A stretch of DNA of 64,000 bases from assembly GCF_011305535.1 (NCBI RefSeq), contig NZ_CP049905.1:2180001-2244000 (forward strand), written 5' to 3'. Positions within the stretch are counted from its first letter, which is position 1, and each line of letters opens with the position of its first letter. The position numbers were made by a program, and so were the translations under genes. This stretch comes from Diaphorobacter sp. HDW4B. Lineage in GTDB: Bacteria; Pseudomonadota; Gammaproteobacteria; Burkholderiales; Burkholderiaceae_C. The notes under the pieces are model-generated. The model was not told the DNA's origin. It did not search any database and saw only the letters and a program-made list of their open reading frames with translations. Below are positions 1-64,000 of the stretch, in pieces.

Positions 1-198
1 GCCTTGGGCGAGGGTCAGCGTGCCGTCGTGCAGCATCATCGGCAACAGCGGCGTGAAGGCAAAACGGCCGATGCCCATGGCGATGGCGAGCGACGCCATG
101 CCCGCGAACGCGATGGCCCACGGCTGCACCGAACCGCTGGCGGTACTCTGGGCCGGGACGGAGGGGTCGACGACGGGTTCCAAGGGAATGGCCTTCAT
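1..198 (-). CDS. YbfB/YjiJ-type MFS transporter, N-terminal fragment
   Basis: The gene starts at 198 and runs off the left edge, so only about 66 codons are visible. The product begins with a short polar tail followed by a first membrane segment, AIAFAGMASLAIAMGIGR, and then FAFTPLLPMML. That GRFAFTPLLP signature is characteristic of the YbfB/YjiJ (MFS_4) branch of the major facilitator superfamily, inner-membrane exporters of unknown substrate. It is divergent from the LysR gene at 296, a common arrangement in which the LysR protein controls the transporter. Family assignment is by motif recognition only, and the rest of the gene lies outside the window. Confidence 0.75.
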   Translation of the reverse strand, partial: MKAIPLEPVVDPSVPAQSTASGSVQPWAIAFAGMASLAIAMGIGRFAFTPLLPMMLHDGTLTLAQG

Positions 199-213
199 GT
201 TGAATCCGATTTA

Positions 214-230
214 AATCTCAATTTGAGATT
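214..230. promoter_or_regulatory. Palindromic operator candidate between MFS and LysR genes
   Basis: AATCTCAA and TTGAGATT flank a single T, a perfect 17-bp inverted repeat. It contains the T-N11-A pattern of LysR-type binding boxes and lies in the divergent promoter region, 16 bp from the MFS start and 66 bp from the LysR start. Binding by the adjacent LysR protein is inferred. Confidence 0.5.
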
Positions 231-295
231 GAATGTTATAAAATCATCTCACAAAAAGATTTTTCTTGCCATCACCTCACCTTCACTCGTCGCCC

Positions 296-1198
296 ATGGA
301 CTTGCTTGCACTCGAGATCTTCCTCGCCGTGGCAGAGGAGCACAGCGTCACCCGCGCCGCCGAGCGGCTGGGGCGCGTGCAGTCCAACGTGACCACGCGC
401 ATCCAGCAGTTGGAGGAGCAACTCGGCACGCCGCTGTTCCTGCGCGAAGGACGGCGCATGCTGCTCACGCCTGCGGGCGAAACGCTGATTGGCTATGCGC
501 AAAAGCTGCTTGCTTTGGCCGAGGAGGCACGCCAGGCCGTCTCGCCCGATCAACCCACCGGGCGCTTGCGGCTGGGCGCGATGGAGAGCACCTCGCTCGT
601 GCGCCTGCCGCAGCCACTCGCGCAACTGCATGCCGCATGGCCCGAGCTGCGGCTGGAGCTGCACACCTCGCCCTCGCGTCAGTTGATCGAACAACTGCTG
701 GCCCATGAAATCGACGCCGCACTCGTCGCCTGGCCGCCGCCGGACCTCGACCCCGACGAATTGTCGCTGGATCGCACGCCGGTCTATGACGAAGCGCTGC
801 TGCTTGCCTTACCTGCCACGCATCCGCCCGTGCGCTCGCCCGCCGACCTGCAACTGCACACCATCGCCGCCTTCACGCGCGGCTGCACCTATCGCCAGAT
901 CGGCGAAGACTGGATGCGCAGCGGTGGCAAAGGACATGGAAATGCGCGCCAGCAGCCCAAGGTGATGGAACTGGCCTCGTACCCCGCCATCCTCGCCTGC
1001 GTGGCCGCAGGCAGTTGCGCGGGCGTGGTGCCACAGGCGCTGCTCGAACAACTGCGCACGCCGCCTGCGCTGCAATGGGTGCCGCTCTCGCATTGCACGA
1101 CCATGCTCGTCACCCGGCAGGGTTACAACACCCCCGCGTTCACCGCGCTCAGAGACCTGTTGCTCGCGAGCGCGAACGTCGCCACCACGAATTCATGA
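296..1198 (+). CDS. LysR family transcriptional regulator
   Basis: This is a 300-residue LysR-type regulator. Residues 1-60 form the winged helix-turn-helix (MDLLALEIFLAVAEEHSVTR, then RVQSNVTTRIQQLEEQLG), and the rest is the periplasmic-binding-protein-like effector domain. ATG 296 is chosen because the protein then begins exactly as the family does; an upstream in-frame ATG at 266 would add ten residues with no family counterpart. The stop overlaps an ATG at 1195 (ATGA), so it may be transcribed with the nitronate monooxygenase gene. Likely targets are the divergent MFS gene and possibly the downstream oxygenase. The effector is unknown. Confidence 0.9.
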   Translation: MDLLALEIFLAVAEEHSVTRAAERLGRVQSNVTTRIQQLEEQLGTPLFLREGRRMLLTPAGETLIGYAQKLLALAEEARQAVSPDQPTGRLRLGAMESTSLVRLPQPLAQLHAAWPELRLELHTSPSRQLIEQLLAHEIDAALVAWPPPDLDPDELSLDRTPVYDEALLLALPATHPPVRSPADLQLHTIAAFTRGCTYRQIGEDWMRSGGKGHGNARQQPKVMELASYPAILACVAAGSCAGVVPQALLEQLRTPPALQWVPLSHCTTMLVTRQGYNTPAFTALRDLLLASANVATTNS

Positions 1199-1218
1199 TT
1201 TCAAGGAGCACGCACGCC

Positions 1219-2283
1219 ATGACCGCATCCCGCACTTCCTCTTCTTTGCTCAAGCACCTGAACATCGAACACCCCATCTTCCAGGGCCCGATGACCGGCT
1301 CGGACACCCCCGCACTCGCCGCAGCGGTCTCCAAGGCCGGCGCACTCGGCATGCTCGGCTGCGGCATGCGCTCCCCCGCCGCCATGGCCGAAGCCGCCAA
1401 CGCCGTGCGCGCAGCGACAGACAAGCCCTTCGGCATGAACCTCTTCGTGCTCAAGACCCCCACGCCCGATGCCGCCGTCGTGCAAAAAGCCATCGATCGC
1501 CTCGCGCCGCTGTACGCCGAATTCGGCCTCACCCCCAGCGTGCCCGCGCAATGGTGCGAAGACTTCGACGCCCAATTCGACGCCCTGCTCGCACAGAAGC
1601 CGTCTGTAGCGAGCTTCACCTTCGGCATCCTCACCTCCGAACAGGTCGAGCGCCTGCACGCCGCAGGCAGCTACGTGATCGGCACCGCTACCACCGTCGC
1701 CGAAGCCAAAGCCTGGCAGGCCGTGGGCGCCGATGCAGTCGTCGCCTCCGGCATGGAAGCAGGCGGCCATCGCGGCACGTTTCTGGGCGACTTCCAGGCC
1801 AGCATGATCGGCACCCTGCCCCTCGTCGCGGAATGCGCCGAGACACTGACCATCCCCGTGATCGCCGCAGGCGGCATCATGACCGGCAAATCCATCGCCG
1901 CCGCACTGGCACTGGGCGCACAGGCCGTGCAGATGGGCACAGCCTTCCTCGTCTGCCCCGAATCCGCCATCGGCCCCGCCTACCGCGAAGCCATGGCAAA
2001 CGCCAGCGCAACAGATACCCGCTGCACCCGCATCTTCTCAGGCCGCTACGCGCGCGGCATCGTCAACACGATGATGGAAAAACTCGCCGCATTCGAGCAC
2101 GACATCCCCGAATACCCCGTGCAAAACGCCCTCACAGGCGCACTGCGCAAAGCTGCAGCAGCAGCGGGACGTGCAGACTACCTCTCCCTCTGGGCAGGCC
2201 AAGGCGTAGCATCCGCCCGCGTGATGCCAGCAGAACAACTGGTTCAGAAACTGGTGGAAGAGTTGGCAGCAACAACGCACTGA
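1219..2283 (+). CDS. Nitronate monooxygenase (2-nitropropane dioxygenase family)
   Basis: This is an FMN-dependent TIM-barrel enzyme of about 354 residues that oxidises alkyl nitronates such as propionate 3-nitronate. Visible family features are the N-terminal HPIFQGPM, FGMNLFV, the GGHRGTF segment carrying the catalytic His, and the phosphate-binding VIAAGGIMTGKSIAAAL followed by GAQAVQMGTAFL. ATG 1219 has AAGGAG ten bases upstream (1203-1208). An alternative ATG at 1195 overlaps the LysR stop. It may form an operon with the LysR gene. A copy of the multi-hairpin repeat begins 13 bp after its stop. Similar proteins include enoyl-ACP reductase FabK, but the GGH motif favours nitronate monooxygenase. 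Confidence 0.85.
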   Translation: MTASRTSSSLLKHLNIEHPIFQGPMTGSDTPALAAAVSKAGALGMLGCGMRSPAAMAEAANAVRAATDKPFGMNLFVLKTPTPDAAVVQKAIDRLAPLYAEFGLTPSVPAQWCEDFDAQFDALLAQKPSVASFTFGILTSEQVERLHAAGSYVIGTATTVAEAKAWQAVGADAVVASGMEAGGHRGTFLGDFQASMIGTLPLVAECAETLTIPVIAAGGIMTGKSIAAALALGAQAVQMGTAFLVCPESAIGPAYREAMANASATDTRCTRIFSGRYARGIVNTMMEKLAAFEHDIPEYPVQNALTGALRKAAAAAGRADYLSLWAGQGVASARVMPAEQLVQKLVEELAATTH

Positions 2284-2296
2284 TCCAACCACACAG

Positions 2297-2505
2297 CATC
2301 TCGCGAATTCGCGAGATGCCCCGGCACGAGCAACGCGAAGTGCCGTGACATCCTCTTCCAAACTGACTTGCGGCAAGCTGTCTGAACGGAGCGCCTACGG
2401 CGCGAAGTGAGTTTTGCCGCAGGTATTCAAGCGCGCTTTTGGTGACTTTTCGCGCGCCAGCGAAAAGTTACTCGCCCGCCGGGGCGAGACCCGGCACCCG
2501 CCCTC
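2297..2505 (+). repeat. Multi-hairpin intergenic repeat R1, copy A
   Basis: This element of about 209 bp fills most of the gap between the convergent genes ending at 2283 and 2562. In order it contains a perfect 22-bp palindrome (2297-2318, CATCTCGCGAA plus its reverse complement), a CGGCAC/GTGCCG hairpin (2322-2345), a TGCGGCAA/TTGCCGCA stem (2369-2421) enclosing GCGCC-TAC-GGCGC (2391-2403), an ACTTTTCGC/GCGAAAAGT stem (2445-2468) and CTCGCC/GGCGAG (2471-2488). Related copies lie at 45234 and 61567. It has no transposase, and I see no target-site duplication. Confidence 0.85.
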
Positions 2506-2561
2506 AACACCCCAGCCAAGGCTCAATCAAAAAAAGTGGCCGTCGGACACAACACGACACC

Positions 2562-3371
2562 CTAGTCCCACCAACGCGTCTTCTCCCGCGTATGCCGCCC
2601 CTTGAACCGCAAATAAACATTCTCATTCCCAACCCGCTGCAGCCGCTCGAAAATCTCCATCACGACAACACCCAGCGGATGCAACCCACACACATCCTCC
2701 AACCGATACCGCATATTGCGCAAGGTATCGTCCGTCCCCGGAATGAAGCCCGACACGCCATCGAACAGCCCCACCCGATGCGTCCACAGTTCATCCAGTG
2801 AAGCCTGCTGATCGGGCGTCTCGCCATTCACACCGAGAATGAACCGCTCGGTCTCCCCCAACTTCACCGTGTTCGCCAGCAGCGGGCCGTTCATCGCCAC
2901 GGCGCGCAGGACCGGATCGGTATCCAGATCGACAAAGGTGTCGCAAGCCGAGATCAGCCATCGCATGTCCAGATGCGCCACGAGAAAGTCGCGCTCGGCC
3001 ATCCACATGCGCTTGAAGCGTTCGTAGTTCGCGGGCACATCGGCTTCGCGGCGGATCAGCACGATCAGCATGGCGTGCTGATACAGCAACTCCGACTGCC
3101 CGATGAATTCGCGCCGCACCTTGGCCAGATGCTCGTCCAGATTCACCGACGCGCCATGCGCATGTTTCGCCTCTTCGTCGCCCTGCACGATGATGCGCTC
3201 GCGCAATTGCGAGTAGTCCTGGGCGTCGAGCTGCTGCGTGTGCGCATCCGCTCCGAAGCGCCGACGGTGCCGGGTGAAGGAGAACCACTTTTCAAAAGCC
3301 GATTTGCGACGATGGATCATGATTGAAACGAGTGGGTGGAGTAGCGGGGAGTGGTGCGTCTCGCCAGCCAT
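2562..3371 (-). CDS. Unknown protein encoded at the end of the polysaccharide operon
   Basis: The product is about 269 residues, has no recognised domain and no signal peptide or membrane segment. It is charged and rich in Arg, Asp and Glu. The ATG at 3371 overlaps the stop of the upstream glycosyltransferase gene by one base (TGATG), which favours coupled translation from there. The internal ATG at 3320 (MIHRRKSAFEKWF) would give a tidier N-terminus of 252 residues, so the start is uncertain. As the last gene of a polysaccharide operon it may modify or assemble the glycan, but that rests on position alone. A repeat copy lies just beyond its 3-prime end. Confidence 0.65.
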   Translation of the reverse strand: MAGETHHSPLLHPLVSIMIHRRKSAFEKWFSFTRHRRRFGADAHTQQLDAQDYSQLRERIIVQGDEEAKHAHGASVNLDEHLAKVRREFIGQSELLYQHAMLIVLIRREADVPANYERFKRMWMAERDFLVAHLDMRWLISACDTFVDLDTDPVLRAVAMNGPLLANTVKLGETERFILGVNGETPDQQASLDELWTHRVGLFDGVSGFIPGTDDTLRNMRYRLEDVCGLHPLGVVVMEIFERLQRVGNENVYLRFKGRHTREKTRWWD

Positions 3372-4348
3372 CAAAGGCCGAGATAGCGCCCGAGGATGCT
3401 GTCGGGCCGCACCAGTCGGCGCTGCGCATACAGATCCAGCCGTTTGCGGTCGGGCTTGCGCAACTTGACCATGGGCGACATGGTCTTGGCGGCCGGGCGC
3501 ATCATGAGCTGCACCTTGAGCATGCCACGGCTCCAGCCCGAAGCCACATGGTAGAAAAACGGCCCGTCTTCCGCACGCGCCAGCGCCAGACGATACCCGC
3601 CGCGCTTGCGCATCACATACTGGATCGCGAGGTGCATGGTCAGATACTCGGGCGAAAAAATGCGCTGGCGCAGTTGATCGTAGATGCCTTCTTCGCGCAG
3701 CCGTTCGAGGTATTGCGCGTTGCTGCCCGTGACCACGCGCGTGGTGAATTCATGCTGCAGATCGATGATGAACGGGCTCGCGGGCGGTGCGGCCATGAAC
3801 CAGTTTTCGATCACCGGAAACGCGGCATCGCTCGTGAACTGTTCGAGATAAAAGCCCACGTAGTCGCTCTGCGTGCGCGCCTGCGTGTCGATCACCCAAT
3901 CCAGCGAGGTGGTGAGAATCGTGCTCGCATCGAGCCAGATGCCGCCATGGCGCTTGAGCAGTTCGGCGCGCACCCAATCAGCACGCTTGGGCGCGCTCGC
4001 CTCTTGCAGCCCGGCAGGAATGCCGCCCAGATAGTTCAGAACGCTTTGCTCGTCGAGGATGCGAATCTCGAACTGCGGGCACATGCGGCGCCAGTTGTCG
4101 AAGCAACGTTTGATCAGATCGGGCTGCGTCGGCCCGGTCCAGAACGCCCAGATGATGCGCGGGATGGCGCGTGTGTTGGGCTTGGGCGGCGCTTCCGTCA
4201 CCGCCGGAATTTCGACCAGCCGGAACGGATGCTCGACATAGTCGAGCACGGGCTTGTTGCGCAGCCGCTCCCAGCCGTAGATCAGGCGCGCGAGCAGCAG
4301 CTCGCCCTTGTCACGCAATGGAATGCTTTGTTGTGCCTGTGCGCTCAT
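3371..4348 (-). CDS. Capsular polysaccharide synthesis glycosyltransferase (GT32-like)
   Basis: This protein of about 325 residues resembles the Caps_synth/GT32 sugar transferases that use a nucleotide sugar at the cytoplasmic face of the membrane. It contains PRIIWAFWTGPTQPDLIKRC near residue 60, a typical IW-W-G start of the domain, then RADWVRAELLKRHGGIWLDA, where the D-x-S in WLDAS takes the place of the family DxD metal-binding motif. Its ATG overlaps the stop of the preceding gene (ATGA at 4348-4345), fixing the start. A longer in-frame upstream reading overlaps the GT2 gene and is discarded. Acceptor and donor are unknown. Confidence 0.8.
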   Translation of the reverse strand: MSAQAQQSIPLRDKGELLLARLIYGWERLRNKPVLDYVEHPFRLVEIPAVTEAPPKPNTRAIPRIIWAFWTGPTQPDLIKRCFDNWRRMCPQFEIRILDEQSVLNYLGGIPAGLQEASAPKRADWVRAELLKRHGGIWLDASTILTTSLDWVIDTQARTQSDYVGFYLEQFTSDAAFPVIENWFMAAPPASPFIIDLQHEFTTRVVTGSNAQYLERLREEGIYDQLRQRIFSPEYLTMHLAIQYVMRKRGGYRLALARAEDGPFFYHVASGWSRGMLKVQLMMRPAAKTMSPMVKLRKPDRKRLDLYAQRRLVRPDSILGRYLGL

Positions 4349-5391
4349 GCGGCTTCGCTCGCTTTCAACCAGCGCTTGAGTTTGGACCGGCGCAACCACC
4401 AGCCACGCGCGCCGTAAGCCTTGCACAAGGCTTCGGGTATGAGCGGTGATGAGGCCAGAAAGTTGGCACGTATGCGTTGGATGGCCGAACGCTTTTGGGG
4501 ATTGGCATCGTCCAGCGAATCGACAAAACGCATCGCACCAATGAAGTTGCGCGCGTTCTGGTGCGCCAGCGCCAATTGCACACGCGTATCGCCAGCGCAA
4601 TTGCTGGCCTGCAGCGCACGATGGAATGCCTGCAGCGCCATCGACTGGTCCACCGCCTTGTTCAGATTGGGATTGGCCAGCACGCTGGTGCTGCGCTGGC
4701 GGTAGGCGATCCACGGCTGATCGGCGTAATAAAAGCTCGCGGCGCGCAGCATCATCAGCGGCACGCAGGTCATGTCCTCATAACACTGTGCCACGGGAAA
4801 ACGCAGATCATCCGCCCACAGCGAACGTCTGGAAATCTTGGACCAGACATGCAGTTCGCCCGGCATCAGCACATCGGCCAATGCGCCGCAGCGATCGGTG
4901 ATCAGCTTGCGCGCAGGGCCCGCAAAGGTGCGGCGATGCATCTCGCCGCGCAGGCGATGCTTGAGTTTGGTCTTCTCGCGCCAAACGGCGAAATCGCACA
5001 GCACCACATCAGGTGCATTGGTCTTCACGATACGGTGCAACGCGGCCATGCTGCCGGGCAGTATCTTGTCGTCGGAATCGAGAAACCACAGATACTCGCC
5101 GCGCGCCACATCCATCATCGAATTGCGCGTGGCAGACAGGCCCTGGTTGCGTTCGTGCTGCATGAAGGTGAGCTTGCCAGGCCAGCGCGTGACCAGCTTT
5201 TCCATGAGCGCGCCCGTGCCGTCGGTGGAGCAGTCGTTGAGCATCAGCACTTCCACGCCGCCCAGCGGCTCGGCCTGCTCCATCACGGAGACGATGCACT
5301 CCTCAAGATAGGGCTCTACGTTGTAGGCGGGCACCAGCACGCTGAGCCACGGCGCGGTCTTCTCGGATGGTTGCTGCTGCGTCGTCGTCAT
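4345..5391 (-). CDS. Family 2 glycosyltransferase
   Basis: This is a 348-residue inverting transferase of GT-A fold. The N-terminal domain shows SVLVPAYNVEPYLEECIVSV, the aspartate in VLMLNDCSTDGT, and YLWFLDSDDKIL with the DxD-type metal site near residue 100. The C-terminal third is family-specific. The start codon overlaps the stop of the upstream GT4 gene as ATGA (5391-5388), and its own stop overlaps the downstream gene in the same way, so the three are translationally coupled. The role is addition of one sugar to a lipopolysaccharide core or O-unit; the specific sugar cannot be read from sequence. Confidence 0.87.
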   Translation of the reverse strand: MTTTQQQPSEKTAPWLSVLVPAYNVEPYLEECIVSVMEQAEPLGGVEVLMLNDCSTDGTGALMEKLVTRWPGKLTFMQHERNQGLSATRNSMMDVARGEYLWFLDSDDKILPGSMAALHRIVKTNAPDVVLCDFAVWREKTKLKHRLRGEMHRRTFAGPARKLITDRCGALADVLMPGELHVWSKISRRSLWADDLRFPVAQCYEDMTCVPLMMLRAASFYYADQPWIAYRQRSTSVLANPNLNKAVDQSMALQAFHRALQASNCAGDTRVQLALAHQNARNFIGAMRFVDSLDDANPQKRSAIQRIRANFLASSPLIPEALCKAYGARGWWLRRSKLKRWLKASEAA

Positions 5392-6566
5392 ATCTGCGAA
5401 AAACCTTCCTTGCTGCGACCGGCCATGATCTGCGTGAACAGCGCCTCGTAGCGCGAGATCATGCGCGAAAGCGTGTATTGCGTGTTCGCGTCTTCACGGC
5501 CTTGCAGCGCCAGACGCTCGCCCACTTCGGGCTGCGCGAGCACCAACTGCAGCGCATCGGCCAGCGACTGCGCGTTCTCGTGTTCGACCAGTAGGCCGTT
5601 GCGCTGATCGTCGATCACCTCCTGCACGCCCGGCGCACGCGTGCCGATGGCCGTGCAGCCCGCCGCCATGCCTTCGATGAGCGACAGCGGCATGCCCTCG
5701 TAATGCGTGGAAAGCAGGCAGATCTGGTGGGCCATGAGCAACCCCGGCACGTTCTTGTGATGGCCGAGAAATTCCACTTGATCATCGAGTCCGAGTTCCG
5801 CGCTGAGCTTGCGCGCAGCCTTCTGCGCACTCGCCTTGCCGCCACCCGCCAGTTGGACCGGCGGCTTGAGCCCACGCTCGCGCAGCAGCGCAATCGCCTT
5901 GAGCAGCGTGCCGTGGTCCTTCTGGCGCGCAAATCGCGCGGCCATCACGATGCCCGGAATGCGCTCGCGCCATGGATGCTCGGCTGCCATCGCAAACGGT
6001 TCGGTGCGAATGCCGTTGGAGATCGCGAGTGTCTTTTCGGGCGGCGTACCTTTGCCCAGCAGCACCTGCGCAACGCCTTTGGAGCAGCCCACGATGGCAT
6101 CGGTGCGCTGCGAGAGCCACAGCATCTGCTTGGTGCGCGACCAGGTGTAGCGCTCGCGCGAGTTGTGCTCCACATGCACGAGATGCGGCACCTTGGCGAG
6201 CAGGCCCGCATAGCGGCCCCAGAGATGTTCGCTGAAGCCATGCGCGACCAGAATGTCGGGCTGAAAGCGCTCGCAGACCTTCACCAGTTGCCGGACGGTG
6301 GCGAGATGTGCCCAGCCCGGGACCAGCTCCACCGAAACGCCCTCTTTGAGGAGCGCATCGACGCGGGACATGTCGGTATGGGGTTTGCGACGCAGCACCA
6401 GCAAGGGCTCGAACTGCTGGCCCGCAAGATGGCCGCGCACGAGATCCACCGCCACTTGGGTGGCACCGGAGAACCCACCGGTGACGAAATGCAGCACCCG
6501 TGGCCGCCTGCTGGATGCGCGGTCCGAGAGCTCAGACGGGGAACGGGCATCCGTGAACTTTGACAT
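5388..6566 (-). CDS. Family 4 glycosyltransferase
   Basis: This is a retaining GT-B transferase of about 392 residues. The N-terminal Rossmann half begins RPRVLHFVTGGFSGATQVAV, and the C-terminal half carries IVMAARFARQKDHGTLLKAI and the conserved glutamate motif in THYEGMPLSLIEGMAAGC. ATG 6566 (MSKFTDARS) is chosen; fifteen further upstream codons read open but look like leader. It is followed by two more glycosyltransferases with four-base overlaps. An O-antigen ligase-like gene lies upstream at 6633-7982, so the cluster probably builds lipopolysaccharide or a related surface glycan. Confidence 0.87.
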   Translation of the reverse strand: MSKFTDARSPSELSDRASSRRPRVLHFVTGGFSGATQVAVDLVRGHLAGQQFEPLLVLRRKPHTDMSRVDALLKEGVSVELVPGWAHLATVRQLVKVCERFQPDILVAHGFSEHLWGRYAGLLAKVPHLVHVEHNSRERYTWSRTKQMLWLSQRTDAIVGCSKGVAQVLLGKGTPPEKTLAISNGIRTEPFAMAAEHPWRERIPGIVMAARFARQKDHGTLLKAIALLRERGLKPPVQLAGGGKASAQKAARKLSAELGLDDQVEFLGHHKNVPGLLMAHQICLLSTHYEGMPLSLIEGMAAGCTAIGTRAPGVQEVIDDQRNGLLVEHENAQSLADALQLVLAQPEVGERLALQGREDANTQYTLSRMISRYEALFTQIMAGRSKEGFSQI

Positions 6567-6632
6567 GGCAGCGAGTGTAAGGGAAGGCCCGCGCGCAAGG
6601 CCTTTGCCCATCAGTGCCAGCAGTGCCCGCCT

Positions 6633-7982
6633 TCAGGCTTTGGCAGCCGGAGCGCCGCGCGCCGTGCGCTCCAGACCGATCAGCATGGACCACAGCAGGA
6701 TCAGGCTGAACAGATAGAACATGATGCCGCTGTTGTGCGCAAAGAAGACCTGCGTGAGACCGAAGCCGACGAACAGCACCGGCACGCAGACGCCGCACAT
6801 GCGCACGGCCAGCACCATGCGCCGAAGCGGTGGATTGCCCCCCGCATCCAGCAGCCGCATGCGCTCGCGCGTGGGCCAGAACATCCAGATCGGCAGCAGA
6901 TAGAACCACAGCAGCACGGCCACGCCGACCAAGCCAGTCTTCACGAACACGTCGAGCACCTCGTTGTGCACGAACTTGTATTCGACGATGGCTGGCTGGT
7001 ACTTGCCTTCGGCCACGCGCTTTTGCTTTTCCGACAAATAGCCCGCCACGCCCCAGCCGAGCAGCGGCTTTTCGCGGCCCGCATCCCAGGCAAAGCGCCA
7101 GTGCTCCAGACGCTGCCCCACCGACGTGCTCGCGTCGCGCTTGGTGTCGTAGACCTTGATTTCCGAGGTCATCTCGTCCCAGCGCGCGGTCAGCATGTCG
7201 CGGTTGACGACCGACATCAGCCCGGCCGCGATCATCAGCCCCACCACCACGCGCCAGAACAGGCGCGCGCGGTAGCGATACAGCAGCGCAAGTCCAAACG
7301 GCATGACCACCAGCACCGCCAGCCACCCGCCGCGCGAGGCGGACAGCACCGAGGCATCCAACCCGGCCACGATGGCGATCACTGCCAGCAGCTTTTCACC
7401 CCAGTGCAATTGCTTGTGGATGGCCGCCAGAAACACGGCCAGCAGCACGGCGAGCAGCAGCGCCAGATTGCCGTACTGGATTGCATTCGTACGCCCGGTC
7501 GCGCGCCATTCGCCGAGACCGTGAACCTGCCAGATGGCGATCGCGCCCGCGCCGATGCAGCCGACGATCAGCCCCCAGACAAAGGCTCTGGGCTTGGGCG
7601 GAAACACCGTGGCATACAGCAGGCACGGAATCGCGAGAATGAATTTGGAAGGCCGGTCCCACTGCCCCATGCGCTCGGCCGGATCGGCCATCGCCACCCA
7701 CATGAGCGCCATGGCAAACATGCAGACCGCAAACCACCAGGTGAGCGAGCGCTGCGGCTCGAGCACCCAGCGCTTGAGCGTGAACAGTGCGCCAACGAGC
7801 AGCAGCACCGCACCATACGAATAACCGGACGCAAGCCAGAGCGCCAAGCCGGGAACGGCAAAGGCGGCTGCCGAATTCAACTGAACCGGCCAAGAGGGCG
7901 CGGCCAGTTTTCCTTGTGCAAATTTCAAGATGAAGGACTCGTGTTGAACCGCAGTGAATGCAGAACGCAGTTTGTCCCACAT
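6633..7982 (-). CDS. O-antigen ligase/polymerase-like membrane protein
   Basis: This is a 449-residue polytopic inner-membrane protein with about ten to twelve hydrophobic segments and a large periplasmic loop around residues 260-345. The loop ends YKFVHNEVLDVFVKTGLVGV, whose His-Asn pair matches the Wzy_C domain of WaaL ligases and Wzy polymerases. WaaL moves undecaprenyl-linked O-antigen onto lipid A-core. Position upstream of three glycosyltransferase genes fits. Ligase and polymerase cannot be told apart from sequence alone, and related enzymes also glycosylate pilins. Confidence 0.8.
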   Translation of the reverse strand: MWDKLRSAFTAVQHESFILKFAQGKLAAPSWPVQLNSAAAFAVPGLALWLASGYSYGAVLLLVGALFTLKRWVLEPQRSLTWWFAVCMFAMALMWVAMADPAERMGQWDRPSKFILAIPCLLYATVFPPKPRAFVWGLIVGCIGAGAIAIWQVHGLGEWRATGRTNAIQYGNLALLLAVLLAVFLAAIHKQLHWGEKLLAVIAIVAGLDASVLSASRGGWLAVLVVMPFGLALLYRYRARLFWRVVVGLMIAAGLMSVVNRDMLTARWDEMTSEIKVYDTKRDASTSVGQRLEHWRFAWDAGREKPLLGWGVAGYLSEKQKRVAEGKYQPAIVEYKFVHNEVLDVFVKTGLVGVAVLLWFYLLPIWMFWPTRERMRLLDAGGNPPLRRMVLAVRMCGVCVPVLFVGFGLTQVFFAHNSGIMFYLFSLILLWSMLIGLERTARGAPAAKA

Positions 7983-8074
7983 GCGGGGCCTGCTGCCATG
8001 CGTGCAAACGAGAGTTCACAGCTATTACAGCGGGCAAGCCCCGGCAGAACGATCAATCCGCGAACGACGCGAGA

Positions 8075-8281
8075 TCAGTGACCAGCGCTGACCACTTCGC
8101 CTGCCTTGAGGCGATACACGGTGCCGCAGTACGGGCACTTGCCTTCGCCGTGATGGGCGACGTCCAGATACACCTTGGGGTGCGAGTTCCAAAGCTTCAT
8201 GTCCGCCTTGGGATTGGGGCAGTACACACCGCCTTGCGCGTTCAGGTCCTTGGCCAGGAGTTCAACGATTGCTTGGGTCAT
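8075..8281 (-). CDS. CHCC zinc-finger domain protein
   Basis: This 68-residue protein carries the zf-CHCC pattern seen in NDUFS6-like proteins: a Cys in GGVYCPNP, a His in YLDVAHHGEG, and CPYCGTVYRL. These four residues would bind one zinc. Bacterial copies are often found near ilvE and lipopolysaccharide core genes in Burkholderiales; their function is not established. The AAGGTG that serves as its ribosome site overlaps the end of ilvE (stop at 8287), so it is likely co-transcribed. Confidence 0.85.
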   Translation of the reverse strand: MTQAIVELLAKDLNAQGGVYCPNPKADMKLWNSHPKVYLDVAHHGEGKCPYCGTVYRLKAGEVVSAGH

Positions 8282-8286
8282 GTCGA

Positions 8287-9225
8287 TTACACCTTGGTCA
8301 GCCAGTGAGCGTACTTGGGATTGCGGCCGTTGACGATGTCAAAGAACGCGGTCTGGATCTTCTCGGTGAGCGGGCCGCGGCTGCCGGAGCCGATTTCCAC
8401 GCGGTCGAGTTCGCGGATCGGGGTGATTTCCGCAGCGGTGCCGCTGAAGAAAGCCTCGTCGGCGATGTAGACCTCGTCACGCGTGATGCGCTTTTGGACC
8501 ACTTCGATGCCCAGATCCTTGCAGATCGCGAACACGGTGTTGCGGGTGATGCCGTTCAGGGCGCCAGCCGACAGGTCGGGCGTGTAGACCACGCCGCCCT
8601 TGATGATGAAGACGTTCTCGCCCGAGCCTTCGGACACGAAACCGGAGCTGTCCAGCAGCAGGGCTTCGTCGTAGCCGTCGTCGGTCGCTTCCATGTTGGC
8701 GAGGATCGAGTTCGTGTAGTTGCTCGACGCCTTGGCCTGCGTCATCGTGATGTTCACGTGGTGACGGGTGTAGCTCGACGTCTTCACGCGGATGCCGCGC
8801 TTCATGCCGTCTTCGCCGAGGTAGGCACCCCAGGCCCAGGCCGCCACGATCATGTGGATCTTGTTGCCCTTGGGCGAAACGCCCAGCTTCTCGGAGCCGA
8901 TCCAGGTCAGCGGACGCAGATAGCAGGACTCCAGCTTGTTCTCGCGCACCACGGCACGTTGGGCCTCGTTCACCTCATCCTTGCTGAATGGCAGTGCCAT
9001 ACGCAGGATTTTTGCGCTGTTGAACAGGCGATCGGTGTGATCCTGCAGACGGAAGATGGCCGTGCCCGAATCCGTCTTGTACGCACGCACGCCTTCAAAA
9101 GCGCCGCAACCATAGTGCAGCGAGTGCGTCAGCACGTGGATCTTGGCGTCGCGCCAGTCCAGCATCTGGCCGTCCATCCAGATCTTGCCGTCACGGTCGG
9201 CCATCGAGGGAACTACGGGGCTCAT
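8287..9225 (-). CDS. ilvE: Branched-chain amino acid aminotransferase
   Basis: This 312-residue fold-type IV PLP enzyme performs the last step of leucine, isoleucine and valine synthesis and the first step of their breakdown. Visible marks are the N-terminal DGKIWMDGQMLDWRDAKIHV, HSLHYGCGAFEGVRAYKT, the PLP-lysine region ITMTQAKASSNYTNSILANM, and EGSGENVFIIKGG. Length matches IlvE. The start has AAGGA six bases upstream. The stop lies six bases before the zinc-finger gene, and the two are probably one transcript. Confidence 0.95.
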   Translation of the reverse strand: MSPVVPSMADRDGKIWMDGQMLDWRDAKIHVLTHSLHYGCGAFEGVRAYKTDSGTAIFRLQDHTDRLFNSAKILRMALPFSKDEVNEAQRAVVRENKLESCYLRPLTWIGSEKLGVSPKGNKIHMIVAAWAWGAYLGEDGMKRGIRVKTSSYTRHHVNITMTQAKASSNYTNSILANMEATDDGYDEALLLDSSGFVSEGSGENVFIIKGGVVYTPDLSAGALNGITRNTVFAICKDLGIEVVQKRITRDEVYIADEAFFSGTAAEITPIRELDRVEIGSGSRGPLTEKIQTAFFDIVNGRNPKYAHWLTKV

Positions 9226-9268
9226 GGGAATCCTTTTTCAATTGCTGTAAGTCGCAAAACCAGCGATT

Positions 9269-9715
9269 TTACGATTGAGTGGACGAAATGGCCGCAGATT
9301 CCTGTTTTGGTGCGTCTTCTTCGGTGACTTGGGGTCGCGTCAATTCCCACTTGACCACTCGACCATTGACGAATTCCACCACCACGAACGACTTGCCACC
9401 GTCCGTCCAGCGAAAGCGTTCGGGGTCCTGACCCTCGGGCGTGAGCAGCTCGCCGAGCGAGCGTGTCATCGCCACCACATGCAGCAGATTCACGCCCGGA
9501 CGCAGCTTGGCATTGAGCATGACCGCACTGGCAACATAGCCAATCGGGCTCTTGTTGGCCTTCTGCATCACGTTCATCAGGCGCGTGTAATGCAACAGCC
9601 CCCACATCACCAGACCACCCAGAACCGTGATCGGCCCCTGCCAGCCCCAGGCGTTGTACGAAGCGATGAACAGGCAGGCGATACCGATCGGGATGAGATA
9701 TTTGCGGAAATTCAT
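9269..9715 (-). CDS. Small membrane protein of unknown function
   Basis: This is a 148-residue protein with two N-terminal hydrophobic stretches (YLIPIGIACLFIASYNAWGW and GPITVLGGLVMWGLLHYTRL) and a soluble C-terminal part ending in an acidic, low-complexity tail. ATG 9715 is preferred because AGGA lies eleven bases upstream; ATG 9724 is an alternative. It precedes ilvE by 43 bp in the same direction. I recognise it as a conserved Comamonadaceae-type protein but can assign no activity. Confidence 0.75.
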   Translation of the reverse strand: MNFRKYLIPIGIACLFIASYNAWGWQGPITVLGGLVMWGLLHYTRLMNVMQKANKSPIGYVASAVMLNAKLRPGVNLLHVVAMTRSLGELLTPEGQDPERFRWTDGGKSFVVVEFVNGRVVKWELTRPQVTEEDAPKQESAAISSTQS

Positions 9716-9812
9716 GGGGCGCATTGTCCTATGGGGGCTAATTCCTAGAATTGTGGATGCTGCGTAGTGCAGCTGCCCAGACAACAGCCTCACGCACCGT
9801 GTTCGAAATCGA

Positions 9813-10604
9813 TCAGGAATAACCACGTACTGCCCTCGGATCCAACTCCGAATACGGCACAAGCTTGTAATGGCGCTCCTCAACGACTCTGACCTCATCA
9901 TCTTGCAATATCAATTCAAATAGCGCGACGATCCCCTCCTCCATGAATTGCGCTGAAATAGCACGACATCGCATTCCAGGGAATCTCTGTTCAACAAAAC
10001 GAATATCTTGCGTGGTCTGCACCACGCCAATCTGATCGCTTCCACCTTTTGCCTGCACTGGGATCACATAGTGACAGCCATATTTATCCAAACCTATATA
10101 AAGTTCATCTATCTCAATTTGACCAATCCCACTTACTGTCGTTCTCAAATGATTCTGCAAACTGTATGTGGTTAAACCAAGAAACGTATCGATCAGTCGG
10201 TTGTACCTGACGATTGCAAGCAGTGCCTGCTCATCATCCAAGGCATAGGCTCGGATCAATTCAGGCGTCGCGTCAGGAATCGCAATCCAAGCAAGGTCGG
10301 GGCGCGGCAAGATACGCGTCTTTTTGACTAACCTCAGTCTGTAGCGTGCTCTTCCGGCCCCTTCAATTACCCATTCCCGGTCTTTGGGTTGTGTCGCCAG
10401 GATGCTTTCCGGAAAACTGATTCGATAACGCAGTGCGTACATCACATCACCGAGGTTCTTGGGCAACGTAATACCGAGTTCCAACGCGGTCGATTCCAAA
10501 TCAGCGCGTTCAAAATAAAACTCCTTCAGCCCTTTGCTCCAACGACTCTCGAAAATTCGCTCGATGAGGAGCTGATAGCGATTGAGCCCCGTCGATTTAC
10601 CCAT
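9813..10604 (-). CDS. Type II restriction endonuclease candidate
   Basis: This 263-residue protein follows the cytosine methyltransferase gene and overlaps it by eight bases. It contains IGQIEIDELYIGLDKYGCHY followed by VIPVQAKGG, which fits a PD-(D/E)xK nuclease core: an acidic cluster about 20 residues before a beta strand ending Q-x-K. Similar proteins are annotated as endonucleases beside Dcm-type enzymes. The recognition site cannot be inferred. Base composition is clearly low for the window; bases 10081-10140 hold only 19 G or C out of 60. That suggests horizontal acquisition. The motif assignment is by eye. Confidence 0.7.
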   Translation of the reverse strand: MGKSTGLNRYQLLIERIFESRWSKGLKEFYFERADLESTALELGITLPKNLGDVMYALRYRISFPESILATQPKDREWVIEGAGRARYRLRLVKKTRILPRPDLAWIAIPDATPELIRAYALDDEQALLAIVRYNRLIDTFLGLTTYSLQNHLRTTVSGIGQIEIDELYIGLDKYGCHYVIPVQAKGGSDQIGVVQTTQDIRFVEQRFPGMRCRAISAQFMEEGIVALFELILQDDEVRVVEERHYKLVPYSELDPRAVRGYS

Positions 10605-11934
10605 ACAGCCCTCCTGAACGATGGCGCAACTCTTCTATTTCATGTTGCTTGCGCTTTTTAATCCCACTTTTTTTGTCTCGTTTGCCATTGGGGCGAGGTA
10701 CGCCAAAACGGTTGGCTGCAGCAGACATCTCCATGTACAGCAGCTTCGTATCGCCTAGAGAAATCATCACTTGCGGTGTTGTCGGAACAACACCCAAAGC
10801 AGCTAAAACCGCTTGTCCAATGGCCCTAGCCATCGGAGCAGGTACCGCATTGCCGATCTGACGTGCACCATGCCACTTGGTCGCGTGCAAGCGAAACCAA
10901 TCGGGGAAACCGTGTAACCGCGCCATTTCCCGAACGGTTATACAACGATCGTATTTGTAGTGAATTGGTCTTGGGCTGGTAAATGCACCACGAGCGCTAT
11001 CGGTTCCTGCCCGCAACGTATTTGAGAGACCATTCGGAGGCAATTTGAAAAAGCGACTGATTGGTTCCACCAAACCTGGCATCGTTTCACGAAAACGCTG
11101 ACGCGAAATGGCCGAGTGTTCTGTCCGTGCACTCGAGGTCAAAAAATCCGGCATCCACTTCCGGATGTAGCCATAGTGCCAAGATGCCACGCCAAGACAT
11201 CGCATTTCGGCAGCATACGTCGATGGCTCCTTGAACGCCTGCGTCTTGACAATATCCGATCCGATCAAAGAATCGAAACGCTCCGCATTTGGTAAATCCC
11301 CGATAGCCTCTTTAACCGTGGGCCCCAACGCAAGTCCCAGCAAAGCTTGCTTGGCGTCAGCTGGCTGAGTCGTTGGTATCGGGTACTCCGGAAGAGGATT
11401 ACCCTTTTTTGCCCCCAGCAGAATCAGGCGTTGACGCTTCTGAGGCGTTCCAAAATTCGAGGCATCCAAAACTTGCCACGGCTGACGGACGTCGTACCCC
11501 ACCTTGTCGAAAGCTTGCACCAACTCGTCCAAGAACGCCCTATGCTTTCCAACCGTCAAACCCTTCACATTTTCAAAAACAAAAGTTCGTGCATCGAGCT
11601 CCGCAACAAGACGAACGAACTCCAGAACAAGACTGTTACGCGGGTCATCCATAGCCCGCTTTCCCATCATCGAAAAACCCTGACAGGGAGGACCGCCGAA
11701 AACACAATCGATCGGCCGATTGCCCAACCCTGCCGCCAATCGGATTTCTGCCGCAGAAAGGCCAACGACCGACCTCGGGATTACGGCACATTGAGGGAAG
11801 TTGAACTCATGAACTGCGCAATGAATTGGGTCAACCTCAACTGCGGCCGCGACATCAAACCCCGCCTGCTCAAAGCCCAAAGAGAGTCCGCCTGCGCCAG
11901 CAAAAAGATCTATTCCAACAGGTCTTAAACTCAT
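10597..11934 (-). CDS. DNA (cytosine-5) methyltransferase of a type II R-M system
   Basis: This is a C5-MTase of about 445 residues with motifs in canonical order: motif I DLFAGAGGLSLGF, motif IV GGPPCQGFS with the catalytic Cys, motif VI FENVKG, motif VIII QKRQRLILLG, motif IX MARLHGFPDWF and motif X QIGNAVPAPMARAIGQ. A Lys/Arg-rich tail follows. ATG 11934 has AAGGA nine bases upstream; the frame also reads from a GTG at 11964. It would methylate host DNA to protect it from the enzyme encoded just downstream. AT-rich composition marks it as foreign next to radA and ilvE. Confidence 0.92.
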   Translation of the reverse strand: MSLRPVGIDLFAGAGGLSLGFEQAGFDVAAAVEVDPIHCAVHEFNFPQCAVIPRSVVGLSAAEIRLAAGLGNRPIDCVFGGPPCQGFSMMGKRAMDDPRNSLVLEFVRLVAELDARTFVFENVKGLTVGKHRAFLDELVQAFDKVGYDVRQPWQVLDASNFGTPQKRQRLILLGAKKGNPLPEYPIPTTQPADAKQALLGLALGPTVKEAIGDLPNAERFDSLIGSDIVKTQAFKEPSTYAAEMRCLGVASWHYGYIRKWMPDFLTSSARTEHSAISRQRFRETMPGLVEPISRFFKLPPNGLSNTLRAGTDSARGAFTSPRPIHYKYDRCITVREMARLHGFPDWFRLHATKWHGARQIGNAVPAPMARAIGQAVLAALGVVPTTPQVMISLGDTKLLYMEMSAAANRFGVPRPNGKRDKKSGIKKRKQHEIEELRHRSGGLYG

Positions 11935-12013
11935 TCTCACTTGTCCTTCACAATCACTACACACCTATTCATCCCAACTCATGGGACCCGATAAGCCCAA
12001 TTAGCACCCGGTG

Positions 12014-12035
12014 TTGGCACACTCAATTGTGCCAA
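12014..12035. promoter_or_regulatory. Inverted repeat between radA and the methyltransferase gene
   Basis: TTGGCACA and TGTGCCAA are separated by CTCAAT. The repeat lies 80 bp upstream of the methyltransferase start and 78 bp past the radA stop. No T-run follows on the minus strand, so an operator for the R-M operon is as plausible as a radA terminator. Confidence 0.4.
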
Positions 12036-12112
12036 AGGCGACCTAATCACTCACGATAACTTGGTCAAGTCGACCAGGTGCATTTCCGCCGCACGTCCTG
12101 AAAGCAGTGCCA

Positions 12113-13501
12113 TCACCCCAACCCACGCACGATATTCATCGCCTCATCCACCCGCTCCACCGCGTGGATTTCCAAGCCTTCGATGGGCTTTTTGGGCGCG
12201 TTGGCCTTGGGCACGATCGCGACGGTGAAGCCCAACTTTGCAGCTTCTTTCAGGCGCTCCTGACCGCGCGGCGCGGGGCGCACTTCACCGGCCAAACCCA
12301 CTTCGCCGAAGGCGATGAAGCCCTTGGGCAAGGCTTTGCCGCGCAGGCTGCTGGTGATCGACAGCATCACCGCCAAATCGGCTGCGGGCTCGCTGATGCG
12401 CACGCCGCCCACGGCGTTGACGAACACGTCCTGATCGGCGCAGGCCACGCCTGCGTGGCGGTGGAGCACGGCCAGCAGCATGGCGAGGCGGTCTCGGTCG
12501 AGGCCCACCGACAGACGACGTGGCGCGGGGCCTGAGGAATCGACCAGCGCCTGGATTTCGACCAGCAAAGGCCGCGTGCCTTCAAGCGTGACGAGCACGC
12601 AGCTGCCGGGCACGGGTTCGCTGTGTTGCGACAGAAAGATCGCGCTCGGGTTGGTCACGCCCTTGAGGCCTTTTTCGGTCATCGCGAACACGCCGATTTC
12701 GTTGACCGCGCCGAAGCGGTTCTTGATCGCGCGAACGAGGCGGAAGCTCGAATGCGTGTCGCCTTCGAAGTACAGCACGGTGTCCACCATGTGTTCGAGC
12801 ACGCGCGGGCCGGCGAGCGCGCCTTCCTTGGTCACGTGGCCGACGAGGATCACCGCGATGCCGGTGGACTTGGCCGCGCGCGTGAGGTGTGCCGCGCATT
12901 CGCGCACCTGTGCGACGGAGCCGGGGGCGCTGGTGAGCTGGTCGGAATACACGGTCTGGATCGAGTCGATCACCACCACGGCGGGCTGCGTGGCCTCCAT
13001 GGTCGCGAGGATTTTTTCGAGCTGGATTTCGGCCAGCACATTCACCTGGCTGTGGTCGAGTCCGAGGCGACGCGAACGCAGCGCCACCTGCGCGCCGCTT
13101 TCCTCGCCGGTCACATAAAGCGTGGGCATGCCGGTGCGGTGCAGCGCGTCCATGGCTTGAAGCAGCAGCGTGGATTTGCCGATGCCGGGGTCGCCACCGA
13201 TCAGCACGACGCCGCCTTCGACGATGCCGCCGCCGAGCACGCGGTCGAGTTCTTCGATGCCGCTGGGCGAACGCGCGACGTCCTGCGCTTCAATCGCGGC
13301 GAGCGGCGTGACGACCTGCGCCTGCGCAAGGCCCGCGTAGTTGGACGTGCTCATGCGGTTCTTGCTCGCGCCGCTGTTGCCGCCCTCGACCACCGATTCC
13401 ACCAGCGTGTTCCATGCGCCGCAGGACGGGCATTTGCCCAGCCAGCGCGGGCTGGTGCCGCCGCATTCGGAACAGATGAAGATTGCCTTGTCTTTGGCCA
13501 T
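12113..13501 (-). CDS. radA: DNA repair protein RadA
   Basis: This is a 462-residue RecA-like ATPase that processes recombination intermediates. It has an N-terminal four-cysteine zinc finger (FICSECGGTSPRWLGKCPSCGAW), Walker A GGDPGIGKSTL near residue 95, Walker B VVVIDSIQTVY, the RadA-specific KNRFGAVNEIGVF motif, and a C-terminal Lon-protease-like domain (PAADLAVMLSITSSLRGKAL). Length and domain order are normal. It stands alone between the R-M cassette and the GntR gene. Confidence 0.96.
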   Translation of the reverse strand: MAKDKAIFICSECGGTSPRWLGKCPSCGAWNTLVESVVEGGNSGASKNRMSTSNYAGLAQAQVVTPLAAIEAQDVARSPSGIEELDRVLGGGIVEGGVVLIGGDPGIGKSTLLLQAMDALHRTGMPTLYVTGEESGAQVALRSRRLGLDHSQVNVLAEIQLEKILATMEATQPAVVVIDSIQTVYSDQLTSAPGSVAQVRECAAHLTRAAKSTGIAVILVGHVTKEGALAGPRVLEHMVDTVLYFEGDTHSSFRLVRAIKNRFGAVNEIGVFAMTEKGLKGVTNPSAIFLSQHSEPVPGSCVLVTLEGTRPLLVEIQALVDSSGPAPRRLSVGLDRDRLAMLLAVLHRHAGVACADQDVFVNAVGGVRISEPAADLAVMLSITSSLRGKALPKGFIAFGEVGLAGEVRPAPRGQERLKEAAKLGFTVAIVPKANAPKKPIEGLEIHAVERVDEAMNIVRGLG

Positions 13502-13575
13502 GGGTGGTGCGCGAGAAGTGGATGTTGAATACTGGAGAAATATACAGCAGCGCGCAATTTCTCCGCTCGCTCAGG

Positions 13576-14322
13576 CTACTTGGCCGTTGCCACTTCCTCG
13601 CCCAAGAAGATGCGCGCCAGCCCTTGCGTGACGGCTTCGACGATCTGTTCGCGGCGCAGGGCGATGTGCTCATCCATGAGCTTCGCGGCGGTTTGCCGGT
13701 CGCGCTTTTCGATGGCGTCGGCAATCGCGCCGTGCTCCTTCTGCGTGGAATCGCGGCCGACTTTTTCCATGTCGATCCAGCGGATGAAGCGCACGCGTTC
13801 GTTCAGATTGCCGAGCATGCGCGCGAGCTCGCTGTTGCCGGACATGGCGGCGATGCGGTTGTGGAAAGCCTCGTCGAGTTCCACCAGTTCGCGCACGGCG
13901 GTGCCCGGTGCGGCCTTGCGGCTCTTGTCGAGAAAGGCCTGCATCTCGGCGATCTGCTCCGCGTTCGCACGCTCGACCGCATAGCGCAGGCATTCGCGCT
14001 CCACCGCCATGCGGGCTTCGTACAGATCGAGAACATCCTGCACCTGCAGCGGCCTGCGCATGTAGCCGCGCGTGCAGGGTTCGAGAAAACCTTCGGTGAC
14101 CAGACGCGCCAAGGCCTCGCGCACGGGGGTGCGGCTCACGCCCAGACGCTCGGCCAGTTCGATCTCGCTCAGGCGTTCGCCCGGCTTGAGCTGGTAGCTG
14201 ATCGCCATGTCGCGCAGCGTCTGGAACACATCGCTGCCGCGCTCGCGCCGCACATGGGAAATGGCTTTGGCGCGCGGCTTCTTTACCAACTTGTTTGCTT
14301 GGGTTGTTTTCAACGTCGACAT
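13576..14322 (-). CDS. GntR family regulator, FCD subgroup
   Basis: This 248-residue regulator has a basic N-terminal extension (about 35 residues, Lys/Arg-rich), a winged helix (LSEIELAERLGVSRTPVREA) and an all-helical FCD ligand domain with the metal-binding type residues of that group (ELDEAFHNRI). FCD regulators usually repress catabolic operons and respond to organic acids. It is divergent from the ThDP-enzyme gene at 14387 with a palindrome in between, so it probably controls that operon and itself. The ligand is unknown. Confidence 0.9.
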   Translation of the reverse strand: MSTLKTTQANKLVKKPRAKAISHVRRERGSDVFQTLRDMAISYQLKPGERLSEIELAERLGVSRTPVREALARLVTEGFLEPCTRGYMRRPLQVQDVLDLYEARMAVERECLRYAVERANAEQIAEMQAFLDKSRKAAPGTAVRELVELDEAFHNRIAAMSGNSELARMLGNLNERVRFIRWIDMEKVGRDSTQKEHGAIADAIEKRDRQTAAKLMDEHIALRREQIVEAVTQGLARIFLGEEVATAK

Positions 14323-14326
14323 GTTT

Positions 14327-14340
14327 TAAGTATACTGAAA
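14327..14340. promoter_or_regulatory. GntR operator candidate
   Basis: TTAAGTATACTGAA surrounds a perfect AGTATACT palindrome (14329-14336), close to the TnGTATACnA-type sites bound by FCD GntR proteins. It lies five bases from the gntR start codon and about 50 bp upstream of the divergent ThDP-enzyme gene, a position suited to control both. Confidence 0.45.
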
Positions 14341-14386
14341 TGGATTCTTAACCAGATACTACCCAGATTACCCAAGGAGATCGGCA

Positions 14387-16090
14387 ATGAGCACAACGCC
14401 CATGAATGGTGCAGATGCGATGGTACGGATGTTGCAACACAACGGTGTGAAGCATATTTTCGGACTTTGTGGCGACACCAGCCTGCCCTTCTATGACTCG
14501 ATGGCGCGGCTGGACCATGGCATCGACCACATCCTCACGCGTGACGAGCGCAGCGCGGGCTACATGGCCGACGGCTACGCCCGCGTGACCGGCAAGGTGG
14601 GCGTATGCGAAGGCCCGAGCGGCGGCGGCGCGACTTATCTGCTGCCGGGGCTGGTCGAGGCCAACGAGTCGTCGATCGCGGTGCTGGGCATCACCACCGA
14701 TGTGTCGGTGGGCGCGCGCGGCAAGTTTCCACTGACCGAGCTGGATCAGCAGGCCATGTACAAGCCGCTGACCAAGTGGAACACCACCATCGACCGCGTG
14801 GACCAGATTCCGCACGCCATGCGCAGCGCCTTCCGCGCAATGACCACGGGCCGTCCCGGCGCGGCGCACATCTGCCTGCCGTATGACCTGCAAAAGCACG
14901 AGTTGCCGAACCCGCAGGACGTGTGGGCGCAACCCGGCCACGACCATTTCCCCGCCACGCGCAGCGCGCCCGATCCGGCCACGATTGACGATGCAGCCGC
15001 GCGTCTGGTGGCAGCCAAGGCACCGGTGCTGATCTGCGGCGGCGGCGTGGTGATCTCGGGCGCGAGCAAGGCGCTTGAGGCACTCGCCACGCGCCTGAAT
15101 GCACCTGTTTGCCTGACGGTGAGCGGTCAGGGCAGCCTGGCCGACACGCATCCGCTGAATGCGGGCGTGGTCGGCACCAACGGCGGCGTGCCCGCCACGC
15201 GTGCGGTGGTGGCGCAGGCCGATCTGGTGCTGTTCATCGGTTGCCGCGCAGGCTCGACCACGACCGAGCACGGCCAGATGCCGGGCCGTGGCGTGACCAT
15301 CCTGCACATCGATGTGGATGCGATGACCATCGGCACCAACTACCGCACTGATGTGGGAATGGTGGGCGATGCACGTCTGGCGCTCGAAGCACTCGATGCC
15401 GCCGTGCAGAAGATCATCGCCAAGCGCCCCGCCGAAGTGTCGGATGGCCGCGCGCTGGCCGCGCGTGCGCGTCTGGAAAAGCTGGAATTCTTCAACCCGC
15501 TTGCGCAATCGAGCGAGATGCCGATCCGCCCCGAGCGCGTGCTCGCCACGCTCAACAAGCTGCTGCCCAAGCGCGCGATTGCGGTGGCCGATCCGGGCAC
15601 GCCCTGCCCGTATTTCTCGGCGTATTTCGACGCGCCACAGGAAGGCCGCCACTTCATCACCAACCGCGCGCACGGTGCGCTCGGCTATTCGATGTCGGCT
15701 GCCTTCGGCGCACAGGTCGGCGTGCCCGATTGCATGGTGATCTCCGCCATGGGCGACGGCAGCTTCGGCTTCACCTGCGGCGAGCTGGAAACCATCGTGC
15801 GCCGCAACGTGCCGCTCAAGATGATCGTGTTCTCGAACTCGGTCTACGGCTGGATCAAGGCAAGCCAGAAGACGGGTTACGGCGAGCGTTATTTCTCGGT
15901 CGATTTCAACCGCACCAACCACGCCCGCGTGGCCGAAGCCTTCGGCGTGAAGGCCTGGACCGTGCAGGACCCGAGCGATCTGGAAAGCTCGCTCAAGGCC
16001 GCGCTAGCGCATGACGGTCCGGCGTTGATCGACATCTTCTCGCAGCCCTTGCAAGACACGGCCGTTCCTGTCAGCCAATGGATGGGGTAA
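14387..16090 (+). CDS. Thiamine diphosphate-dependent enzyme, acetolactate synthase-like
   Basis: This 567-residue protein has the three-domain architecture of the ThDP decarboxylase/carboligase family. The N-terminal Pyr domain holds the activating glutamate near residue 53 (RDERSAGYMADGYAR); the central domain follows; the PP domain has GDGSFGFTCGE near residue 456 and VFSNSVYGW, where the second half of the usual GDG-N-N metal motif reads N-S. It lacks the marks of a true IlvB (no partner IlvN nearby). AAGGAG lies seven bases before ATG 14387. Its neighbours (Bug binding protein, VOC protein, FCD GntR) point to breakdown of an organic acid. The substrate is unknown. Confidence 0.82.
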   Translation: MSTTPMNGADAMVRMLQHNGVKHIFGLCGDTSLPFYDSMARLDHGIDHILTRDERSAGYMADGYARVTGKVGVCEGPSGGGATYLLPGLVEANESSIAVLGITTDVSVGARGKFPLTELDQQAMYKPLTKWNTTIDRVDQIPHAMRSAFRAMTTGRPGAAHICLPYDLQKHELPNPQDVWAQPGHDHFPATRSAPDPATIDDAAARLVAAKAPVLICGGGVVISGASKALEALATRLNAPVCLTVSGQGSLADTHPLNAGVVGTNGGVPATRAVVAQADLVLFIGCRAGSTTTEHGQMPGRGVTILHIDVDAMTIGTNYRTDVGMVGDARLALEALDAAVQKIIAKRPAEVSDGRALAARARLEKLEFFNPLAQSSEMPIRPERVLATLNKLLPKRAIAVADPGTPCPYFSAYFDAPQEGRHFITNRAHGALGYSMSAAFGAQVGVPDCMVISAMGDGSFGFTCGELETIVRRNVPLKMIVFSNSVYGWIKASQKTGYGERYFSVDFNRTNHARVAEAFGVKAWTVQDPSDLESSLKAALAHDGPALIDIFSQPLQDTAVPVSQWMG

Positions 16091-16097
16091 TTTGATC

Positions 16098-16206
16098 ACC
16101 CCCCTGAGTCGCTGCGCGCCTTCCCCCCTCTCTGCAGCTGCGCGAAGCGCAGCGGAGGGGGGACACCACCATCGCTGCGGGGCGGCCCTTGCTCGGTGGT
16201 CACTCG
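16098..16206 (+). repeat. Intergenic repeat R2, copy 1
   Basis: This copy begins CCCCCTGAG eight bases after the stop of the ThDP-enzyme gene and runs through a C-rich/G-rich stem (CCTTCCCCC paired with GGAGGGGGG), ACACCACCATCGC, and CTTGCTCGGTGGT. Copies at 27824-27937 (reverse) and 34869-34993 share the same order of blocks. The remaining 80 bp to the next gene hold only its ribosome site. Confidence 0.8.
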
Positions 16207-16289
16207 CGACGGCCGCGCGTGATTTGAGGCCCACACCGATAGTTTTCCCTGTTCAAATTGAAGATCGACATATTTCTGAGGAGCACTGA

Positions 16290-17282
16290 ATGATGATGAG
16301 AGGCACTGTTCTCACCCGCCGCCAGGCCGTCGCTTTGGGCGCGGCTGCCGCTGCGTCCGGCCTGAGTGGACTGGCGCAAGCGGAAGAAACGCCGATGCGC
16401 CTGCAGGTCACGTTTCCGCCGGGGGGCAGCACCGACATCGCCTCGCGCATCATTCAGCCGCGCCTGTCGGAGCTGGCGGGGCGTCCGGTGATCGTCGAAA
16501 ACCGTCCCGGTGCCGCCAGCCAGATCGCGACGCAGTATGTGGCCAAGTCCGCACCGGACGGCAACACGCTGCTGGTGAGTTTCGACACGCATGCGATCAA
16601 CCCGATCGCCAAGCCCAAGCTGCCCTACGACACGTTCAAGGACTTCACGGGCGTGACGCTGGCCGTGCGTTTTCCGCTGGTCATCGGTGCGAATGCGCAG
16701 GCGGTGCAGGGCGCCAAGGATCTGCGCGATTTTCTGAAGGAAGCCAAGGCCAATCCCGGCAAGTTCAGCTACGCCTCTACCGGCGTGGGCTCGATGAACC
16801 ATCTCGTGATGGAAGACATCAAGCGGCGCTCGGGCACCTTCGTGCTGCACGTGCCGTTCGGCGGCGGCGGCCCGGCCGTGCAGGCGGTGCTGGGCAACGT
16901 GACTACGCTGACGCTGCTGAGCTACGCGGCGCTGCGCGGCCAGATCAGTGCAGGCAAGATCAAGCCGCTCGCGGTGACCGGCGCCAAGCGCCTGCCCGAG
17001 CTGCCCGATGTGCCGACCGTGGCCGAATGCGGCTTTCCGGGCTTCGAGGCCTATTCGTGGATCGGCATCTTCGCGCCCTCGGCCACGCCTGCAGCCACCG
17101 TGCAGCGCCTGACCAAGGAATTCCAGGGCGCGCTGCAAACGCCCGATGTGCACAGCAAGCTCACCGCTGCGGGCTTTGAAGTGATCGGCAGCGACGGGCC
17201 GGGTCTGGACAAGCACACGCATCAGGAATACGAACGCTGGCGCAAGTTCGTGCAGGAGACCAAACTCAAGCTCGAAGAGTGA
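16290..17282 (+). CDS. Tripartite tricarboxylate transporter binding protein (Bug family)
   Basis: This is a 330-residue periplasmic solute-binding protein of the TctC/Bug family. An N-terminal LTRRQAVALGAAAAASG resembles a twin-arginine signal peptide ending near AQA. The mature part shows VTFPPGGSTDIASRIIQPRL, PVIVENRPGAAS and SYASTGVGSMNHL, typical of the family. GAGGAG lies six bases before ATG 16290; ATGATGATG leaves the exact start slightly open. No TctAB membrane subunits are adjacent, which is normal for the greatly expanded Bug proteins of Burkholderiales. It probably captures the substrate of the neighbouring ThDP enzyme. Confidence 0.9.
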   Translation: MMMRGTVLTRRQAVALGAAAAASGLSGLAQAEETPMRLQVTFPPGGSTDIASRIIQPRLSELAGRPVIVENRPGAASQIATQYVAKSAPDGNTLLVSFDTHAINPIAKPKLPYDTFKDFTGVTLAVRFPLVIGANAQAVQGAKDLRDFLKEAKANPGKFSYASTGVGSMNHLVMEDIKRRSGTFVLHVPFGGGGPAVQAVLGNVTTLTLLSYAALRGQISAGKIKPLAVTGAKRLPELPDVPTVAECGFPGFEAYSWIGIFAPSATPAATVQRLTKEFQGALQTPDVHSKLTAAGFEVIGSDGPGLDKHTHQEYERWRKFVQETKLKLEE

Positions 17283-17295
17283 GAGACTCCGGTCG

Positions 17296-18075
17296 ATGCA
17301 TCACTCTCTCGATCACGTCGTCATTGCCGTCGACGACCTCTCCCGCTCCATCGAACAGTACCGCGCGCTCGGCTTCACCGTCTATCCGGGCGGCGACCAT
17401 CAGGGCCGCAGCTCGCACAACGCGCTCATCATGCTGGCCGACGGCTCCTATCTGGAGCTGAAGGCTTGGCGCTCGCCCGCGCCCCAAGAGCGCTGGTGGG
17501 CCACGCTCGACAAGAGCGGCGAAGGCCTCGTCGACTTCGCCCTGCTGTCCGCCGATCCGGTGGGCGAACTGGCCGCTGCCCGCGCGCGCGGTCTGACCAC
17601 GCTGCAAGGCCCTGTGCCCGGCGAACGCATGCGCCCCGACGGCCAGCATGTGCGCTGGACCACCGCGCGCCACGACACCGGCGACGTGCCGTTTCTGTGC
17701 GGCGACATCACGCCGCGCAATCTGCGCGTGCCCGACGATGCCGCGCTGATGCAACACGCCAACGGTGCCACTGGCGTGGCGCTGATCACCGTGGCCGTGC
17801 AGGATCTGGACGTGACGCTCGCCCGCTGGCAGGCGCTGCTCGGCCCGGATTTCGCGCTGCCCGCCATCAGCGACGACGCGGCGCTCGGCATCCGCAGCGT
17901 GCGCATTGCGCTCGCGGGTTTCGACGTGATCTTGCAAGGACTCACTTCCGAGAACAGCAACATCACGCTTGCCAAGCACCTGGCCCTGCGCGGCGAAGGT
18001 GCGTATGAAGTGGTGCTGCGCGGCACCACGGCCAAGTGGGCCAGCCCGGCTGCCGAGCACGGCTTCCGCTCCTGA
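17296..18075 (+). CDS. VOC (glyoxalase-like) family protein
   Basis: This 259-residue protein has a glyoxalase-like domain (Glyoxalase_3 type): LDHVVIAVDDLSRSIEQYRA at the start with the first metal-type His, and GSYLELKAW with the Glu. A second, degenerate half begins near residue 155. Members include lyases, isomerases and dioxygenases, so the activity is not predictable. It starts 13 bp after the Bug gene and is probably the last gene of this operon; a hairpin lies ten bases beyond its stop. Confidence 0.82.
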   Translation: MHHSLDHVVIAVDDLSRSIEQYRALGFTVYPGGDHQGRSSHNALIMLADGSYLELKAWRSPAPQERWWATLDKSGEGLVDFALLSADPVGELAAARARGLTTLQGPVPGERMRPDGQHVRWTTARHDTGDVPFLCGDITPRNLRVPDDAALMQHANGATGVALITVAVQDLDVTLARWQALLGPDFALPAISDDAALGIRSVRIALAGFDVILQGLTSENSNITLAKHLALRGEGAYEVVLRGTTAKWASPAAEHGFRS

Positions 18076-18084
18076 CTTTGCGCT

Positions 18085-18111
18085 GCAACGCCGCTCCTGC
18101 GGTGGCGTTGC
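18085..18111 (+). terminator. Hairpin after the VOC gene
   Basis: GCAACGCC and GGCGTTGC form a perfect eight-base stem with an 11-base loop. No U-rich tail follows, so it may be a weak or Rho-assisted terminator separating this operon from hpaR. Confidence 0.4.
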
Positions 18112-18220
18112 GCCCTCCCCGTCTTCGCGACACTCTCTGGCGAGCGGCATCGCCTGCTCGCTTCTCCGTATTTTCCCTAGCCGAGAAAAAGCAAAAAATC
18201 ATTTGCAGGAATTCGCACAA

Positions 18221-18240
18221 TTATTTAATCTATTAAATAA
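18221..18240. promoter_or_regulatory. HpaR operator candidate abutting the hpaR start codon
   Basis: TTATTTAATCTATTAAATAA is an inverted repeat with nine-base arms and a two-base centre, ending directly before ATG 18241. HpaR is known to act on palindromes in hpa promoters. A 16-of-20 match lies before the transporter operon at 29134-29153. No ribosome site is visible, so hpaR may have a very short or absent leader. Confidence 0.6.
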
Positions 18241-18672
18241 ATGACCTCCGCACTCAAACATCGCAATCTTCCCAGCCTGCTTTTGCAGGCTCGCGAGTCG
18301 ATCATGGGCCACACCCGACCGCATCTGCGCAAGAGCGGGCTGTCGGATCAGCAGTGGCGCGTACTGCGTGCATTGGGGGACGGACAGCAGCTCGAAACCG
18401 GACAGGTCGCCAAGGACGCGTTTCTGCTCGGGCCCAGCCTCACCGGCGTGCTCACGCGCATGGAGCGTGACGGGCTGATCCAGCGCACCAAGGACCCCGC
18501 CGACCAGCGCCGCACGGTGGTGTCGGCCACCACCGAAGGGCTGGAACTCGTCAAGCGCCTGTCGCGCGAGATTGCCCAGCATTACGCCGAGCTGGAAGAA
18601 ACCTACGGCAAGGGCAAGCTGGTGGAGCTCTACAAACTGCTGGATGAGCTGATCGCACTGGAAAGACAATGA
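18241..18672 (+). CDS. hpaR: Homoprotocatechuate operon repressor, MarR family
   Basis: This 143-residue winged-helix regulator begins with the diagnostic HpaR sequence LKHRNLPSLLLQARESIM. The recognition helix region is ETGQVAKDAFLLGPSLTGVL, followed by the wing IQRTKDPADQRRTVV. HpaR proteins repress the meta-cleavage operon and are released by 4-hydroxyphenylacetate-type aromatics. Its stop overlaps the start of hpaG1 (ATGA), so it is the first gene of the operon and is probably autoregulated through the palindrome touching its start codon. Confidence 0.93.
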   Translation: MTSALKHRNLPSLLLQARESIMGHTRPHLRKSGLSDQQWRVLRALGDGQQLETGQVAKDAFLLGPSLTGVLTRMERDGLIQRTKDPADQRRTVVSATTEGLELVKRLSREIAQHYAELEETYGKGKLVELYKLLDELIALERQ

Positions 18673-19361
18673 CCCCGCGCTCCCCGGACTTCCGCCATGG
18701 CACCGTGTACGGCGTGCTGCTCAATGACCGAGCCACGCAGGCACGCATGGCGTCGCAGTTCGGCGAGCCGCCCTACAAGGCTCCGCCCCAAGCCCCTGTT
18801 CTCTACATCAAGCCACGCAACACACAGGCGGGCGACGGCGTGGCCGTACCCATTCCGGCAGAGCCCGGCGTGGTGCGCGTGGACGCCACCATCGGCCTCG
18901 TGATCGGCAGCACCGCCTGGCGCGTGTCACCCGCAGATGCCCTGTCACACGTGAGCGGCTATGTGATCGCCAGCGACCTCACGCTGCCGCACGACAACTA
19001 CTACCGCCCCGCGATTCGCCAGCGCTGCCGTGACCTGTTCTGCCCGATGAGCGCCGTGTTCACCGCAGCGGCTGGCTTTCAGGTGGACGACGCGCTGCTT
19101 GAAGTGCAGATCCGCAATGCAGCGGGCGAGGCCACCCACACCTGGCATCGCAGCTTTGCCGATCTGGTGCGCAGCGCGCCGCAGTTGCTCGCCGATGTCA
19201 GCGAATTCATGACGCTCTCTCCCGGCGACGTGCTGCTGCTCGGCCCCGGCGAAGGCTCGCCCAACGCGCGTGCGGGCGACACGGTCGTCATCACCGTGAA
19301 TGGCCTCGGCCAACTGAGTCACTCGCTGACGCATGAAATCACCGAAGGAGCACGCGCATGA
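18669..19361 (+). CDS. hpaG1: HpaG1 subunit of homoprotocatechuate isomerase/decarboxylase
   Basis: This is a 230-residue FAH-fold protein. In the pathway HpaG converts 5-oxo-pent-3-ene-1,2,5-tricarboxylate to 2-oxo-hept-3-ene-1,7-dioate by isomerisation and decarboxylation. Here, as in many Proteobacteria, the two halves of the E. coli enzyme are separate genes. The metal-binding ExE of the FAH family is missing: the equivalent strand reads VDATIGLVIG. This matches the first half of the E. coli protein, which lacks the metal site, so catalysis likely rests with HpaG2. Start and stop both overlap their neighbours (ATGA). Confidence 0.88.
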   Translation: MTPRSPDFRHGTVYGVLLNDRATQARMASQFGEPPYKAPPQAPVLYIKPRNTQAGDGVAVPIPAEPGVVRVDATIGLVIGSTAWRVSPADALSHVSGYVIASDLTLPHDNYYRPAIRQRCRDLFCPMSAVFTAAAGFQVDDALLEVQIRNAAGEATHTWHRSFADLVRSAPQLLADVSEFMTLSPGDVLLLGPGEGSPNARAGDTVVITVNGLGQLSHSLTHEITEGARA

Positions 19362-20119
19362 AGCACGCCCGCGTGATCCACCAAGGCCAGACTCTCTCGG
19401 TCACCGAAAGCGCGGATGGCCTGCTGCAGCGGCCCGATGGCAGCACGCTGACCGAAGCGGAAGTGACCTGGCTGCCGCCGATGGAGTTCGGCACCATCTT
19501 CGCGCTTGGCCTGAACTACGCCGATCACGCCAAGGAAATCCAGTTCGCCAAGGCCCCCGAAGAACCGCTGGTGTTCCTCAAAGGTCCGAACGCGCTGATC
19601 GGTCATCGCGGCGTGTCGTACCGCCCGCCTGACGCGACCTACATGCACTTCGAATGCGAACTCGGCGTGGTCATCGGCACGTCGTGCCGCCACGTGCGCC
19701 GCGAAGATGCCTACCGCCATGTCGCCGGTTACTGCACCGTCAACGACTACGCGATCCGCGACTATCTCGAAAACTACTACCGCCCCAATCTGCGCGTGAA
19801 GAACCGCGACGGCTGCACGCCCGTGGGCCCGTGGTTCGTCGATGCCTGCGACATCGCCGACCCGATGAATCTGCAACTGCGCAGTTGGGTGAACGGCGAG
19901 CTCAAGCAGAACGCCAACACCCGCGACATGGTGCACGACATTCCTTCGCTGATCGCGCATCTGTCGAGCTTCATGACGCTGAGCCCGGGCGATCTGATCC
20001 TCACCGGCACACCCGACGGCGTGGCCGACTGCAAGGTCGGCGACGAAGTCGTCACCGAAATCGGCGGCGTCGGTCGCCTCGTCAACACCATCGTCGGCAC
20101 GCCTCAGAAGCCCCGCTAG
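19358..20119 (+). CDS. hpaG2: HpaG2 catalytic subunit of homoprotocatechuate isomerase/decarboxylase
   Basis: This 253-residue FAH-family protein keeps the metal-binding signature: MHFECELGVVIG gives the E-x-E pair and YCTVNDYAIRDY the third acidic ligand. SFMTLSPGDLILTGTPDGV is the usual C-terminal block. It acts with HpaG1 as decarboxylase and isomerase after the HpaE and HpaF steps. It begins inside the hpaG1 stop (ATGA) and is followed by hpaE 37 bp later with its own ribosome site. Confidence 0.92.
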   Translation: MKHARVIHQGQTLSVTESADGLLQRPDGSTLTEAEVTWLPPMEFGTIFALGLNYADHAKEIQFAKAPEEPLVFLKGPNALIGHRGVSYRPPDATYMHFECELGVVIGTSCRHVRREDAYRHVAGYCTVNDYAIRDYLENYYRPNLRVKNRDGCTPVGPWFVDACDIADPMNLQLRSWVNGELKQNANTRDMVHDIPSLIAHLSSFMTLSPGDLILTGTPDGVADCKVGDEVVTEIGGVGRLVNTIVGTPQKPR

Positions 20120-20156
20120 CCTGAGCCCCGGCCGCCACCGAATCTGGAGAATCCGC

Positions 20157-21614
20157 ATGCGCATCGATCATCTGATCAACGGAAAGAGTGTTCCGGGACA
20201 GCGGTATTTCGAGACCATCAACCCCGCCACGCAAGACGTGCTGGCCGAGGTGGCCGAAGGCGGCGCGGGCGAGGTCGATGCCGCCGTGCGCGCGGCCAAG
20301 GAAGCCTTTCCGAAATGGGCGAACACGCCCGCCGCCGACCGCGCCAAGATCATCCGCAAGCTCGGCGACCTGATCGCGCAGCATGTGCCCGAGATCGCGC
20401 AGACCGAGACCAACGACTGCGGCCAGGTCATCGCGCAGACCGGCAAGCAGCTCGTGCCGCGCGCGGCCGACAACTTCTACTACTTCGCCGAAATGTGCAC
20501 GCGCGTGGACGGCCACACCTACCCCACGCCCACGCATCTGAACTACACGCTGTTCCACCCGGTGGGCGTGTGCGCGCTGATCTCGCCATGGAACGTGCCA
20601 TTCATGACCGCGACGTGGAAGGTCGCGCCCTGCCTTGCTTTCGGCAACACCGCCGTGCTCAAGATGAGCGAACTCTCGCCGATGAGCGCCGCGCGTCTGG
20701 GCGAGCTGGCGCTGGAAGCGGGCGTGCCTGCGGGCGTGCTCAATCTCGTGCATGGCTACGGCAAGGATGCGGGCGAGCCGCTGGTCGCGCACCGCGATGT
20801 GCGCGCCGTGTCGTTCACCGGATCGACGGTCACCGGCAACCGCATCGTGCAGGCGGCGGGCCTGAAGAAATTCAGCATGGAGCTGGGCGGCAAGAGCCCG
20901 TTCGTGATCTTCGACGATGCCGACTTCGAACGCGCGCTCGACGCCGCCGTGTTCATGATCTTCTCCAACAACGGCGAGCGCTGCACCGCAGGCAGCCGCA
21001 TCCTCGTGCAGCAAGGCATCTACGCGAAGTTCGTCGATCGCTTTGTCGAACGCGCCAAGAAGATCAGCGTCGGCGATCCGCTCGACGAAAAGACCATCGT
21101 CGGCCCGATGATCAGCAAGGCCCATCTGGCCAAGGTGCGCCACTACATCGAACTCGGCCAGAAAGAAGGCGCAAGCATGCTGTGCGGCGGCCTCGACGTG
21201 CCCGATCTGCCCGCGCGCGTGAAGCATGGCAACTACGTCGTGCCCACGGTGTTCGCCGACGTGGACAACCGCATGCAGATTGCACAGGACGAAATCTTCG
21301 GCCCGGTCGCCTGCATCATTCCGTTCAAGGATGAAGCGCAGGCCATCGCACTCGCCAACGACATTCAATATGGCCTCTCCAGCTACGTCTGGACCGAAAG
21401 CGTGGGCCGCGCACACCGTGTGGCGGCGGCCATCGAAGCCGGCATGTGTTTTGTGAACAGCCAGAACGTGCGCGATCTGCGCCAGCCCTTCGGCGGCACC
21501 AAGGCATCGGGCACAGGGCGCGAAGGCGGCACCTGGAGCTACGAGGTGTTCTGCGAGCCCAAGAACGTGGCCGTGTCGCTGGGCAGCCACCACATTCCGC
21601 ACTGGGGCGTGTGA
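20157..21614 (+). CDS. hpaE: 5-carboxymethyl-2-hydroxymuconate semialdehyde dehydrogenase
   Basis: This is a 485-residue NAD-dependent aldehyde dehydrogenase that oxidises the ring-cleavage product of homoprotocatechuate. Residues seen: the proton-relay region LISPWNVPFM, VSFTGSTVTGN for NAD binding, the catalytic Glu in MELGGKSPF, and the catalytic Cys in NNGERCTAGSR. The N-terminal MRIDHLINGKSV and C-terminal GREGGTWSYEVFCEPKNVAV are typical of HpaE. It has GGAG about nine bases before ATG 20157. Confidence 0.95.
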   Translation: MRIDHLINGKSVPGQRYFETINPATQDVLAEVAEGGAGEVDAAVRAAKEAFPKWANTPAADRAKIIRKLGDLIAQHVPEIAQTETNDCGQVIAQTGKQLVPRAADNFYYFAEMCTRVDGHTYPTPTHLNYTLFHPVGVCALISPWNVPFMTATWKVAPCLAFGNTAVLKMSELSPMSAARLGELALEAGVPAGVLNLVHGYGKDAGEPLVAHRDVRAVSFTGSTVTGNRIVQAAGLKKFSMELGGKSPFVIFDDADFERALDAAVFMIFSNNGERCTAGSRILVQQGIYAKFVDRFVERAKKISVGDPLDEKTIVGPMISKAHLAKVRHYIELGQKEGASMLCGGLDVPDLPARVKHGNYVVPTVFADVDNRMQIAQDEIFGPVACIIPFKDEAQAIALANDIQYGLSSYVWTESVGRAHRVAAAIEAGMCFVNSQNVRDLRQPFGGTKASGTGREGGTWSYEVFCEPKNVAVSLGSHHIPHWGV

Positions 21615-21616
21615 TC

Positions 21617-21943
21617 ATGAGCCTGTACGCGATGCAGAAGTTCTTCTTCCACCTGAACCGCGAGGCCAAGGTGCAGCAGCGCTACAAGGACGACCGCGCG
21701 GCGCTGCTTGCCGAATATGCGCTCGACGATGAAGAACGCGAAGCCATTCAAAGTGGCGACATCGGCAAGCTCTACGTGCTGGGCTGCAACGGGCAGTTGC
21801 TGATGCATTTCGCGCCACTGCTCGGCATGCGCTGGCCCGAGTATCTGCAGGCCATGCGCGACGGCGTACAGAAACATGGCCCCGTGCGGCGCGGCATCTA
21901 TGCCATGACCACGGGCATCGACGACAAGGTGGCCGGACTATGA
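21617..21943 (+). CDS. LigA-like alpha subunit of an extradiol ring-cleavage dioxygenase
   Basis: This 108-residue, mostly helical protein matches the LigA family, the small alpha subunit of protocatechuate 4,5-dioxygenase-type enzymes. Key stretches are MQKFFFHLNREAKVQQRYKD, then DEEREAIQSGDIGKLYVLG and NGQLLMHFAPLLGM. LigA caps the active site of the catalytic beta subunit. The start at 21617 lies two bases after the hpaE stop, and its own stop overlaps the beta-subunit start (ATGA). In this operon it takes the place where E. coli has the one-subunit dioxygenase HpaD, so the substrate is probably homoprotocatechuate. Confidence 0.85.
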   Translation: MSLYAMQKFFFHLNREAKVQQRYKDDRAALLAEYALDDEEREAIQSGDIGKLYVLGCNGQLLMHFAPLLGMRWPEYLQAMRDGVQKHGPVRRGIYAMTTGIDDKVAGL

Positions 21944-22758
21944 GCCTCGTATTCGCAGGCGTCTGCAGCCACGCCCCCGGCATCACCAGCCGCGCGCATC
22001 TCGCCGACCCGGAGGTGAAGAACGCCGTGCACGCCGCGATGAACACGCTGGGCGAGCAACTGCGCGCCGCGCAGCCGGATGCGGTCATCGTGGTCGCGGC
22101 CGAGCACTTCGCCAACTTCTTCATGAACAACATGCCGTCGTTCGCCATCGGCATGGCCGACGAATACGAAGGCCCGATCGAAGACCCGGCATGGCTTGGC
22201 ATCGCGCGGCGCCACATTCCGGGCAACGCCGAACTGTCGCTGCGCATCATCACCGAGGTGATGCAAAGCGTCGACGTGGCCTATGCCGAGGAATGGAAGT
22301 TCGACCACGGCATCATGGTGCCGCTGCATTTTCTGACGCCCGATTTCACGACCAAGATCATCCCCGTCAACATCAACTGCCAGGGCCCGCCGCTCGCTCC
22401 GCTGCATCGCGCCTGGGCCTTTGGCGAAGCGTTGCGCCGCGCCTGCGACAAGGTGCCCGAGCGCATCGCCATCGTCGGCACGGGCGGCGTGTCGCACTGG
22501 CCCGCGACGCCCGATTCGGGCAAGGTCAACGCGCACTGGGATCTCGAATTCATGGACCGCTGGGCGCGCAACGACAAGGACGCGCTGCTGTCGTACACCG
22601 ACGCCGCGACCTACGCCGATGCCGGTCAGGGCGGCTTCGAGATCCGCACCTTCATCAGCGTTGCCGCAGCAGCGCGCGGGCGTGGCACGGTGCAGTTCTG
22701 CCAGCCCGTTCCGATCTTCGCAGTGAGCTGCACAACCGCCACCATGGAGGTGATCTGA
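21940..22758 (+). CDS. LigB-like beta subunit, probable homoprotocatechuate 2,3-dioxygenase
   Basis: This 272-residue protein is a type III extradiol dioxygenase. Likely Fe(II) ligands are His11 (CSHAPG), His56 (AAEHFANFF) and a Glu near residue 230 (QGGFEIRTF); the catalytic His lies in GTGGVSHWPAT. It is closer in form to LigB of protocatechuate 4,5-dioxygenase than to a free-standing HpaD. Together with the LigA-like partner it should open the ring of 3,4-dihydroxyphenylacetate. It overlaps its neighbours at both ends (ATGA and TGATG), so stoichiometric synthesis is likely. I leave the symbol blank because hpaD usually denotes the single-subunit enzyme. Confidence 0.87.
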   Translation: MSLVFAGVCSHAPGITSRAHLADPEVKNAVHAAMNTLGEQLRAAQPDAVIVVAAEHFANFFMNNMPSFAIGMADEYEGPIEDPAWLGIARRHIPGNAELSLRIITEVMQSVDVAYAEEWKFDHGIMVPLHFLTPDFTTKIIPVNINCQGPPLAPLHRAWAFGEALRRACDKVPERIAIVGTGGVSHWPATPDSGKVNAHWDLEFMDRWARNDKDALLSYTDAATYADAGQGGFEIRTFISVAAAARGRGTVQFCQPVPIFAVSCTTATMEVI

Positions 22759-23192
22759 TGCCTCACATCATCATGAACTACAGCGCGAATCTGGAGTCGC
22801 TCAGCGACATGCAGATGCTGTGCAATGCGCTGGCCGACACCTTGCTTTCGCAGCGCGCGGAAGACGCCAGCCAGGTGTTTCCCACCGGCGGCGTGCGCGT
22901 GTTCGCCTACCCCGCCGCGCACTGCGCGATTGCCGATGGCGGCGCTGCGGCCATGGAGGCCGGCGGCAGCTCCGACTACGGCTTTGTCTACATCAACCTG
23001 CGCATGGGGCGCGGGCGCTCGACGCTGGTGCACACGAAAGTGGGCGACGCCTTGCTCGCCACCGCCAGCGCGCACCTCGATGCCGTTTTCCGCACGCACC
23101 ATCTGGGCCTCACCGTGCAGATCGACGAAAGCCCCAGCCAAGTGTACGACGGCAAACGCAGCACCTTGCACCCGCTGTTCACCCATTCCTGA
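22758..23192 (+). CDS. hpaF: 5-carboxymethyl-2-hydroxymuconate delta-isomerase
   Basis: This 144-residue enzyme of the CHMI/tautomerase fold begins with the required Pro after the initiator Met (MPHIIMNYS), the catalytic base of this superfamily. Further marks are DYGFVYINLRMGRGRS and LGLTVQIDESPSQVYDGK near the C-terminus. It converts 5-carboxymethyl-2-hydroxymuconate to its oxo isomer. The start overlaps the dioxygenase stop by one base. Confidence 0.92.
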   Translation: MPHIIMNYSANLESLSDMQMLCNALADTLLSQRAEDASQVFPTGGVRVFAYPAAHCAIADGGAAAMEAGGSSDYGFVYINLRMGRGRSTLVHTKVGDALLATASAHLDAVFRTHHLGLTVQIDESPSQVYDGKRSTLHPLFTHS

Positions 23193-23213
23193 TCGCGCAG
23201 CCGCATTCTCATC

Positions 23214-24047
23214 ATGTTCACCGAATCCCTTCTCTCCCAACTCGCCAGCGAACTCGATGCCAGCGAGCGCACGCGCCAGCAGATCGAGCATTTCTCCAAA
23301 CGCTTTCCGGGCATGAGCGTGGAAGACGGCTACCGCATCGCCCGCAAATGGGTGGAGCTGCAGATCGCACGTGGGCGCAAAGTGATCGGCCACAAGATTG
23401 GCCTCACCTCGCGCGCCATGCAGGTGTCCAGCCAGATCGATGAGCCCGACTACGGCACGCTGCTCGACAACATGCTCTACACCGCGCACGAAGGTGCGGT
23501 GCTCGACATTCCCAAGCGCAACTTCATCGCGCCGCGCGTGGAGGTGGAACTGGCCTTCGTGCTCAAATCGCCGCTGCGTGGCGCGGGGCTGCCCGGCGGC
23601 AAGGAAATCACGCTGCAGGACGTGCTGGCCGCGACCGACTACGTCACGCCCGCCATCGAAATCATCGACTCGCGCATCGAACAGTTCGACCGCCACACGC
23701 AGGCCGCGCGCAAGGTCTACGACACCATCAGCGACAACGCGGCCAACGCAGGCGTGGTGGTGGGCGCGCGCCGCGCCGATCCGCATGACCTCGATCTGGC
23801 GTGGTGCGGCGCGATCCTGAACGTCAACGGCGTGGTCGAGGAAACCGGCCTTGCCGCAGGCGTGCAAGGCCATCCCGCAATTGGCGTGGCGTGGCTGGCC
23901 AACAAGCTCGCGGCCTGGGGTGAGTCCTTGAATGCTGGCGAAATCGTGCTTGCCGGATCGTTCACGCGGCCCGTTTCCGCCAAGGAAGGCGACATGTTCG
24001 TGGCTGACTACGGCAAGCTCGGCACGCTGCGTTTTCGCTTTGTCTGA
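23214..24047 (+). CDS. hpaH: 2-oxo-hept-4-ene-1,7-dioate hydratase
   Basis: This 277-residue FAH-related hydratase has the MhpD/HpaH pattern: [14 protein letters not shown], the metal-binding [11 protein letters not shown] and [12 protein letters not shown]. It adds water to 2-oxo-hept-4-ene-1,7-dioate, giving the substrate of the aldolase HpaI. No hpaI follows: the next gene is on the opposite strand. It is the last gene of the operon, and a long hairpin (24057-24087) lies past its stop. Confidence 0.92.
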
Positions 24048-24056
24048 TCGCTGAAA

Positions 24057-24087
24057 CAGCGTGCAGCCTGTTCAGTGCTGCACGCTG
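24057..24087. terminator. Convergent hairpin between hpaH and livF
   Basis: CAGCGTGCAG and CTGCACGCTG form a perfect ten-base stem with an 11-base loop. The right arm lies inside the last livF codons. It can fold in transcripts from either side and probably separates the hpa operon from the converging transporter operon, although no T-tract is seen. Confidence 0.5.
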
Positions 24088-24815
24088 GCCGCACCCAGAT
24101 AGGTGTCGATCACGCGCTTGTCGTGCAGCAGTTCCTGCGCACGACCACTGAGCACCACACTGCCCGATTCGAGCACATAGCCACGATCGGCCACCTTGAG
24201 CGCAGCGCGCGCGTTCTGCTCCACCAGCAGCACCGACACGCCATGGTCGCGCAACGACGCCACGACCTGCAGCACCTCGCGCACGATCTTGGGCGCAAGC
24301 CCGAGCGATGGTTCATCGAGCATCAACAGACGCGGACGCGCCATCAGCGCACGACCAATCGCCAGCATCTGGCGCTCGCCGCCGGACAGCGTCGATGCCA
24401 GTTGCGCGCTGCGTTCTTCCAGGCGCGGAAAGATCGCGAACACTTCCTGCATGCGCTGCGACTGGTCGCGCTGGCCCTTGCGCCACAGCGAAAAGCCGCC
24501 CAGCAGCAGGTTGTCCTGGACCGACATATCGCCGAACAACTCGCGCTTTTCAGGCACCAGCGCCACCGAGTTCGCGACCATTTTCTCGACCGTGCAACGC
24601 TTGATGGCTTCGCCGTCGTAGGTGATCTCGCCACGCGCAGGCAGCAGCCCCATGGCCGCGCCGAGCAGCGTGGTCTTGCCCGCGCCGTTGGGGCCGATGA
24701 CGGTGACGATCTCGCCCTGGCGCACATCGAGATCGATCTGATGCACGGCCTCGACCGGGCCGTAGGACACGCTGAAATTGCGCAGTTGCAGCAGCACTTT
24801 GTGTTGATCGCTCAT
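24072..24815 (-). CDS. Liv-type ABC transporter ATPase (LivF)
   Basis: This 247-residue ATPase has Walker [12 protein letters not shown], the signature LSGGERQMLAIGRAL, Walker B RLLMLDEPSLGLAP and the switch His region. The short form without a long C-terminal tail is typical of LivF. It is the last gene of the operon binding protein - LivH - LivM/G fusion - LivF; its ATG overlaps the preceding stop (ATGA). Because the operon promoter carries an HpaR-like site, the cargo is more likely an aromatic acid such as 4-hydroxyphenylacetate or homoprotocatechuate than a branched-chain amino acid. Confidence 0.9.
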   Translation of the reverse strand: MSDQHKVLLQLRNFSVSYGPVEAVHQIDLDVRQGEIVTVIGPNGAGKTTLLGAAMGLLPARGEITYDGEAIKRCTVEKMVANSVALVPEKRELFGDMSVQDNLLLGGFSLWRKGQRDQSQRMQEVFAIFPRLEERSAQLASTLSGGERQMLAIGRALMARPRLLMLDEPSLGLAPKIVREVLQVVASLRDHGVSVLLVEQNARAALKVADRGYVLESGSVVLSGRAQELLHDKRVIDTYLGAASVQH

Positions 24816-26707
24816 GCGGGCACCTCGTCGTCGTCATCGCCGCCCAGATAGGCACGCAGCACGCGTTCGTTGCCCTGCACTTCGGCCGGCGTGCCGGATG
24901 CGATCACCGTGCCGAATTCCAGCACGGTCACGCGGTCCGCAAGATTCATCACAAAACCCATGTCATGCTCCACGACCAGAATGCCGAGGCCCTGCGCGCG
25001 CAGTTGCCTGAGCAGATCGGTCAGCGCCTGCTTTTCCAGATGCCGCAAACCCGCCGCCGGTTCATCGAGCAGCAACACTGCAGGATGGCTTGCCAGCGCA
25101 CGTGCGATCTCGACGATGCGCTGTTGGCCGAGCGCCAGCGATGCAGCGGGTTGATCGGCCAGATCACCAAGCCCACAGCGCTCGATCTGCGCGCGCGCAT
25201 CGGCCAGCAGTGCGGCCTCTTCCCGCCGATCCAGACGCAGCATCGAGCCGACCCAGCCGCGATGCGCGCGCTGGTGTGCGCCGAGCGCGACGTTCTCCAG
25301 TACCGTGCGTTCGCCCAGAATGCGCACATGCTGGAAGGTGCGCGACAGGCCCAGCGCGGCAAAGCGGCGCGATGGCGCGTCGCCCATGGTCTGACCCATG
25401 AAGCGCACCTCGCCTTCGGTCGCGGAATCGACGCCCGAGATCATGTTGAAGAAGGTGCTCTTGCCCGCGCCGTTCGGGCCGATCAGCGCATGCACCTCGC
25501 CCGCCTGCAGGTCCATGGTCACGTCGTTGTTGGCCACCAGCCCGCCAAAGCGCTTGGTGACATGCGATGCGGCGAGCAGCACTTCGCCAGATTGCGGCAT
25601 GGCGCGCTGATCGAGCATGGACGCATCGGCAGCAGGCAGTTTCTGCGGCGAGCGCCGGATGAAGCCCGCCGTCAAACGCTGCAACTGCGGCCACAGACCG
25701 CGCGCAAAGCGCTGCAGCACCAGCACCATGAGCAGGCCGAAAACGATCATCTCGAAGTTGCCCACCGAGCCGAACAGCATCGGCAGAATGTCCTGCAGTT
25801 TTTCCTTGAGCAGCGTGATCAGCGCCGCGCCCAGCACCGCGCCCCAGAGATGTCCGGCACCGCCGACCACGGCCATGAAAAGATACTCGATGCCGATGTT
25901 GAGATTGAACGGCGCAGGGCTCACGAAGCGCTGCATGTGCGCGTAGAGCCAGCCGGAAATCGTCGCCAGCAAAGCGGCCAGCACAAACAGCTTGGTGCGA
26001 TAAAGCGCGGTGTTCACGCCCATCGATTCGGCCATGATGCGACCGCCCTTGAGCGCGCGGATCGCACGTCCTTCGCGCGAATCGAGCAGGTTGTGCATGA
26101 GCCAGAGCGCAAGCAGCAACACGATCCAGATCAGCACGCCCATGGTTCGCGGCGTGTCGAGCGAGACGCCCGCAATCACCAGCGGTGGGATGCCGCGCAG
26201 GCCCGTCTGCCCGCCCAGAAACTGCATGTTGCCGAACAGGTAGTACAGACTCAGGCCCCACGCAATCGTGCACAGCGGCAGGTAGTGGCCCTGCAGCTTG
26301 GCGGTGATGGAGCCCAGAATCCACGCCACCACGAACGCGATCACCATCCCGAACAGCAGCCCCACCCACGGCAGCAGCGGGCCACCGATGAAGCCGCCCA
26401 GCCACTGCGTGACTTCGGGTGAGGTGCATATCCAGGCCGTCGAATATGCGCCCACGCCGACGAACGCGGCCTGTCCGAACGAGGTCATGCCGCCCACGCC
26501 CGTGAGCAGCACCAAGCCCACGGCGACCAGCGCATACAGGCCGATGTAGCCCATGATGACCTGCGTGAAATCGGGCAGAAAATGCCATGACAGCGCGAGC
26601 GCGGCGATGGCGATCGCCGTCACCATGCGCGTGGTGAGAAACGCTGTCGATCCGCTGGTTTGCTGCGGGTTCTGCATCTTGTTGTCGGTTGCGCCGGTGC
26701 CGCTCAT
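24812..26707 (-). CDS. Fused LivM permease and LivG ATPase
   Basis: This product of about 631 residues joins two usually separate subunits. Residues about 25-330 are a LivM-like permease with eight to ten membrane segments ([20 protein letters not shown] is the family mark). Residues about 375-631 are a LivG-like ATPase: [17 protein letters not shown], Walker [16 protein letters not shown], signature-equivalent [15 protein letters not shown] and Walker [12 protein letters not shown]. There is no stop or frameshift at the junction. ATG 26707 overlaps the LivH stop (ATGA); a longer reading upstream is discarded. Such fusions are known in this transporter family. Confidence 0.9.
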
Positions 26708-27735
26708 TCCTCGTCCTCCTCGACATGATGGCTGCTGCGCGAGCGCCACCACAGCACGGGGATGATCAGCGTGAACACCAGCACCTCCTTGTAGGCGCTG
26801 GCCCAGAAGGACGAGAACGCTTCGAGCAGGCCGACGAGCAACGCGCCCGCCAGCGCAATCGGATAGCTCGCCAGCCCCGCGATGATCGCGGCCACAAAAC
26901 CCTTGAGGCCGATGAGAAAACCGGTGTCGTAATACACGGTGGTGATGGGCGCGATCAGCAGGCCCGACACCGCACCGATCAGCGCCGCGAGTGCAAAGCT
27001 CGCATCGCCCGCCAGCGCCGTGGGCACGCCCATGAGCCGCGCACCCACACGGTTGATGGCCGTGGCACGCAGCGCTTTGCCTACCATCGAGCCATCAAAG
27101 AACGCGTAGAGCCCACCGACCAGCGCCAGCGCCACGCCGATCACCACCAGCGACTGGCCGGAGATCGTCATGTCGCCCAACTGAAATTGCGCCTCGGAAA
27201 ACGCCGGTGTGCGCGAGCCTTCCGCGCCAAAGAAGAGCAGCCCCAGCCCCACCATCACGCCATGCATGGCAACCGAGACGATGAGCAGCAGCAGCACGGT
27301 CGCATCGGCAATCGGCCGATACACGAGGCGGTACATCAGCGGCCCCATGGGCGTGACGATGCACAGCGTGGTGAAGGCCTGCAGCAAAAGCGATGACGGC
27401 TTGATCAGCAACGCCAGCGCCGCAGCCACCACGGGAATCGCCACGCTCCACAGAAACGAAGCGCCCCAGTTCACCAGATCGCCACGCCACATGCGCCACA
27501 GATCCATCGCCAGCGACATCAACGCCAGCGCAATCAGCAACCACAGCGTGCTCGGCACCTTGCCGCCCTGCATCATCGCCATGGTCAACGCCCCGAACGC
27601 CACAAACTCGCCCTGCGGAATGAAGATGATGCGCGTGACGGAAAACACCAGCACCAGCGCCACCGCCATCAACCCGTAAATCGCACCATTGACTATGCCG
27701 TCCTGCCCCAGCAGCAAGGCAATCTGTAGATCCAT
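26704..27735 (-). CDS. Liv-type ABC permease (LivH)
   Basis: This 343-residue inner-membrane permease of the LivH family has about nine hydrophobic segments and the family motif [20 protein letters not shown] followed by [11 protein letters not shown] near residue 40. The polar C-terminal tail ends EEDEE. It pairs with the LivM half of the fusion protein encoded directly after it. About 190 bp separate it from the binding-protein gene, and this gap holds repeat R2 copy 2. Confidence 0.9.
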
Positions 27736-27823
27736 GTTCGATCACCTTTGCCCAAGGCAATGTGTATTTGAAATTCAAGCAAGAGAGACGAGCCTCAAAC
27801 TCGCACGGCCTCAACATTCAGAA

Positions 27824-27937
27824 GGCCGCGGAGCAGGCCAAGCGAGCAACCGCCGAGCAAGAGCCGCCTCGCGGCGAAGGCGGTGTCCCCCTCCCGCGCA
27901 GCGAGAGAGGGGGAAGGCGCGTCAGCGCCTCAGGGGG
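27824..27937 (-). repeat. Intergenic repeat R2, copy 2, supplying a stop codon
   Basis: This reverse-oriented copy starts with CCCCCTGAGG, whose TGA is the stop codon of the binding-protein gene (27930-27932). It then has the C-rich/G-rich stem, CACCGCC paired with GGCGGT, and a terminal GGCC-TGC-GGCC hairpin (27824-27839). It lies between the binding protein and LivH in the same operon and could act as a processing or attenuation site. Confidence 0.8.
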
Positions 27938-29078
27938 TGAACTTCCATCCCCCGTTTTCGATCTTGACCATCACCACGCCGTGCTGGATGCCCAGGTGGT
28001 CAGTGGGTGTCATCGTGAACACGCCATGCGATCCGGCAATGTCCCTGACGTTTTCCAGCGCATCACGCAGCGCGACGCGGAAGGCTTCCGTGCCGGGCTG
28101 GGCCTTCTTCAGCGCCTCGGGCACTGCTGCGGCCAGCACCTGTCCTGCGTCCCAGACATGGCCGCCGAAGGTCGCTGCCGTGCCCTTGCCGTACTTGGCT
28201 TCGTAGGAATCGACATAGGCCACCGCAGACTTCTTCACCGGATGGCTGTCGGGCAGTTGATGCGCCACCAGCACCGGGCCTGCGGGCAGCATCGTGCCTT
28301 CCACATCCTTGCCGCCCACGCGCAGGAAGTCGGCATTCGCGACGCCATGGGTCTGGTAATACTTGCCCTTGAAGCCACGCTCCTTGAGCGTCTTCTCGGG
28401 CAGCGCAGCAGGCGTGCCGGAGCCGCCGACCAGCACCGCATCGGGCTTGGCCGCCATGATCTTGAGCGCCTGTCCGGTCACCGACGTGTCGCTGCGCGAG
28501 AACGCCTCGGTCGCCACGAGCTTGATGCCCTTGGCTTCGGTGGATTTCTTGAATTCCTGCAGCCAGCCTTCGCCGTACGCATCGTTGAAGCCGATGTAGG
28601 CTGCCGTCTTGATGCCCGCCTTGACCATGTGATCGACGATCGCGCCGGCCATCATCGCGTCGTTCTGCGGCGTCTTGAACACCCAGGCTTTCTTGGCGTC
28701 CATCGGCGAGATGATGCGTGCCGATGCGCCCAGCGTCATCATCGGCGTCTTGCTCTCGGCGACCACGTCGATCATCGCGAGCGAGTTGGGCGTGGTGCTC
28801 GAGCCGATGATCACATCAGCCTTGCTTTCGCTGATCAGCTTGCGGGTGTTGGCCACCGCCGCCGTGGTGTCGGATGCGTCATCCAGGATGATGTAGTTGA
28901 TCTTCTGCCCGCCCATGGTCGTGGGCAGCAGGGCAATGGTGTTCTTCTCGGGGATGCCGAGCGAGGCCGCAGGCCCCGTGGTGGAGACGACGACTCCGAC
29001 GTTGATGTCGGCCCACACCGAACTGCAGGCCGCAGCCACCACCGCAGTGACGAATCCCAGTCTTGCCAAGCGCTTCAT
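27930..29078 (-). CDS. Periplasmic binding protein of the Liv-type transporter
   Basis: This 382-residue solute-binding protein has a signal peptide (MKRLARLGFVTAVVAAACSS, cleavage likely after VWA) and the two-lobed Leu/Ile/Val-binding fold: INVGVVVSTTGPAASLG, LDDASDTTAAVANTRKLI and GFNDAYGEGWLQEF. The ATG at 29078 is preferred because AGGAG ends six bases before it; the ATG at 29084 touches the ribosome site. The first gene of the operon, it lies 55 bp downstream of a palindrome nearly identical to that before hpaR. Similar binding proteins bind aromatic acids, which would fit the adjacent hpa pathway. Confidence 0.9.
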   Translation of the reverse strand: MKRLARLGFVTAVVAAACSSVWADINVGVVVSTTGPAASLGIPEKNTIALLPTTMGGQKINYIILDDASDTTAAVANTRKLISESKADVIIGSSTTPNSLAMIDVVAESKTPMMTLGASARIISPMDAKKAWVFKTPQNDAMMAGAIVDHMVKAGIKTAAYIGFNDAYGEGWLQEFKKSTEAKGIKLVATEAFSRSDTSVTGQALKIMAAKPDAVLVGGSGTPAALPEKTLKERGFKGKYYQTHGVANADFLRVGGKDVEGTMLPAGPVLVAHQLPDSHPVKKSAVAYVDSYEAKYGKGTAATFGGHVWDAGQVLAAAVPEALKKAQPGTEAFRVALRDALENVRDIAGSHGVFTMTPTDHLGIQHGVVMVKIENGGWKFTP

Positions 29079-29110
29079 ACCCATCTCCTGAATTGATAAT
29101 TTGCACCATC

Positions 29111-29124
29111 GTCGTGATCACGAC
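29111..29124. promoter_or_regulatory. Second palindrome upstream of the binding-protein gene
   Basis: GTCGTGATCACGAC is a perfect 14-bp palindrome 32 bp upstream of the start codon, between it and the HpaR-like site. It would lie in the 5-prime leader or over the transcription start. The factor is unknown. Confidence 0.35.
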
Positions 29125-29133
29125 ATCGGCTAT

Positions 29134-29153
29134 TAATTTAACTTGTTAAATAA
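29134..29153. promoter_or_regulatory. HpaR-like operator before the transporter operon
   Basis: TAATTTAACTTGTTAAATAA matches the hpaR palindrome at 16 of 20 positions and keeps eight of the nine arm pairs, with one pair changed symmetrically from T-A to C-G. It lies 55 bp upstream of the start at 29078. The rest of the 340-bp gap up to the GST gene shows no other clear element. Confidence 0.6.
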
Positions 29154-29418
29154 TTCTTGCCTACGATTTTTCTCTTCTCGTTTTCACTAGGACGCGCGGT
29201 GCAATCCTGCGATGACGCCTATCGCCATCCATCGCCGAACGGATAGCCAAGCACACTGTCTTTGTGGCATATATTCAACGCGCGATCACCGTCCACCATG
29301 CGGCTGACGCTCGCAACGGCTCACCAGCATAACCACGAACGGCTTGGGCAGGCATTGAAGATTTCCCCGAGATTTCGCCAAGATGCCCCCGATCCTCACG
29401 CTCCCTGAAGACAAAGAT

Positions 29419-30036
29419 ATGACTCAAGAAACCCTCACCCTCTACTACACCCCCGGCACCTGCGCGCAGGCCGTGCGCATCGCCCTCGAAGAAGCCGGTG
29501 CCAGCTATGACTTGAAGCGCGTGGACTTCGCCAGCCAGCAGCAGCGCTCGCCCGAGTACCTGGCCGTCAACCCCAAGGGCCGCGTGCCCGCGCTGGTGAC
29601 TGCCGAGGGCACGCTCACCGAAGCCCCGGCCCTGCTCGCCTACATCGCCCAGCGTTTTGCCGACGCCAAGCTCGCGCCCACCGATCTGTTCGGCTTTGCG
29701 CGCATGCAGGAGTTCAACAGCTTTCTGGCGTCGACGGTGCACATCAACCATGCCCACCGCCCGCGCGCCAGCCGCTGGGCCGACGAGCCCGAAGCCCAGG
29801 CCGCGATGCAGCGCAAGGTTCCGGCCAACATGACCGACAACTTCAACTACATCGAAGCGAACTATTTGAAGGGTCCGTGGGTACTAGGCGAGCAATACAG
29901 CGTCTGCGATGCCTACCTGTTCACCGTGGCAGGCTGGCTCAAGGGCGATGCGGTGGACATCGCCCAATTCAACAAAGTGAATGATCACTTCCAGCGCATG
30001 AGCGCACGCGCGGCAGTGCAGCGCGCGCTGGCCTGA
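29419..30036 (+). CDS. Glutathione S-transferase
   Basis: This 205-residue GST has an N-terminal thioredoxin-like domain (LTLYYTPGTCAQAVRIALEEAGASYDL; GRVPALVTAEGTLTEAPALL, with the cis-Pro and the Glu-Ala pair that binds glutathione) and a helical C-terminal domain. Beta-class proteobacterial GSTs begin in this way, with a Cys in TPGTC at the active-site position. ATG 29419 (MTQETL) is chosen over an upstream ATG at 29383 because it matches the family start. It stands alone and has a strong terminator after it. Confidence 0.9.
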   Translation: MTQETLTLYYTPGTCAQAVRIALEEAGASYDLKRVDFASQQQRSPEYLAVNPKGRVPALVTAEGTLTEAPALLAYIAQRFADAKLAPTDLFGFARMQEFNSFLASTVHINHAHRPRASRWADEPEAQAAMQRKVPANMTDNFNYIEANYLKGPWVLGEQYSVCDAYLFTVAGWLKGDAVDIAQFNKVNDHFQRMSARAAVQRALA

Positions 30037-30069
30037 TCACGGCAAACGCGAAAGCGGCCAGAAAAAGAA

Positions 30070-30096
30070 AAACCGGGGTCTTTCGACCCCGGTTTT
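30070..30096. terminator. Bidirectional rho-independent terminator
   Basis: AAACCGGGGTC, the loop TTTC and GACCCCGGTTTT form an 11-base stem with an A-run before and a T-run after, so it works on both strands. It lies between the converging GST and cytochrome c peroxidase genes. Confidence 0.9.
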
Positions 30097-30143
30097 CCGC
30101 GTATCACCTCTGCCCGGCAGTTGCACCGGGCAGACGTAATTTA

Positions 30144-31181
30144 TCACTCAAATGGGTGTGGGCGCTTGGTTTTATCGCTTGATGGCGGCAAAACAGGCAT
30201 CACGAGCCGTGGTTGGTCCCCTGTCAGCGTCTTCAAAAAGGCCACAATGTCCTCATTTTCTGCTGGGGTAAAGGTCTTGCCAAGCTGAATGCGACCCATG
30301 GTGTCCACGGCTTGCGACAGCGTGTCCGCCGCACCATCGTGGAAATAGGGATAGGTCAGCGCCACGTTGCGCAGCGTCGGCACCTTGAAGTTGAAGCGCT
30401 CGGCGTCGTTGCCCGTCACCGCCGCACGGCCCTCTGCCGGGTTGTCGGTCTTGTAGGGCTCGACCAGACCCATCTTCTGGAACGAAGTGCCGCCCACGTT
30501 CACACCGTTGTGGCAGGCCACGCAGCCCGAATTCTTGAACAGCTGGTAGCCGCGCAGCTCCTGCGCATTGATCGCCTTCTTGTCACCCTTGAGCCATTTG
30601 TCGAACGGCGCGTTCGGTGTGACCAGCGTTTCCTCGAAGGCTGCAATGGCCGACGTCACCTCGTTGATGGTCAGTTGGTCGTTGCCGAAAACCTGTTTGA
30701 ATTCAGCCACATATTGCGGAATCGAACGCAGCAGGTCCACGGTCAGATCATGCGAGAAGGCCATTTCCTTGGGATTGGCGATCGGCCCACCAGCCTGCTC
30801 GCGCAGATCCTTGGCGCGGCCGTCCCAGAACTGGGCGAGGTTGAGGCTCGAGTTCAGCACCGTGGGCGAGTTGATCGGCCCCTTCTGCCACTTGTCGCCA
30901 ATCGAGGTCTTGAGGTTGTCCGAGCCACCCATGCCCAGGTTGTGGCACGAGTTGCAAGAGATGAAGCCCGAGCGCGAAAGGCGCGGATCGAAGAACAGCT
31001 TCTTGCCCAGTTCGACCTTGGCCGGGTGGGTGACCTTGGCGGCCGGAATGGGCTGCAGCGGCTCGTTGATGGGCTTGGCGGCCAACGCAACGCCGCCGAC
31101 GAGCAGCATGGCGGCCAGACTCACGGCACCGAGAGCGCTGCGGAAAAGTGGGTTGTGAGGGTTGTGGGATGTGTTTTTCAT
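30144..31181 (-). CDS. Di-heme cytochrome c peroxidase
   Basis: This 345-residue periplasmic protein of the CCP/MauG family reduces hydrogen peroxide with electrons from small c-type cytochromes. It has a signal peptide (SALGAVSLAAMLLVGGVALA), two heme-binding motifs, CNSCH near residue 76 and CVACH near residue 220, and PTLRNVALTYPYFHDG with distal ligands. GGAG lies seven bases before the start. A GCTGCC-T-GGCAGC inverted repeat (31204-31216) sits in the leader. It is a single-gene unit. Confidence 0.92.
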   Translation of the reverse strand: MKNTSHNPHNPLFRSALGAVSLAAMLLVGGVALAAKPINEPLQPIPAAKVTHPAKVELGKKLFFDPRLSRSGFISCNSCHNLGMGGSDNLKTSIGDKWQKGPINSPTVLNSSLNLAQFWDGRAKDLREQAGGPIANPKEMAFSHDLTVDLLRSIPQYVAEFKQVFGNDQLTINEVTSAIAAFEETLVTPNAPFDKWLKGDKKAINAQELRGYQLFKNSGCVACHNGVNVGGTSFQKMGLVEPYKTDNPAEGRAAVTGNDAERFNFKVPTLRNVALTYPYFHDGAADTLSQAVDTMGRIQLGKTFTPAENEDIVAFLKTLTGDQPRLVMPVLPPSSDKTKRPHPFE

Positions 31182-31399
31182 AAGGGACTCCGTTCATTGC
31201 AAAGCTGCCTGGCAGCGAACCAATGACGGGCGGCGTGAGCCCCTTTTCTTGTTGTGTTTCAAGGACACGCGACCCTCGTTCGCTGTAAGTCCATTCTTTC
31301 CAAGCTTCGGTTACATTTTGTTGATACTCGGCAACCGCATCGGCTTTCGCTGAGCGTCAGTCAACCCGATAGCAAGTTAAACGAGTTACATCAAACGAA

Positions 31400-32152
31400 T
31401 CACTCGCCACGCCACAGCTTCACCGCATGCGGCAGCGATTGCGCCTCGGGGATGTAGTGATCGATGACCCAGCCCAGCGCCACGGCACAGATCAGCGCGC
31501 CCAAGAGCGGCTTCCAGGTCAGGCGCACGGCGGCGGTGATCCAGCCCGCACGCTCGGCCCCCATCAGCGCCCGCGCAGTGGCGACCGAGAAGGCCAGTTC
31601 CACTGCCACGGCCAGCAGCACTTCCGAGCCGAAGTACAGCCACATCAGCGCACCGGCGCCCATGACCAGCGCCACCACGGCCACGAAGATCGCCACGACC
31701 GGAACGACCACAATCGCGCCTTCATCGGCAGCGCCCAGCCCTTCGAGCGCGCCCGAGGCTACGTCGCCCAGACCGCTGCCATCAATGCGTGGCGTTACCG
31801 CATCCGCGATGTCTAGCGCGTCGCCCGCATCGATGTCCGAGCCCTCGTGTTCTTGCTTGAGCAGAATCCACTTGGTCCATTCATGCAGCACCAGCAGATA
31901 GACCAGATAGCCCGAGCCCAGCGTGACCAGGTAGCGCAACGCGAGCGAGCCATCGCCCAGCAGCATCCACTGAAAGCGCGACATGGCCCACATGAAGCTC
32001 ATCATGAACAGGCCAATCACCCAGCCGTGCAGCGTGAGCGAGTTGCGACGCTGAAGACTCTGCTGAAAATCCTCGCGACAGGGCGCGCGCATGCGACGCC
32101 AATTGGAGCTGGTTCCTGAGCCGCGAGACTTGCTTTGGTCGAATGAGGCCAT
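31400..32152 (-). CDS. Integral membrane protein of unknown function
   Basis: The product is about 250 residues. A basic N-terminal region (about 45 residues) is followed by two hydrophobic segments, an acidic stretch (SDIDAGDALDIADAV), a Gly/Ala-rich part, and three further membrane segments ending with IPEAQSLPHAVKLWRGE. ATG 32152 (MASFDQSKS) is preferred to an upstream reading that enters the alr gene. It follows alr by 61 bp on the same strand. No domain was recognised. Confidence 0.75.
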   Translation of the reverse strand: MASFDQSKSRGSGTSSNWRRMRAPCREDFQQSLQRRNSLTLHGWVIGLFMMSFMWAMSRFQWMLLGDGSLALRYLVTLGSGYLVYLLVLHEWTKWILLKQEHEGSDIDAGDALDIADAVTPRIDGSGLGDVASGALEGLGAADEGAIVVVPVVAIFVAVVALVMGAGALMWLYFGSEVLLAVAVELAFSVATARALMGAERAGWITAAVRLTWKPLLGALICAVALGWVIDHYIPEAQSLPHAVKLWRGE

Positions 32153-32213
32153 ATGCGGGCGCATCCTATCCGATGCGCCCACGGGGGCCAAGGGGCTGAA
32201 TGAATCCGCTGGC

Positions 32214-33308
32214 TCAGTCGACGACGACCGGCACACGCGGTGCCACGGCGCACATCAGCTCGTAGCCGACCGTGCCCGCCGCCTGCGCGACCTCATCGAT
32301 CGGCAGCACTGTGCCGTTTGCGGCCTTGCCCCAGAACGTGACTTCCGAGCCGATGCGCGCGCCCGGCACGTGGGTGATGTCCACCGTCAGCATGTCCATG
32401 CTCACGCGGCCCACGAGCTGCGTGCGCACGCCGTTGACCAGCACGGGCGTGCCGGTGCTGCAGTGGCGCGGATAACCGTCGGCATAGCCGCAGGTGGCCA
32501 CGCCGATGGTCATCGGGCCTTCGGCGGTGTAGGTCGAGCCGTAGCCGACCGTGTCACCCTTTTGCAGATGTTGCACGCCGATCAGCTTGCCCGACAGCGT
32601 CATGGTCGGCTGCAGGTCCCAGTCGGCGATGGTGCGCTGCGGAAAGTCCGGCGCGCTGCCGTAGAGCACGATACCCGCGCGCACCCAGTCGCCGCGCACA
32701 TCGGACTCGCTGCCGCGCAGCAGGGTCGCGGCGCTGTTGCTGATGGTGCGCTCGCCGGGCAGGTCTCTGGTGGTTTCCTGAAACACCTTGAGCTGGTGGT
32801 TGATGCCGCGCGGACCGTCGGCATCGCTGAAGTGGGTGATGAAGCCGATCTCGTCGACCTGCGGCAGCGCGTTCAGGCGTGCCCAGGCAGCGCGGTAGCG
32901 CTCCGGCGTGAAGCCCAGGCGGTTCATGCCCGAGTTCATCTTGAGGAAGACATGGTGCGGCGTCTGCGTCTTGTGCGCGGCCAGCCAGTCGATCTGCTCG
33001 TCGCAATGAACGGCGTGCCAGATGCCAAGGCGCGAGCACAGTTCCAGATCGCGCGCCTCGAACACGCCTTCGAGCAGCAGGATCGGGCCGCGCCAGCCAA
33101 GTTGGCGAATGCGCTCGGCCTCGGACAGGTCAAGCAAGGCAAAACCATCGGCGGCGCGCAAGGCGTCGAAAACCCGCTCGATGCCGTGGCCATACGCATT
33201 GGCTTTGACCACTGCCCAGACATTCGCGTCCACCGCCGCCTGACGCGCTCGCGCCAGATTGTGTTGCACTGCAGCAGAGTGAATGGTCGCTTGTATCGGA
33301 CGGGGCAT
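32214..33308 (-). CDS. alr: Alanine racemase
   Basis: This 364-residue fold-type III PLP enzyme converts L-alanine to D-alanine for peptidoglycan. The PLP lysine is Lys35 in [11 protein letters not shown]; the catalytic tyrosine region is [16 protein letters not shown], and the C-terminal domain has [15 protein letters not shown]. Length is normal. It is divergent from lplT at 33583, a pairing seen in related Burkholderiales. Confidence 0.95.
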
Positions 33309-33582
33309 GACGGTGTTTGTACGGAGCCAAAGGTGGTCATTCTGTCATTGCCAGACTTTGTCTGCGTGATATAACCGCCCGTCACACAGCAGACTGTTCG
33401 GATATTTTTCCGTGCATCAGTTTGGCTGATAGTTCAAGCTGGGGCCTGTATTCACCGAATTTGCAAGATGAGTTTCACTCGACACAGCCCAGGCGCAGCG
33501 TGCCAGACTGCGTACATGCGCAGCACCTTCCTCCTCCTTCCAGTCGCAGACCGCGTCGCTGCATAGGCTTACCCCCATCACG

Positions 33583-34860
33583 ATGAAGCGCGGTTTCTAC
33601 ACCATCATGTCGGCGCAGTTTTTCAGCTCGCTGGCCGACAATGCCCTGTTCGTGGCCGCCGTGGAGCTGCTGCGCACCAGCGGCGCACCCGAATGGCAGC
33701 GTGCGGCCCTTGTGCCGATGTTCGCGCTGTTCTATGTGGTGCTCGCGCCGTTCGTGGGCGCGTTCGCGGACTCCATGCCCAAGGGCAAAGTCATGTTCAT
33801 CAGCAACGCCATCAAGGTGGTCGGCTGTCTGATGATGCTGTTCGGCCACCATCCGCTGCTGGCCTACGCGGTCGTCGGTCTGGGCGCGGCGGCCTATTCG
33901 CCCGCCAAGTACGGCATCCTCACCGAGCTGTTGCCCGCATCCCAACTGGTGCGCGCCAACGGCTGGATCGAAGGCCTGACCATCGGCTCCATCATTCTTG
34001 GCGTGCTGCTGGGCGGCCAACTGGTCGGCCCGCATCTCTCGGGCGTGCTGCTCGACTTCGACATGCCGGGCGTCGATCTCGGCATCGACCTGCCCGCCGA
34101 AGCCGCGATTCTGTCGCTGGTGCCGGTCTACGCACTCGCGGCCTGGTTCAATCTGCGCATTCCCGTGACCGGCGTCGAACTGCGCCCCATGCCGCGCAAT
34201 CCGCTGGAGCTGCTGCCCGACTTCTGGAGCTGCAACAACCGCCTGTGGAAAGACAAACTCGGCCAGATCTCGCTGGCCACCACCACGCTGTTCTGGGGCG
34301 TGTCGGGCAATCTGCGCTACATCGTTCTGGCCTGGAGCGCCGCAGCGCTCGGCTACAGCACCACGCAGGCCTCGGCGCTCGTCGGCGTGGTCGCCATCGG
34401 CACCGCCGCCGGTGCGGTGCTCGCCTCGGTGCAGATGAAACTCGAAGGCGCGACCAAGGTGATTCCCATGGGCATCGCCATGGGCCTGCTGGTCATCCTC
34501 ATGAACGTCATCGACACGCTGTGGCTGGCGATTCCGTTCCTCATCATTCTGGGCGGCCTCGGCGGCTTCCTCGTCGTGCCGATGAACGCACTTTTGCAGC
34601 ATCGCGGTGCCAAGCTCATGGGTTCGGGCCGTTCGATCGCCGTGCAGAACTTCAACGAGCAGGCCTGCATTCTGGCGCTCGGTGCGTTCTATGCCCTGTC
34701 CACCAAGTTCGGCCTGTCTGCCTTCGGTGCGATCACCGTGTTCGGCATCGTCGTCGCAGGCACCATGTGGCTGATCGGCCGCTGGCACAAACGCAACTGC
34801 CAGAATTACCCCGAAGAAATCGACCGACTGCTGGAAATCGCCAAGCGCGATTGTCACTGA
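33583..34860 (+). CDS. lplT: Lysophospholipid transporter LplT
   Basis: This 425-residue major facilitator protein has about twelve membrane segments and the LplT hallmarks FYTIMSAQFFSSLADNALFV, YSPAKYGILTELLP and LVRANGWIEGLTI. LplT flips lysophosphatidylethanolamine across the inner membrane for re-acylation by Aas. No aas gene follows here. The 274-bp gap upstream (33309-33582), shared with alr, shows no element I can name. Repeat R2 copy 3 begins eight bases after the stop. Confidence 0.93.
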   Translation: MKRGFYTIMSAQFFSSLADNALFVAAVELLRTSGAPEWQRAALVPMFALFYVVLAPFVGAFADSMPKGKVMFISNAIKVVGCLMMLFGHHPLLAYAVVGLGAAAYSPAKYGILTELLPASQLVRANGWIEGLTIGSIILGVLLGGQLVGPHLSGVLLDFDMPGVDLGIDLPAEAAILSLVPVYALAAWFNLRIPVTGVELRPMPRNPLELLPDFWSCNNRLWKDKLGQISLATTTLFWGVSGNLRYIVLAWSAAALGYSTTQASALVGVVAIGTAAGAVLASVQMKLEGATKVIPMGIAMGLLVILMNVIDTLWLAIPFLIILGGLGGFLVVPMNALLQHRGAKLMGSGRSIAVQNFNEQACILALGAFYALSTKFGLSAFGAITVFGIVVAGTMWLIGRWHKRNCQNYPEEIDRLLEIAKRDCH

Positions 34861-34868
34861 GAGGGCAT

Positions 34869-34993
34869 CCCCCTGAGGCGCTGCGCGCCTTCCCCCTTCT
34901 CTCTCCGCGCTGCGCGCTACGGGAAGGGGGACACCGCCATCGCCGCGAGGCGGCTCTTGCTCGGCGGTACTCGTCAGGCCTGCTTTGCAGGCC
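34869..34993 (+). repeat. Intergenic repeat R2, copy 3
   Basis: This copy starts CCCCCTGAGG right after lplT. It has the paired CTTCCCCC and GGGAAGGGGG stretches, CACCGCC with GGCGGT, and a terminal hairpin GGCCTGC-TTT-GCAGGCC (34977-34993). Orientation follows lplT, as in the other two copies relative to their upstream genes. From 34994 to the next gene at 35175 nothing else is evident. Confidence 0.82.
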
Positions 34994-35174
34994 ATTGTTT
35001 TTGGCACCAGCCGCGCTGTCGAAATCGAAGAACGGTCGATGCGCGGCTTTGTTTTTCCGCTGACCGGAATCCGCAGCGTCCTCCTTCGCCATTCATGGCG
35101 TGATGCACCAACATCGTGCTTTGTTGGCAAGATGCGCGCTGCCTTCCCATTTCTTCACGACACCGCTTTCACTC

Positions 35175-36110
35175 ATGCATTCGCCGCTGCCGGTTTTCGC
35201 CCTGCTCTTCAACGCCCTGGTCTGGGGGCTGACCTGGTGGCCGTTCCGGCACATGAACGACGCTGGTCTGCACCCGCTCTGGGCCACGGCGGTCATGTAC
35301 ATCATGGTGCTCGTCGGCCTGCTCGCGTTTCGCCCCGGCATTCTCAAGCAACTGGCAGCGCATCCGGGCCTGTGGGTGCTGGCTTTGAGTTCCGGTCTGA
35401 ACAACGTCGCCTTCAACTGGGCCATCACCATCGGCGACGTGGTGCGCGTGATCCTGCTGTTCTATCTCATGCCCGCGTGGGCAATTCTGCTGGCCTGGAA
35501 AGTCCTCGGCGAGCGCCCCACGCCCGCCGCGATCGCGCGGCTGCTGCTCGCGTTTGCAGGCGTGTTCCTCGTCATCTGGCCCAAGGACGGCGGTTTTGCG
35601 CGCCTCTTCGCTGCGCTCTCACTGGCCGACTGGCTGGCGCTGTTCGGTGGCTTCATGTTCGCCTTCACCAACGTCACCCTGCGCCGCATGAGCAGCACGC
35701 CCGGACAGGCGCGTATGTTCGCCATGTTCGGCGGCTGCACGCTCATGGCCCTGCTCGCGGCCCTCGTCGGCGGGCGCATGGGCCTCGTGCCCGCCTTCCC
35801 CGCGCCCAACGCCAGCTGGATGATCACCGCCGTGGTTTTGGCTGTGGTGCTCGCCGTCGGCAACTGGGCGCTGCAATACGGCGCATCGCGGCTCGCCGCC
35901 TCGGTGACGGCGGTGGTCATGCTCAGCGAAGTGGCCTTCGCGAGCGTCTCGTCCGTCCTGCTCGGCGCAGCCCAACTCGACGCACGCAGCATCTTCGGCG
36001 GCGCGCTGATTCTGCTGGCCGCGCTCTGGTCCGCGTGGCCGCGACCTGCCAAGACAACCGACAAAGCGGCACAATCATCCGAATCACCACAGCGCTGCAC
36101 CACACCATGA
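35175..36110 (+). CDS. EamA-type drug/metabolite exporter
   Basis: This is a 311-residue inner-membrane protein with ten hydrophobic segments arranged as two EamA repeats (FALLFNALVWGLTWWPFRHM at the start; ALFGGFMFAFTNVTLRRM opens the second). EamA/DMT proteins export amino acids or metabolites; the substrate is not predictable. ATG 35175 (MHSPLPVFA) is used, since upstream codons show no family similarity. The stop overlaps the glutathione peroxidase start (ATGA). Confidence 0.88.
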   Translation: MHSPLPVFALLFNALVWGLTWWPFRHMNDAGLHPLWATAVMYIMVLVGLLAFRPGILKQLAAHPGLWVLALSSGLNNVAFNWAITIGDVVRVILLFYLMPAWAILLAWKVLGERPTPAAIARLLLAFAGVFLVIWPKDGGFARLFAALSLADWLALFGGFMFAFTNVTLRRMSSTPGQARMFAMFGGCTLMALLAALVGGRMGLVPAFPAPNASWMITAVVLAVVLAVGNWALQYGASRLAASVTAVVMLSEVAFASVSSVLLGAAQLDARSIFGGALILLAALWSAWPRPAKTTDKAAQSSESPQRCTTP

Positions 36111-36613
36111 CCAGCCTCTACGACTTCCAGGCCGCCCGCATCGACGGCCAGCCCGTGCGCCTGTCGGACTACCGCGGGCAGGTGCTGCTGATCGTGAACA
36201 CCGCCAGCGCCTGCGGCTTCACGCCGCAATTCGCAGGGCTGGAAGAACTGCACAAAAAATACGCAGCGCGCGGTCTGGTGCTGCTGGGCTTTCCGTGCAA
36301 CCAATTCGGCAAGCAGGACCCTGGAAACAACCTCGACATCGGCGCGTTCTGCGAGAAGAACTACGGCGTCGATTTCACGATGATGAGCAAGATCGACGTG
36401 AACGGTCCGAACGCCATTCCGCTCTACGACTGGCTCAAAAAGGAAGCGCCGGGCGTGCTTGGCACGAAGAGCATCAAGTGGAACTTCACCAAGTTCCTCA
36501 GCGGGCGTGATGGCAAGGTGATCAAGCGCTATGCGCCGAAAACCAAGCCGAGGGAGCTGGATGAGGATATCGAGTCGGCGTTGGCCGTCACGTACTCAAC
36601 ACCTCAGAGATGA
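36107..36613 (+). CDS. Glutathione peroxidase-like thiol peroxidase
   Basis: This 168-residue protein has the GPx tetrad: Cys36 in NTASACGFTPQ (Cys replacing selenocysteine), Gln in GFPCNQFGKQ, and Trp-Asn in IKWNFTKFL. It reduces peroxides, probably with thioredoxin as in most bacterial Cys-GPx enzymes. It is translationally coupled to the exporter gene (ATGA at 36107). Confidence 0.93.
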   Translation: MTSLYDFQAARIDGQPVRLSDYRGQVLLIVNTASACGFTPQFAGLEELHKKYAARGLVLLGFPCNQFGKQDPGNNLDIGAFCEKNYGVDFTMMSKIDVNGPNAIPLYDWLKKEAPGVLGTKSIKWNFTKFLSGRDGKVIKRYAPKTKPRELDEDIESALAVTYSTPQR

Positions 36614-36680
36614 AATAACGGACGGCCCACTCTTCAGTACATTTTCTTGGGTTCAATTGCTCAGAAACCCCGACGAACAG

Positions 36681-37562
36681 TCATTGCCATATTCGATATG
36701 GCCAAAACCCTTCATCATGCGCAATGCGGTGCCAGAGTTCTGCTGGAGAGCAACCGGTGATGCGTCTCGATTCTCGACACAGATGGGATTGATCTGAATA
36801 GCCCGTATCGGCTGCCACGCCGGACCAATGCGGTCTCCCTTCGTCCTCGGCTTCCATGGCCTGAAAGAACGCGCGCTCTGCACGGCCAAATCCTCTCAAT
36901 TCTCTGAGCGGCTGCCCGGCCCAGCGGCGAATTCTGCGCTCAACCTGACGCAGGCTTCTCCCTGCTTTGGACGTGGCCGCGCGCAATGCGAGTCCTTGGC
37001 TCCAATCGGCATAGCGATGAAGTCCGAGAACTTGCTTGGACCGTACAGCGAACCATTCAGTCTCAAGGAATTTTTCAATGAGCTCCAATCGTTCCTCATC
37101 TGACGCAGCATCGGCGACACGTTGGCACATTTCCAGCCAATTGGTGGGGAGAACTTCGCAGGCCGCGACCATCTGGTTCATCCATTGTCCTGGTTCGATT
37201 CCGGTAAGGGAATGCACGGCATCAGGAAGCAAAAGCAACATCATTCCATGCGCCGGTCCGGGAGACCACGTGATGGTTGGACGAGTAAATGGGCCGCTGA
37301 ACACGATGGATGCTGGAATGGCAGCCTTAGGGCTATGCAGCATGGCAGGAGCGCCGTAAGCGAGCATGGATCCCTCGCCACTGAACCACCAACTGATCGT
37401 GCACATGGGAGTTGCCGGGTAGTGATTGAATCGTTGCTCAGGCGCAAGCGCCGTATTTCTTGTGTCTCGCAACATCACTCCCCGAACACAGCCAGCAAGG
37501 GACAGTTTCGGCAACCACAATGTGGCAGTGGCATCGGAAATACTTGGTGACTCAGACGGCAT
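36681..37562 (-). CDS. AraC family transcriptional regulator
   Basis: This 293-residue protein has a C-terminal AraC/XylS double helix-turn-helix (RQVERRIRRWAGQPLRELRG, then GVAADTGYSDQSHLCRESRR and ITGCSPAEL) and an N-terminal sensor domain of a DUF6597-like or cupin kind. It is divergent from the DUF4336 gene at 37648 and may regulate it. Codon and base use are visibly more AT-rich than in the flanking genes, hinting at acquisition by transfer. The ligand is unknown. Confidence 0.85.
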   Translation of the reverse strand: MPSESPSISDATATLWLPKLSLAGCVRGVMLRDTRNTALAPEQRFNHYPATPMCTISWWFSGEGSMLAYGAPAMLHSPKAAIPASIVFSGPFTRPTITWSPGPAHGMMLLLLPDAVHSLTGIEPGQWMNQMVAACEVLPTNWLEMCQRVADAASDEERLELIEKFLETEWFAVRSKQVLGLHRYADWSQGLALRAATSKAGRSLRQVERRIRRWAGQPLRELRGFGRAERAFFQAMEAEDEGRPHWSGVAADTGYSDQSHLCRESRRITGCSPAELWHRIAHDEGFWPYRIWQ

Positions 37563-37647
37563 CCAGACACTCTAGCAAAGCCGATGGCATCTTCAAGATG
37601 TCGAAAAAATTCAATACATGAGCAGGGCCGCGCGGCACCATCGTTGC

Positions 37648-38322
37648 ATGCTTCAATCTATCGACGAAAACCTTTGGCATGCAATGCATGCGTTCACTGC
37701 AAATGGGCTGCCGATCACATCGCGCATGACAGTTGTCCGCCTGCCAGGGAAGAGACTGTTGATTCATTCTCCCATTCCGTTGAATGACACCATGCGGCAA
37801 CAATTGAGCGAACTGGGCAAGGTGGTATTCATCGTAGCGCCCAATCTTTATCACCACCTCTTTCTCGCATCTTTTGCCACAGCCTTTTCCGATGCAACCA
37901 TTCATGGCCCTCTGAACCTCCACAAAAAATGCCCCGACATCGCCACAATCCAACGTCTTCCATCGGGAGATTTCGCGGAGTGGTTGCCGGATCTCGAACA
38001 CTTTGCTTTTGAGGGCATCCCGGCAGGAAGCGAGTCTGTTTGGTTCCATCGCCCTTCAGCCACACTCATCGTCACCGACTTGGTTCAATGGATGCAAGGT
38101 CAGCTACCTTGGTCGACCAAAACATATGCCATGCTGACTGGCGTTCACAAGCACATGGCAGTGCCCCTGACAGTGCGTCTCTTGACACGTGATCGTGCAG
38201 CCGCCGCCAGGAGCGCAGAGCGTTTGCTGCGCTGGCCTTTCAAACGAGTGGTTTTTGCTCACAACACCATCATCGAGATTGATGCTCAGGCTCGCATGCG
38301 CAAAGCACTCGACGTGTTTTGA
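37648..38322 (+). CDS. DUF4336 family protein
   Basis: This 224-residue protein has the DUF4336 pattern: MLQSIDENLWHA at the start, MTVVRLPGKRLLIHSPIPL, and VFIVAPNLYHHLFLASFATA with the paired His residues. The fold is thought to resemble metallo-beta-lactamase; no activity is known. ATG 37648 is chosen because family members begin there; ATG 37618 would add ten residues. Neither has a clear ribosome site. It is divergent from the AraC gene and shares its lower GC content. Confidence 0.75.
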   Translation: MLQSIDENLWHAMHAFTANGLPITSRMTVVRLPGKRLLIHSPIPLNDTMRQQLSELGKVVFIVAPNLYHHLFLASFATAFSDATIHGPLNLHKKCPDIATIQRLPSGDFAEWLPDLEHFAFEGIPAGSESVWFHRPSATLIVTDLVQWMQGQLPWSTKTYAMLTGVHKHMAVPLTVRLLTRDRAAAARSAERLLRWPFKRVVFAHNTIIEIDAQARMRKALDVF

Positions 38323-38487
38323 GTCGCATATTTGAATTCATCATGAGAGCATATGTGCGCACGGGTTCATTCCATTGCCGTCCTCAACACCTACGCCAAA
38401 TCTACCGATCACGACCTCTGACCGAGTCCGATACCGCCAGGTCGACTGGGCAAGTTGCTGGATCAGTTGCATCCTCGCTCAGGATAG

Positions 38488-39177
38488 CTATTTCTCAAAC
38501 CCGCACTCCACCCGCCGCATCAGATCGGCCAACGTGCGTCCCGACTCCTGCGCGTAGGTTTCATCGAGCAGCTCGCACGTCTCGATGCGGTCCACGCGAA
38601 AGGTGCGGAAATCTTCACGCAGTTCGCACCAGGCGGACAGCGTCCACACTTTGCCCCAGTAGAGACACGCCAATGGCCGAACGCGGCGCTCGCTGGGTTT
38701 GTCTTCGAGATCGAGATACAGCAGCCGCACGAGTCGCTGCTGCTGCACCGCATCACGCAACGCCTTGAGCGTGGTCTGCGTGCGCTCGTTCAGCCCCGTA
38801 CCCGGTGCGAACAGCGCCTGTGCCTCGGCGGCAACGCGCGCGGAAGGGGGCAGCACCGAGAGGATCTTGCCCAGCGCGCTTTCGACATCGCGCGCCAGCG
38901 CACCGTCGATCCATGCCTGCGCCACGCGCGAGGCGATCACCAGCGCATTCGCCTCGGCCTGCGTGAACATCAACGGTGGCAGCTCGAAGCCCGAACCGAG
39001 CCGGTAACCCACGCCCGCCTCGCCCTCGATGGGCACGCCCTGATGCTGCAGATCGGCCACATCGCGGTAGACCGTGCGCAGCGACACCTCCAGCCGCTCA
39101 GCCAGAAAAGCGGCCGTGGACAGGCGTCGCCCACGGATGAGCTGCACCAGTTGGAAGAGTCTGTCGGCACGACGCAT
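38488..39177 (-). CDS. YafY-type regulator with WYL domain
   Basis: This 229-residue protein has an N-terminal helix-turn-helix (RADRLFQLVQLIRGRRLSTA, LEVSLRTVYRDVADL) and a C-terminal WYL ligand-sensing region (LVRLLYLDLEDKPSERRVRP, with CLYWGKVWTLSAWCELREDFRTFRVDRI). It lies 34 bp after the VOC gene in the same direction, and such pairs are common; the regulator may control the pair. From the end of the DUF4336 gene (38322) to 38487 I see no feature. Confidence 0.87.
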   Translation of the reverse strand: MRRADRLFQLVQLIRGRRLSTAAFLAERLEVSLRTVYRDVADLQHQGVPIEGEAGVGYRLGSGFELPPLMFTQAEANALVIASRVAQAWIDGALARDVESALGKILSVLPPSARVAAEAQALFAPGTGLNERTQTTLKALRDAVQQQRLVRLLYLDLEDKPSERRVRPLACLYWGKVWTLSAWCELREDFRTFRVDRIETCELLDETYAQESGRTLADLMRRVECGFEK

Positions 39178-39211
39178 GCGGCGATGTTACGCGGCTTGTT
39201 GTCGTCGTCGC

Positions 39212-39604
39212 TCAGCGAGACTTGGCGTGCAGGCCGATGGTGTTGCCTTCGGTGTCGCGCACATGGGCGATGAAGCCAATGTCCTTGGGCAACTCGACGC
39301 ATTCGTCGAGCACCTTGCCACCGGCCTTGGATGCACGCGCCATCGCGGCTTCCACGCTGGGCTCGCAATCGAGATAGATGCGCACACCCTTGTCGTTCGA
39401 AGGCTGGATCGAACCCGCGCCAACCAAGCAACCGCCGGTTGCCGGATCATCCGCAGCAAACAGGACCATGGGCACACAGCCACCCAAGTCTTCGCGATGC
39501 ATCTTGCGACCGAGCATGGCCTCGTAGAAGGTCTGCGCGCGCTGCAGATCGGTGCAGGGGATTTCGAACCAGTTGATGGCGGATTGAGCCGTGGATGCAG
39601 TCAT
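39212..39604 (-). CDS. VOC family protein
   Basis: This is a 130-residue glyoxalase/bleomycin-resistance-like protein: INWFEIPCTDLQRAQTFYEA at the start and AHVRDTEGNTIGLHAKSR at the end, with two beta-alpha-beta-beta-beta units. Function within the superfamily is not predictable. ATG 39604 has AGGAG upstream. It forms a likely two-gene operon with the downstream YafY-type regulator. Confidence 0.87.
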   Translation of the reverse strand: MTASTAQSAINWFEIPCTDLQRAQTFYEAMLGRKMHREDLGGCVPMVLFAADDPATGGCLVGAGSIQPSNDKGVRIYLDCEPSVEAAMARASKAGGKVLDECVELPKDIGFIAHVRDTEGNTIGLHAKSR

Positions 39605-39757
39605 GTGGAACTCCTGAACTTCACAAAAAGTTGAACAGGACTCCATGCTGACGACCCCCTACTGACACCGTAGTGTCAGCAGGCTGACGACAGCTTTTCA
39701 TGCATTCCCAACAGCGAGGTCAGCAGCGCAGCGGGCGCTCGAATTCACCCGCCACAA

Positions 39758-39850
39758 TGACGATATGGGGCCGCAGGCGCGACGCGAAGCCGCAGACAGT
39801 ATGCCGATACGGCAAGGCTTCGCAACAAAGCATGCGGCCCCATATCGTCA
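39758..39850. repeat. Nested 93-bp palindrome downstream of proQ
   Basis: Perfect 18-base outer arms (TGACGATATGGGGCCGCA at 39758-39775 and its reverse complement at 39833-39850) enclose GCGAAGCC/GGCTTCGC (39784-39791, 39816-39823) and TGCCG-ATA-CGGCA (39802-39814). The element lies 69 bp beyond the proQ stop, in a 315-bp gap with no gene. It could be an RNA hairpin in the proQ 3-prime region or a small mobile palindrome. No second copy was seen in the window. Confidence 0.8.
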
Positions 39851-39919
39851 CCTCAAAACGAAGACTGCTCATGCGCGCACCGACGCGCGCATTCGTCACA
39901 ACACTGCACCCGCAAAGGG

Positions 39920-40792
39920 TCAAGAACCGTTTTTCAGACGTCGTGCGCGGTCGAGTTGCTGCGCGACGGTGCGCGCTTGCATGCCGTACATGTCGGCAAA
40001 CGCTTCCACGCTGGCTGCTCCGCTCATCTCGTAGGCGCGCAGCAGCGCCTCGTCCTTGGCGCTGCGTGCGGCCACTTCGGCGAGTGCTTCGTCGAGCAGC
40101 GCATTGGTCGCTTCGTCGCGGCCGCGCACCAGTTCCAGATAGGCTTCGCGCGTGAGGCCGGAGGCCTCGAAGGCGATTTCCATGCGGCGGCGCAGCTTCT
40201 GCGTAAGGTCTTCACCATCGCGCGGCTTCTTGCGGCGGAATACTTCGACGAGCGCGTGGAACACATGTTCGGGAGCCATCTGCTCGACCACATTGCCAGC
40301 CAGATCGTGGCGCGGCTGGCCTTGCGAGACGGCTTGCAGATAGCGGCCGGAACGGGTGTGAATGCCCAGCGCCAGCTTCAGATCGGCAGGTGCGAACACG
40401 CCCGGCTGAGCGGCTTCGAGATCCTGAAAGATGCCGCGCTTGAGCGGCTTGGGGTTCTCGCCGAACAGGTTGGGGTAGAACTGCTGCAGTTGCAGCAGGG
40501 CTGGGTTGTTCTGGCGGCGCGGCGCGGCGGCATTGGCGTTCGCACCTCTGGCGTTGCCTTGCTGCTCAGCCTTGGCGGGCTGTTGCGTGGCTTCGGCAGC
40601 GCCCTCGGCGGCTGGCTTGGCCTTGTTGTGGCGGCGACCACCACGCTTGCGCCTGGGGGCAGCGCCGGAGCCCGATTCGCGCGATTCGGACTGAGGATTC
40701 TGCGGTGCGCCGACGTTGCTGTCGTTGTCGTTATTGGGCGCGCCGACGTCCGTCGCGGCAGACTTTTCGGCTTCAGTCACTGGAGAGTTCAT
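39920..40792 (-). CDS. ProQ/FinO domain RNA-binding protein
   Basis: The product is about 290 residues. The first 95 are disordered and basic (RRKRGGRRHNKAKP and Ala/Gln-rich runs). The FinO/ProQ domain spans roughly residues 95-200: ALLQLQQFYPNLFG, KPLKRGIFQDLEA and RYLQAVSQGQPRHDLAG. A helical C-terminal part follows. Proteins of this type bind structured sRNAs and mRNA 3-prime ends and act as RNA chaperones. ATG 40792 (MNSPVTE) is taken; a TTG two codons upstream is possible. A nested palindrome follows its stop. Confidence 0.88.
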   Translation of the reverse strand: MNSPVTEAEKSAATDVGAPNNDNDSNVGAPQNPQSESRESGSGAAPRRKRGGRRHNKAKPAAEGAAEATQQPAKAEQQGNARGANANAAAPRRQNNPALLQLQQFYPNLFGENPKPLKRGIFQDLEAAQPGVFAPADLKLALGIHTRSGRYLQAVSQGQPRHDLAGNVVEQMAPEHVFHALVEVFRRKKPRDGEDLTQKLRRRMEIAFEASGLTREAYLELVRGRDEATNALLDEALAEVAARSAKDEALLRAYEMSGAASVEAFADMYGMQARTVAQQLDRARRLKNGS

Positions 40793-40935
40793 TTGCAATC
40801 AATCGCGCAGCCCACATGGCTGCGCCTCAGTCAAAAACACGCCATCATGCCATTTTCGGGAAACCCACCGGCTTCTTTGGTCTGAATCACCGAGCAATGT
40901 GCCGAAAAAATCGATTCGCGCCCTGACGAAATCGA

Positions 40936-42180
40936 TCAGGCCAGCGCAGAATCCAGCGCCTCGATCCAGTGCTTGACGGGCACGCCCGTGCCCGACTGAA
41001 GGTGGGTGATGCAGCCGACGTTGCTCGACAGAATCAGCGCGGGCTTTTCATCGCCGCAGGCCTGATCGAGCGCGGCGAGCTTGCGTGCGCGCAGCTTCTT
41101 GGACAGCTCGGGCTGCAGAATCGAATAGGTGCCAGCGGAGCCGCAGCACAGGTGCGATTCGGTGCGCGAGGTCAGCATCTGAAAACCGAGCTTGGCCAGA
41201 TCGCGCTCCACACCGCCGCGCAGCTTCATCGCGTGCTGCAGCGTGCAGGGCGGGTGGTAGGCAAGCTTGCCCTTGAAGTTCACGCGGCCCTTCAGCTTTT
41301 CGGCCAGCTCGGGCAGCATCGCGGGCAGCAGCTCGCTGATGTCGCGCGCGATGGCGCTGATGCGCTTGGCCTTTTCGGCATATTGGGCATCGGCCTTGAG
41401 CGCATGCGCGTAGTCCTTGACCATCGCGCTGCAGCCCGATGCGTTGACCACGATGTGCTCGACCGCGCCCGACGACACCATCGGCCACCAGGCATCGATG
41501 TTGGCGCGCATCTGCGCACGGCCACCATCCTGATCGTTCATGTGGAACTTCACCGCACCGCAGCAACCGGCGTTGCCCGCGATCACGGTCTGGATGCCCA
41601 CGGCATCGAGCACGCGCGCGGTGGCGTAGTTGATGTTGGGAAGCATGGACGGCTGCACGCAGCCCGCGAGCAGCAGCACCTTGCGCGCATGTTCGCGCGT
41701 CGGCCACACGCCGTGCTCCGACTTGGGCGGCACCTTGGCCTGAATGCTTTCGGGCAGCAGACCGCGCACGGCCTGACCAAGCTTCATCGCCGGTGCGAAC
41801 AGCGGCGACGGAATGCCTTCCTTCAAGGCCCAGCGCTTGAGGCGCTCGCCCGCGGGACGTGGCACTTTCTCATCGACGACCTGACGACCGATGTCCAGCA
41901 GATGGCCGTATTGCACGCCGCTCGGGCAGGTGGTTTCGCAGTTGCGGCAGGTCAGGCACCGGTCCAGATGCTCCTGCGTGGCGCGCGTGGGTTCCTTGCC
42001 TTCGAGCACCTGCTTGATGAGGTAGATGCGGCCACGCGGGCCGTCGAGCTCGTCACCCAAAGTTTGGTAGGTGGGGCAGGTCGCGGTGCAGAAACCACAG
42101 TGCACGCACTTGCGCAGAATGGCCTCGGCCTCCTGCCCGTGCGGCGTGTTCTTGTACTCGGGAGCTAGCTGTGTTTGCAT
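40936..42180 (-). CDS. glcF: Glycolate oxidase iron-sulfur subunit
   Basis: This 414-residue protein has two [4Fe-4S] ferredoxin motifs (CVHCGFCTATCP near residue 25 and CLTCRNCETTCPSGV near residue 75) and two CCG domains (VLLLAGCVQPSMLP with NAGCCGA; LAYHPPCTLQHAMK with LCCGSAG). It passes electrons from the flavin subunits of glycolate oxidase to the membrane quinone pool. It follows glcE by 39 bp. The main flavin subunit gene glcD is not in the window. Confidence 0.94.
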   Translation of the reverse strand: MQTQLAPEYKNTPHGQEAEAILRKCVHCGFCTATCPTYQTLGDELDGPRGRIYLIKQVLEGKEPTRATQEHLDRCLTCRNCETTCPSGVQYGHLLDIGRQVVDEKVPRPAGERLKRWALKEGIPSPLFAPAMKLGQAVRGLLPESIQAKVPPKSEHGVWPTREHARKVLLLAGCVQPSMLPNINYATARVLDAVGIQTVIAGNAGCCGAVKFHMNDQDGGRAQMRANIDAWWPMVSSGAVEHIVVNASGCSAMVKDYAHALKADAQYAEKAKRISAIARDISELLPAMLPELAEKLKGRVNFKGKLAYHPPCTLQHAMKLRGGVERDLAKLGFQMLTSRTESHLCCGSAGTYSILQPELSKKLRARKLAALDQACGDEKPALILSSNVGCITHLQSGTGVPVKHWIEALDSALA

Positions 42181-42219
42181 GGCTTGCTTCGCTGATTCGG
42201 TTCGGTCGGGTCGGGGGCC

Positions 42220-43344
42220 TCAGCCGCCCGTGCCCATGCGGTGGGGTTGAAAGATGCCGGCCGGGTCGAAGGCCTGCTGGAGACGTCGGCTGACGGCCTG
42301 CAATGCCGCGTCCTGCTTGGGCGCAACGTCCTGCAGATGCATCGCCTCACCCACCCGGAACAGCGACGCATGACCGCCCGCCGATTGCGCCATCGCCAGC
42401 AACGCAGGGCCCGCATCCACGGGCGCATGCACCCAGCGCAGTGCGCCCTGCCACTCGATGAGCGGGGCCGCCACGCCTTGCGGCAAGGCCAGCACGTGCG
42501 CGGTCTGCGGGACGGACACACGCCAGAGCGCCAGCTCAGGCTGGGCCACGCCGTCGGCAAACCATGGCAGCGTGTGATCACGACAGGCTTCCCAGTCGGC
42601 AGCCACCTGCGCGCTTTCCTGGCGTTCACCGCCCATGACCACGCCTGCGGCTTCCACGGCGGCTCTTGCGCCGCGCAGACGCACATAGAGCCGGCCCTTG
42701 CCGCCCTCGTCCACCCAGCAACTGGCATTCAGCGGCAGCGGCTGACCGCCCCACGCATGCAGTTGCGCCAGTGCGCTCGCCTGGTCGCATTCGAATGTCA
42801 GCGTCGTCTCGGCCACCGGCGTCGGCAGCACCTTGAGGCTGACCTCGGTGATCACGCCCAGCGTGCCCCACGATCCCGCCATCAGCCGCGAAACGTCGTA
42901 GCCCGCGACGTTCTTCATCACCTGCCCGCCAAAGCGCAGCTGCTCGCCCTTGCCGTTGATGATCTCGATGCCGAGCACATAGTCGCGCACCGCGCCCACG
43001 CTGGCACGCGAAGGCCCGGACAAGCCCGCCGCCACCATGCCGCCGACCGTGCCGCCCGCCGCAAAACGCGGTGGCTCGAACGGCAGACATTGCCCGCGCG
43101 AGGCGAGTTCGGCCTCCAGCTCGGCCAGCGGCGTACCCGCACGCACGGTCACGACCAGTTCGCTGGGTTCGTAATCGACGATGCCGACATGGCCGCGCAT
43201 GTCCAGCCGTTCGGCTCGGCTGAGCGCGACCGTGGGCCCGCCCACGAAGTCCTTGGTGCCCCCGCCGCTGATGCGCAGGGCGCGGCCTTGCTGCGCGCTT
43301 TCGCGCACGCGTTCGATGATCTGGGAAAGCGCTGCTGATTCCAT
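42220..43344 (-). CDS. glcE: Glycolate oxidase FAD-binding subunit GlcE
   Basis: This 374-residue protein has an FAD-binding PCMH fold: ALRISGGGTKDFVGG, LVVTVRAGTPLAELEAELA and GGTVGGMVAAGLSGPSR. The shorter C-terminal part matches GlcE rather than GlcD. Together with GlcD and GlcF it oxidises glycolate to glyoxylate. ATG 43344 (MESAALSQ) fits the family start. It is followed directly by glcF. Confidence 0.92.
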   Translation of the reverse strand: MESAALSQIIERVRESAQQGRALRISGGGTKDFVGGPTVALSRAERLDMRGHVGIVDYEPSELVVTVRAGTPLAELEAELASRGQCLPFEPPRFAAGGTVGGMVAAGLSGPSRASVGAVRDYVLGIEIINGKGEQLRFGGQVMKNVAGYDVSRLMAGSWGTLGVITEVSLKVLPTPVAETTLTFECDQASALAQLHAWGGQPLPLNASCWVDEGGKGRLYVRLRGARAAVEAAGVVMGGERQESAQVAADWEACRDHTLPWFADGVAQPELALWRVSVPQTAHVLALPQGVAAPLIEWQGALRWVHAPVDAGPALLAMAQSAGGHASLFRVGEAMHLQDVAPKQDAALQAVSRRLQQAFDPAGIFQPHRMGTGG

Positions 43345-43445
43345 GCCGGGATGGTAGCGCCCCAACCCGGCCACGGGTTCACCGGGTTTGTGATTTTTTT
43401 GAAAAGCAGATGTGAGCGAATTGATGCCCGCTCATCAAAAGCGAC

Positions 43446-43976
43446 TCAGCGCTTGGCCCGGCGCAGGTCCTCGCGCAGCATGTTGAGCGCCAGGTCCAGC
43501 TCCTTCATGAGGAAATTGCGCGTCACCTTGCCACGCGCCTGCCCGCGCTCCTGCACGATGTAGACCGGATGGCTCACCGCCTCGGCATCGCCCGGCTTCT
43601 CGCGCAGCACGTTGATCGTCACGAAGGTGGCGGTGCCGCGACCCTGCGGCGAACCATGCGATGGACCGATCGCGCCGTACTGCAGCAACAAGGAAGCGGT
43701 CTGAGCGCGATCAGCGGGCCGCAGATCCGCATCGGTGATCACCTTCACGCCCACGTCGCGCAGATACACCGCCACGCGCTTGGCGATCAACGCGTGCGTC
43801 ACCCCAGCAGCCTTGGCCACATCGTCCAGCTCCGGATCGAGCAGCACGACCGCCTTCAACCCGCGCAAAGCCTGCACATCCCGATTCGTGATGTCCGTGG
43901 TCGCGAACGCCGACGCCGCCCCCGCCAGCAAAGTGAACGCCAGAACCGCCTTGAACCACTTGATGAAAACCTGCAT
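43446..43976 (-). CDS. Secreted protein of unknown function
   Basis: This is a 176-residue protein with a signal peptide (FIKWFKAVLAFTLLAGAASA, cleavage likely after AFA). The mature part is soluble, with VVLLDPELDDVAKAAGVTHA, DADLRPADRAQTASLLLQY and a C-terminal basic helix (ALNMLREDLRRAKR). ATG 43976 (MQVFIKW) lies nine bases after AGAGG; ATG 43982 is three bases from it and less likely. Not recognised. It is transcribed in the same direction as glcE, 101 bp upstream. Confidence 0.72.
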   Translation of the reverse strand: MQVFIKWFKAVLAFTLLAGAASAFATTDITNRDVQALRGLKAVVLLDPELDDVAKAAGVTHALIAKRVAVYLRDVGVKVITDADLRPADRAQTASLLLQYGAIGPSHGSPQGRGTATFVTINVLREKPGDAEAVSHPVYIVQERGQARGKVTRNFLMKELDLALNMLREDLRRAKR

Positions 43977-44115
43977 GAGCATGCACCTCTCGAGAAAAGA
44001 ACTGCGCGACACCCTGTCGCCGCTGCCCGGACTCTAGGCGCAATTGCGAGGAACGCGAAAATTCGAATTTCAATGGGGGTAATGTCCCACCTGCAAGCGT
44101 GTCAATCGGCAACCC

Positions 44116-45090
44116 TCAAACGCCCAGCGTGCACCACCGCACCGGCAAGCTCGCCACACCCACCACGCGATGCAGCACCTGCCCCGACGCTGGCAGATTC
44201 GCCAACTCCTGCGCAGCCCGACCGTGGCTGGCCGAAGTGACGAACAACGTATCCCCCTCCGCCCCACCCAGACAAGGCATGGTCGGGCACTGCACCGGCA
44301 TCGCGAACTCGGCGATCACCGACCCCTGCGGCGACAACTGCAACACCCTCGCACCTTCGTACATCGCACACCAGTAATTGCCTGCAGCATCCACCACGGC
44401 CCCATCCGGCCGCCCGCCATAACCAGCCATCCCCGGCTGCCACCCGGCAGGCTTGGCCGCAAACGCATGAAACACCCGCGCATCCCCCACCGGCTCGCGC
44501 TGCGCATCACAGTCCCACACCCGAATCGCATGCTGCGGTGTATCGCTCCAGTACATGCGCGCACCATCCGGCGACCAAGCCAACCCATTGGCCGTGGCCA
44601 CCCCATCCAGCATCAACCGAACGGACACATCGGCAGCATCCCGCAAATCCACGCAATACAACCCGGCAACAGGCTGACGCGCCCCACTCACAGGCTCATG
44701 CACGGTCCCCACCCAGAACCGCCCGAGCGCATCGCACTTGCCATCATTCGCCCGCTGCGTGGAAGCATCAATGGGCAACCGCGCCACCTCGCGCAACGCC
44801 CCGCCCCACTCGTCCGCATGGCAAATCCGATCCCGCAACGCCACCACCAGCCCCGAAGCCACCCCCGCCATGCGCGCAGGCGCGATGCAGCCGGGCTCGG
44901 AAGGCATCTCCCAACGCTCCACCCGCGCATCCCCCGGCACCCAACGCAACAACGCCCGCCCCGCAATATCCACCCAGTAAAGCCGCTGCTCCACCGGATG
45001 CCAAAACGGCGACTCACCCAATTGGCACAACGAGCCCGGCACAGCACTCCATGAATCGGAAGCAGCACGAGGAGAAGAAAGATGGTTCAT
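44116..45090 (-). CDS. SMP-30/gluconolactonase family protein
   Basis: This 324-residue six-bladed beta-propeller hydrolase has LGESPFWHPVEQRLYWVDI with the metal Glu, NDGKCDALGRFWVGT with the Asn/Asp ligand region, NGLAWSPDGARMYWSDTPQH and RPDGAVVDAAGNYWCAMY. Family members hydrolyse sugar lactones with a divalent metal. ATG 45090 (MNHLSSPRA) is preferred over nine upstream codons. It stands alone upstream of a long repeat-bearing gap. Confidence 0.9.
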   Translation of the reverse strand: MNHLSSPRAASDSWSAVPGSLCQLGESPFWHPVEQRLYWVDIAGRALLRWVPGDARVERWEMPSEPGCIAPARMAGVASGLVVALRDRICHADEWGGALREVARLPIDASTQRANDGKCDALGRFWVGTVHEPVSGARQPVAGLYCVDLRDAADVSVRLMLDGVATANGLAWSPDGARMYWSDTPQHAIRVWDCDAQREPVGDARVFHAFAAKPAGWQPGMAGYGGRPDGAVVDAAGNYWCAMYEGARVLQLSPQGSVIAEFAMPVQCPTMPCLGGAEGDTLFVTSASHGRAAQELANLPASGQVLHRVVGVASLPVRWCTLGV

Positions 45091-45233
45091 GCGGGGATTA
45101 TTCCTGCACGAACGCAAGTGACCAAACCACGCGCGCAGTCACCCCCACCCCAGCCCTCCCCCGCAAGCAGGAGAGGGAGCAAGACCAAAACCCCCAACCA
45201 ACGAACCAGCAACGCCCACTCCCCGCGCACCAG

Positions 45234-45440
45234 CATCTCGCGAGGTCGCGAGATGAACAGGCACGAGCGAAGCAAAGTGCCGTAAATACCTCTTCAAAAC
45301 TGACTTCCGGCGGTTGTCCGAGCGCAGTGACGAAGGAACGCAGCGAGTTCTGCCGGAGGTATTCAAAGCGTTTTTTGGTGACTTTTTGGCGCAAGCAAAA
45401 AGTTACTCGCCCGCCGGGGCGAGACCCGGCACCCGCCCTC
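45234..45440 (+). repeat. Multi-hairpin intergenic repeat R1, copy B
   Basis: This copy lies in a 502-bp gap between two minus-strand genes. Hairpins match copy A in order: CATCTCGCGA-GG-TCGCGAGATG (45234-45255), GGCAC/GTGCC (45260-45281), TCCGGCGG/CTGCCGGA (45306-45357) and ACTTTTTG/CAAAAAGT (45381-45403), then CTCGCC/GGCGAG. The third and fourth stems differ from copy A by paired changes that keep base pairing. The stretch 45091-45233 holds only C-rich, low-complexity sequence. Confidence 0.85.
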
Positions 45441-45467
45441 TGCCAAGATCACAGAAGCAAAAAAGAA

Positions 45468-45489
45468 GGCCTGCAAAAAATTGCAGGCC
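45468..45489 (-). terminator. Rho-independent terminator of amtB
   Basis: GGCCTGCAA and TTGCAGGCC form a nine-base stem around four bases. On the minus strand it is followed by TTCTTTTTTG, the expected U-rich tail. It lies 104 bp beyond the amtB stop. Confidence 0.85.
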
Positions 45490-45592
45490 CAACAGTCGGA
45501 GGAGAACAACTCGCTAACTCAAATTTTCAAACAAGAGAGAGGAAGAGGGGCCGATTCGCGCCACCACGCGAATCCCCACCCCCACCACACGC

Positions 45593-47005
45593 TCAACGGT
45601 GATAAGCCGTCTCGCCATGCGAAGTGATGTCCAACCCTTCGCGTTCCGCTTCTTCACTCACACGCAGACCCACGATCAGATCAGCCACCTTGTACGCAAT
45701 GAACGCCACCACGCCGGACCACACGATGGTGAACAGCACGCTCTTGACCTGCACCCACACTTGGTGACCCATGGCGAAGGTGTCAGGCTGCATGCCGCCC
45801 AGGCTGGGCGCAGCAAACACACCGGTCAGGATCGCGCCGACGATACCTCCCACGCCGTGCACACCGAAGGCGTCGAACGCGTCATCCACCTTGAGCATGC
45901 GCTTCAAGCCACCCACGCCCCACAGACACACCACGCCGCAGACCAGACCGATCACGATGGCACCCATCGGGCCGACGAAACCGGCAGCAGGCGTCACACC
46001 CACCAGACCCGCCACCGCACCGGAAGCAGCACCCAGCATCGAAGCCTTGCCTTTGTGCAGCGCCTCACCGGCAATCCAGGACAGCGTGGCAGCGGCAGTG
46101 GCCAGAACCGTGTTCACGAAAGCCAGACCAGCGACCGCGTTGGCAGCACCGGCGGAGCCGGCGTTGAAACCGAACCAGCCCACCCACAGCAGCGATGCGC
46201 CCACCATGGTCAGTGTCAGCGAGTGAGGCGTGAACGCTTCCTTGCCGAAACCGATGCGCTTGCCCACCATGTAGGCACCCACGAGACCCGCGATACCGGC
46301 GTTGATGTGCACCACGGTGCCGCCAGCGAAGTCCAGCGCGCCGTCAGCCGCCAGCAGACCACCACCCCAGACGATGTGAGCCATCGGCAGGTAGCTGAAG
46401 GTGAACCAGATGACCGAGAAGATCAGCACGGCAGCGAACTTGGTGCGTTCCGCAAAAGCACCCACGATCAGCGCTACGGTGATGGCGGCGAACGTGCCCT
46501 GGAACGCGAAGAACACGTATTCGGGAATGGTCGTCAGCGCACCGAAGGATTCGAGGTTGATGCCCTTCATGAACAGCTTGTCGAAGCCGCCGATGAACTT
46601 GCCCTCTCCCGAGAACGCCAGGCTGTAGCCGTAGACGGCCCACAGGATGGAGACCAGCGAGAAGATCACGAACACTTGCACCAGCACCGACAGCATGTTC
46701 TTGGAGCGGCCAAGACCACCGTAGAACAGCGCCAGACCCGGAATGATCATCAGGATCACGAGCAGCGTCGAGGTCAGCATCCAGGCGGTGTCGCCCGAAT
46801 CGATCTTGGGCGCTGGCGCGGCAGCCGCAGCAGGGGCTTCGGCCGTTGCAGCAGCAGGAACTGCAGCGGGAGTTGCCGCAGCAGAGGTGTCAGCAGTCGC
46901 CGCAGCGGCGACCGGCTCGGAAGCCGCAGGAGTCTGCGCCAGCGCAGCCGTACCACCGGCCAGCAGGCTGAACCCCAGAAGGAATGAAGCAAGCAGTTTT
47001 TTCAT
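45593..47005 (-). CDS. amtB: Ammonium transporter AmtB
   Basis: This 470-residue protein has a signal peptide (LLASFLLGFSLLAGGTAALA), an unusual Ala/Pro-rich linker of about 45 residues, and then the eleven-helix Amt core from GDTAWMLTSTLLVILMIIPG. Marks include AIVIGLVCGVVCLWGVGGLK and the second pore His in FDAFGVHGVGGIVGAI. It conducts ammonium into the cell and is blocked by GlnK when nitrogen is plentiful. It is the last gene of a porin-glnK-amtB unit behind a sigma-54 promoter. Confidence 0.95.
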   Translation of the reverse strand: MKKLLASFLLGFSLLAGGTAALAQTPAASEPVAAAATADTSAAATPAAVPAAATAEAPAAAAAPAPKIDSGDTAWMLTSTLLVILMIIPGLALFYGGLGRSKNMLSVLVQVFVIFSLVSILWAVYGYSLAFSGEGKFIGGFDKLFMKGINLESFGALTTIPEYVFFAFQGTFAAITVALIVGAFAERTKFAAVLIFSVIWFTFSYLPMAHIVWGGGLLAADGALDFAGGTVVHINAGIAGLVGAYMVGKRIGFGKEAFTPHSLTLTMVGASLLWVGWFGFNAGSAGAANAVAGLAFVNTVLATAAATLSWIAGEALHKGKASMLGAASGAVAGLVGVTPAAGFVGPMGAIVIGLVCGVVCLWGVGGLKRMLKVDDAFDAFGVHGVGGIVGAILTGVFAAPSLGGMQPDTFAMGHQVWVQVKSVLFTIVWSGVVAFIAYKVADLIVGLRVSEEAEREGLDITSHGETAYHR

Positions 47006-47059
47006 GGCAGAACTTCTTGGTGAATCTGTATTGGGATGGGCTTGGGGTGTACCAGCCGC

Positions 47060-48188
<1,129 letters not shown>

Positions 48189-48239
48189 GATTTCTCCAGG
48201 TAGTACAAGTTGTGTGAAATGGGTAGTTACACCCTTCAA

Positions 48240-48255
48240 AGCACGGACCGTGCCA
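48240..48255 (-). promoter_or_regulatory. Sigma-54 promoter of the porin-glnK-amtB operon
   Basis: On the minus strand the sequence reads TGGCACGGTCCGTGCT. It matches TGGCAC-N5-TTGCW except for one base, with exactly ten bases between the GG and GC elements. Transcription would begin near 48229, 41 bases before the porin start. Confidence 0.85.
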
Positions 48256-48339
48256 CACCGAAAAACCTGTGTTTATTTGAGGTATCTGCACCGAAAACGT
48301 TGACCCCTGGCAGCTACCCACGCCATCTCCCGGCAATTC

Positions 48340-48354
48340 GCACCAGATTGGTGC
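48340..48354. promoter_or_regulatory. NtrC-type enhancer site
   Basis: GCACCAGATTGGTGC is the core of the NtrC consensus TGCACC-N5-GGTGCA, with perfect dyad symmetry. It lies about 111-125 bp upstream of the predicted sigma-54 start. A weaker half-matching site, TGCACCGAAAACGTTGA, is at 48287-48303. Confidence 0.75.
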
Positions 48355-48410
48355 CAAAGTGGACAGCTTTGCGCGCCAAGCCGCGCACCTCGCTGGGGAG
48401 AGCCGCCAAC

Positions 48411-49958
48411 ATGAGTCTCGCTTTAGTGCAAAGCCGCGCCCTCACGGGTTTGCAGGCCATGCCGGTCACCGTGGAGGTGCATCTGGCCAACGGGCTTCCG
48501 AGCTTCACGCTGGTGGGCCTGGCGGACGTCGAAGTCAAGGAGGCGCGCGAGCGGGTGCGCTCGGCGCTGCAGAACTCGGGACTGGTGTTTCCGGCCAACA
48601 AGAAGATCATCGTGAACCTTGCGCCCGCCGATCTGCCCAAGGATTCCGGGCGTTTCGACCTGCCGATCGCCATGGGCATCCTCGCGGCCAGCGGGCAGAT
48701 CGACGGCAGCCGCTTTGCGGGCTACGAGTTCGCGGGCGAGTTGTCGCTCTCGGGCGCGCTGCGCCCGGTGCGCGGCGCGCTTGCCACGGGTCTGGCGATT
48801 CGCTCGCAGACCGACCACACACCCGATCTCAAGCAGGTGCTTCCCCCGACCAGCGCCGAAGAAGCCGCCCTCGTGCCCGATGCACAGATCTACCGCGCCG
48901 AACATCTGCTCGACGTGGTGCAGCACTTTCTGCCAGCCGATGCACAGGCGGCGGGCGATGGCGACGCGCCGGGCCTGCAACGCATGCGCCCGCGCGAAAT
49001 CACGCCGCCCGAAAACGGCCCGGATCTTGCCGACGTGAAAGGCCAGAGCGCCGCCAAGCGCGCGATGGAAATCGCAGCCGCCGGCATGCACGGAATGCTG
49101 TTCGTCGGCCCACCGGGCTCCGGCAAGTCCATGCTCGCGCAACGCTTTGCAGGCCTGCTGCCGCCGATGACGCTGGAGCAGGCACTGGAGAGCGCCGCCA
49201 TCGCCAGCCTTGCCGGTCGCTTCACGCAGCAGGAATGGATGCAGCGCCGCACCAGCCATCCGCACCACACCTGCAGCGCAGTGGCGCTGGTGGGAGGTGG
49301 ATCGCCACCAAGGCCCGGCGAAATCTCGCTCGCGCACGAAGGCGTCTTGTTTCTCGACGAGTTTCCGGAGTTCACTCGCAACGCGCTGGAAGCCCTGCGC
49401 GAGCCGCTGGAGACCGGCAACATCACCATCTCGCGCGCCGCGCTGCGTGCCGAGTTTCCAGCGCGCTTCACTTTGATTGCGGCGATGAATCCCTGCCCCT
49501 GCGGCTATCTGGGATCGCAGCAGCGCCATTGCCGCTGTTCGCCCGAGCAGATCGCGCGCTACCAGGCCAAGCTCAGCGGACCGCTGCTGGACCGCATCGA
49601 CCTGCATGTCGAAGTGCCCGCGCTGCCGCCCGAGGAACTGATCAACGCGCCCGCTGGCGAGTCCACCGCCGCCATGCGCGAGCGCATCACGCAAGCGGCC
49701 AGCCGTGCCTTCGCGCGCCAAGGCTGCGCCAACCAGCGCCTGCAAGGCCGCGACATCGACCAGCACGCGCGGCTCGACGAAGCTGCAGCGCGCTTTCTTC
49801 AAGCCGCCGCAGGCAAGCTGGGCTGGTCGGCGCGCAGCACGCATCGCGCCTTGAAGGTCGCGCGCACGATTGCCGACTTGGCGGCCTGCGAGCAGATCAG
49901 CGCCGCGCACATCGCCGAAGCCATGCAGTACCGGCGCGGGCTCTCGGGCATGCGCTGA
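48411..49958 (+). CDS. comM: ComM/YifB AAA+ helicase (Mg-chelatase-like)
   Basis: This 515-residue protein has the ComM/YifB layout: an N-terminal ChlI-like domain (GLPSFTLVGLADVEVKEARE), an AAA+ core with Walker A VGPPGSGKSMLA near residue 230 and Walker B GVLFLDEFPEF, Cys motifs (AAMNPCPCGYLGS, then HCRCSPEQ) and a C-terminal Mg_chelatase_C domain (LGWSARSTHRALKVARTIAD). ComM is a hexameric branch-migration helicase that aids integration of DNA taken up by transformation. ATG 48411 has GGAG about ten bases upstream. Confidence 0.92.
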   Translation: MSLALVQSRALTGLQAMPVTVEVHLANGLPSFTLVGLADVEVKEARERVRSALQNSGLVFPANKKIIVNLAPADLPKDSGRFDLPIAMGILAASGQIDGSRFAGYEFAGELSLSGALRPVRGALATGLAIRSQTDHTPDLKQVLPPTSAEEAALVPDAQIYRAEHLLDVVQHFLPADAQAAGDGDAPGLQRMRPREITPPENGPDLADVKGQSAAKRAMEIAAAGMHGMLFVGPPGSGKSMLAQRFAGLLPPMTLEQALESAAIASLAGRFTQQEWMQRRTSHPHHTCSAVALVGGGSPPRPGEISLAHEGVLFLDEFPEFTRNALEALREPLETGNITISRAALRAEFPARFTLIAAMNPCPCGYLGSQQRHCRCSPEQIARYQAKLSGPLLDRIDLHVEVPALPPEELINAPAGESTAAMRERITQAASRAFARQGCANQRLQGRDIDQHARLDEAAARFLQAAAGKLGWSARSTHRALKVARTIADLAACEQISAAHIAEAMQYRRGLSGMR

Positions 49959-49978
49959 ACCGCCTGGCTGTTCGGCAA

Positions 49979-49995
49979 GGACTCAGGTGGAGTCC
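49979..49995. terminator. Short hairpin between converging genes
   Basis: GGACTC-AGGTG-GAGTCC lies 20 bp past comM and 20 bp past the converging C11-protease gene. The stem is only six bases and has no T-run, so a terminator role is tentative. Confidence 0.3.
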
Positions 49996-50014
49996 ATGAT
50001 GGCTGACATCCAAC

Positions 50015-51874
50015 TCAAGGCGCCAGCGGCAGACTCACTGCACCAGTGCTCCATTGAAGCTGGCCGGTGAGGTCTGTCGCACCGATCACCACCGAATACC
50101 CGTTGCCCGTGAGCGCGGATTTCTTCAGCACCCAGTCACCCGCCGGTGCCGTCAGCTTGCTGGCTCCACGGCCCAGACGTTGAGTCGCCACGTCGAAGAT
50201 CAACGGAATGTATTCGTCACCTTCGTCCACCTCCAGCATCTCGGAGACGGCACCCGAAACCTGCTGCGCACCCGCATAGAAGCGAATGCGCAGCACGCCG
50301 TCGTCATCCTTGAAGGCGTAGAGCAAGCCAGCCTCTTCCTCATCCACGCTGTATACAGGAATCACGAACGTATCGTCTTCATCTTTGCCGTCGAGCGGCA
50401 AGAGCGAGACGACCTGACCGTCCACCATCGGCCAGAGGTTGGGATCTTCCATGCGCAGTTGATTCGCCGTGCCATCAATTTGCTGCAACGCTTGCGCCTT
50501 GCCATCCTTGATCAGCACTGCGTAGCCTCGGTCATAGTTTTGTCCCACGAGCGCCTTGGCAGACTTCATTGCGCCAAAGGTCGTTGTGACATCAGCGGTC
50601 AGCAGGTTGGATGCCTTTTGCGTTTCGCCGATGACCGCACGTGGCATTTCCGAGCCGCGAGCAAACGCGACATAAGAGCTGATCAACCCGCGGTAGGCAG
50701 GTGAAAAGCCCAGGTTGGCATAGGTGCTCTGCAATTGCGCATTCAGCGTCGAATAGCGCGGGAAGAACATCATGAGACCAGAGGCGTCACTCTCACCGAC
50801 ATCCGTGTACACCAGTGCAGCGGCATACACCTTGTCAAACTCCGCCACCAGCTCTGCAGACAGCATCTTGGCATTGCCCAACTCATGGAACCAGGACTTC
50901 ACATCCACCAGATCCATGCCGGGACTCAGCACATTGGTCTGAAAGTCTTCTGACTGGCGGCGCGCGGAAGCGATCGTCCACCACGCATCCAGCCCTTGTG
51001 TGCGAATGGCATCCTGTAGCACGCTGGCGGCCTTGTCCAGCACAGCGACCACGGCCCCGACGCGCTTGAGATCCGTCACCGAGTAAGCCGTAAAAGCCAG
51101 CTCACCTCTCCCGTTCGTGCGCTCGGACGTTTTGTAACTCTGCACGATGACCTTGCCCAGATCGGCACCCGAAGTCTGGGGATGATCGACGAGATGGCTG
51201 ACCAGGGCGGTCCACTCCCAGCCCGTCGTGACTTCCTCGGATGCCACCAGATAGTTGGCATACGGAGACAACATCGACGCCACTTCCAGCGTCGCCATCA
51301 GGCAGGAGTCGAACCCGACCAACTCGAACGACACCCCTGCGCTCTTGATCGCAGAAACAATGTCGTTCACAAGCATCGCCTTGCCTTCACCCAGAGCGTT
51401 GTCGTTGCCGAAGCCGACAATAGGCCCGCCGCCGTGATCCCACAGCGCCAGCACGTATTGATCCGCAGGGAACGCTTGTGCCGACCATTTGATGAAGTCC
51501 CGCAGCGTGTCGGGCTTGTTCATCGCCACCTGAGGGGGCTGTTGAGCATCGGGCATGCGAACCAGCGACCAGCCTTTTTCCGCAGCAGCATTCGGCTTGA
51601 GCTGGTAACGCGCGTGCTTGGTCATATCCACACCGGCAATGGTGCCCGGACCGGTACCACCGCCGATTTCGAGCACCACGTTCACATCCGTGCCGCTGCG
51701 CGCAGCCAGCATGTGCTCAATGTCGTATGCAGCGGATTCCACCAGGTTCGATGCCACCAGATAGACCATGACCGTGGTCTTGACCTTGCTCTCCGAACTA
51801 CCTGACCCACCGCCACAGGCGGCCAATGCCGAGGCGACAAAAATCGCCAGCAGCCACTTCCAAATGCGGTTCAT
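50015..51874 (-). CDS. Clostripain-related (C11) cysteine protease, lipoprotein
   Basis: The product is about 619 residues. The N-terminus is a lipoprotein signal (WKWLLAIFVASALAACGGG, lipobox LAAC). The C11 protease domain covers roughly residues 30-400: VMVYLVASNLVESAAYDIEHM, the catalytic His in LALWDHGGGP and the catalytic Cys in LVGFDSCLMATLE. An uncharacterised C-terminal region of about 200 residues, possibly beta-rich, follows. Clostripain relatives cleave after Arg or Lys and are rare in betaproteobacteria compared with clostridia. ATG 51874 has AGGAGG a few bases upstream. It is a single gene. Substrate and location beyond membrane anchoring are unknown. Confidence 0.85.
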   Translation of the reverse strand: MNRIWKWLLAIFVASALAACGGGSGSSESKVKTTVMVYLVASNLVESAAYDIEHMLAARSGTDVNVVLEIGGGTGPGTIAGVDMTKHARYQLKPNAAAEKGWSLVRMPDAQQPPQVAMNKPDTLRDFIKWSAQAFPADQYVLALWDHGGGPIVGFGNDNALGEGKAMLVNDIVSAIKSAGVSFELVGFDSCLMATLEVASMLSPYANYLVASEEVTTGWEWTALVSHLVDHPQTSGADLGKVIVQSYKTSERTNGRGELAFTAYSVTDLKRVGAVVAVLDKAASVLQDAIRTQGLDAWWTIASARRQSEDFQTNVLSPGMDLVDVKSWFHELGNAKMLSAELVAEFDKVYAAALVYTDVGESDASGLMMFFPRYSTLNAQLQSTYANLGFSPAYRGLISSYVAFARGSEMPRAVIGETQKASNLLTADVTTTFGAMKSAKALVGQNYDRGYAVLIKDGKAQALQQIDGTANQLRMEDPNLWPMVDGQVVSLLPLDGKDEDDTFVIPVYSVDEEEAGLLYAFKDDDGVLRIRFYAGAQQVSGAVSEMLEVDEGDEYIPLIFDVATQRLGRGASKLTAPAGDWVLKKSALTGNGYSVVIGATDLTGQLQWSTGAVSLPLAP

Positions 51875-52060
51875 GCGCTTCCCCTCCTGATGAAAAAGTG
51901 GGCACGAGCAACAACCAACCGATTGCCATGCTTGACGTATGTGCCCGCTCAATGGGTAACGCGTTGGTGATTTGAGTTCCATCCAAGCCCAACACATGCG
52001 TCCGCCATCAACTCAGGCCCCACATTTCTTTACATAGCCAAACGCACCAAGCGCATTGAC

Positions 52061-52085
52061 AAAGATATTTCTAAGATATATCTTT
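52061..52085. promoter_or_regulatory. Operator candidate before the PadR gene
   Basis: AAAGATAT (52061-52068) and ATATCTTT (52078-52085) form an inverted repeat with a nine-base centre; AAGATAT also repeats directly at 52073-52079. It ends 30 bp before the start codon and suits autoregulation by the PadR protein. Confidence 0.5.
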
Positions 52086-52115
52086 GCAACATCGTAAATT
52101 ACTTGGAACATTTGA

Positions 52116-52871
52116 ATGCGTCATTTTTTTGAACACAGCGAAGGTCGTCGTGATCGTGAAGACGGTCTGGGTCGTGGTCGTGGCTTCGGTCGTCGCCATG
52201 GCGAACAACAACGCTTCGGCACGGAGCAGGAGGCCCTGATGCGTGCGCGCATCGCCTTCATCCGCCGCGGCATGATGGAAGATGAGTTCGGTGGTGGCGG
52301 TGGTCGCCTTGAACGAGGCGAGCGCGGGGAGCGTGGTGGCCGTGGAGAACACGGTGGCCGGGGCGGTCGTGGTGAGCATGGCGGGCGCGGCGGTGGCCGT
52401 CGCGAGCGGCTGTTCGAATCGGGCGATCTCAAGGTGCTGATCCTGCATCTGCTGCAGCAGCAGGAGCCGCGCCACGGCTACGAGATCATCAAGGCCATCG
52501 GCCAACTGGCGGGCGACGACTACAGCCCCAGCCCCGGCGCAATCTACCCCACGCTGACCTTTCTGGAAGAAACCGGCACCATCGCCATCGTCGATCCGCA
52601 GGACGCCCGCAAGCGCTACGTGATCACCGACGAAGGCCGCAAGGAACTGGCCGAGCAGGCCGCCACTATTGAGCGCACGCTCAAGCGCCTGCAAGTGCAC
52701 CAGATGCGCTCACGCGAGCAGCGGCCTGCCGAGCTGGTGCGCGCCACAGAAAACCTGCGCACCTCGCTGCGCCTGAAGCTCGGCGATGTCGGTGCCAACG
52801 CGGACCGCGAATTGCTGGAGAAAATCGCCACGATTCTGGACCGCGCCGCCGTCGAAATTGGCCGTCTGTGA
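52116..52871 (+). CDS. PadR family regulator, YqjI-like
   Basis: This 251-residue protein has a PadR winged helix at about residues 97-185 (RRERLFESGDLKVLILHLLQ, HGYEIIKAIGQLAGDDYSPS, PGAIYPTLTFLEE). The first 95 residues are Gly/Arg-rich with repeats such as RGGRGEHGGRGG and several His. This arrangement resembles E. coli YqjI, a nickel/iron-responsive repressor whose N-terminus is Gly/His/Cys-rich; here Cys is absent and Arg dominates, so metal sensing is uncertain. No yqjH-like reductase is next to it. ATG 52116 has a weak GGAA upstream. Confidence 0.87.
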   Translation: MRHFFEHSEGRRDREDGLGRGRGFGRRHGEQQRFGTEQEALMRARIAFIRRGMMEDEFGGGGGRLERGERGERGGRGEHGGRGGRGEHGGRGGGRRERLFESGDLKVLILHLLQQQEPRHGYEIIKAIGQLAGDDYSPSPGAIYPTLTFLEETGTIAIVDPQDARKRYVITDEGRKELAEQAATIERTLKRLQVHQMRSREQRPAELVRATENLRTSLRLKLGDVGANADRELLEKIATILDRAAVEIGRL

Positions 52872-52872
52872 A

Positions 52873-52901
52873 CTGAAGCGCCGAACCGCTCGGACGCTCA
52901 G
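52873..52901. terminator. Hairpin between the PadR and LivF genes
   Basis: CTGAAGCGCCGA pairs imperfectly with TCGGACGCTCAG around ACCGC. It lies between the converging stops at 52871 and 52902 and could end either transcript; no T-run is present. Confidence 0.4.
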
Positions 52902-53654
52902 TCAAACGCCCAGATACTGCCTGCGCGCCTGAGCATCAGAGGCCAGATCCTGCATCGATGATTGGTGCACGATCTGGCCTTTTTCCAGTATGAACGCGCG
53001 GTCGGCAACGACCTGCGCGAACGGCAGATTCTGCTCGCTCAGAAGAATGCCCACGCCCTGCCGCTTGAGCTCCAGAATCGAGCGCGCCATCTGCTCGACG
53101 ATCAGCGGCGCAACGCCTTCCGAGGGCTCATCGAGCAGCACCAGATACGGCTGGCCCATGAGCGTGCGCGCGACGGTCAGCATCTGCTGCTCGCCGCCGC
53201 TCATCGCGCCACCGGGGCGATCCGGCATCTCGCCCAAGTTGGGAAAAAGCTGGAACAGCGTCTGCGGGGTCCATTGCACGACGGGCGTTCCATCGGGCCA
53301 CTGGCGCGGTTTCTGGCGACCGACTTCGAGGTTTTCCAGCACCGTGAGTTCGGTGAAGATGCGCCTGTCTTCCGGCACAAAACCGAGGCCGCGCTGCGCG
53401 ATCTGGTGCGATGCCTTGCGCGAGATATCTTCGCCCATGAAGCGGATCGCGCCTTCGCGCCGTGGCACCAGCGCGGCAATCGACTTGAGCGTCGTGGACT
53501 TGCCCGCGCCGTTGCGCCCCATGAGCGCAACCACTTCGCCGCGTCGCACATTGAGCGACACGTCGAACAGGATTTGCGCCGCGCCGTACCAGGCGTTGAG
53601 CTTCTGCACGTCGAGCAGCATGTCGGTGCTCGTGCTCATGCGCTTGTCGTTCAT
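52902..53654 (-). CDS. Liv-type ABC ATPase (LivF), second system
   Basis: This 250-residue ATPase has LNAWYGAAQILFDVSLNVRR, Walker A MGRNGAGKSTTL, signature MSGGEQQMLTVARTL and Walker B LVLLDEPSEGVAP. It is the last gene of the operon MarR - LivH/M fusion - LivG - LivF, with an ATGA start overlap. The operon lies back to back with the cyclohexanecarboxylate genes, suggesting uptake of that acid or an analogue. Confidence 0.9.
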   Translation of the reverse strand: MNDKRMSTSTDMLLDVQKLNAWYGAAQILFDVSLNVRRGEVVALMGRNGAGKSTTLKSIAALVPRREGAIRFMGEDISRKASHQIAQRGLGFVPEDRRIFTELTVLENLEVGRQKPRQWPDGTPVVQWTPQTLFQLFPNLGEMPDRPGGAMSGGEQQMLTVARTLMGQPYLVLLDEPSEGVAPLIVEQMARSILELKRQGVGILLSEQNLPFAQVVADRAFILEKGQIVHQSSMQDLASDAQARRQYLGV

Positions 53655-54424
53655 GTGTTCTTCTCCAGCACCAGCCCCGTTCCCAGATACGCCTGCTGCA
53701 CGCGCTCATCGTCGCGAATCTGCTGCGGCGTGCCTTCGGCCAGCAGCTTGCCGCGCACCAGCACGGCGACGCGATCGGCCTGGCCGAACACCACATCCAT
53801 GCTGTGCTCGGTGAACAGCACGCCCATCTGCCGCTCGTGCGCGATGCGGCGCGTGAGCTGCATCAGCGCCACGCGCTCGGCGGGGGCCATGCCGGCGGTC
53901 GGCTCGTCCATCAACAGCAGCTTGGGCGCGTGCGCCAGCGCCATCGCAAGCTCCACGCGCTTCACGTCGCCATAGGCCAGTTCACTGCATGCGCGATCAG
54001 CCTGCTGCGCCATGCCCACGCTGTCCAGCAGCGCGAGCGCATCGGCCTTGCGATGCGCTCGCGCACGCGGCCAGAACTGCCAGATGCGTTTGTCGGCGGA
54101 CAGCAGCGCCATCTGCACGTTCTCCAGCACGGTGAACGAGGCAAAGGTCTGCGCGATCTGGAACGTGCGCCCCACGCCCTTGCGCCAGATCTGGCGCGGC
54201 GCAAGGCCTGCGATGTTTTCGCCCGCGAGCAGCACGCGGCCACTGTCCGGCGCGAGTTGACCGCCAACCATGTTGAACGTCGTCGTCTTGCCCGCGCCGT
54301 TCGGGCCGATCAACGCCAGCAGCTCGCCCGCGCGCACCGAGAACGACACCTCGCGCACGGCCTTCACGCCGCCGAAGGATTTGGAGAGCTGCTCGACCTG
54401 CAACAGTGGCGATGCGATGCTCAT
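53651..54424 (-). CDS. Liv-type ABC ATPase (LivG), second system
   Basis: This 257-residue ATPase has [20 protein letters not shown], Walker [16 protein letters not shown], the signature-equivalent [15 protein letters not shown] and Walker [14 protein letters not shown], plus the longer LivG C-terminus. ATG 54424 overlaps the stop of the fused permease gene (ATGA); upstream in-frame codons belong to an overlapping frame and are not used. Confidence 0.9.
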
Positions 54425-56319
54425 GCGCGCACCTCCTTGCGAGCCGCGAAGCGAGCAAACAGCCACTGCGCAAATCCCGCCATGCCCTGCGGAAACAGCA
54501 GCACCAGCAGCAGCATGATCACGCCCAGCAAGCCGCGCCAATATTCCGTGTTGCGCGCCACCGTGTCATGCAGCCAGGTGAACGCCGCAGCGCCCACCAC
54601 CGGCCCAGCGAGCGTCTGCACGCCGCCAAGCAGTACCATCACCAGCGCATCCACCGACTTGGTGACCGACAGCGCATCCGGTGCCACGCTGCCTTTGGAG
54701 AACACAAACAGCGCGCCCGCCAGCCCGGCAAACAAACCGGCGATCACAAACGCCACCCACTGCACGCGCCGCACATCGATGCCGATGGCATCCGCCCGCA
54801 GCGCCGAATCGCGCCCCGCGCGCAGCGCAAAACCCAGCGGCGAAAACAGCATGCGGCGCAGCACATAGACGCTCAAAGCGCACACCGCCAACGCAATCCA
54901 ATAGAACGCCGCGCCCTGCGACGCCCACTCCGGCGGCCACACGCCCGTCAGGCCGTTGCTGCCGCCGGTGAAGTCATCCCACTGGAACACGATGGCCCAG
55001 CTGATCTGCGCAAACGCGAGCGTCAGCATGGTCAGATAAACGCCCGACAGCCGCACGCAGAACCAGCCGTAAAGCAGCGCTCCGGCAGCAGCCACAAGCG
55101 GCCCGAGCACCAGCGCGGCTTCCATCGGCAAATCCAGCTGTCGCACCAGCAGCGCCGCGCCATACGCGCCCAGACCAAAGTAAGCCGCATGCCCGAACGA
55201 GTGCATGCCGCCCGGCCCGAGAATGAAATGCAGGCTCGCTGCAAACAGCGCGGCAATCGCCATGTCGGTGAGCAGCACGACGGCATAGCTCTCCTGCCCG
55301 GCCACCAACGGCAGGCCGAACAGCATCAGCAGCAACGCAATCCACGCGGCGGTCGCGCCGTGGCCCGCCATGCGCAGCGGCTGCTCGATGGCCGCGGAAT
55401 TGCGCGCCAGCGACTGCGGCTTGCCCATCAGCCCCCAGGGCCGCCAGATGAGCACGGCCGCCATCACCAGAAATTCCACTACCAGCGTGAGCTTGGAGAA
55501 CGAAATCTCCACCCCGCCAATCTCCTGCAGCCCCAGCCAGATGCACACGGCCTTCAGCTCGGCAATCAACAGCGCCGCGACGAACGCGCCCGGAATGCTG
55601 CCCATGCCGCCCACCACCACCACGACAAACGCCGCGCCGATCGTGAGCATGTCCATCTCCAGACTCGCCGGTTCGCGCGGCAACTGCAACGCTCCGCCCA
55701 ACCCCGCGAGCAACGTGCCCAGCGCAAACACCGCCGTGAACAGCCACGCCTGATTCACCCCCAGCGCGCCCACCATCTCGCGGTCCTGCGTGGCAGCGCG
55801 CACGAGGGTGCCAAAGCGCGTTTTCGTCAGCAGCAGATGCAGCAGCAACAGCACGACCGGCCCCACCGCAATCAGCAACAGGTCATAGCTCGGAAACTGC
55901 CGCCCCAGAATCTCGACAGCGCCGTCGAACCCCTCGGCACGCGGCCCGAACAGCTCTTCCGGCCCCCAGATCCACAACGCCGCATCCTTGATCACCAGCA
56001 CCAGCGCAAAGGTGGCGAGCAGTTGGAACAGCTCCGGCGCACCGTAGATCCGGCGCAGCAACAGCATCTCGGTCAGCGCCCCCAGCACGCAGCAAACCAG
56101 CGGCGCCATCAGCAGCGCAGGCCAGAAACCGATGTGCGGCGCGAGCACATCCACGCTTGAATACGCGATGAACGCGCCCAGCATGTAGAACGAACCATGC
56201 GCAAAGTTGATGCAGCGCGTGACCCCGAAAATCAGCGACAGCCCCACGGAGACCAGAAACAGCGACGACGCGCTGGCCAGGCCGTTGAGCAATTGCGCGA
56301 GCAGACCAGACACGCTCAT
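54421..56319 (-). CDS. Fused LivH-LivM permease, second system
   Basis: This 632-residue protein joins both membrane subunits. Residues 1 to about 290 match LivH ([32 protein letters not shown]); residues about 310-632 match LivM ([20 protein letters not shown], then GLTGVWPP). Some 18 hydrophobic segments are visible. This is a different fusion from the LivM-LivG one at 24812, so the two systems rearranged their subunits independently. It follows the MarR gene by 93 bp. Confidence 0.9.
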
Positions 56320-56412
56320 GGCGCGATGCTCCTTGGATTCCTTGGAGTCGTTGAAGTCATCGGAAGTGGCCCTTGTGCATGGCTGGTCGATTGAAGGTTC
56401 GGAGCCGCGATG

Positions 56413-56973
56413 TTACTGACCCTTGGACTTCAATGGCGGCACGGCGTCCGAATCCTCACCGGCGCCGCTCGCCTTGTCGATGGCCTGCATGTTGTCGAGC
56501 AGCTTGAGCAGGTAGTGCAACAGATGCGCCATGTCGCCCACCGAAAAATTCGCCAGCGCCATGTCGTAGAAGCCCCGGATCAGCTCCGGCGCATCCTCGC
56601 GCCACACACGCCCGCCCTCCTGCGTCATGCGCACCAGCCGTGAGCGGCGGTCCTGCGGATCGGCCGCCAGTTCGATATGGCCGTCGCGCTCCATGCGGCT
56701 GACCAGCCCCGACAGATTCTGGCGACTGACCATCAGATAGCGCGCCAACTCTCCCACGCCCACACCGCCCTTGGCCTCGGGCCGCGACAGCGCCCCCAGC
56801 ACCGCCCATTGCTGCGTGGTCAGCCCCAGAGGTTCGACCGCCCGGCTGCCCGTTTTATGCAACATATTTGCACATTGATACAGCCTGAAGAAAATCCGAT
56901 TGGCCAGCTCATCGTGGGCTGATTCTCCATTTTTACTAGGGTAATCCATAGATTCAAAATCCATCAATGTCAT
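56413..56973 (-). CDS. MarR family regulator, probable BadR
   Basis: This is a winged-helix regulator of about 186 residues: ANRIFFRLYQCANMLHKTGS, LTTQQWAVLGALSRP, the recognition helix MVSRQNLSGLVSRMERDGH and the wing AADPQDRRSRLVRMTQEG. In Rhodopseudomonas palustris the MarR protein BadR represses badHI and aliAB and responds to a CoA thioester of the pathway. The identical context here supports the same role. The start is uncertain: 56973 is used, with ATGs at 56964 and 56949 and a GTG at 56991 as options; none has a good ribosome site. Confidence 0.82.
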   Translation of the reverse strand: MTLMDFESMDYPSKNGESAHDELANRIFFRLYQCANMLHKTGSRAVEPLGLTTQQWAVLGALSRPEAKGGVGVGELARYLMVSRQNLSGLVSRMERDGHIELAADPQDRRSRLVRMTQEGGRVWREDAPELIRGFYDMALANFSVGDMAHLLHYLLKLLDNMQAIDKASGAGEDSDAVPPLKSKGQ

Positions 56974-56997
56974 TGCCAAGCCCGTTGTCACAGCATC

Positions 56998-57017
56998 AAA
57001 TATATGACAACATATTT
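56998..57017. promoter_or_regulatory. Operator candidate between badR-like and badH genes
   Basis: AAATATATGACAACATATTT contains ATATG-ACAA-CATAT and outer AAATAT/ATATTT arms. It lies between the divergent MarR and badH genes. Binding by the MarR protein is inferred. The ten-base half CAACATATTT recurs at 56860-56869, inside the MarR coding region. Confidence 0.45.
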
Positions 57018-57068
57018 ACTCAATTCATTTTTCCATGCGCCAAACCATCGCGACCAAGGAGTTCTCTC

Positions 57069-57836
57069 ATGCAAGGATTGAAGGGCAAAACCATCATTGT
57101 GACGGGCGGCGGCGGCGGCATCGGCGGATCGACCTGCCAGCGCCTTGCGCAAGAAGGCGCGAAGGTTGCAGTGCTCGACCGCGATCTCAGCGCCGCACAG
57201 AAGACCGTCGCGCAGATCACCGAGGCGGGCGGTACAGCCCTCGCGCTCGCCTGCGACATCACGCAGCGCTCGGAAATCGACGCCGCACTCGTCCAGATCG
57301 AAGCGCAACTCGGCCCGGTCGACGTGCTGGTCAACAACGCCGGCTGGGACGTGTTCAAGCCGTTCACCCAAACCAACGAGCAGGAGTGGGAGCGCCTCAT
57401 CGCCATCAACCTGACGGGCGCGCTGCACATGCACCACGCCGTGCTGCCCCGCATGGTCTCGCGACGAGCGGGACGCATCGTCAACATCGCGTCCGATGCG
57501 GCGCGCGTGGGCTCCTCGGGCGAAGCGGTCTACGCCGCCTGCAAGGGCGGGCTGGTGTCGTTCTCCAAAACCATTGCGCGTGAGCATGCGCGGCACGGCA
57601 TCTGCGTGAACGTGGTCTGCCCCGGCCCGACGGAAACCGCGCTCTTCGCCGGTTTTGCCGACGCCGCACCCAACCCCGAAAAGCTGCGCGAGGCCTTTGT
57701 CCGCGCGATTCCCCTTGGCCGCATGGGCCAGCCGCAGGACCTTGCGGGCGCGATTGCCTTCTTCGCCAGCGACGACGCGGGCTTCATCACCGGCCAGGTG
57801 CTCAGCGTCTCGGGCGGCCTGACCATGCACGGCTGA
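57069..57836 (+). CDS. badH: 2-hydroxycyclohexanecarboxyl-CoA dehydrogenase
   Basis: This 255-residue short-chain dehydrogenase has the NAD motif VTGGGGGIGGSTCQRL, NNAG in DVLVNNAGWDVF, Ser in RIVNIASDAARVGSSG and the YxxxK pair in VYAACKGGL. The NIASDAARVGSSGEAVYAAC stretch is the form found in BadH. The enzyme oxidises 2-hydroxycyclohexanecarboxyl-CoA to the ketone that BadI opens. AAGGAG lies seven bases before ATG 57069. First gene of the operon badH-badI-aliB-aliA. Confidence 0.9.
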   Translation: MQGLKGKTIIVTGGGGGIGGSTCQRLAQEGAKVAVLDRDLSAAQKTVAQITEAGGTALALACDITQRSEIDAALVQIEAQLGPVDVLVNNAGWDVFKPFTQTNEQEWERLIAINLTGALHMHHAVLPRMVSRRAGRIVNIASDAARVGSSGEAVYAACKGGLVSFSKTIAREHARHGICVNVVCPGPTETALFAGFADAAPNPEKLREAFVRAIPLGRMGQPQDLAGAIAFFASDDAGFITGQVLSVSGGLTMHG

Positions 57837-57861
57837 TTTTTTCCACAGGAGACAAGACATC

Positions 57862-58644
57862 ATGCAATTTGAAGACATCCTCTATGAAGTGCGCAACGGC
57901 GTGGCCTGGATCACCATCAACCGCCCGGACAAGATGAACGCGTTTCGCGGCACCACCTGCGACGAAATCATCAAGGCACTGAACAAAGCGGGCTACGACC
58001 GATCCGTGGGCTGCATCGTGCTCGCAGGCGCGGGCGACAAGGCGTTCTGCACCGGCGGCGACCAGTCCGCACATGACGGCAACTACGACGGGCGCGGCAC
58101 CATCGGCCTGCCGATGGAAGAGCTGCACACCGCGATCCGCGACGTGCCCAAGCCCGTCATCGCACGCGTGCAGGGCTACGCCATCGGCGGCGGCAATGTG
58201 CTGTGCACGATCTGCGACCTGACGATCTGCTCCGAAAAAGCGGTCTTCGGGCAGGTCGGCCCCAAGATGGGCTCGGTCGATCCGGGATACGGCACGGCCT
58301 TTCTCGCACGCGTGGTGGGCGAGAAGAAAGCGCGCGAGATCTGGTATCTCAATCGCCGCTACAGCGGCCAGGAAGCGGTGGCCATGGGTCTGGCCAACCT
58401 CTGCGTGTCACCCGAGAAACTCGACGAGACCGTTCAGCAATGGGCCGAGGAAATCGGCGAGCGCAGCCCCACCGCCATCGCCATTGCCAAGCGCAGCTTC
58501 AACATGGACACCGCGCATCAGGCCGGCATTGCAGGCATGGGCATGTACGCGCTCAAGCTGTACTACGACACCGACGAGTCGCGCGAGGGCGTTGCCGCGC
58601 TCAAGGAAAAGCGCAAGCCGCAGTTCCGCAAATACGCCAAGTGA
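57862..58644 (+). CDS. badI: 2-ketocyclohexanecarboxyl-CoA hydrolase (ring-opening)
   Basis: This 260-residue crotonase-fold protein matches BadI closely in remembered sequence: MQFEDILYEVRNGVAWITIN, FRGTTCDEIIKAL, CTGGDQSAHDGNYDGRGT and SFNMDTAHQAGIAGMGMYAL. BadI adds water across the C-C bond of 2-ketocyclohexanecarboxyl-CoA and gives pimeloyl-CoA. Its oxyanion-hole region is GYAIGGGNVL. It is related to MenB in mechanism but distinct in sequence. AGGAG lies ten bases before the start. Confidence 0.95.
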   Translation: MQFEDILYEVRNGVAWITINRPDKMNAFRGTTCDEIIKALNKAGYDRSVGCIVLAGAGDKAFCTGGDQSAHDGNYDGRGTIGLPMEELHTAIRDVPKPVIARVQGYAIGGGNVLCTICDLTICSEKAVFGQVGPKMGSVDPGYGTAFLARVVGEKKAREIWYLNRRYSGQEAVAMGLANLCVSPEKLDETVQQWAEEIGERSPTAIAIAKRSFNMDTAHQAGIAGMGMYALKLYYDTDESREGVAALKEKRKPQFRKYAK

Positions 58645-58665
58645 TGCACACGCCGGAGGTCTCGC

Positions 58666-59817
58666 ATGAACTCGTATCTCGACGAAGACTTGGTGACGCT
58701 GGGCGAGCACGCCCGACGTTTTGCACAGGGCCGGATCGCCCCCGGCTTTCAGGAGCGCGACCGCACCCGCGTGCTCGACCGCGAGCTGATGCGCGAGATG
58801 GGGCAAATGGGCTTCATCGCGCCGGAGCTGCCCGAAGCATTCGGCGGGCAAGGCATGGGCTGCCTGGCCGCAGGGGTGATCCACGAGGCCATTGCGGCGG
58901 CTGATTTGTCGATCAGCTACATCAACCTGCTGGCCTCCCTCAACGGCCAGATTCTTGCCGAGCACGGCGATCCGCAGGTGGCCGGGCCGTGGCTGCAAAA
59001 GCTCACGCAAGGCGAGGCCTTGCTTGCGATTGCGCTGACCGAACCGCGCGGCGGGTCGGATGCGGCCAACCTGCGTCTGCGGGTCGAACGTATCGGCGGC
59101 GACTATGTGATCAACGGCGAGAAGACCTCCATTTCCGCCGCCGATCAGGCCGATGCGGTGGTCGTTTTCGGGCGCACGGGCAGCGTGGAATCCGGCGCGC
59201 ATGGCGTCACCGCATTGCTCGTTCCATGCGATGCGCCGGGCCTCACGCGCAGCCGCTTCGACTGCCATGGACAGCGTGCCATCGGGCGCGGCTCCCTGTT
59301 CTTCGAGAACGTGCGCGTTCCGGTCAACCACCGTCTGGGCGAAGAGAACAAGGGCTTTGTGCAGGTCATGCAAGGCTTTGATTTCTCGCGCGCACTCATC
59401 GGCCTGCAAGTGCTGTCCGTCGCACGCGCTGCGCTCGATGAAAGCTGGGAGTACGCCGCGCAGCGCGAGGCTTTCGGCCAACCGCTCACCGCATTCCAAG
59501 GCGTCAGCCATCCGCTGGCGGACTTCGACACGCAGGTCACCGCCGCGCGCCTGCTGTGCCTTCAGGCGCTGTGGCTCAAGGACCGCCACTTGCCGCACAG
59601 CGCCGAAGCCGCGATGTGCAAATGGTGGGCCCCCAAGCTCGCCTACGACGCGATCCACCAGTGCCTGCTCACGCACGGCCATGGCGGCTACGACCGTGGA
59701 CTCATGGAGCAGCGCCTGCGCGACGTGCTGGGCTTTCAGATCGGCGACGGCACCGCGCAGATCATGAAATCCATCATCGCCCGCACCCGCGCCGGGCGCA
59801 AGGCTGTGCCGATCTGA
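58666..59817 (+). CDS. aliB: Cyclohexanecarboxyl-CoA dehydrogenase
   Basis: This 383-residue acyl-CoA dehydrogenase should desaturate cyclohexanecarboxyl-CoA to cyclohex-1-ene-1-carboxyl-CoA with FAD. Family marks are ALTEPRGGSDAANL, GDYVINGEKTSIS and QREAFGQPLTAFQG. At the place where many acyl-CoA dehydrogenases have the catalytic base in YEGT, this protein reads GDGTAQIMK, giving Asp at the Glu position if the motif alignment is right. A GGAGG ribosome site precedes ATG 58666. Position between badI and aliA supports the assignment. Confidence 0.88.
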   Translation: MNSYLDEDLVTLGEHARRFAQGRIAPGFQERDRTRVLDRELMREMGQMGFIAPELPEAFGGQGMGCLAAGVIHEAIAAADLSISYINLLASLNGQILAEHGDPQVAGPWLQKLTQGEALLAIALTEPRGGSDAANLRLRVERIGGDYVINGEKTSISAADQADAVVVFGRTGSVESGAHGVTALLVPCDAPGLTRSRFDCHGQRAIGRGSLFFENVRVPVNHRLGEENKGFVQVMQGFDFSRALIGLQVLSVARAALDESWEYAAQREAFGQPLTAFQGVSHPLADFDTQVTAARLLCLQALWLKDRHLPHSAEAAMCKWWAPKLAYDAIHQCLLTHGHGGYDRGLMEQRLRDVLGFQIGDGTAQIMKSIIARTRAGRKAVPI

Positions 59818-59910
59818 CGGCACGCCTCTTCCTTCATCTTTTGCCGTTTTTTCCCATTCCCCATTTCGTTTTCGCTGCCTTCCTGAATCACTACAACGAG
59901 GAGACAAGCC

Positions 59911-61557
59911 ATGGAATTCGATACCGTTTTGCTGCCCGAACGGCGTGCGCGCATGCTCGACCAAAAGCTCTGGCACCAGCGCACGATCAACGACGCGCTC
60001 GAAGCCTGCGTGGCCCACTGCCCGGACAAACTGGCCTTGATGGCGCTGCGGGTCGAAAGCGGCGAGCGCACGCCATTCACCTACCGCGAGATGGCGTGCA
60101 TGGCCGACCGCATCGCCGTGGGCCTTGCTCGCCTCGGGGTGAACAAGGGCGATGTGGTGGCCTGCCAGTTGCCCAACTGGTGGCAATTCACGCTGCTGTA
60201 TCTCGCGTGTTCGCGCATCAGCGCGGTGATGAATCCGTTGATGCACATCTTTCGCGAGCGCGAACTGCGCTTCATGCTGCAGCATGGCGAAGCCAAGGTG
60301 TTCATCGTCCCCCGCATATTCCGCGGACATGATTTCGAATCGATGGCGTCGGGCTTGAAAACCGAATTGCCGCATCTTGCGCACACCGTGGTCATCGACG
60401 GCCAAGGCAGCAACAGCTTCGAAGCCCTGCTCGGCGGCCCGCACTGGGAGGACGAGACCGACGCACACGACATCCTCACACGCTCGCGCCCCACGCCCGA
60501 CGACGTCACCCAGCTCATCTACACCTCCGGCACCACCGGCGAGTCCAAGGGCGTGATGCACACCGCCAACACGCTCATGGCCAACATCATTCCGTATGCC
60601 GAGCGGCTGCATCTGGGCGAGGACGACGTCGTGCTCATGGCCTCGCCCATGGCGCACCAGACGGGCTTCATGTACGGCCTGATGATGCCCATCCTGCTGC
60701 AATCGCGCGCCGTGCTGCAGGACATCTGGGACGCAGCCCGGGCCACCACCCTGATCCGCGAACAGGGCGTGACTTTCACCATGGCATCCACCCCGTTCCT
60801 CACCGACCTCTCGCGCCATGTGGCGACCGAGGGCGGCGGCATCCCCAGCCTGCGCACCTTCCTGAGCGCAGGCGCGCCCATCCCCGGCCCACTGGTCGAA
60901 CAGGCGCGCGCCGCGCTGGGCGCCAAAATCATCTCGGCCTGGGGCATGACGGAAAACGGCGCGGTGACCACCACCACACCCGAAGACGACGATGAGCGCT
61001 CGGTGCATACGGACGGCAAGCCCTTGCCCGGCGTGGAAATCAAAATCGCCGACATCGACGGCACTGCACTCCCCGCAGGTCAGGAGGGCAAGCTGCTGCT
61101 ACGCTCCTGCTCCAACTTCGGCGGCTACCTCAAACGCCCGCACCTCAACGCTACCGATGCCGAAGACTGGTTCGACACCGGCGACCTCGCGCGCAAAGAC
61201 GAGCAAGGCTACATCCGCATCACCGGCCGCAGCAAAGACGTGATCATTCGCGGCGGCGAAAACATTCCGGTGGTGGAAATCGAATCCCTGCTCTACCGCC
61301 ACCCCGACATCCAACACGCCGCCATCGTCGCCTATGCCGACGAACGCCTGGGCGAACGCGCCTGCGCAGTCGTCGTCCCGCGCAACGGCGCAACGCTCAC
61401 ACTTGAAGACCTGCGCGCCTTCCTGACAAAGGAACGCGTGGCGCTCCAATACATCCCCGAAAAGCTGCACGTTCTGGAACAAATGCCAGCCACCCCTTCC
61501 GGAAAAATCCAGAAGTTCAAACTCCGAGACCTGCTGAAAACCCAAGCACAAAGCTGA
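59911..61557 (+). CDS. aliA: Cyclohexanecarboxylate-CoA ligase
   Basis: This is a 548-residue ANL-family acyl-CoA synthetase: P-loop YTSGTTGESKGVMHT near residue 208, ISAWGMTENGAVTTTTP, the hinge WFDTGDLARKDEQGYIRITG and the C-terminal Lys in PSGKIQKFKL. It activates cyclohexanecarboxylate, or a close alicyclic acid, with ATP and CoA. GAGGAG lies just upstream. Other medium-chain ligases look similar; the operon partners decide the name. Repeat R1 copy C starts nine bases after the stop. Confidence 0.88.
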   Translation: MEFDTVLLPERRARMLDQKLWHQRTINDALEACVAHCPDKLALMALRVESGERTPFTYREMACMADRIAVGLARLGVNKGDVVACQLPNWWQFTLLYLACSRISAVMNPLMHIFRERELRFMLQHGEAKVFIVPRIFRGHDFESMASGLKTELPHLAHTVVIDGQGSNSFEALLGGPHWEDETDAHDILTRSRPTPDDVTQLIYTSGTTGESKGVMHTANTLMANIIPYAERLHLGEDDVVLMASPMAHQTGFMYGLMMPILLQSRAVLQDIWDAARATTLIREQGVTFTMASTPFLTDLSRHVATEGGGIPSLRTFLSAGAPIPGPLVEQARAALGAKIISAWGMTENGAVTTTTPEDDDERSVHTDGKPLPGVEIKIADIDGTALPAGQEGKLLLRSCSNFGGYLKRPHLNATDAEDWFDTGDLARKDEQGYIRITGRSKDVIIRGGENIPVVEIESLLYRHPDIQHAAIVAYADERLGERACAVVVPRNGATLTLEDLRAFLTKERVALQYIPEKLHVLEQMPATPSGKIQKFKLRDLLKTQAQS

Positions 61558-61566
61558 CCGCCCAAA

Positions 61567-61770
61567 CATCTCGCGAAGTCGCGAGATCACCGGCACGAGC
61601 GCAGCGAAGTGCCGCAACACCCCTCTTCCAATCTGACTTGCGGCAAGCTGTCTGAACGGAGCGCCTCCGGCGCGAAGAGAGTTTTGCCGCAGGTATTCAA
61701 AGCGTTTTTTGGTGACTTTTTGGCGCAAGCAAAAAGTTACTCGCCCGCCGGGGCGAACACCCGGCACCCG
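61567..61770 (+). repeat. Multi-hairpin intergenic repeat R1, copy C
   Basis: This copy lies between the converging aliA and binding-protein genes. It keeps ATCTCGCGA-AG-TCGCGAGAT, CGGCAC/GTGCCG, TGCGGCAA/TTGCCGCA enclosing GCGCC-TCC-GGCGC as in copy A, and ACTTTTTG/CAAAAAGT as in copy B. The rest of the 278-bp gap, 61771-61835, shows nothing else. Confidence 0.85.
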
Positions 61771-61835
61771 CAATCAACCCCTCAACCGAAGCAAAAACCA
61801 GACAACGAAAAAAAGCGAAAACCCAACTGCCGCAA

Positions 61836-63071
61836 TCAGTTGGCAGCAGCAGGCCGCAACTTCTTCACTTCCTCATCGGAGGGTTGGTAATCCTTCCCAT
61901 CCGCATAGTGATAGTTCACCAAAACGCCGCGCCCCAACTTCGCGTCATAAGCCGTCTTCCCGATGTAAGCCCCCATCGTCGACTGATGATCCTGCGCGCG
62001 ATAAGTGATCCGCCCAAACGGCGTGTCCACCTCCAGCCCCTTGAAGGCTTCCACCAGCTTGGCAGTCTCCGCACTGCCACCCGTCTTGCGCAGACCCGCC
62101 GCGATCGACTGGATCGCGTTGTAGCCCACGATGGTGCCCAGACGCGGGTAGTCCTTGTACTTGGCCTGATAGGCGGCGAGAAACGCCTTGTGTTCGGGCG
62201 TGTTGATCGAGTACCAAGGGTAGCCGGTCACGGTCCAGCCCACGGGTGCCTCTTTTTTCAGCGGATCGAGATATTCCGGCTCGGCGGTCAGCAGACCGAC
62301 CACTTCGCGGCCCTTGAACAGGCCGCGTGTGTTGCCTTCCCGCACGAACTTGCCCATATCGGTTGCAAAAAGCACGTTGAAGATCGCATCCGGCTTGGAG
62401 TCGGCAAGCGCCTGCACCACACTGCCCGCATCGATCTTGCCCAGAGCAGGTGCCTGCTCGGCCACGAATTCGATGTCCGGCTGCTTTTCCTTCATGAGCT
62501 TCTTGAAGGTGGCGACCGCAGATTGTCCGTATTCGTAGCTGGGATAGACAATCGCCCAGCGCTTCTTGTTGAGCTTGAGCGCTTCGGGCACCAGCATGGC
62601 GACCTGCATGTAGGTCGAAGCGCGCAGGCGATACGTGTAGGGGTTGCCCTCCGCCCAGACGATCTTGTCGGTCAGCGGCTCGGACGCAAGGAAGAAGCGC
62701 TGTTTCTGCTTGGAGTAATCCGTCAGCGCCAGACCCACGTGCGAGAGAAAGCTGCCGGTCAGCACGTCGATCTTCTCGCGGGTGTACAGCTCCTCGGCCG
62801 CGCGCACGGCGTCCGCCGGGTTGCCGCTGTCGTCGCGGATGACGAGCTGCAGCTTCTTGCCCGCAATGCCGCCGGCCTTGTTGACCTGCTCCACCGCCAG
62901 TTCCATGCCCTTCTTGTAGGGCTCCAGAAAGGCGGGCTGGGCCTTGTAGCTGTTGATTTCACCGATCTTGATGACCTCGGCGGCCAGGGAATGAGATGCC
63001 AGCACATAGCCCGCCACGGGGAGCGCGAGGCGCAATTTCGACCATTTTTGCGAGCTTTTGACTACCGTCAT
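61836..63071 (-). CDS. Periplasmic binding protein, probably for the second Liv-type system
   Basis: This 411-residue solute-binding protein has a signal peptide (LRLALPVAGYVLASHSLAA) and a Leu/Ile/Val-type fold: IKIGEINSYKAQPAFLEPYK, LVIRDDSGNPADAVRAAEEL and YPSYEYGQSAVATFKKLM. ATG 63071 (MTVVKSS) is chosen because AAGGAG lies seven bases before it; the ATG at 63077 is only one base from it. It sits apart from the permease and ATPase genes at 52902-56319, which have no binding protein of their own, so it very likely serves them. Expected cargo is an alicyclic or aromatic acid. Confidence 0.88.
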   Translation of the reverse strand: MTVVKSSQKWSKLRLALPVAGYVLASHSLAAEVIKIGEINSYKAQPAFLEPYKKGMELAVEQVNKAGGIAGKKLQLVIRDDSGNPADAVRAAEELYTREKIDVLTGSFLSHVGLALTDYSKQKQRFFLASEPLTDKIVWAEGNPYTYRLRASTYMQVAMLVPEALKLNKKRWAIVYPSYEYGQSAVATFKKLMKEKQPDIEFVAEQAPALGKIDAGSVVQALADSKPDAIFNVLFATDMGKFVREGNTRGLFKGREVVGLLTAEPEYLDPLKKEAPVGWTVTGYPWYSINTPEHKAFLAAYQAKYKDYPRLGTIVGYNAIQSIAAGLRKTGGSAETAKLVEAFKGLEVDTPFGRITYRAQDHQSTMGAYIGKTAYDAKLGRGVLVNYHYADGKDYQPSDEEVKKLRPAAAN

Positions 63072-63282
63072 CGTCATTCTCCTTATCACTAATTGATCTC
63101 AAAACAAGGCCATGCAATGTACCCGGAAGTTAGTATTTATCCGAAAATAAGTAATTCGTAGTCCGCGAGGCCACTGCCAAGAGCCAGGCAACCAGTTTTA
63201 CCCAAGCTCTCAGTTTCCAAGCGTGTTTTTATCGGCAGGCATTGTTTTTTTCCTGCCCCTGTTTATTCGCTATCCAACGAAC

Positions 63283-64000
63283 ATGAGTGCATTTCTCGAA
63301 GAAACCGTCCTCTCGGTACACCACTGGACGGACCGCCTTTTCTCCTTCACCACCACCCGCGACACGTCGCTGCGGTTCTCCAACGGCCATTTCACCATGA
63401 TCGGCCTGAAGGTGGACGGCAAGAATCTGCTGCGCGCCTACTCCATCGCCAGCCCGAACTACGAGGAACACCTCGAGTTCCTGTCGATCAAGGTGCCGGA
63501 CGGCCCACTGACCTCCAAGCTGCAGAACATCCAGGTGGGCGACAAGATCATCGTCGGCAAGAAGCCCACGGGCACGCTGCTGATCGACTACCTCTTGCCC
63601 GGCAAGAACCTGTACCTGATCGGCACCGGCACGGGCCTGGCCCCCTGGCTGGCCGTGGCGCGCGATCCCGAAACGTACGAGCAGTACGACAAGGTGGTGG
63701 TGGTGCACGGCGTGCGTCACGCCAACGAACTGGCCTATCAGGACCTGTTCGAGAAGGAACTGCCCGAGCACGAACTGCTGGGCGAAATCATCAAGGACAA
63801 GCTGGTCTACTACCCCACGGTCACCCGTGAGGAGTTCCGCAACCACGGTCGCATCTCCACGCAGATCAACGACGGCAAGTTCCCGCAGAACATCGGCCTG
63901 CCCGATCTGAACCCCGAGACCGACCGCGTGATGCTGTGCGGCAGCCCCGCCATGCTGTCCGAGTTGAAGGAACTGCTGGAAAAACGCGGTTTCAAGGAAG
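63283..64000 (+). CDS. fpr: Ferredoxin-NADP reductase, 3-prime truncated by window end
   Basis: About 239 codons are visible; the stop lies outside. The FAD domain shows RAYSIASP, and the NADPH domain GTGTGLAPWLAVARDPETYE and HGVRHANELAYQD. It moves electrons between NADPH and ferredoxin or flavodoxin, as in the proteobacterial Fpr class used in oxidative stress and Fe-S repair. Full-length relatives have about 257 residues. ATG 63283 (MSAFLEETVLSV) fits the family start. The 211-bp gap shared with the divergent binding-protein gene shows no element I can name. Confidence 0.93.
   Translation, partial: MSAFLEETVLSVHHWTDRLFSFTTTRDTSLRFSNGHFTMIGLKVDGKNLLRAYSIASPNYEEHLEFLSIKVPDGPLTSKLQNIQVGDKIIVGKKPTGTLLIDYLLPGKNLYLIGTGTGLAPWLAVARDPETYEQYDKVVVVHGVRHANELAYQDLFEKELPEHELLGEIIKDKLVYYPTVTREEFRNHGRISTQINDGKFPQNIGLPDLNPETDRVMLCGSPAMLSELKELLEKRGFKE

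Follow-up and report, generated by a model that had tools for sequence, protein, structure and literature searches.

The stretch of 64,000 nt analysed here (the window; C1:2180001-2244000 of the host genome, G000) carries three complete copies of an intergenic repeat of about 205 bp, at 2297, 45234 and 61567, which are referred to below as copies A, B and C. Five hairpins (H1 to H5) had been described in one and the same order in each of them by the first-pass annotation, and the alignment bears this out, with a mean column identity of 88% over aligned stretches of about 260 nt. Copy A follows a nitronate monooxygenase gene (1246-2283, plus strand), starting 13 nt past its stop codon, and a convergent gene (2562-3320, minus strand) lies on the far side of the copy. 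Similarly, copy C follows an acyl-CoA synthetase gene (59911-61557, plus strand) and starts 9 nt past its stop codon, with a convergent periplasmic-binding-protein gene beyond the copy (61836-63077, minus strand). Copy B lies antisense to both of its Pfam-supported neighbours, an ammonium transporter gene (45593-46780, minus strand) and an SGL-family gene (44116-45117, minus strand). The copies and their parts are as follows.

2297..2505, plus strand: copy A, complete single element (alignment, repeat profile)
2297..2318, plus strand: H1 of copy A, palindrome CATCTCGCGA/TCGCGAGATG
2322..2345, plus strand: H2 of copy A, CGGCAC/GTGCCG
2369..2421, plus strand: H3 of copy A, an 8-bp stem that covaries, topped by hairpin H3b (2391-2403); its internal loop is nearly fixed
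2442..2471, plus strand: H4 of copy A, GTGACTTTTC/GAAAAGTTAC, third pair a wobble
2471..2488, minus strand: H5a of copy A, CTCGCCC/GGGCGAG, followed on the minus strand by TAACTTTTCG (terminator-like)
2478..2495, plus strand: H5b of copy A, GCCGGG/CCCGGC, mutually exclusive with H5a
45234..45440, plus strand: copy B, complete single element (alignment, repeat profile, Pfam neighbours)
45306..45357, plus strand: H3 of copy B, TCCGGCGG/CTGCCGGA version
45423-45406, minus strand: H5 of copy B, terminator-like
61567..61775, plus strand: copy C, complete single element (alignment, folding)
61639..61691, plus strand: H3 of copy C, TGCGGCAA/TTGCCGCA version
61738..61759, minus strand: H5a of copy C, followed by ACTTTTTGCT (terminator-like)

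The paired changes claimed for the third and fourth stems are present in the alignment. H3 is of the TGCGGCAA/TTGCCGCA version in copies A and C and of the TCCGGCGG/CTGCCGGA version in copy B, and between A and B a G-C pair is replaced by C-G, an A-T pair by G-C and one A-T pair by G.T; in H4, one C-G pair of copy A is T-A in copies B and C. The further statement that neither an ORF nor a transposase lies within the repeat holds for the transposase, while mechanical ORFs do overlap the copies. A coding reading of an internal ATG frame was rejected, since the hairpin lengths differ among the copies by non-multiples of three. At some loci the H1 position is occupied by other hairpins. H5 consists of two mutually exclusive stems, H5a and H5b, the latter using bases of the former, and H5b (GCCGGG/CCCGGC) appeared as a single allele in 162 arms parsed by a program that sought exactly that sequence. 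A pseudoknot between H5a and H5b was rejected by reasoning, the joining loops being too short in one version.

In the host genome, an iterated profile over 63 stretches recovered 75 loci with 105 arms scoring above 60 bits. Of these loci, 45 are singles of about 205 bp, and the other 30 are doubles that all have one layout, a minus-strand arm followed by a plus-strand arm, with the H5 ends outermost and the 5' ends facing each other. The second arm of a double is a sub-type in which a different hairpin replaces H2 or in which H4 is of the CTTTCTTTT type. Four further loci were read, and the family therefore counts at least 79 loci, a lower bound. One of the four lies on the 0.76-Mb second replicon C2, where the covariance model described below found a copy at C2:140886; the notion of a chromosome-only distribution was accordingly dropped. 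Moreover, the palindromic H5b pattern occurs 116 times in the host genome, compared with 4 occurrences of a reversed control. A CCCCCACCCCAGCCCTCCCCCGCAAGC-type stretch was seen upstream of copy B, at 45140-45180, and CCCTCTCCCGC repeats that resemble it stand mid-way in some doubles.

According to the gene caller, 39 of the 75 loci are situated between convergent genes, 33 between co-directional genes and 3 between divergent genes. Element-free gene pairs at least 40 bp apart in the same stretches comprise 8 convergent, 147 co-directional and 62 divergent pairs (28.6% divergent), a background whose convergent share is biased low because the stretches were chosen for holding elements. The Pfam check of neighbours covered the window copies and the other loci were assigned by the gene caller alone, which missed the SGL-family gene, so that copy B was counted as convergent though it is antisense to both neighbours. 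H1 lies 2-20 nt past a stop codon in 16 of the 33 cases with a neighbouring 3' end, and within 20 nt of a start codon in 0 of 12. Likewise, 78 of the 105 H5 ends face the 3' end of a gene, at a median distance of 44 nt. Copies of the element abut gene 3' ends and avoid divergent promoters. On a larger scale, 54 of the 75 loci fall in the chromosome half around dnaA (C1:2627418), and 33 of the 45 singles are oriented against the assumed replication fork if the origin lies next to dnaA.

The covariation of these sequences is strong. Among the 65 full-length copies contained in the 105 arms, 95.8% of the cells of the drawn structure are paired. Both sides were changed at 15 pairs and in 137 cells, compared with 8.8 pairs and 31.6 cells after shuffling and with 1-4 pairs and at most 21 cells in slid controls; since the copies are not independent, the number of changed cells exceeds the number of events. 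One of the five measures, the number of further pair types in the 65 copies, was not above the shuffles (28 vs 28.1). The H3 stem occurs as CGCGGCGG/CTGCCGCG, CACGATAG/CTATCGTG, the two versions found in the window and others, and H5a occurs as CTCGCC/GGCGAG, TCCGCC/GGCGGA and CTGCCC/GGGCAG. Across genera, H3 follows a consensus of approximately CTGACT, stem, YTGTCCGAACGGAGCG, hairpin, CGCGCAGTGAGTT, stem, in which the stem is free and the remainder nearly fixed. In 30 of the 32 distinct H3 versions collected, all pre-filtered for at least 7 of 8 H3 pairs, 13 of 14 pairs and 82 cells were changed on both sides, compared with 19.1 cells after shuffling, and an H3 pair outside the pairing filter was A-U in 15 and G-C in 13 of the 30 sequences.

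This covariation is also strand-polar. When 174 arms of the host genome and of the relative G004 were read on the plus strand (H3 parsed in 157, H4 in 152), the non-Watson-Crick cells of H3 and H4 comprised 230 G.U, 3 A.C and 16 others, and a count per distinct H3 or H4 allele still gave 17 G.U and 3 A.C. A similar trend was found in G003, with 34 G.U and 0 A.C in H3 and H4 of 14 arms. At the third position of the H4 stem, 97 of 101 parsed arms of the host genome and 46 of 51 of G004 have G.U or U.G; in other genera 10 G.U cells were counted in H4 over 19 parsed arms, and the wobble is not fixed outside the genus. The excess of G.U favours plus-strand RNA or single-stranded DNA over a cruciform, since a cruciform or any other both-strand mechanism gives no cause for G.U over A.C. 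A direction for H5a derived from the same kind of count was dropped, because H5a has its outermost base in common with H4 and its palindromic pattern matches both strands. The earlier proposal of selection on a folded nucleic acid is thus supported by covariation above both controls, by the both-side variation of H3 across genera and by the predominance of G.U over A.C. The first-pass annotation had made this reading depend on significant covariation and on the copies not lying inside a recognised transposable element; the covariation exceeds both controls, and no such element was recognised around the copies.

For the plus strand of copy C, the minimum-energy structure (-85.1 kcal/mol; z = -3.32 relative to 200 dinucleotide shuffles) contains all five hairpins, H5 being in the H5b form; the minus strand gave a z of -0.92. 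Copy A, folded in pieces, gave z values of -2.14 and -2.85, and the H3-H5 piece of copy B gave -1.67 with a different best fold. Taken without H1, the plus strand folds better than the minus strand in 62 of 105 arms of the host genome and in 55 of 69 arms of G004; shuffles of 60 arms favour the minus strand by a mean of 3.6 kcal/mol (sd 5.8). Folding of whole arms in the host genome mildly favoured the plus strand (mean -75.0 vs -74.0). On the minus strand, H5a followed by a short T run is terminator-like at all three window copies. However, the T run of copies A and B begins 4 nt beyond the H5a stem, whereas the usual spacing in intrinsic terminators is shorter, and terminator-like sites were not in excess over shuffles in the scanned stretches (23 vs 18.6, sd 4.9; 5 vs 5.0, sd 2.7). 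A terminator test of the H5 flanks, which 101 of 105 ends passed, was set aside as it had been run without a control. Separate terminator-like hairpins with T runs were noticed on the minus strand outside the elements, at 45490-45467 and 61843-61823, and belong to the H5-side neighbours of copies B and C. Consensus promoter scans gave no promoter-like site inside the three window copies.

Comparison with related genomes showed how the positions and the contents of the elements behave. The sample from G004 consisted of 40 stretches, 39 chosen from among the BLAST matches listed for copy C and one taken around slot C, and held 44 element loci, 23 of which lie between the same flanking genes as an element of the host genome. 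At 13 of these 23 shared slots the single or double state differs. Arms were on average 83.5% identical in the 27 pairs from shared slots, 81.6% over all pairs from different species, and 85.1 and 84.9% within one genome; the orthologous arm had a median identity rank of 35 among 105, and 4 of 27 ranked 2 or better. Slots persist while their contents homogenise within a genome, and some vertical signal is left, the homogenisation being incomplete. In and beside the window, all four slots (one of them just outside) hold an element in both G004 and G002, a partial one in the case of slot B of G002. Slot A is double in G004 (with one partial arm) and in G002 and single in the host genome. Between species, slots A and C have different H3, H4 or H5 stems, which pair where parsed; several stems, mainly of slot B, were unparsed. 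At a fifth slot (window 40907-40951), inspection by eye revealed a 2.3-kb molybdopterin-oxidoreductase-like gene in G004 and G002; the element starts 1-3 nt past this gene in both relatives, and the host genome has neither the gene nor the element. No clean empty site was found in the one 65-kb region compared in three genomes. One G004 locus (L191) joins the flanks of two inverted copies of the host genome (L055, L056) that lie 18 kb apart. This difference is apparently an inversion between two copies, and the elements may act as recombination points.

By BLAST, the element was present in all six genus genomes searched, with at least 8 to at least 69 matches per genome among the matches listed, the lowest number being found in an 83%-complete assembly. 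A covariance model (R1, covering H3-H5) was built from 42 diverse copies and run on the host genome and its relatives, and it matches 85 of 150 sampled genomes of the family (E <= 1e-6). The flanking acyl-CoA synthetase has its nearest named relative in Diaphorobacter caeni (83%), and the sampled family is accordingly, judged from sequence, almost certainly Comamonadaceae. Other genera likewise have minus-plus arm pairs about 0.4 kb apart. In an order-wide sample the model matches 18 of 200 genomes, 5 of them in the same family. The repeat profile was also applied to 83 synthetase-region loci. Three of these are from the genus, and the other 80 are named contigs that surround a related synthetase gene and that, at no more than 14 kb each, represent a sliver of their genomes. 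Strong matches were obtained at all three genus loci and in D. caeni, and a weak one in a single Ramlibacter contig. Copy C had no blastn match among plasmid or phage records, although one copy of the family is situated on the second replicon C2. The window had 0 Rfam matches at the gathering score, and four element loci gave 5 Rfam matches at E <= 5, all below the gathering score and to unrelated families. In G336, a genome of another family, inverted H4-H5 arms were observed 1-2.7 kb apart with accessory ORFs between them (L254, L255, L256), one of which is TIR-domain-like by eye.

Several known systems share features with this family. REP/BIME elements are intergenic, high-copy, hairpin-forming sequences at gene 3' ends with inverted arrangements, and the REP/RAYT unit is a single short imperfect palindrome preceded by a conserved tetranucleotide. 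The present element resembles them in its intergenic, high-copy hairpins, in its location at gene 3' ends and in its inverted arrangement. In contrast, its unit of about 205 bp contains five hairpins in a set order where those have one, it has many covarying stem versions and many slots common to different species, and among the 85 genomes that carry it 24 lack a Y1_Tnp match at E <= 0.001. ERIC, NEMIS/Correia and RU-type repeats are intergenic palindromes of 100-200 bp that fold when transcribed, and they are similar to the element in kind and size; unlike them, it has no terminal inverted repeat or target-site duplication that was recognised, short of a systematic survey. REP/BIME elements of enterobacteria and pseudomonads are treated in PMC1525189 and PMC2817692. 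The Beta-proteobacterial repeat element (BRE) is, according to PMC3110155, a chromosomal intergenic repeat of about 90 bp in Betaproteobacteria including Comamonadaceae, with 1-29 copies per genome, a tandem VNTR-like arrangement in Bordetella and, among the loci of its Table 3, none between divergent genes. By this description, the element is likewise intergenic, chromosomal, found in Betaproteobacteria including Comamonadaceae and rarely between divergent genes; it may perhaps correspond in part to BRE, the H4-H5 part being the candidate region. Tandem arrays of the BRE type were absent from the 75 loci; these are singles or inverted doubles, some with partial extra pieces (e.g., at 4345088). 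Stem covariation at 3' ends, often of convergent genes, is also shown by bidirectional intrinsic terminators that evolve by compensatory change (PMC5381666); these are unrelated single stems, whereas the element is a repeated, sequence-related, multi-hairpin family with a weak T run. A literature search returned no recognised description of the family beyond the possibly related BRE. In a broad sense the element is a structured intergenic repeat, set apart by its size, by stems that are modular and covary, by its strand polarity and by the way its slots behave. Intergenic palindromic repeats are commonly taken as selfish DNA; here, the strand-polar covariation, the nearly fixed loop within a changing stem and the shared slots with exchanged contents argue that the RNA matters. 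The function of such repeats becomes testable in culturable relatives, and the R1 model can be used for annotating the family.

What can be said most safely is that the element marks gene 3' ends and has a plus strand that is kept foldable. Beyond this, we tentatively favour, at slightly less than even chances, the reading that the element is a multi-copy, recombining, RNA-structured 3'-UTR or transcript-end module at the ends of neighbouring, preferably convergent, genes, with a function deduced from sequence comparison. Of the roles suggested earlier, transcript-end structure fits the location best. Plus-strand RNA read from the H1 side would fold into H1-H4 and form a strong 3' boundary, which might act as protection from exonucleases or offer the nearly fixed H3 internal loop as a site for an RNA-binding protein, while transcription arriving from the H5 end would meet H5a and the T run from the side of H4, akin to a weak intrinsic terminator. 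A single would thus serve its two sides asymmetrically, and a double would present the H5 face to both. Recombination between copies could swap whole hairpins and switch singles to doubles and back, and we propose that a slot is retained because the gene pair needs a 3' boundary there. Several observations run against such a transcript-end module. In doubles, the plus-strand arm lies behind the H5 face of the other arm, so that strong termination at H5 would leave the plus-strand RNA of the other arm unmade; the two could be reconciled if termination were partial or if the two faces were active at different times. Copy B is antisense to both of its neighbours and prefers another fold, the H5-side neighbours of copies B and C have terminator-like hairpins of their own, and the location at 3' ends can also be explained by harmful insertions elsewhere. 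A doubtful extension is a genus- and family-wide RNA regulon in which dozens of gene pairs would share one module homogenised by recombination, a single protein or ligand on the nearly fixed H3 loop, between its freely covarying stems, would set transcript end and stability, and the single or double state would choose one or both neighbours.

The same features could instead belong to a REP/BIME- or MITE-like selfish repeat, whose hairpins would be recognised as single-stranded DNA by an HUH (Y1) or other transposase that spread them, and for which gene 3' ends would be tolerated insertion sites. Its high copy number, BIME-like inverted doubles, strand-specific imperfect hairpins and avoidance of divergent regions are in line with this view, as is the presence of one Y1 gene in the host genome. 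However, element and Y1_Tnp are not associated over 150 genomes (both in 61, element alone in 24, Y1 alone in 51, neither in 14), and no element hairpin was seen by eye within 1.6 kb around the only Y1 gene of the host genome. Copy C is without a match in plasmid or phage records, the 65-kb comparison gave no clean empty site, and its sole missing slot was lost together with the adjacent gene. If the origin lies next to dnaA, the orientation of most singles against the fork moreover means that in most of them the covarying plus strand does not serve as template for the lagging strand. We regard a selfish repeat as unlikely, and the earlier idea of a REP-like element moved in trans is weakened by the Y1 results together with the many shared slots, while a REP-like origin in the past is possible.

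An action at the DNA level, as a cruciform or protein site for chromosome organisation, supercoil relief or recombination between convergent genes, would suit the convergent preference, the concentration of loci near dnaA and the 18-kb apparent inversion bounded by two copies. Such an element appears improbable, since a cruciform needs both strands, yet G.U far outnumbers A.C on one of them; furthermore, the third pair of H4, kept as a wobble within the genus, is a mismatch in DNA, and the H3 internal loop is nearly fixed while the sequence of its stem changes. The strong plus-strand fold of copy C and the same internal loop would also be compatible with independent sRNAs or a trans-acting RNA family transcribed from within the elements, and transcripts are reported in PMC3110155 at a BRE-bearing Bordetella locus whose repeat is perhaps unrelated. 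We consider this very unlikely, as the consensus scans gave no internal promoter-like site in the three window copies and the position a few bases past stop codons suggests mRNA tails. Lastly, the covariation might have arisen by mutation without selection, through template switching that corrects imperfect palindromes and through copying between loci, and homogenisation within a genome would indeed let paired versions pass on by conversion. Template correction would, however, erase wobbles, whereas the H4 wobble stands in nearly all parsed arms of the host genome, and the 32 distinct H3 stem versions across genera, collected under the pairing filter, likewise make this origin extremely unlikely.

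The window also contains another intergenic repeat, observed at 27849-27937 and 34869-34968, about 7 kb apart, with arms that are 96% and 76% complementary. This repeat has GGGGGACACCGCC and GAGGCGCTGCGCGCCTTCCCCC motifs, and a related piece lies at 16097-16133.
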